Shown here: piece after piece, positions 1-13,273 of the stretch
How the letters are laid out: each line of letters opens with the position of its first letter
How positions within the stretch are numbered: the first letter of the stretch is position 1
Position numbers and translations under genes: made by a program
Source: Streptosporangiaceae bacterium
Lineage (GTDB): Bacteria > Actinomycetota > Actinomycetes > Streptosporangiales > Streptosporangiaceae
DNA length: 13,273 nt
NCBI GenBank assembly: GCA_025934635.1
Contig: JAICWX010000240.1
Coordinates: forward strand, 1 to 13,273
Direction: 5' to 3'
The notes under the pieces: generated by a model
Database searches by the model: none
Told to the model about the DNA's origin: nothing
The model's input: only the letters and a program-made list of their open reading frames with translations

Positions 1-653
1 CGATCGACAACGACCTGGGTGCCACCGACTACACCTTCGGCTTCGACACCGCGGTGAACATCGCCATGGAGGCGATCGACCGGCTGCACACCACGGCCGA
101 GAGCCACCACCGGGCGCTGATCGTCGAGGTCATGGGCCGGCACGCGGGCTGGATCGCACTGCACGCGGGCCTGGCCGGCGGCGCGAACGTGATCTTGATC
201 CCGGAGCGGCCGTTCGACATCGAGCGGGTCTGCGCCTACGTGCAGCACCGGTTCCAGACCCGGTTCGCGCCCATCGTGGTCGTCGCCGAGGGCGCGCACC
301 CGGTGAGCGAGGATCTCGCCACCACCGGCGAGCAGCTCGACTCGTTCGGCCATGTCCGGCTCGGCGGCGTCGGGCAGCTGCTGGCCGATGAGATCGAGAA
401 GCGGACCGGCAAGGAAGCCCGCTGCACGGTCCTCGGCCACATCCAGCGCGGCGGCACGCCCACCGCGTTCGACCGGGTGCTGGCCACCCGGTTCGGCGTG
501 CACGCGGTCCAGGCCGTCCACGACGAGGCGTTCGGCGTCATGGTGGCGCTGCGCGGCACCGACATCGTCCGGGTTCCCCTGGCCGAGGCCACCAGCCAGC
601 TCAAGCTGGTCCCGCCCCAGCGCTACGCCGAAGCCGAAGTCTTCTTCGGCTAG
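1..653 (+). CDS. pfkA: 6-phosphofructokinase, C-terminal part (5' end outside window)
   Basis: This enzyme phosphorylates fructose 6-phosphate to fructose 1,6-bisphosphate in glycolysis, in the cytoplasm. The reading frame is already open at base 3, so the start lies upstream; about 216 residues are visible. The first visible residues, IDNDLGATDYTFGFDTA, are the catalytic TIDND region, whose second Asp is the catalytic base in the family. MGRHAGWIAL (substrate-binding loop), LIPE and GHIQRGGTP follow in the usual order. The C-terminus FFG at the TAG stop is typical of the actinobacterial clade. The residue just before TIDND, which helps separate ATP- from pyrophosphate-dependent enzymes, lies outside the window, so the phosphoryl donor cannot be decided here. 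The next gene is a separate unit about 200 bases downstream. Family assignment is secure; the exact isozyme is not. Confidence 0.95.
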   Translation, partial: IDNDLGATDYTFGFDTAVNIAMEAIDRLHTTAESHHRALIVEVMGRHAGWIALHAGLAGGANVILIPERPFDIERVCAYVQHRFQTRFAPIVVVAEGAHPVSEDLATTGEQLDSFGHVRLGGVGQLLADEIEKRTGKEARCTVLGHIQRGGTPTAFDRVLATRFGVHAVQAVHDEAFGVMVALRGTDIVRVPLAEATSQLKLVPPQRYAEAEVFFG

Positions 654-657
654 TCGG

Positions 658-682
658 CCCCCCGGCTAGCCGGCCCGCCGGC
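658..682 (+). terminator. Possible weak terminator hairpin after pfkA
   Basis: A perfect 12-bp palindrome CCGGCTAGCCGG (662-673) begins 8 bases after the pfkA stop and runs into a GCCGGC-cc-GCCGGC pair (669-682). There is no T-run after it. U-less hairpins can terminate in actinomycetes, but this is weak evidence. Confidence 0.3.
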
Positions 683-762
683 AGCATAGAAGCTGACTAA
701 CGGCACATCGACTCCGAACAGGGTTCCCTCCTCAGCCGGCCGGCAGATCTTGACCTGCCTCA

Positions 763-792
763 TTGCGGACCCCGGATCCATGTGCCTATACT
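763..792 (+). promoter_or_regulatory. Putative promoter of the PadR-type regulator gene
   Basis: TTGCGG (763-768), an 18-base spacer and TATACT (787-792) form a plausible housekeeping-sigma promoter 64 bases upstream of the preferred ATG. The -10 box overlaps the left arm of the first inverted repeat (789-804), as expected for an autorepressed gene. Confidence 0.5.
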
Positions 793-833
793 CGCCTACG
801 AGTACTTCACTACGAATCCTCGTACACGAGGAT
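789..833 (+). promoter_or_regulatory. Two inverted repeats, candidate PadR operators
   Basis: The first repeat is TACTCG-N4-CGAGTA (789-804, perfect 6-bp arms). The second is ATCCTCGT-ac-ACGAGGAT (816-833, perfect 8-bp arms). They share the CTCG/CGAG core and lie between the candidate -10 box and the start codon of a PadR-family regulator. PadR proteins bind such dyads as dimers and usually repress their own operon. That this regulator binds here is inference. Confidence 0.5.
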
Positions 834-856
834 CTGGCTGCGAGGCGGTGAATGCG

Positions 857-1507
857 ATGGCCAAGCGGCGGAAGATCAGCAATCTGCTCGCGCTCTCGCT
901 GCTCACGCTGCTGACCGAACGGCCGATGTACCCGTACGAGATGGCCGCCACCCTGCGGCACCGGGGCAAGGACCAGTCCATCAAGATCAACTGGGGTTCG
1001 CTCTACACCGTCGTGCAGAACCTGGAAAAGCACGGCTTCATCGAGACGGTGGAAGTCGCCCGCGAGGGCAGGCAGCCGGAGCGGACCACCTACCGGATCA
1101 CCGACGCGGGCCGCGCCGAGCTGACGGACTGGCTGCGCGAGCTGATCAGCGAGCCCGAGCGGGAGTACACCAAGTTCGAGGCGGCCCTGGCCGAGTGCGC
1201 CGTGCTGTCCCCCCGGGAGCTGACCGGCCTGCTGCGGCAGCGGCTCGAACACCTCGAGGCGACCACCGCCGAGCACCAGGCCATGCTGGAATCGCTGAAA
1301 AACACCCTGCCCCCGCTCTTCCTGATCGAATCCGAATACCACCTGGCGCTGCGGCGGGCCGAGACCGAATGGGTGCGGGAACTGCTGAAGGACTTCACCG
1401 ACGGCACCTTCCCCGGCCTTAAGGACTGGCAGCACTTCCACGACACCGGGGAGGTCCCGGACGACGTCCTGGCACTGCTGCAGGGAGAGGAGGGTCCCGA
1501 CAGCTAA
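857..1507 (+). CDS. PadR-family transcriptional regulator
   Basis: This is a 216-residue DNA-binding regulator. Residues 1-80 form the PadR winged helix, with YEMAATLRHRG leading into the conserved INWGSLYTVVQNLEKHGFIE recognition-helix region, then a basic wing and YRITDAGRAEL. Residues ~95-180 form the long helical C-terminal dimerisation region of the larger PadR subfamily (Vir_act_alpha_C type). I chose ATG 857 because GAGGCGG (842-848) sits 8 bases upstream and because the open frame before it (from 782) has A/T-rich third positions unlike the gene. Palindromes lie just upstream and a hairpin follows the stop. The gene precedes an ABC exporter pair in the same direction, the usual arrangement for a PadR repressor that responds to the exporter's substrate. 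The ligand is unknown. Confidence 0.93.
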   Translation: MAKRRKISNLLALSLLTLLTERPMYPYEMAATLRHRGKDQSIKINWGSLYTVVQNLEKHGFIETVEVAREGRQPERTTYRITDAGRAELTDWLRELISEPEREYTKFEAALAECAVLSPRELTGLLRQRLEHLEATTAEHQAMLESLKNTLPPLFLIESEYHLALRRAETEWVRELLKDFTDGTFPGLKDWQHFHDTGEVPDDVLALLQGEEGPDS

Positions 1508-1516
1508 CACGAAAAA

Positions 1517-1559
1517 CGACCCCGGCCTGGTGCGGCAAACACCAGCGGCCGGGGCCGTC
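1517..1559 (+). terminator. Hairpin terminator after the padR-type gene
   Basis: CCCCGGCC (1520-1527) pairs with GGCCGGGG (1547-1554), and the inner TGGTG (1528-1532) pairs with CACCA (1540-1544) around a 7-base loop, with a 2-base bulge. It begins 12 bases after the stop codon. There is no T-run on the plus strand; an A5 run on the 5' side would give a U5 tail only to minus-strand transcription. It likely separates the regulator from the exporter operon, or reduces read-through into it. Confidence 0.65.
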
Positions 1560-1574
1560 AACCTCATTCGATCC

Positions 1575-1611
1575 CGCGTACGCGAAACCCTGAGGTCCCA
1601 CCGTCTACAGT
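1575..1611 (+). promoter_or_regulatory. Possible exporter promoter/operator
   Basis: A perfect palindrome CGCGTACGCG (1575-1584) lies upstream of a TACAGT -10-like hexamer (1606-1611), itself within CTACAGTAG. No good -35 is visible at 17-18 bases, so an activator or another sigma factor may be used, or the exporter genes may be read from the regulator's promoter. Weak evidence. Confidence 0.3.
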
Positions 1612-1659
1612 AGCCGGGTTTCTCCTCGCGGGGCTGGACTGGATCGCAAGGAGAAACCA

Positions 1660-2733
1660 GTGAGCATGACCGACTGCGCCATCGAGGCGCGTCAGCTCGT
1701 CAAGACCTACGCCGTGCGCGGGAAGAAGCAAGGCATCCGGGCGCTGGACGGGCTGGATATCAGCGTTCCCCGCGGCATGATCTACGGCCTGCTCGGACGG
1801 AACGGGGCAGGCAAGAGCACCGCTGTCAAGATCCTCACGTCGCTGGCCCGGCCCGACGCGGGCACGGCGCGCGTCGATGGCATCGACGTGATCGCCCGCC
1901 CGGGCCAGGTCCGGCACGTGATCGGGGTCGTCGCCCAGCGGTCAGGGGCCGACCCCACCGCCACCGGCCGGGAGAACCTGATCCTGCAGGGCCGGCTGTA
2001 CGGGCTGCGCGGCCCGGCCGTGCGGGCCCGCGCCGAGGAGCTGCTCGCGCACTTCGGGCTGACCGAGGCGGCCGGGCGGCTGGTCAAGACGTACTCCGGC
2101 GGCATGCAGCGCCGCCTGGACGTGGCGCTCGGCCTGATGCACCGGCCCGCGGTGCTGTTCCTCGACGAGCCCACCACCGGCCTGGACCCGGAGTCCCGGG
2201 CGGCCCTGTGGGCCGAGATCGCGCGGCTGGCGGCCGGCGAGGGGATGACCGTGCTGCTGACCACGCACTACCTGGAGGAAGCGGACCGGCTGGCCGGCCG
2301 GCTGGCCATCGTGGACCGCGGCCGGGTCGTCACCTCGGGCACGCCTGACGGACTCAAGGGCGAGCTGCGCGGCGACGCCGTGCACGTCGAGCTGCCCTTC
2401 GATGCCGGGGCCGGCGCCGGCGCCGAGGCCAGCGCCGCCCTGGTCCGGCGCGCGCTGGCGGCCCTGCCCGCGGTGCGGGACGTGCTCATCGCCGGCCGTG
2501 ACGTCTCCGCCCGCAGCGACGACGGCGCGGCCGCCGTCCCGGTCGTGCTGGCCGCGCTGCAGCGGGCGGGCGTCAATGCCGCCTCGGTGGCGGTGGCCCG
2601 GCCCTCGCTTGACGACGTGTACCTGCGGCACACCGGGCGCCGCTACAGCGAGTCGGGGACCCCCGGCCGCGACGGCCGCGACGGCCGCGACGACCACGAT
2701 GACCAGCTCGAAACCGCCGGGGTGAGCAAGTGA
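1660..2733 (+). CDS. ABC transporter ATPase, daunorubicin-resistance (DrrA) type
   Basis: This is the cytoplasmic nucleotide-binding subunit (357 aa) of an ABC-2 exporter; ATP hydrolysis drives efflux through the next gene's permease. Visible motifs: Walker A GRNGAGKST (residues 46-54), Q-loop Q93, signature SGGMQ (146-150), Walker B LFLDEP (166-171) with catalytic E170, and switch His203 in TTHYLEEADR. The C-terminal regulatory domain ends in PSLDDVYLRHTGR, diagnostic of the DrrA family. Start GTG 1660 has AAGGAG (1648-1653) 6 bases upstream; ATG 1666 is less well spaced. Oddities: Arg replaces the usual Pro in the Walker A loop, and the tail is a charged low-complexity stretch coded by three perfect 9-bp repeats. 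The TGA overlaps the permease start, so the two are translationally coupled. The substrate (drug, lipid or metabolite) cannot be read from sequence. Confidence 0.95.
   Translation: MSMTDCAIEARQLVKTYAVRGKKQGIRALDGLDISVPRGMIYGLLGRNGAGKSTAVKILTSLARPDAGTARVDGIDVIARPGQVRHVIGVVAQRSGADPTATGRENLILQGRLYGLRGPAVRARAEELLAHFGLTEAAGRLVKTYSGGMQRRLDVALGLMHRPAVLFLDEPTTGLDPESRAALWAEIARLAAGEGMTVLLTTHYLEEADRLAGRLAIVDRGRVVTSGTPDGLKGELRGDAVHVELPFDAGAGAGAEASAALVRRALAALPAVRDVLIAGRDVSARSDDGAAAVPVVLAALQRAGVNAASVAVARPSLDDVYLRHTGRRYSESGTPGRDGRDGRDDHDDQLETAGVSK
2665..2691 (+). repeat. Three perfect copies of 9-bp GGCCGCGAC
   Basis: Copies at 2665-2673, 2674-2682 and 2683-2691 encode Gly-Arg-Asp repeats in the extreme C-terminus of the ABC ATPase, followed by Asp/His-rich codons. 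They probably arose by slippage and extend the protein beyond the conserved DrrA end. Confidence 0.9.
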
Positions 2734-3584
2734 TGACGACCATGCAGATCGACTCGGTTCCGTCCGCCCCCGGACGCTCCCCGGCGGCGCCGAACACGGT
2801 GCCGCTGCGCACCGCCCTGGCCCACACCTGGTACCTGACCGGCCGGAAGATGCACGCCCTGGTCCGGCAGCCGTGGGTGCTGGCGTTCAGCGTGGTGCAG
2901 CCGGTGATCTGGCTGTTCCTGTTCGGCCAACTGTTCCGCCGGGTCATCGACATCCCGGGCTTCGCCTACCACGGCAGCTACCTGGACTACCTGGTGCCCG
3001 GGCTGATCGCGATGAACGCCATGTCCAACAACATGTGGGCCGGCATGGCGATGATCGAGGAGATCGAGCGCGGCACGCTGAACCGCTTCCTGGCCGCCCC
3101 GGCCAGCCGGATCGCGATCATGAACGCGTCCGTGGTGGAGCAGGCGGTCAGCACGGCCGTGCAGTCGCTGATCATCGTCGGGCTCGGCCTGGCCGGCGGG
3201 GCCCGTTACCACGGCGGCGTCGCCGGGGTGGCGGTCATGGTCGCGGCGTCGATCCTGGTCGGGGTGGTGTTCGGGGCCCTGTCCAACGCGGTCGGCATGA
3301 CGCTGCGCAGCCGCGAGGCGATCATCGGCGTGTACACGTTCTTCATGCTGCCGCTGATGTTCTTGTCCTCGGCGTTCATCCAGACCAGCCTCATGCCGGG
3401 CTGGATGCAGGCCATCGCGTCGCGCAACCCGCTCAACTGGGTGGTGCAGATCGGCCGCAGCGCGGTCTCCGCTGATCCCGGCTGGGCCGGGATCGGGGTG
3501 CGCTGCGGCGGCCTGCTGGTGCTCGCGGTGGCCTGCGTGGCCGTGTCCGTGGCGACGTTCCGCTCCTACCAGAAGAACGTCTGA
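2733..3584 (+). CDS. ABC-2 type permease, DrrB-like
   Basis: This is the membrane subunit (283 aa) that forms the export channel with the preceding ATPase. After a ~45-residue cytoplasmic N-terminus there are about six membrane spans. The first begins around VLAFSVVQPVIWLFLFGQLF, where QPVIWLFLFG is the typical ABC-2 motif. The cytoplasmic loop IEEIERGTLNRFLAAPASR is the family's coupling-helix region, and NPLNWVVQIGR precedes the last span. ATG 2733 overlaps the upstream TGA (2731-2733); GTG 2730 and ATG 2742 are in the same frame and possible, and no strong ribosome-binding site decides between them. The tight overlap supports one exporter operon, probably repressed by the adjacent PadR-type regulator. 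Confidence 0.94.
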   Translation: MTTMQIDSVPSAPGRSPAAPNTVPLRTALAHTWYLTGRKMHALVRQPWVLAFSVVQPVIWLFLFGQLFRRVIDIPGFAYHGSYLDYLVPGLIAMNAMSNNMWAGMAMIEEIERGTLNRFLAAPASRIAIMNASVVEQAVSTAVQSLIIVGLGLAGGARYHGGVAGVAVMVAASILVGVVFGALSNAVGMTLRSREAIIGVYTFFMLPLMFLSSAFIQTSLMPGWMQAIASRNPLNWVVQIGRSAVSADPGWAGIGVRCGGLLVLAVACVAVSVATFRSYQKNV

Positions 3585-3591
3585 GGGCCCG

Positions 3592-3637
3592 GGCCGGAAC
3601 GGCGGGTACCACGGGGCGCCCGCCGTTCCGGCCTTCT
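3592..3637 (+). terminator. Strong bidirectional terminator between convergent exporter genes
   Basis: A perfect 15-bp stem (3592-3606 with 3619-3633) encloses a 12-base loop and is followed by TTCT. It begins 8 bases after the permease stop and ends 24 bases before the stop of the convergent MFS gene, so it can serve both. Confidence 0.88.
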
Positions 3638-3656
3638 GCCCGCGAAAGCCCGGGGT

Positions 3657-4985
3657 CTACGAGGCCCGCAGGGGCACGGCCTCGAGCGCCTCGGTCACTT
3701 CCTCCGGCGTGGGCGGTGCCTGCGCCTCGCTGTAGCGCATGGTGCGGATGTCGCGCGGGATCAGCGCCAGCGCGGACGCGATGACGATGAGCGCGGCCGC
3801 CCCGTACTGCGCGCGGCTGGTCCCGATCGCGGTGCCGAGCGGACCCGCGATCAGCGCCCCGATCGGCATCACGATGACCGAGCCGAGGACGTCGTACGAC
3901 GAGACCCGGGCCAGCTTGTCCGGCGGGATGTTCCGCGTCATCGCGACCGTCCACTGCACCATCATCATCTCGACGAAGACGCCGAGGCCGAACGACGCGG
4001 CGCACACCGCGGGCAGCGGCAGCACCATCGCCAGCGACAGCGGGGAGATGGCGATCGCGCCCCCGGTGACCACGACGAACAGCATCGGCCGCCGGGGCGT
4101 GAAGCGCAGCGCGGCCATCCCGCCCGCGATCAGGCCGAACGCGTCCGCCGCGGTGATCGCGCCCCAGGCGGCCGGGCCGCCCAGGTGCTCCCGCGCCACC
4201 ACCGGGCCGAGTACGGAGAACGCCCCGTACCAGGCCATCATCACCACGCTGAACTGGGCCACGATCACCCACAGCCAGGTGTGGGACCGGAACTCTGACC
4301 AGCCCTCGCGCAGCTCGGCGATCATGCTCCGGGCCCGCGCGGTACTAGCTGACCCCGTGCTGCCCGGCGCCGTGCCGACAAGCACGGGACCCGTGGCCCG
4401 GATGGCCAGCAGCATCGGGACGGTGGCCACCATGCCCGCCCCGCACAGCACCAGGGCCCAGCCCGGCCCGGCCGCCGCCACCAGCAGGCCGGCCGCGGCC
4501 GCGCCCGCCATCTGGCCGGTGTTCATCACCAGCCGGCTGAGCGCGCTCGCCTCCTGCAGCAGGCTGTCGGGGACGATGCGGGGGAGAAGGGCCTGCGAGG
4601 CCGGGTAGAAGAGCGCGACCCCGGTCCCGGTGACCGCTTCGAGACCGAGCATCGCCCACAACGGCGGGTTGCCGGCCAGTGCCAGGATGCCGAAGGTGCC
4701 CTCGCCCAGGGCCATCAGCACGTTGGCCGCCACGATGACCCGCTGCGCCCGGAACCGGTCGGCGGCGACGCCGCCGATGAGCACGAACACCAGCGACGGC
4801 GCGATCTGGGCGGCAAGCACGTAGGACAGGTCGGTGGCGGAATTGGTCGCCTTGAGAACGGCGAAGGAGACGCCGACGAGCGAGAAGCCCACCGACGCGG
4901 GCGCGATCAGCCGGTCCGCGAGCAGGAAGCGGAAATCCCGGATCCCGAGCACGGGGAACCGGCGGGTGAGCCTGCCCCGTGACAT
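3657..4985 (-). CDS. MFS transporter, drug/siderophore exporter type
   Basis: This is a 442-residue secondary transporter with about twelve hydrophobic spans, of the MFS_3/EntS-like branch usually annotated as drug or siderophore efflux. The conserved motif A appears after span 2 as GGVAADRFRAQR (residues 71-82). The N-terminal RDFRFLLADRLIAPASVGFS is typical of this branch. A polar central loop (~residues 205-225, Ser/Thr/Ala-rich) separates the halves. Start ATG 4985 has AAAGGA 8 bases upstream. A promoter is visible at 5037-5066, giving a leader of ~45 bases, so the gene looks monocistronic. It converges on the ABC exporter across a shared terminator. The substrate is unknown; nearby genes do not identify it. 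Confidence 0.92.
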   Translation of the reverse strand: MSRGRLTRRFPVLGIRDFRFLLADRLIAPASVGFSLVGVSFAVLKATNSATDLSYVLAAQIAPSLVFVLIGGVAADRFRAQRVIVAANVLMALGEGTFGILALAGNPPLWAMLGLEAVTGTGVALFYPASQALLPRIVPDSLLQEASALSRLVMNTGQMAGAAAAGLLVAAAGPGWALVLCGAGMVATVPMLLAIRATGPVLVGTAPGSTGSASTARARSMIAELREGWSEFRSHTWLWVIVAQFSVVMMAWYGAFSVLGPVVAREHLGGPAAWGAITAADAFGLIAGGMAALRFTPRRPMLFVVVTGGAIAISPLSLAMVLPLPAVCAASFGLGVFVEMMMVQWTVAMTRNIPPDKLARVSSYDVLGSVIVMPIGALIAGPLGTAIGTSRAQYGAAALIVIASALALIPRDIRTMRYSEAQAPPTPEEVTEALEAVPLRAS

Positions 4986-5036
4986 CGGACCTGTCCTTTC
5001 CGGTTGACGCGGCCTTCCTGCCGGTCATCTGGCCCG

Positions 5037-5066
5037 ACGCTAGCCAGCCGTGCCGCGTGCTGGCAA
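5037..5066 (-). promoter_or_regulatory. Putative MFS gene promoter, TTGCCA-N18-TAGCGT
   Basis: Reading leftwards, TTGCCA (5066-5061), 18 bases and TAGCGT (5042-5037) form a plausible promoter with its start site near 5030. The same -10 hexamer and spacing occur before the methyltransferase gene. Confidence 0.5.
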
Positions 5067-5105
5067 ACAGTTTTAACCAGGAAGGACGCCGGAAACTTCC
5101 CCCAA

Positions 5106-5146
5106 GCCGGCCAGCACCGTGCCGGCCAGCACCGTGCCGGTCAGCA
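5106..5146. repeat. 15-bp direct repeat, two perfect copies plus a degenerate third
   Basis: GCCGGCCAGCACCGT occurs at 5106-5120 and 5121-5135, and GCCGGTCAGCA (5136-5146) continues it with one mismatch. The third copy contains the stop codon of the DUF4262 gene (5141-5143, minus strand). The repeats occupy the short gap between that gene and the MFS promoter; no function is evident. Confidence 0.8.
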
Positions 5147-5728
5147 GAGCTGGTCGATCCGGGTCCAGACGCTGGGCGGGTTGTCGTCCCGCGGCAGCCA
5201 CAGCAGCGGCTGCCTGCCGTCGTACTTGAACTGGAACCCGGCGTCACCGGGATAGCGGTCCCGCCGGTCCGGCCACACCACCTGCAGGTACGGCGGCCTG
5301 ACGTACCCGTGGTACCGGTCCGAGACCGCGAACATGCTGGTCATCCGCCAGCTTTCGTGCACCGGCCGGATGGTGAGCGAGCACGGGCAGATGCCGTCGA
5401 CCTGGTCTCCGGCCTCAATCACCGCGCCGCTGGCGATGCGCTCGCCGATCGAGTTCAAGATGACCGTCATGTGCTCGACCGGCAGGCCGAACATGGTCAG
5501 CTCGGGGCCCTGGTAGCTGAGCCACAGACCCACGGTGTACGCCCAGGGCGGCGCGACCTCGTCGCCCAGGACGGCGGAGACCGACCAGCCGACGGTACGG
5601 ATGTCGTCGGCGACGGCCTGCATGCATGCATCCGGGTCCAGATCGGCGCCCCCGGACAGCGCCTCGCATTCCGCGCACCCGCACCGCTCATCAGGCGGCT
5701 CGGCGCGGCGTCTGCGTGGTGGGTTCAT
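5141..5728 (-). CDS. DUF4262 domain protein
   Basis: This is a 195-residue soluble protein of a family without an established function. It matches the DUF4262 pattern: GWSVSAVLGDEVAPPWAYTVGL, then PELTMFGLP, then the late LQVVWPDRRDRYPGDAGF. An N-terminal CGCAECEA cysteine pair precedes the domain. I prefer ATG 5728. The frame is open to ATG 5758, but the extra ten codons have A/T-rich third positions, and TAATGT lies 7 bases before ATG 5728, as expected for a leaderless message. ATG 5758 has only AGGGAAAG at 11 bases. The gene lies downstream of the CGNR regulator gene in the same direction and may be co-transcribed with it. There is no membrane span or signal peptide. Confidence 0.85.
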   Translation of the reverse strand: MNPPRRRRAEPPDERCGCAECEALSGGADLDPDACMQAVADDIRTVGWSVSAVLGDEVAPPWAYTVGLWLSYQGPELTMFGLPVEHMTVILNSIGERIASGAVIEAGDQVDGICPCSLTIRPVHESWRMTSMFAVSDRYHGYVRPPYLQVVWPDRRDRYPGDAGFQFKYDGRQPLLWLPRDDNPPSVWTRIDQLC

Positions 5729-5798
5729 GGATGACACATTACGAGGGGGGTACGACATTTTCGGGTCGGCTTTCCCTGGTCGTACTGGTCCGCGAAAT

Positions 5799-6362
5799 TT
5801 AGGTCAGGCGTGCGCGGAACGCGGCGGTCTTGACCCGGTTCTGGCAGGAGGTCGAGCAGTACCGGCGGGTGCCGTTGCGCGAGGTATCGACGTAGACCCG
5901 GTCGCACCGCGGCGCGGTGCAGACGCCGAGCCGGTCGTACAGCTCCCCGCCGAGCACCACCGCGAGGCCGGTGCCGCAGCCCGCGGCCCAGCCGTTCGGC
6001 AGCGTGCCGTCGGCGGAGTGGAAGTGCAGGTGCCAGGGCTCGCCGTCGTGCCGCTCGAGTTCCGGCCGGGCCCCGGTCCGGACGAGCAGCGCGTTGACCT
6101 GGCGGGCCGCGTCGTCCACGGCGCCGGCGGCGACGGCCTCGAAGACGCCGCGCAGTTCCGCCGCCACGAAGCACAGCTCGGCGGCCTCCTCCCCGGTCGC
6201 CTCGCGCGCGCCGGCCCCGCGCAGGACGGCGCCGACCGCGGCGGTGCGCTCGTCGTCCTCGGGCGGGACGTACCGGCGCCCCCGGTCCTCGCCGGGGGTG
6301 AGCAGGTTCACCAGCTCCGCGGCCACCCGGATCACGATGTCCATGTGACTGTTGAAATTCAC
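5799..6362 (-). CDS. CGNR zinc-finger transcriptional regulator (ABATE domain)
   Basis: This is a 187-residue putative regulator. The N-terminal two thirds correspond to the ABATE domain (NFNSHMDIVIRVAAELVNLL at the start; WHLHFH near residues 110-115). The C-terminal zinc finger has Cys148, Cys153, Cys169 and Cys173 in the CTAPRC...YCSTSC arrangement, followed by QNR where the family name motif reads GNR. Members are believed to bind DNA, but few are characterised. I chose GTG 6362 because codons upstream of it (to TTG 6404) have poor G/C at third positions and homologues commonly begin near VNFNSHMD. No well-spaced ribosome-binding site is seen (GGAGGGGG is 13 bases away). It is divergent from the methyltransferase gene; their shared upstream DNA carries an imperfect inverted repeat, a candidate target for this regulator. 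Confidence 0.88.
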   Translation of the reverse strand: MNFNSHMDIVIRVAAELVNLLTPGEDRGRRYVPPEDDERTAAVGAVLRGAGAREATGEEAAELCFVAAELRGVFEAVAAGAVDDAARQVNALLVRTGARPELERHDGEPWHLHFHSADGTLPNGWAAGCGTGLAVVLGGELYDRLGVCTAPRCDRVYVDTSRNGTRRYCSTSCQNRVKTAAFRARLT

Positions 6363-6392
6363 TTGACCAGTTACACCCCCTCCGCTTAGCGT
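6363..6392 (+). promoter_or_regulatory. Putative methyltransferase promoter, TTGACC-N18-TAGCGT
   Basis: TTGACC (6363-6368), 18 bases and TAGCGT (6387-6392) would start transcription near 6399, giving a leader of ~44 bases with AGGGAG before GTG 6443. The architecture matches the MFS promoter at 5037-5066. Confidence 0.5.
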
Positions 6393-6404
6393 GGTGACTG
6401 TCAA
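6363..6404. promoter_or_regulatory. Imperfect inverted repeat between divergent genes, candidate operator
   Basis: TTGACCAGTTACACC (6363-6377) faces GGTGACTGTCAA (6393-6404), whose complement reads TTGACAGTCACC. A further CCAGTAAC (6416-6423) resembles CCAGTTAC (6367-6374). The left arm contains the candidate methyltransferase -35 box and abuts the CGNR start codon, so a protein bound here could affect both genes. Confidence 0.4.
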
Positions 6405-6442
6405 AGTTATCTTAGCCAGTAACTAGTCGCCAGGGAGTCAGC

Positions 6443-7234
6443 GTGCCGGAACTGGACCGTGATACCGCCCGAGACTGGATCGAGCGCTGGGACCGCCAGC
6501 AGGAGGAGAGCCTGCCGGACCGCGAGGACCGGTTCACCGCGCTCATCGACGCGGTCGAGGAAGGGGCCGGGCGCCCCGACCCGCTCGTCCTCGATGTCGG
6601 CTGCGGTCCCGGCTCGCTGGCCGTCCGGCTGCTCGCCCGGCTGCCGCGCGCCACGGTCATCGGCGTTGACGCCGACCCGGTGTCGATGACGCTGGGCCGG
6701 GCTGCCTACGCCGGCGTACCCGGGCTGCGCTTCGCCGACCTGGACCTGCGCGTCCCCGGCTGGTCCGCGCGGCTGGACCTGGACCGGGCGCCCGACGCCG
6801 CGGTCAGCACCACGGCCCTGCACTGGCTGCCCGGGCCCGACCTGCGCGCCCTGTACGCCGAGCTCGCTTCCGTGCTCCGGCCCGGCGGCCTGCTGCTCGA
6901 CGGCGACCACTTCACCCTGGACGCCAGCCAGACCCCGGTGCTGGCCGGCCTGGACCTGGCACTGCGCCAGCGCGAGGACCGGCGGCGCTTCCCCGGCGGC
7001 CACCGGGAGAACTGGCATGACTGGTGGAAGGCGGTGGCCGCCGACCCGGCGCTGGCCCCGCACGTGGCCGAGCGTGACCGCCGCCGGGTGGACGCCGGGC
7101 ATCACGGCGGCACCGAGTCGACCGGGCTCGTGACCCACGTCGAGGCCCTCCGGGCGGCCGGCTTCACCGAGGTCGGCACCCTGTGGCAGCGCGGCGACAA
7201 CCGCCTGCTGTGCGGCGTCCTGCCGCCCGGCTAG
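6443..7234 (+). CDS. Class I SAM-dependent methyltransferase
   Basis: This is a 263-residue cytoplasmic methyltransferase of the Rossmann-fold class. Motif I is VLDVGCGPGS (residues 49-58), followed by the acidic end of strand 2 in VIGVDADP (Asp76). The motif II/III region AAVSTTALHWLP leads to LRPGGLLLDGDHF. The His-Trp after strand 4 and LRPGG resemble small-molecule methyltransferases (methyltransf_25/trans-aconitate type) rather than rRNA or DNA enzymes, but the substrate is unknown. Start GTG 6443 has AGGGAG (6432-6437) 5 bases upstream. The gene is divergent from the CGNR regulator and ends in a stop that overlaps the stop of the convergent membrane protein gene. Regulation by the CGNR protein is a reasonable inference from position only. 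Confidence 0.92.
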   Translation: MPELDRDTARDWIERWDRQQEESLPDREDRFTALIDAVEEGAGRPDPLVLDVGCGPGSLAVRLLARLPRATVIGVDADPVSMTLGRAAYAGVPGLRFADLDLRVPGWSARLDLDRAPDAAVSTTALHWLPGPDLRALYAELASVLRPGGLLLDGDHFTLDASQTPVLAGLDLALRQREDRRRFPGGHRENWHDWWKAVAADPALAPHVAERDRRRVDAGHHGGTESTGLVTHVEALRAAGFTEVGTLWQRGDNRLLCGVLPPG

Positions 7235-7884
7235 GGGCGGCGCGCGTGGGCGATGTTGACGACCGCGATGGCCGCCCAGATGAGCAAGATGATGAACGCC
7301 TGCCCGCCGAGCGCGGCTGCGTGCGCCACGACCGCGGTGGCGATGACGCCGAGGGTCATGGACCCGAGCGCGATGATCGTCGTCGCCACGTTGCGCGCCC
7401 CGACCTCGGACGGCCGGGCCGGCGGCGGGCCCAGCTGGTACCCGGGCGGCAGCACGGGCCCCGGGTACCCCAGGTAGCCCTGATATCCGGGGTACCCGAC
7501 CGGTGCGGGATGAACTCCGGGAAGGCCCGGCATGGTTCCGGCGGGCATGGTTCCGGCGGGCATGGTTCCGGCGGGCATGGTTCCGGCGGGCATGGTTCCG
7601 GCGGGCGGGGCGCCGGCCGGCAAGGAGGGGGCCCCTGGCTGGGCGCCGGCCGGCGCCGCGGGCCCCTGAAGCCCAGGAGCCGGCCCGGCGGGCCCGGGAG
7701 ATCCTGGCGCCGGCCCGGGAGCCCCGGTGGCGCCGAACTGTCCGAGCCGCGCGTCTATCCGCTTGTCGATTTCCGCCCCGATGCGCTCGACCAGGCCCTC
7801 GGCCACGGCGTCGTCATAGGCCGGACCGAGGTCGGCGTGCGCGGCCACCGAAGCGCGGATCTCGGCCTCGTGGTCGCTGCTCAT
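7231..7884 (-). CDS. Small membrane protein with Pro/Gly/Ala linker, paralogue A
   Basis: I do not recognise a characterised family. The 217-residue protein has three parts. The N-terminal ~50 residues are charged and helical (EIRASVAAHADLGPAYDDAV, then LVERIGAEIDKRIDARL). A long Pro/Gly/Ala-rich linker (~55-150) contains five PAGTM pentapeptides and a Tyr-rich stretch GYPGYQGYLGYPG. The C-terminus has two membrane spans around TIIALGSMTLGVIATAVV and FIILLIWAAIAVVNIA. The ends closely match those of the next gene upstream (7933-8316), so the pair is a tandem duplication. Start ATG 7884 replaces TTG 7911 because a -10-like TATACC lies 8 bases before it and there is no ribosome-binding site, suggesting a leaderless message. 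Its TAG stop overlaps the methyltransferase stop. Confidence 0.85.
   Translation of the reverse strand: MSSDHEAEIRASVAAHADLGPAYDDAVAEGLVERIGAEIDKRIDARLGQFGATGAPGPAPGSPGPAGPAPGLQGPAAPAGAQPGAPSLPAGAPPAGTMPAGTMPAGTMPAGTMPAGTMPGLPGVHPAPVGYPGYQGYLGYPGPVLPPGYQLGPPPARPSEVGARNVATTIIALGSMTLGVIATAVVAHAAALGGQAFIILLIWAAIAVVNIAHARRP
7531..7605 (-). repeat. Five perfect copies of a 15-bp minisatellite
   Basis: The unit CATGGTTCCGGCGGG (plus strand) occurs at 7531-7545, 7546-7560, 7561-7575, 7576-7590 and 7591-7605 without a mismatch. On the coding (minus) strand each copy gives one PAGTM pentapeptide in the linker of paralogue A. Perfect identity, including third codon positions, points to recent expansion by slippage or unequal exchange; a 15-bp unit keeps the frame. 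Confidence 0.97.
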
Positions 7885-7892
7885 GAGCGCAC

Positions 7893-7898
7893 GGTATA
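7893..7898 (-). promoter_or_regulatory. -10 box of a probable leaderless promoter (paralogue A)
   Basis: TATACC lies 8 bases before ATG 7884. A TTTGTG/TTGTGG element is 16-17 bases further upstream. It sits in the 48-base gap after paralogue B. Confidence 0.45.
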
Positions 7899-7932
7899 AC
7901 GCGCCGGGCAATCACCACAAATGAGCTGCCGG

Positions 7933-8316
7933 TTACCACCGGTGCCGGGCGTAGGCGATATTGATGGTCCCGATCACCAGCCAGATCAGCGCGACCAGCC
8001 ACTGCGTGCCCGCCTGGCCGGTGCCCGGATGCAGCACCGCCGCCGAGGCCCCGACCGCCAGGCTCATCGAGCCCAGGGCCAGCACCACGGTGCCGAACCC
8101 CAGCCGCCCGGGCAGCGGTTCCCGGCGCAGCCGCGGTTGCGGCCGCGGCTGCGGCTCGGTATAAGGCAGCTGGCCGCCGTACAGCCGGGCGTCCACGCGC
8201 CGGTCGATTTCCTCGCCGATGCGCTCGACGAGTCCCTCGGCTACGGCGCTCTCGTAACCGGGGCCGAGATCACGGTGTGCCGCGGCCGAGGCGCGGACTT
8301 CATCGGAGATGCTCAC
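7933..8316 (-). CDS. Small membrane protein, paralogue B
   Basis: This 127-residue protein is of unrecognised function. Its N-terminus SISDEVRASAAAHRDLGPGYESAV...LVERIGEEIDRRVDARL aligns nearly residue for residue with paralogue A. Its C-terminus has two membrane spans (VVLALGSMSLAVGASAAV; WLVALIWLVIGTINIAYA) that also match. The linker is only ~25 residues, Pro/Gln/Arg-rich (EPQPRPQPRLRREP), and lacks the PAGTM repeats, so the linker is where the two copies have diverged. Start GTG 8316 has no ribosome-binding site, but TAGCTT lies 6 bases before it, fitting leaderless translation. It is divergent from thiI. A membrane-anchored cytoplasmic helix may suggest a scaffold or adaptor role, but that is speculation. 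Confidence 0.85.
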   Translation of the reverse strand: MSISDEVRASAAAHRDLGPGYESAVAEGLVERIGEEIDRRVDARLYGGQLPYTEPQPRPQPRLRREPLPGRLGFGTVVLALGSMSLAVGASAAVLHPGTGQAGTQWLVALIWLVIGTINIAYARHRW

Positions 8317-8322
8317 GCCATC

Positions 8323-8328
8323 AAGCTA
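8323..8328 (-). promoter_or_regulatory. -10 box of a probable leaderless promoter (paralogue B)
   Basis: TAGCTT ends 6 bases before GTG 8316, placing the expected transcription start at the start codon. No convincing -35 is visible. Confidence 0.4.
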
Positions 8329-8433
8329 TCGGCGCACCGGCCGCCGGGCACTGGGGCTAGCACCCGTTTCCGGTTTCGTGCTTACCCCCGCAATCTGTTC
8401 GGGATACGGATTTCCTGCTGGCAGACTAGGGGA

Positions 8434-9663
8434 ATGCCGCCGACCGCCGATTCCCTGCGCCCGCACGGGCCCGATGAGCCGTGCGTGCTGCTCAAGCTGG
8501 GCGAGATCGTGCTCAAGGGGCGGAACCGGCAGCAGTTCGAGCGCATCCTCCAGGCCAACATCCGCGCCGCCCTGCGCGACATCGGCGTGCCGGCCGACCT
8601 GCGCCAGCGCGAGGGGGTCATCCTGCTGCGGGTCGCCGACGGCAGGCAGCGCGGCCCGGCGGGCTGGGCCCAGGCCGCGACCCAGATCGCGGAGCGGATG
8701 CAGGATGTGCCCGGCATCGTCCGGGTCTGCGTGCCGATGCGGGTGCCCAAGACGCCCGAGGCGGTCTCCGCCGCCGCGATGGCACTGACCAAGGACGCCG
8801 CGGGCACCTTCGCGGTGCGCGCCCGCCGCCGTGACAAGCGCTTCCCGCTCACCTCCGGGGAAATAGGCGTGCAGGTCGGCCGGGAGATCCAGGAAGCGCA
8901 CGGGCTGAGCGTCAACCTCTCCCGCCCGGACACCACCGTGTTCATCGAGGTGGACCAGGACGAGGTGTTCGTGTTCACCGAGGGAATGGCGGGCCAGGGC
9001 GGGCTGCCGGTCGGGATGAGCGGCCGTGGCGTCGTGCTGATGTCCGGCGGCATCGACTCCCCGGTCGCCGCCTACCGGATGATGCGCCGCGGCCTGCGCT
9101 GCTTCTTCCTGCACTTCTCCGGTATGCCGCTGACCGGGCCGGAGTCGATCTACAAGGCCTACGCGCTGGTCCGCGGCCTGGACCGGTTCCAGGGCGGGTC
9201 GCGCCTGTTCGTGGTGCCGTTCGGCAAGGCGCAGCAGACGCTGAAGTCCTCCGGCGCGGACCGGCTGCTGATCGTGGCGCAGCGGCGGCTGATGCTCAAG
9301 ACCGGCGAGGCCCTGGCGCGGCGGCTGAGCGCGACCGCGCTGATCACCGGTGACTCGCTGGGCCAGGTCGCCAGCCAGACCCTGACCAACATCACCGCGC
9401 TCGACGACGCGGTCCGGCTGCCGATCCTGCGCCCGCTGGTCGGCTGGGACAAGTCCGAGATCATGGACGAGGCCCGCCGGATCCGCACCCTGGCCATCTC
9501 CGAGCTCCCCGACCAGGACTGCTGCACGCTGCTCGCCCCGCGCCAGGTCGAGACCCGGGCCCGGCTCGACGACCTGCACCGCATCGAGGGCCGGCTGGAC
9601 GCCGACGACCTGGCCGAGGAACTGGCCCGCAGCGCGCAGGAATACCGCCAGGAAAATCCTTAG
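8434..9663 (+). CDS. thiI: tRNA uracil 4-sulfurtransferase ThiI, rhodanese-less form
   Basis: ThiI adenylates U8 of tRNA and inserts sulfur to form 4-thiouridine; in some bacteria it also supplies sulfur for thiamine thiazole synthesis. It acts in the cytoplasm. The protein has 409 residues: a ferredoxin-like plus THUMP N-terminal half (LKLGEIVLKGRNRQQFE; FAVRARRRDKRFP), then the PP-loop SGGIDS at 204-209 in VVLMSGGIDSPVAAYRMM. Near the end, DQDCCTLLAP carries Cys363-Cys364, where the family has its conserved catalytic Cys. It stops without a C-terminal rhodanese domain, as in many Gram-positive and archaeal ThiI. ATG 8434 is preferred; the frame is open far upstream but that stretch is antisense to paralogue B. 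CAGACT lies 6 bases before the ATG, so the message may be leaderless. It converges on the next gene with a 12-base gap. Confidence 0.93.
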   Translation: MPPTADSLRPHGPDEPCVLLKLGEIVLKGRNRQQFERILQANIRAALRDIGVPADLRQREGVILLRVADGRQRGPAGWAQAATQIAERMQDVPGIVRVCVPMRVPKTPEAVSAAAMALTKDAAGTFAVRARRRDKRFPLTSGEIGVQVGREIQEAHGLSVNLSRPDTTVFIEVDQDEVFVFTEGMAGQGGLPVGMSGRGVVLMSGGIDSPVAAYRMMRRGLRCFFLHFSGMPLTGPESIYKAYALVRGLDRFQGGSRLFVVPFGKAQQTLKSSGADRLLIVAQRRLMLKTGEALARRLSATALITGDSLGQVASQTLTNITALDDAVRLPILRPLVGWDKSEIMDEARRIRTLAISELPDQDCCTLLAPRQVETRARLDDLHRIEGRLDADDLAEELARSAQEYRQENP

Positions 9664-9675
9664 CACCGAACGGGG

Positions 9676-10917
9676 TCAGCTATCCGCCCCGGCCCGTTCC
9701 TGCCCGTCCGGCTGGTCGCGCAGCCACAGTGACACGTGCTCCGGAGCGAGCACATGCTGCACCACGCCGGTCAGGTCGGCCCCGAGCACGTCCAGGTTGA
9801 CCTGCTCGCGTAGCCGCTCGGAGAACCCCGTGACCACCTGCGCGGCGTCGTACCCGGCCCGGTCGAACCGCCGGTCGACCACGGCCTGTACCCGCCGCCG
9901 CAACGGGTTGAACAGCGCCGCCGCCACCAGCACCGAAGCCGCGACCCCGACGCTGCCCCGAACCGGCCGCACCTGGCTGAGCAGGGCGATGCAGCCGAGG
10001 TAGACCCCCACGACCAGCCCGGTCACCAGGACGTAGGAGACGGTCCGGGAGATGATCCGGTCGATCGAGTAGAGCCGGTACTTCAGCACGGCGACGCCAA
10101 TCGCCACCGGCATGGCCAGCCCGAACCCGGCCACGATGGACACGTCGTAGGCGGCCTGCCCCGGGCCGCCCGCAGCGGAGGCGGGAACCAGCAGCAGCGT
10201 CAGGCCCACACTCACGGCCACGGCGTAGACGAACCACTTGAGCTGCAGCCGCTCCTCCCCGGCCGACCGCCGGTACCTCAGCGCCACACTCACCGCCGCC
10301 AGCAGTACGGCCGCCCAGCTGAGCACCCACAGGACTTGACCGGGCGCGCTGTTCTCCAGCCGGAACCAGCCGCGGACGCCGGTCGGGTTAGGGACACTGG
10401 GCAGGCCGCCACCGAGCGTGATGGGGCCTGGATCGAGCCATGTGATGGCCAGGAAAACGACGGTCAGCCCAGCCGCACCCCAGCCCACCGCCCACCACCG
10501 CCTCGTCAGCGGCCTGCCATCAGGAAACAGCAGCAGCATGAACGTCAGCAGGCCGGTCGGGAAGAGCACCACGAACGACCAGTTGACGAACCACGCCGCC
10601 CAGATCGCGCCGCCGGGCGGAGCGCCGTGGGACGATCCTGCCAGCGAGTGCCGTACGTACTCGCCGGCCAGCCCGCGCACCGCCTCTACCAGGCCGATGC
10701 CGAGCAGGAGCCAGCCGACAGGGTTGGACCGCCGGCGGGCGGCCAGGAAGGCCCCCGCGACCGTGTACGCGATCATGAACCGGTCCGGGCCGAACTCGGC
10801 GGCGATGTCGGACAGGTCGCCGCTACGGGCGGCCAGCACCCACGCGGCGGCGAAGGCGGCCAGGCTGGCCGCTCCCGCTGACCAGGCCACGACGGTCAGG
10901 ATCGGCTTTCTGGTCAC
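9676..10917 (-). CDS. Multi-pass membrane protein resembling a histidine-kinase sensor region without kinase
   Basis: This 413-residue integral membrane protein has roughly ten hydrophobic segments over residues 1-330. The pattern NPVGWLLLGIG, LLLFPDGRPLTRRWW, LKWFVYA and YRLYSIDRIISRTVSYVLVTGL is that found in the membrane half of many actinobacterial sensor kinases. The cytoplasmic tail continues as in those proteins (NPLRRRVQAVVDRRFDRAGYD, then FSERLREQVNLDVLGADL and HVLAPEHVSLWLR) but stops after about 85 residues, with no dimerisation His box or ATPase domain. The ending at the TGA looks clean, with no kinase remnant in the 12 bases before thiI. Start GTG 10917 is likely leaderless (TACCGT 6 bases upstream). 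It may sense a signal and act through a partner, but no partner gene is visible here. Confidence 0.85.
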   Translation of the reverse strand: MTRKPILTVVAWSAGAASLAAFAAAWVLAARSGDLSDIAAEFGPDRFMIAYTVAGAFLAARRRSNPVGWLLLGIGLVEAVRGLAGEYVRHSLAGSSHGAPPGGAIWAAWFVNWSFVVLFPTGLLTFMLLLFPDGRPLTRRWWAVGWGAAGLTVVFLAITWLDPGPITLGGGLPSVPNPTGVRGWFRLENSAPGQVLWVLSWAAVLLAAVSVALRYRRSAGEERLQLKWFVYAVAVSVGLTLLLVPASAAGGPGQAAYDVSIVAGFGLAMPVAIGVAVLKYRLYSIDRIISRTVSYVLVTGLVVGVYLGCIALLSQVRPVRGSVGVAASVLVAAALFNPLRRRVQAVVDRRFDRAGYDAAQVVTGFSERLREQVNLDVLGADLTGVVQHVLAPEHVSLWLRDQPDGQERAGADS

Positions 10918-10923
10918 ACGAAA

Positions 10924-10929
10924 ACGGTA
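10924..10929 (-). promoter_or_regulatory. -10 box of a probable leaderless promoter (membrane protein gene)
   Basis: TACCGT ends 6 bases before GTG 10917, in the 51-base gap after aroF. No ribosome-binding site is present and no clear -35 is seen. Confidence 0.4.
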
Positions 10930-10968
10930 CCCAGCCGACGTTCCGGGATCGTTACGGCTACCGGGCGT

Positions 10969-12024
10969 TCAGGCCAGGGCCGCCGCGCGCGGGATCTCCG
11001 GGGCGGGAGTGAGGGTGCGGCCGACCAGCGGGGACAGGTGGGCGGCGACCGAGGCCAGCTCGCGCAGGTCGGACTCGACCAGGGCCTGCGGGCCGTCGCA
11101 CAGTGCCGACTCCGGGTGCGGGTGGACGTCCACGATGACGCCGTCCGCGCCGACCGCGATCGCGGCCCGGGACAGCGGCAGCACCAGGTCGCGGCGGCCG
11201 CCGGAGTGCGACGGGTCCACGATCACCGGCAGGTGCGACAGCCGCTGCGCGACCGGCACCGCGCTGATGTCGAGGGTGTTCCTGGTGGCCTTCTCGAACG
11301 TCCGGATGCCCCGCTCGCACAGCACGATGTCCAGGTTGCCGCGCTGGGCGATGTACTCGGCGGCCATCAGCCATTCCTCGATGGTGGCGTTCATGCCCCG
11401 CTTGAGCATCACCGGCTTGCCCACCCCGCCGACCGCCTGCAGGAGCGGGAAGTTCTGCATATTGCGCGTGCCGACCTGCAGCATGTCCGCGTAGCTGGCC
11501 ACCAGGTCCACGTCGCCCGGGTCGACCACCTCGGTCACCACCGGCAGGCCGGTCTCCGCCCGCACCTCGGCCAGGATCTTCAGTCCGGCCTCGCCCAGCC
11601 CCTGGAACGCGTACGGCGAGCTGCGCGGCTTGTAGGCGCCGCCGCGCAGCAGCGACGCGCCGGCCGCCCGGGCCATCTGCGCGGACTCCAGCGTCTGCTC
11701 GGCCGTCTCGACGGCGCACGGGCCGGCGATGACGGTCAGCGTGTCCGGCCCGATCGGGACGCCGCCCACCCGGATCACCGAGCGCTCCCGGTGGTGCTCC
11801 CGGCTCACCAGCTTGTACGGCGAGGTGATCCGCACCACGTCGCTGACCCCTGGCATGCCCCGCAGGTTCAGCGTGTCCAGGTGGTCCGTGTCGCCGACCA
11901 GGCCGACGATCGTCCGCGACATGCCGCGGCTGACGAAGGCGTCGCCGCCCGCCGATCGCACCCGGTCGACGACGCCGTCGACTTCCGTTTCGCCGGCCTC
12001 CGCCGTCATCACCACGACCATCAT
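10969..12024 (-). CDS. aroF: 3-deoxy-7-phosphoheptulonate (DAHP) synthase, type I beta
   Basis: This enzyme condenses phosphoenolpyruvate with erythrose 4-phosphate, the first step of the shikimate pathway to Phe, Tyr and Trp. Of 351 residues, ~1-85 form the ferredoxin-like regulatory domain of the beta subclass (TIVGLVGDTDHLDTLNLRGMPGVSDVV is spread over 38-64). The TIM-barrel catalytic domain follows, with IAGPCAVET (Cys103, metal ligand), GGAYKPRSSPYAFQG, LKRGMNATIEEW, LCERGIRTF, VDPSHSGGRRD (His273) and DVHPHPESALCDG (Asp310). The third ligand position, Glu in the enzymes I remember, is Asp299 here. GGAGG (12028-12032) lies 3 bases before ATG 12024 and 6 before ATG 12021, so the second ATG may be the true start. 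The upstream leader peptide and terminator (12039-12159) imply attenuation by aromatic amino acid supply. Confidence 0.96.
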   Translation of the reverse strand: MMVVVMTAEAGETEVDGVVDRVRSAGGDAFVSRGMSRTIVGLVGDTDHLDTLNLRGMPGVSDVVRITSPYKLVSREHHRERSVIRVGGVPIGPDTLTVIAGPCAVETAEQTLESAQMARAAGASLLRGGAYKPRSSPYAFQGLGEAGLKILAEVRAETGLPVVTEVVDPGDVDLVASYADMLQVGTRNMQNFPLLQAVGGVGKPVMLKRGMNATIEEWLMAAEYIAQRGNLDIVLCERGIRTFEKATRNTLDISAVPVAQRLSHLPVIVDPSHSGGRRDLVLPLSRAAIAVGADGVIVDVHPHPESALCDGPQALVESDLRELASVAAHLSPLVGRTLTPAPEIPRAAALA

Positions 12025-12038
12025 CCGCCTCCAGTCAC

Positions 12039-12069
12039 AAAAAAACCCCGAGCCGATGGCCCGGGGTTT
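12039..12069 (-). terminator. Attenuator terminator in the aroF leader
   Basis: On the minus strand AAACCCCG (12069-12062) pairs with CGGGGTTT (12050-12043). An inner GGC/GCC (12060-12058 with 12054-12052) pairs around a 3-base loop with one C-A mismatch. Seven T residues follow (12045-12039). It is a full intrinsic terminator only 15 bases before the aroF start and 16 bases after the leader-peptide stop, so it would block aroF unless it is disrupted. Confidence 0.88.
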
Positions 12070-12084
12070 CGTTAGTCGCTTCCG

Positions 12085-12159
12085 TCAGCGCAAGCTCTGG
12101 CGGGCGACCGTCCGGAACCCGGACCGGTAGCCAAACCAAAACCAGAACTGCTCACGCAT
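12085..12159 (-). CDS. Aromatic-rich leader peptide of aroF (attenuation sensor)
   Basis: This short reading frame lies in the 189 bases between the kinase stop and aroF. From ATG 12159 it encodes 24 residues beginning MREQFWFWFGYRSGF and ends at TGA 12087-12085. Seven of the first 15 residues are aromatic (Phe, Trp, Phe, Trp, Phe, Tyr, Phe), far above chance. The aromatic codons lie immediately before a stable hairpin (12107-12128), and the stop lies just before the intrinsic terminator. Stalling of a ribosome at these codons when Phe-, Trp- or Tyr-tRNA is scarce would alter folding and let transcription reach aroF. ATG 12159 is preferred because TAGCAT lies 7 bases upstream, fitting a leaderless start; in-frame ATG 12168 would add three residues. 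From memory, an aromatic leader peptide attenuator before aroF is known in Corynebacterium glutamicum. Confidence 0.85.
   Translation of the reverse strand: MREQFWFWFGYRSGFRTVARQSLR
12107..12128 (-). promoter_or_regulatory. Leader hairpin within the aroF leader-peptide codons
   Basis: GTCCGG (12124-12119) pairs perfectly with CCGGAC (12115-12110) around a GTT loop, and ACC (12128-12126) pairs with GGT (12109-12107) across one bulged G. The 5' arm spans the Tyr-Arg-Ser-Gly codons, so a ribosome stalled at the aromatic codons would cover it. CCGGGTT (12122-12116) could instead pair with AACCCCGG in the terminator's 5' arm, with one bulge, as an antiterminator. The actual switch needs folding analysis. 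Confidence 0.6.
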
Positions 12160-12206
12160 GTCGGCCATGCTAGCGCATGCCGTCAAGCACAGGAGTATCA
12201 AGCACG
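12160..12206 (-). promoter_or_regulatory. Putative aroF leader promoter region
   Basis: TAGCAT (12172-12167) lies 7 bases before ATG 12159. Upstream, GTGCTTGA occurs twice with a 15-base period (12205-12198 and 12190-12183), giving -35-like TTGATA and TTGACG. Neither is at ideal spacing from TAGCAT; TTGATA-N18-TGCGCT is the alternative. An inverted repeat CATGC-GCTA-GCATG spans 12166-12179. Confidence 0.35.
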
Positions 12207-12213
12207 GGGCGGG

Positions 12214-13273
12214 TCAGAAACCGGTGTCGAGGGTGATGGTGCTGCCGCGCGGGGCCTCGCCGACCGGGCTGAAGTCGAAGACCTTGTTGAAGAAGCCGAA
12301 CCGGTTCACCTTGACCTGGAACCCGGCGTCCTCGAGCAGCTTGGTGGCGTCCTGCACGGACATGCCGATCGGGTTGGGCACGGCGACCAGCTGGGGGCCG
12401 GTGGACACCTGGACGATCACGGTCTGGCCCGGCTGGAACACCCCGCCCGCGGTCGGCTGCTGGCCGGTGATGATGCCCTTGGCCTGCTGGCTGTTGTTGT
12501 CCGGCTGCTGCTGCAGGGTCACCTTGTCCTGGCCGGCCAGCCGCAGGGCGGCGTTGATGTCCATGCCGGTGAAGTCCGGCAGGGGCGGCCCGGCCGCGAC
12601 CATGATCGTGACCGGCTGGGTCTGCGGCCAGCTCGTGCCCGCCCCCGGCCTGGTGCCGGTCACCGTGCCCACCCGGGCGTTCGAGGCGACCTTGACGATG
12701 GTGAAGTTCAGGTGGACGCGCTGCAGCGCGGCCTGGGCGTCGTTCTGCTTCTCGCCCTTCACCGCGGGCACCGCGGAGGTGAACGGCCCGCTCGAGACTT
12801 CGATGGTGACCGCCGCGCCCTTCGACACCCGCCCGGCCGGGCTGGTGCCGACGACCGAGCCCTTGCCCACCGTGTTGCTGTGCACCTGGCGCTGGCCCGC
12901 CTGGACGGCGAAGCCGTCGGCGGTCAGCACGGCGGTGGCCTGGCTGACGCTGACCCCGGAAACCGTAGGTACCTGGGTGAACCGTCCGGAGGTGAACCAC
13001 CAGGTGCCGAGCCCGAGCCCGACGCCGAGCACGATGACCAGCGCGACGATGATCAGCCGGGGGCCGAACAGCCACCGTCCCAGGAACGGCTCGCGCTCGC
13101 CGCCGAAACCGCCCCCCTGATGGCGGCCGCCGTCGGTGTGACGCAGGCCCTCCTCGCGGTCCACCACGAGCGTGTGGGAATCCGCCTGCCCGCCGCCGCT
13201 GAGCTGGCCGCCGCCGTTGAACTGGCCGGTACCGAACTGGCCGGTACCGAACTGGCCGGTACCGAACTGGCCG
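12214..13273 (-). CDS. PASTA-repeat Ser/Thr protein kinase, C-terminal part (N-terminus outside window)
   Basis: The frame is open to the right end of the window, so the GTG at 13167 is not the true start; about 352 residues are visible. In order: a Gly/Gln/Phe linker with GTGQF repeats, a charged segment (VVDREEGLRHTDGG), one membrane span (LIIVALVIVLGVGLGLGTWWF), then four extracellular PASTA repeats beginning VPTVSGVSVSQA, VPAVKGEKQNDA, LPDFTGMDINAA and VPNPIGMSVQDA. The protein ends directly after the fourth repeat. PASTA domains bind peptidoglycan fragments, and this architecture is that of PknB-type kinases controlling cell-wall growth and division. The kinase domain itself would lie beyond base 13273, so kinase identity is inferred. 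A PASTA-only membrane protein is the alternative. It is transcribed towards the aroF leader. Confidence 0.88.
   Translation of the reverse strand, partial: GQFGTGQFGTGQFGTGQFNGGGQLSGGGQADSHTLVVDREEGLRHTDGGRHQGGGFGGEREPFLGRWLFGPRLIIVALVIVLGVGLGLGTWWFTSGRFTQVPTVSGVSVSQATAVLTADGFAVQAGQRQVHSNTVGKGSVVGTSPAGRVSKGAAVTIEVSSGPFTSAVPAVKGEKQNDAQAALQRVHLNFTIVKVASNARVGTVTGTRPGAGTSWPQTQPVTIMVAAGPPLPDFTGMDINAALRLAGQDKVTLQQQPDNNSQQAKGIITGQQPTAGGVFQPGQTVIVQVSTGPQLVAVPNPIGMSVQDATKLLEDAGFQVKVNRFGFFNKVFDFSPVGEAPRGSTITLDTGF
13219..13273 (-). repeat. 15-bp tandem repeat in the kinase linker, three copies plus a partial
   Basis: GAACTGGCCGGTACC (plus strand) occurs perfectly at 13219-13233, 13234-13248 and 13249-13263, and a fourth begins at 13264 and is cut by the window end. 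Each copy codes a GTGQF pentapeptide of the juxtamembrane linker. The true copy number is unknown. Confidence 0.95.

Follow-up and report, generated by a model that had tools for sequence, protein, structure and literature searches.

How is aroF, whose product carries out the first committed step of aromatic synthesis, controlled in a Streptosporangiaceae bacterium in which a short ORF crowded with Phe, Trp and Tyr codons lies directly upstream of it? The window analysed here is a stretch of 13,273 nucleotides (contig JAICWX010000240.1 of assembly GCA_025934635.1), for which a sequence-only reading had proposed a ribosome-mediated attenuator before aroF. All parts of this putative attenuator are on the minus strand together with aroF, in the order TAGCAT box, 24-codon ORF, GC-rich hairpin, seven U's and aroF from upstream to downstream.

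12167..12172, minus strand: -10 box TAGCAT, 7 nt upstream of the leader ATG
12085..12159, minus strand: leader ORF MREQFWFWFGYRSGFRTVARQSLR, 24 codons, probably leaderless (ATG at or near +1), with relatives in 63/80 related loci
12133..12147, minus strand: aromatic run F5 W6 F7 W8 F9 (translation, conservation, codon use)
12129-12127 and 12117-12115, minus strand: further aromatic codons of the same ORF, Y11 and F15, respectively
12093..12143, minus strand: putative protector hairpin (1:2), aromatic codons paired with the later leader part (minimum-energy fold, partner-swap control)
12058..12125, minus strand: predicted antiterminator (2:3), codons 12-15 GGUCCGGGUU (12125-12116) paired with the terminator 5' arm (masked folding, covariation)
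12042..12070, minus strand: terminator hairpin (3:4), arms 12070-12058 and 12054-12042 (compensatory changes, folding)
12039..12045, minus strand: seven-U tract, the first four U's able to pair in the stem (sequence, folding)
12028..12032, minus strand: GGAGG Shine-Dalgarno sequence of aroF, outside the hairpin (sequence, folding)
10969..12024, minus strand: aroF, class I-beta 3-deoxy-7-phosphoheptulonate (DAHP) synthase (profile match)

The assignment of the downstream gene to DAHP synthase in the earlier reading is borne out by an NCBIfam profile search, in which the product matches TIGR01361 with 387.7 bits against a cut-off of 267.75 and has no match to TIGR00034 (class I-alpha). The lowest E-value belongs to the BagF/FevY model, although this match is under the cut-off of that model. 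Annotation is lacking at the attenuator site, as had been stated: Rfam gives no match there up to E = 1, and NCBIfam gives no family for the 27- and 38-residue forms of the leader peptide, very short peptides being hard to match. The gene upstream of the leader encodes a PASTA-domain protein (window 12214-13273) and ends at 12214. Its relatives are found in 7/80 related loci (L001, L002, L004, L006, L041, L070 and L076) within the flanks covered. Short tandem coding repeats occur in this gene at 13220-13273 (QFGTG) and elsewhere in the window at about 7503-7610 (MPAGT or AWFRR depending on the strand).

Conservation, start and codon use of the aromatic leader

The leader has been traced in two samples of related loci. 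For the first sample, genome contigs were scanned with the AroF protein, and the best 80 of 553 loci were taken. A dense aromatic run followed by a stop codon before the hairpin was found in 63/80 loci, a number that counts loci, as all leader counts here are of loci or genomes with no tree behind them, and not independent events. The remaining 17 loci comprise 14 without a leader, two at contig ends (L032 and L055) and L076, and all of these are excluded from the set of 64 leaders (63 loci and the window) used below. In L076 an aromatic ORF (MQQLTYWFGHLPG..., with TANNNT 6 nt upstream) has no stop codon before the hairpin and extends over 289 codons, out of frame past the aroF start. For L034, L045 and L047, a peptide string was supplied to locate the leader. 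Carriers include Actinomadura, Nonomuraea, Streptosporangium, Microbispora, Nocardiopsis, Herbidospora, Nocardioides, one Frankiaceae MAG and one Pseudonocardiales MAG; the closest relative of the window among the matches listed is a Streptosporangiaceae MAG with 90% AroF identity. In the second sample, 344 genomes of the same class yielded an AroF match in 113, and 108 upstream regions were read, including two cut by contig ends (L138 and L152) and some species already present in the first sample. At least 64/108 regions carry a leader, 60 by rule and four by eye, the reading by eye having covered 19 of the 48 regions without a rule-based leader. Aromatic ORFs lacking a -10 box in L143, L149, L156, L172, L175 and L187 were not counted as leaders, and several of them are probably out-of-frame readings of a neighbouring gene. 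The aromatic run is thus conserved in orthologous leaders of both samples, a check that the sequence-only reading had suggested.

Phe, Trp and Tyr are all present in 53/64 leaders, while the order and number of the aromatic residues vary freely (FWFW, FWRFY, YFFWF, FSFTY). Codon use sets these leaders apart from the genes that they precede. Phe is encoded by UUU in 77/130 leader codons versus 0/362 codons in the 64 downstream aroF genes, and Tyr by UAU in 62/89 leader codons versus 5/295 (Fisher p 4e-55 and 1e-43, respectively, both values treating related sequences as independent). The leader is therefore not an ordinary coding sequence of such GC-rich genomes. Judged from conservation and codon use, its presence before aroF is more than chance. 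The rare UUU and UAU codons might sharpen stalling via slow wobble decoding; alternatively, the skew might arise because the RNA itself requires U.

The frame with clustered aromatic codons had originally been given as 24-27 codons. The 27-codon version from ATG 12168 was rejected, and the start at ATG 12159, giving 24 codons, fits better, because the -10 box TAGCAT (12172-12167) overlaps the former ATG. A TANNNT box lies 6-9 nt upstream of the start in 64/64 leaders. In both locus samples, leader starts were chosen with a preference for such a box, so that more weight is to be given to the control, in which TANNNT is found at 6-8 nt for only 1/410 other ATG/GTG in the same regions. Matches to the Shine-Dalgarno sequence (5 of 6 bases) are found ahead of 1/64 leaders versus 41/64 aroF genes. 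A -10-to-start spacing of 6-9 nt is that of leaderless actinobacterial transcripts. From this spacing, the leader ORF is probably leaderless, transcription starting from the ATG or next to it. Leaderless leader peptides have been documented in Streptomyces lividans, where several leaders are of this kind and the -10 motif of the genome is TAnnnT, according to the parts of that study drawn on here (PMC8079986). Upstream of the -10 box, TGCGC is conserved (12177-12173 in the window and the corresponding position in relatives; T in 94% and the second G in 91% of leaders), with no clear -35 seen in the leaders. These bases might represent a variant of an extended -10 element or a site for a protein.

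Alternative RNA structures and the modelled ribosome

The RNA from 12175 to 12025 has a folding energy of -74.4 kcal/mol, shuffled versions averaging -58.6 (z -3.64), and none of 200 shuffles is as stable; in the minimum-energy fold a hairpin covers the aromatic codons, so the stable hairpin that had been claimed over these codons holds. Partner swapping among the leaders agrees with this protector hairpin, for which own pairing averages -12.19 versus -7.57 kcal/mol after the swap and is in the best 5% in 29/64.

Downstream of the stop codon, the terminator with a seven-T tail described in the earlier reading is recovered at 12070-12042 as a 13-bp stem with a 3-nt loop (-22.0 kcal/mol), with the qualification that the first four U's of the run (12045-12039) are paired inside the stem. 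A consensus terminator scanner does not list this hairpin of the window, perhaps because the U's are absorbed into the stem. In the alignment, two-sided changes with pairing kept occur at 7/13 pairs of the terminator stem. A T-run of five or more near the hairpin is found in only 10/64 leaders and one of three or fewer in 38/64, so that the seven U's of the window are not typical; the script picked a wrong hairpin in L002 and L041, and their true tails leave these numbers unchanged. The stretch between terminator and aroF in L002 is largely filled by repeat units of about 17 bases (CATGAGCACACGCTTTT-like). Sequestration of the aroF Shine-Dalgarno sequence by the terminator hairpin was considered and rejected, the GGAGG lying outside the hairpin.

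The predicted antiterminator joins codons 12-15 to the terminator 5' arm and encloses an inner helix, in the loop region of which the stop codon is located. In the outer helix, 90% of cells are paired, and covariation is 0.264 versus 0.136 in shuffles and 0.006-0.080 when the helix is slid; two-sided cells number 45 versus 20 in shuffles. Both-sided changes are confined to 3/7 pairs (shuffles 2.4), pair types show no excess (8 versus 8.5 shuffled), and the pairs 44:128, 45:127 and 50:122 are unpaired in 11, 17 and 9 rows, respectively. Moreover, 44/45 two-sided cells sit in the column pairs 44:128 and 46:126, where changes follow large clades, and the covariation therefore represents few independent events. 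RNAalifold on alignment A1 recovers the terminator only. Segments 2 and 3 were also exchanged between leaders: own partners pair with -16.75 kcal/mol, partners from other peptide clusters with -10.32 and partners within the cluster with -16.94, a swap within a cluster costing nothing. Own pairing is in the best 5% in 39/64 leaders, with the trend seen in 12/14 clusters (not in those of L006 and L022). For the inner helix the effect is weaker (own -8.18 versus -5.36 kcal/mol; 19/64 in the best 5%), and this helix was assessed by partner swap only, because MAFFT columns misalign it across clades. Compensatory changes, another check proposed at the outset, are thus found in the terminator and on fewer columns in the antiterminator; the alignment shows covariation of the former and, more weakly, of the latter.

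A ribosome on the leader has been modelled by masked folding, in which the transcript ends with the terminator 5' arm and the score is the chance that the leader holds this arm. The main mask is +12 nt with pairing across the ribosome forbidden; the mask is assumed, and the energies are equilibrium values. Over the 64 leaders, an A-site placed two to four codons short of the last aromatic codon gives an antiterminator probability of 0.91-0.92, which drops to 0.84 one codon short and to 0.47 at that codon itself; past this codon it falls from 0.37 to near 0, and at the stop codon it is 0.0. Changing the mask from 10 to 16 nt shifts the drop by at most about two codons. In the window (mask +12), the score is 0.96 at F5-W8, 0.54 at F9, 0.59 at Y11 and 0.82 at F15. 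Folding with and without the masked ribosome, as had been recommended, accordingly favours the antiterminator for stalls before the last aromatic codon, within several bounds. With the downstream part shuffled, the score is 0.45 versus 0.88 for real leaders, and only 34/64 beat all 20 shuffles, since the GC-rich terminator arm finds pairing partners in many sequences. With no ribosome on the leader, the antiterminator averages 0.48, and the default state is therefore not clear-cut. If sequences on either side of the ribosome may pair with each other, the score climbs back to 0.82-0.87 at ten to thirteen codons beyond the run, and at the stop codon it is 0.65. The same masking on 22 class I-alpha leaders (see below) gives no peak at the aromatic codons, with 0.03-0.05 from three codons before the last to the last, so the test is not one that every leader passes.

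The sequence-only reading had also suggested that all three end products are read together. This stands insofar as codons for all three are present in most leaders, whereas most Tyr codons coincide with the switch point of the model or come after it. For the first 14 residues of the 64 leaders, scores above 0.7 are obtained for 110/129 Phe, 50/64 Trp and 21/89 Tyr codons. Phe and Trp are therefore the predicted main signals, and Tyr is predicted to be the weakest.

Proposed control of aroF and its rivals

Taken with its conserved aromatic runs, compensatory changes and masked folding, the locus very probably represents a ribosome-mediated transcription attenuator of the trp/phe type that controls aroF, in keeping with the interpretation first given to it; its operation in the cell, from the leaderless start through stalling and termination to the response to individual amino acids, would be as follows. 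Transcription would start at the leader ATG or adjoining it. When charged Phe- or Trp-tRNA is scarce, the ribosome would stall in the FWFWF run and cover the 5' arm of the protector hairpin, which would leave the codons directly after the run to pair with the terminator 5' arm, and aroF would be transcribed. A ribosome that reaches the stop codon would disrupt the antiterminator, allowing the terminator to form and transcription to end. The leader ORF is short and dense in codons for the amino acids of the pathway. A conserved hairpin lies between the leader and aroF, with a U-tract in the window and a poor one in most relatives. Computation predicts an antiterminator that is incompatible with the terminator and becomes available when the ribosome stalls.

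The scarcity of long U-tracts bears on how the signal would be put out. The ORF might serve as a ribosome sensor with its output via Rho-dependent termination, RNA stability or re-initiation at aroF, and a long U-tract is indeed missing in most relatives; actinobacterial leaders without typical terminators have been described for cys operons and leuA, in the parts of the two studies drawn on here (PMC1262725, PMC8079986). Such an output is nevertheless unlikely: the window has seven U's, compensatory changes have kept the hairpin downstream of the stop codon, and the 5' arm of this hairpin covaries with the leader. Direct sequestration of the ribosome binding site is unlikely as well because the GGAGG of aroF is outside the hairpin.

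The codons might instead be conserved for the sake of the peptide, acting in trans or as an arrest peptide. The aromatic run is conserved at the residue level, and a function in trans has been reported, in the portion of the literature consulted, for the trp leader peptide peTrpL of Sinorhizobium. The free change in order and number of the aromatic residues noted above speaks against a peptide function, as does the strong synonymous skew, which such a function does not need, and we regard it as highly improbable. Still less credence is given to a protein or small molecule that binds the leader RNA in a riboswitch-like or TRAP-like manner, the ORF being incidental. A folded, conserved RNA with alternative structures would suit such a binder, yet no Rfam family matches the site, and the aromatic-rich ORF, the -10 spacing and the rare codons would be left unexplained. 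Attenuation by a ribosome on the leader, in contrast, would give the first committed step of aromatic synthesis a direct end-product sensor in a large group of actinomycetes that includes many makers of natural products. Deletion or recoding of the leader is predicted to deregulate aroF, which would be useful for making aromatic natural products, and with over 100 leader sequences the family lends itself to asking how a single leader balances three amino acids.

Leaders at other genes and comparison with known systems

Aromatic leaders also occur before the class I-alpha gene. A scan of 197 genomes gave 36 class I-alpha matches. Of the 30 loci read, 22 carry an aromatic leader with a leaderless-type start (L219, L221-L224, L226-L237 and L239-L243; for example, MNIGVRAYWRFIVAPGGASDAASG and MITVRRYPYFAQAPGGAGRVMR) and a hairpin downstream of its stop codon; the leader of L241 was located by a peptide string and does not satisfy the rule by which the others were accepted. 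Of these 30 genomes, 23 also have the beta gene in the sample; eight of them bear the leader on the beta gene only, 15 on the alpha gene only and none on both, although these genomes probably fall into few lineages, and the numbers are no count of events. The genome of L001, outside this sample, has a beta leader together with a leaderless aromatic ORF before its alpha gene (L195:422-801). This ORF begins with MSRWYWRF, has TANNNT 7 nt upstream and, with no stop codon in the stretch, runs past the alpha gene start. It contains a perfect 15-bp inverted repeat.

Separate leaderless Trp-only leaders are found near trpE-like genes in 5/6 genomes (L199, L200, L202, L203 and L204; 5/12 loci; for example, MRTSQDLQWWRRR and MRTAASRWWWRR), all of these genes being under the TIGR00564 cut-off. 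By the -10 rule, prephenate dehydratase has no leader in six loci. A covariance-model search of six genomes places the best hit beside the AroF match in all three genomes for which both positions are available (G001, G004 and G005). Of the weaker hits, six were retrieved (L111-L116) and four of these inspected by eye (L111, L112, L113 and L115); the four inspected show no aromatic leader to the eye and look like chance matches or ordinary terminators. It is conceivable, though we lean somewhat against it, that a combined Phe/Trp(/Tyr) sensor is placed, by lineage, on whichever of two non-orthologous DAHP synthases sets the entry to the shikimate pathway, class I-beta in Streptosporangiales-like genomes and class I-alpha in others. 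Rare UUU and UAU would sharpen its stalling, codon order would rank Phe and Trp over Tyr, and it would stand beside the separate Trp-only trp leaders.

The kind of mechanism is already known, and the leader family before class I-beta aroF appears undescribed, no description of it having turned up in searches of an open-access library. The logic of stall, antiterminator and terminator is the same as in E. coli pheL/pheA and trpL, which respond to one amino acid each, have a Shine-Dalgarno start and attend other genes. The original study of the aroR leader before aroF of Corynebacterium glutamicum, the nearest known case and the precedent named in the sequence-only reading, is reportedly that of Neshat et al. 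in 2014. As described in the excerpts drawn on here, aroR contains Phe-Tyr-Phe, its stalling raises transcription under Phe limitation and Tyr is without effect (PMC11802643; the precedent is also given in PMC4046766). Like aroR, the present leader is an attenuator leader with aromatic codons upstream of a DAHP synthase gene; unlike aroR, for which that description mentions no Trp, it has Trp codons. This precedent is real but concerns a different class of enzyme: aroR attends a class I-alpha and the present leader a class I-beta DAHP synthase, because C. glutamicum scores for TIGR00034 and has no TIGR01361 match.

In S. lividans, eight leaders have been described, for Ala, Ile, Leu, Met, Thr and Trp, and the words DAHP and aroF are absent from the main text of that paper (PMC8079986). 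A survey of actinobacteria from 2005 reports, in the part drawn on here, no conserved RNA structures upstream of Phe and Tyr operons (PMC1262725). It describes trp attenuators of Corynebacterium and Streptomyces with a leader peptide and with an antiterminator and a terminator that have a complementary core in common (Seliverstov et al., 2005; PMC1262725). By that account, the present leader resembles them in having a leader peptide and a predicted antiterminator and terminator, whereas theirs carry Trp codons and lie upstream of trp genes.
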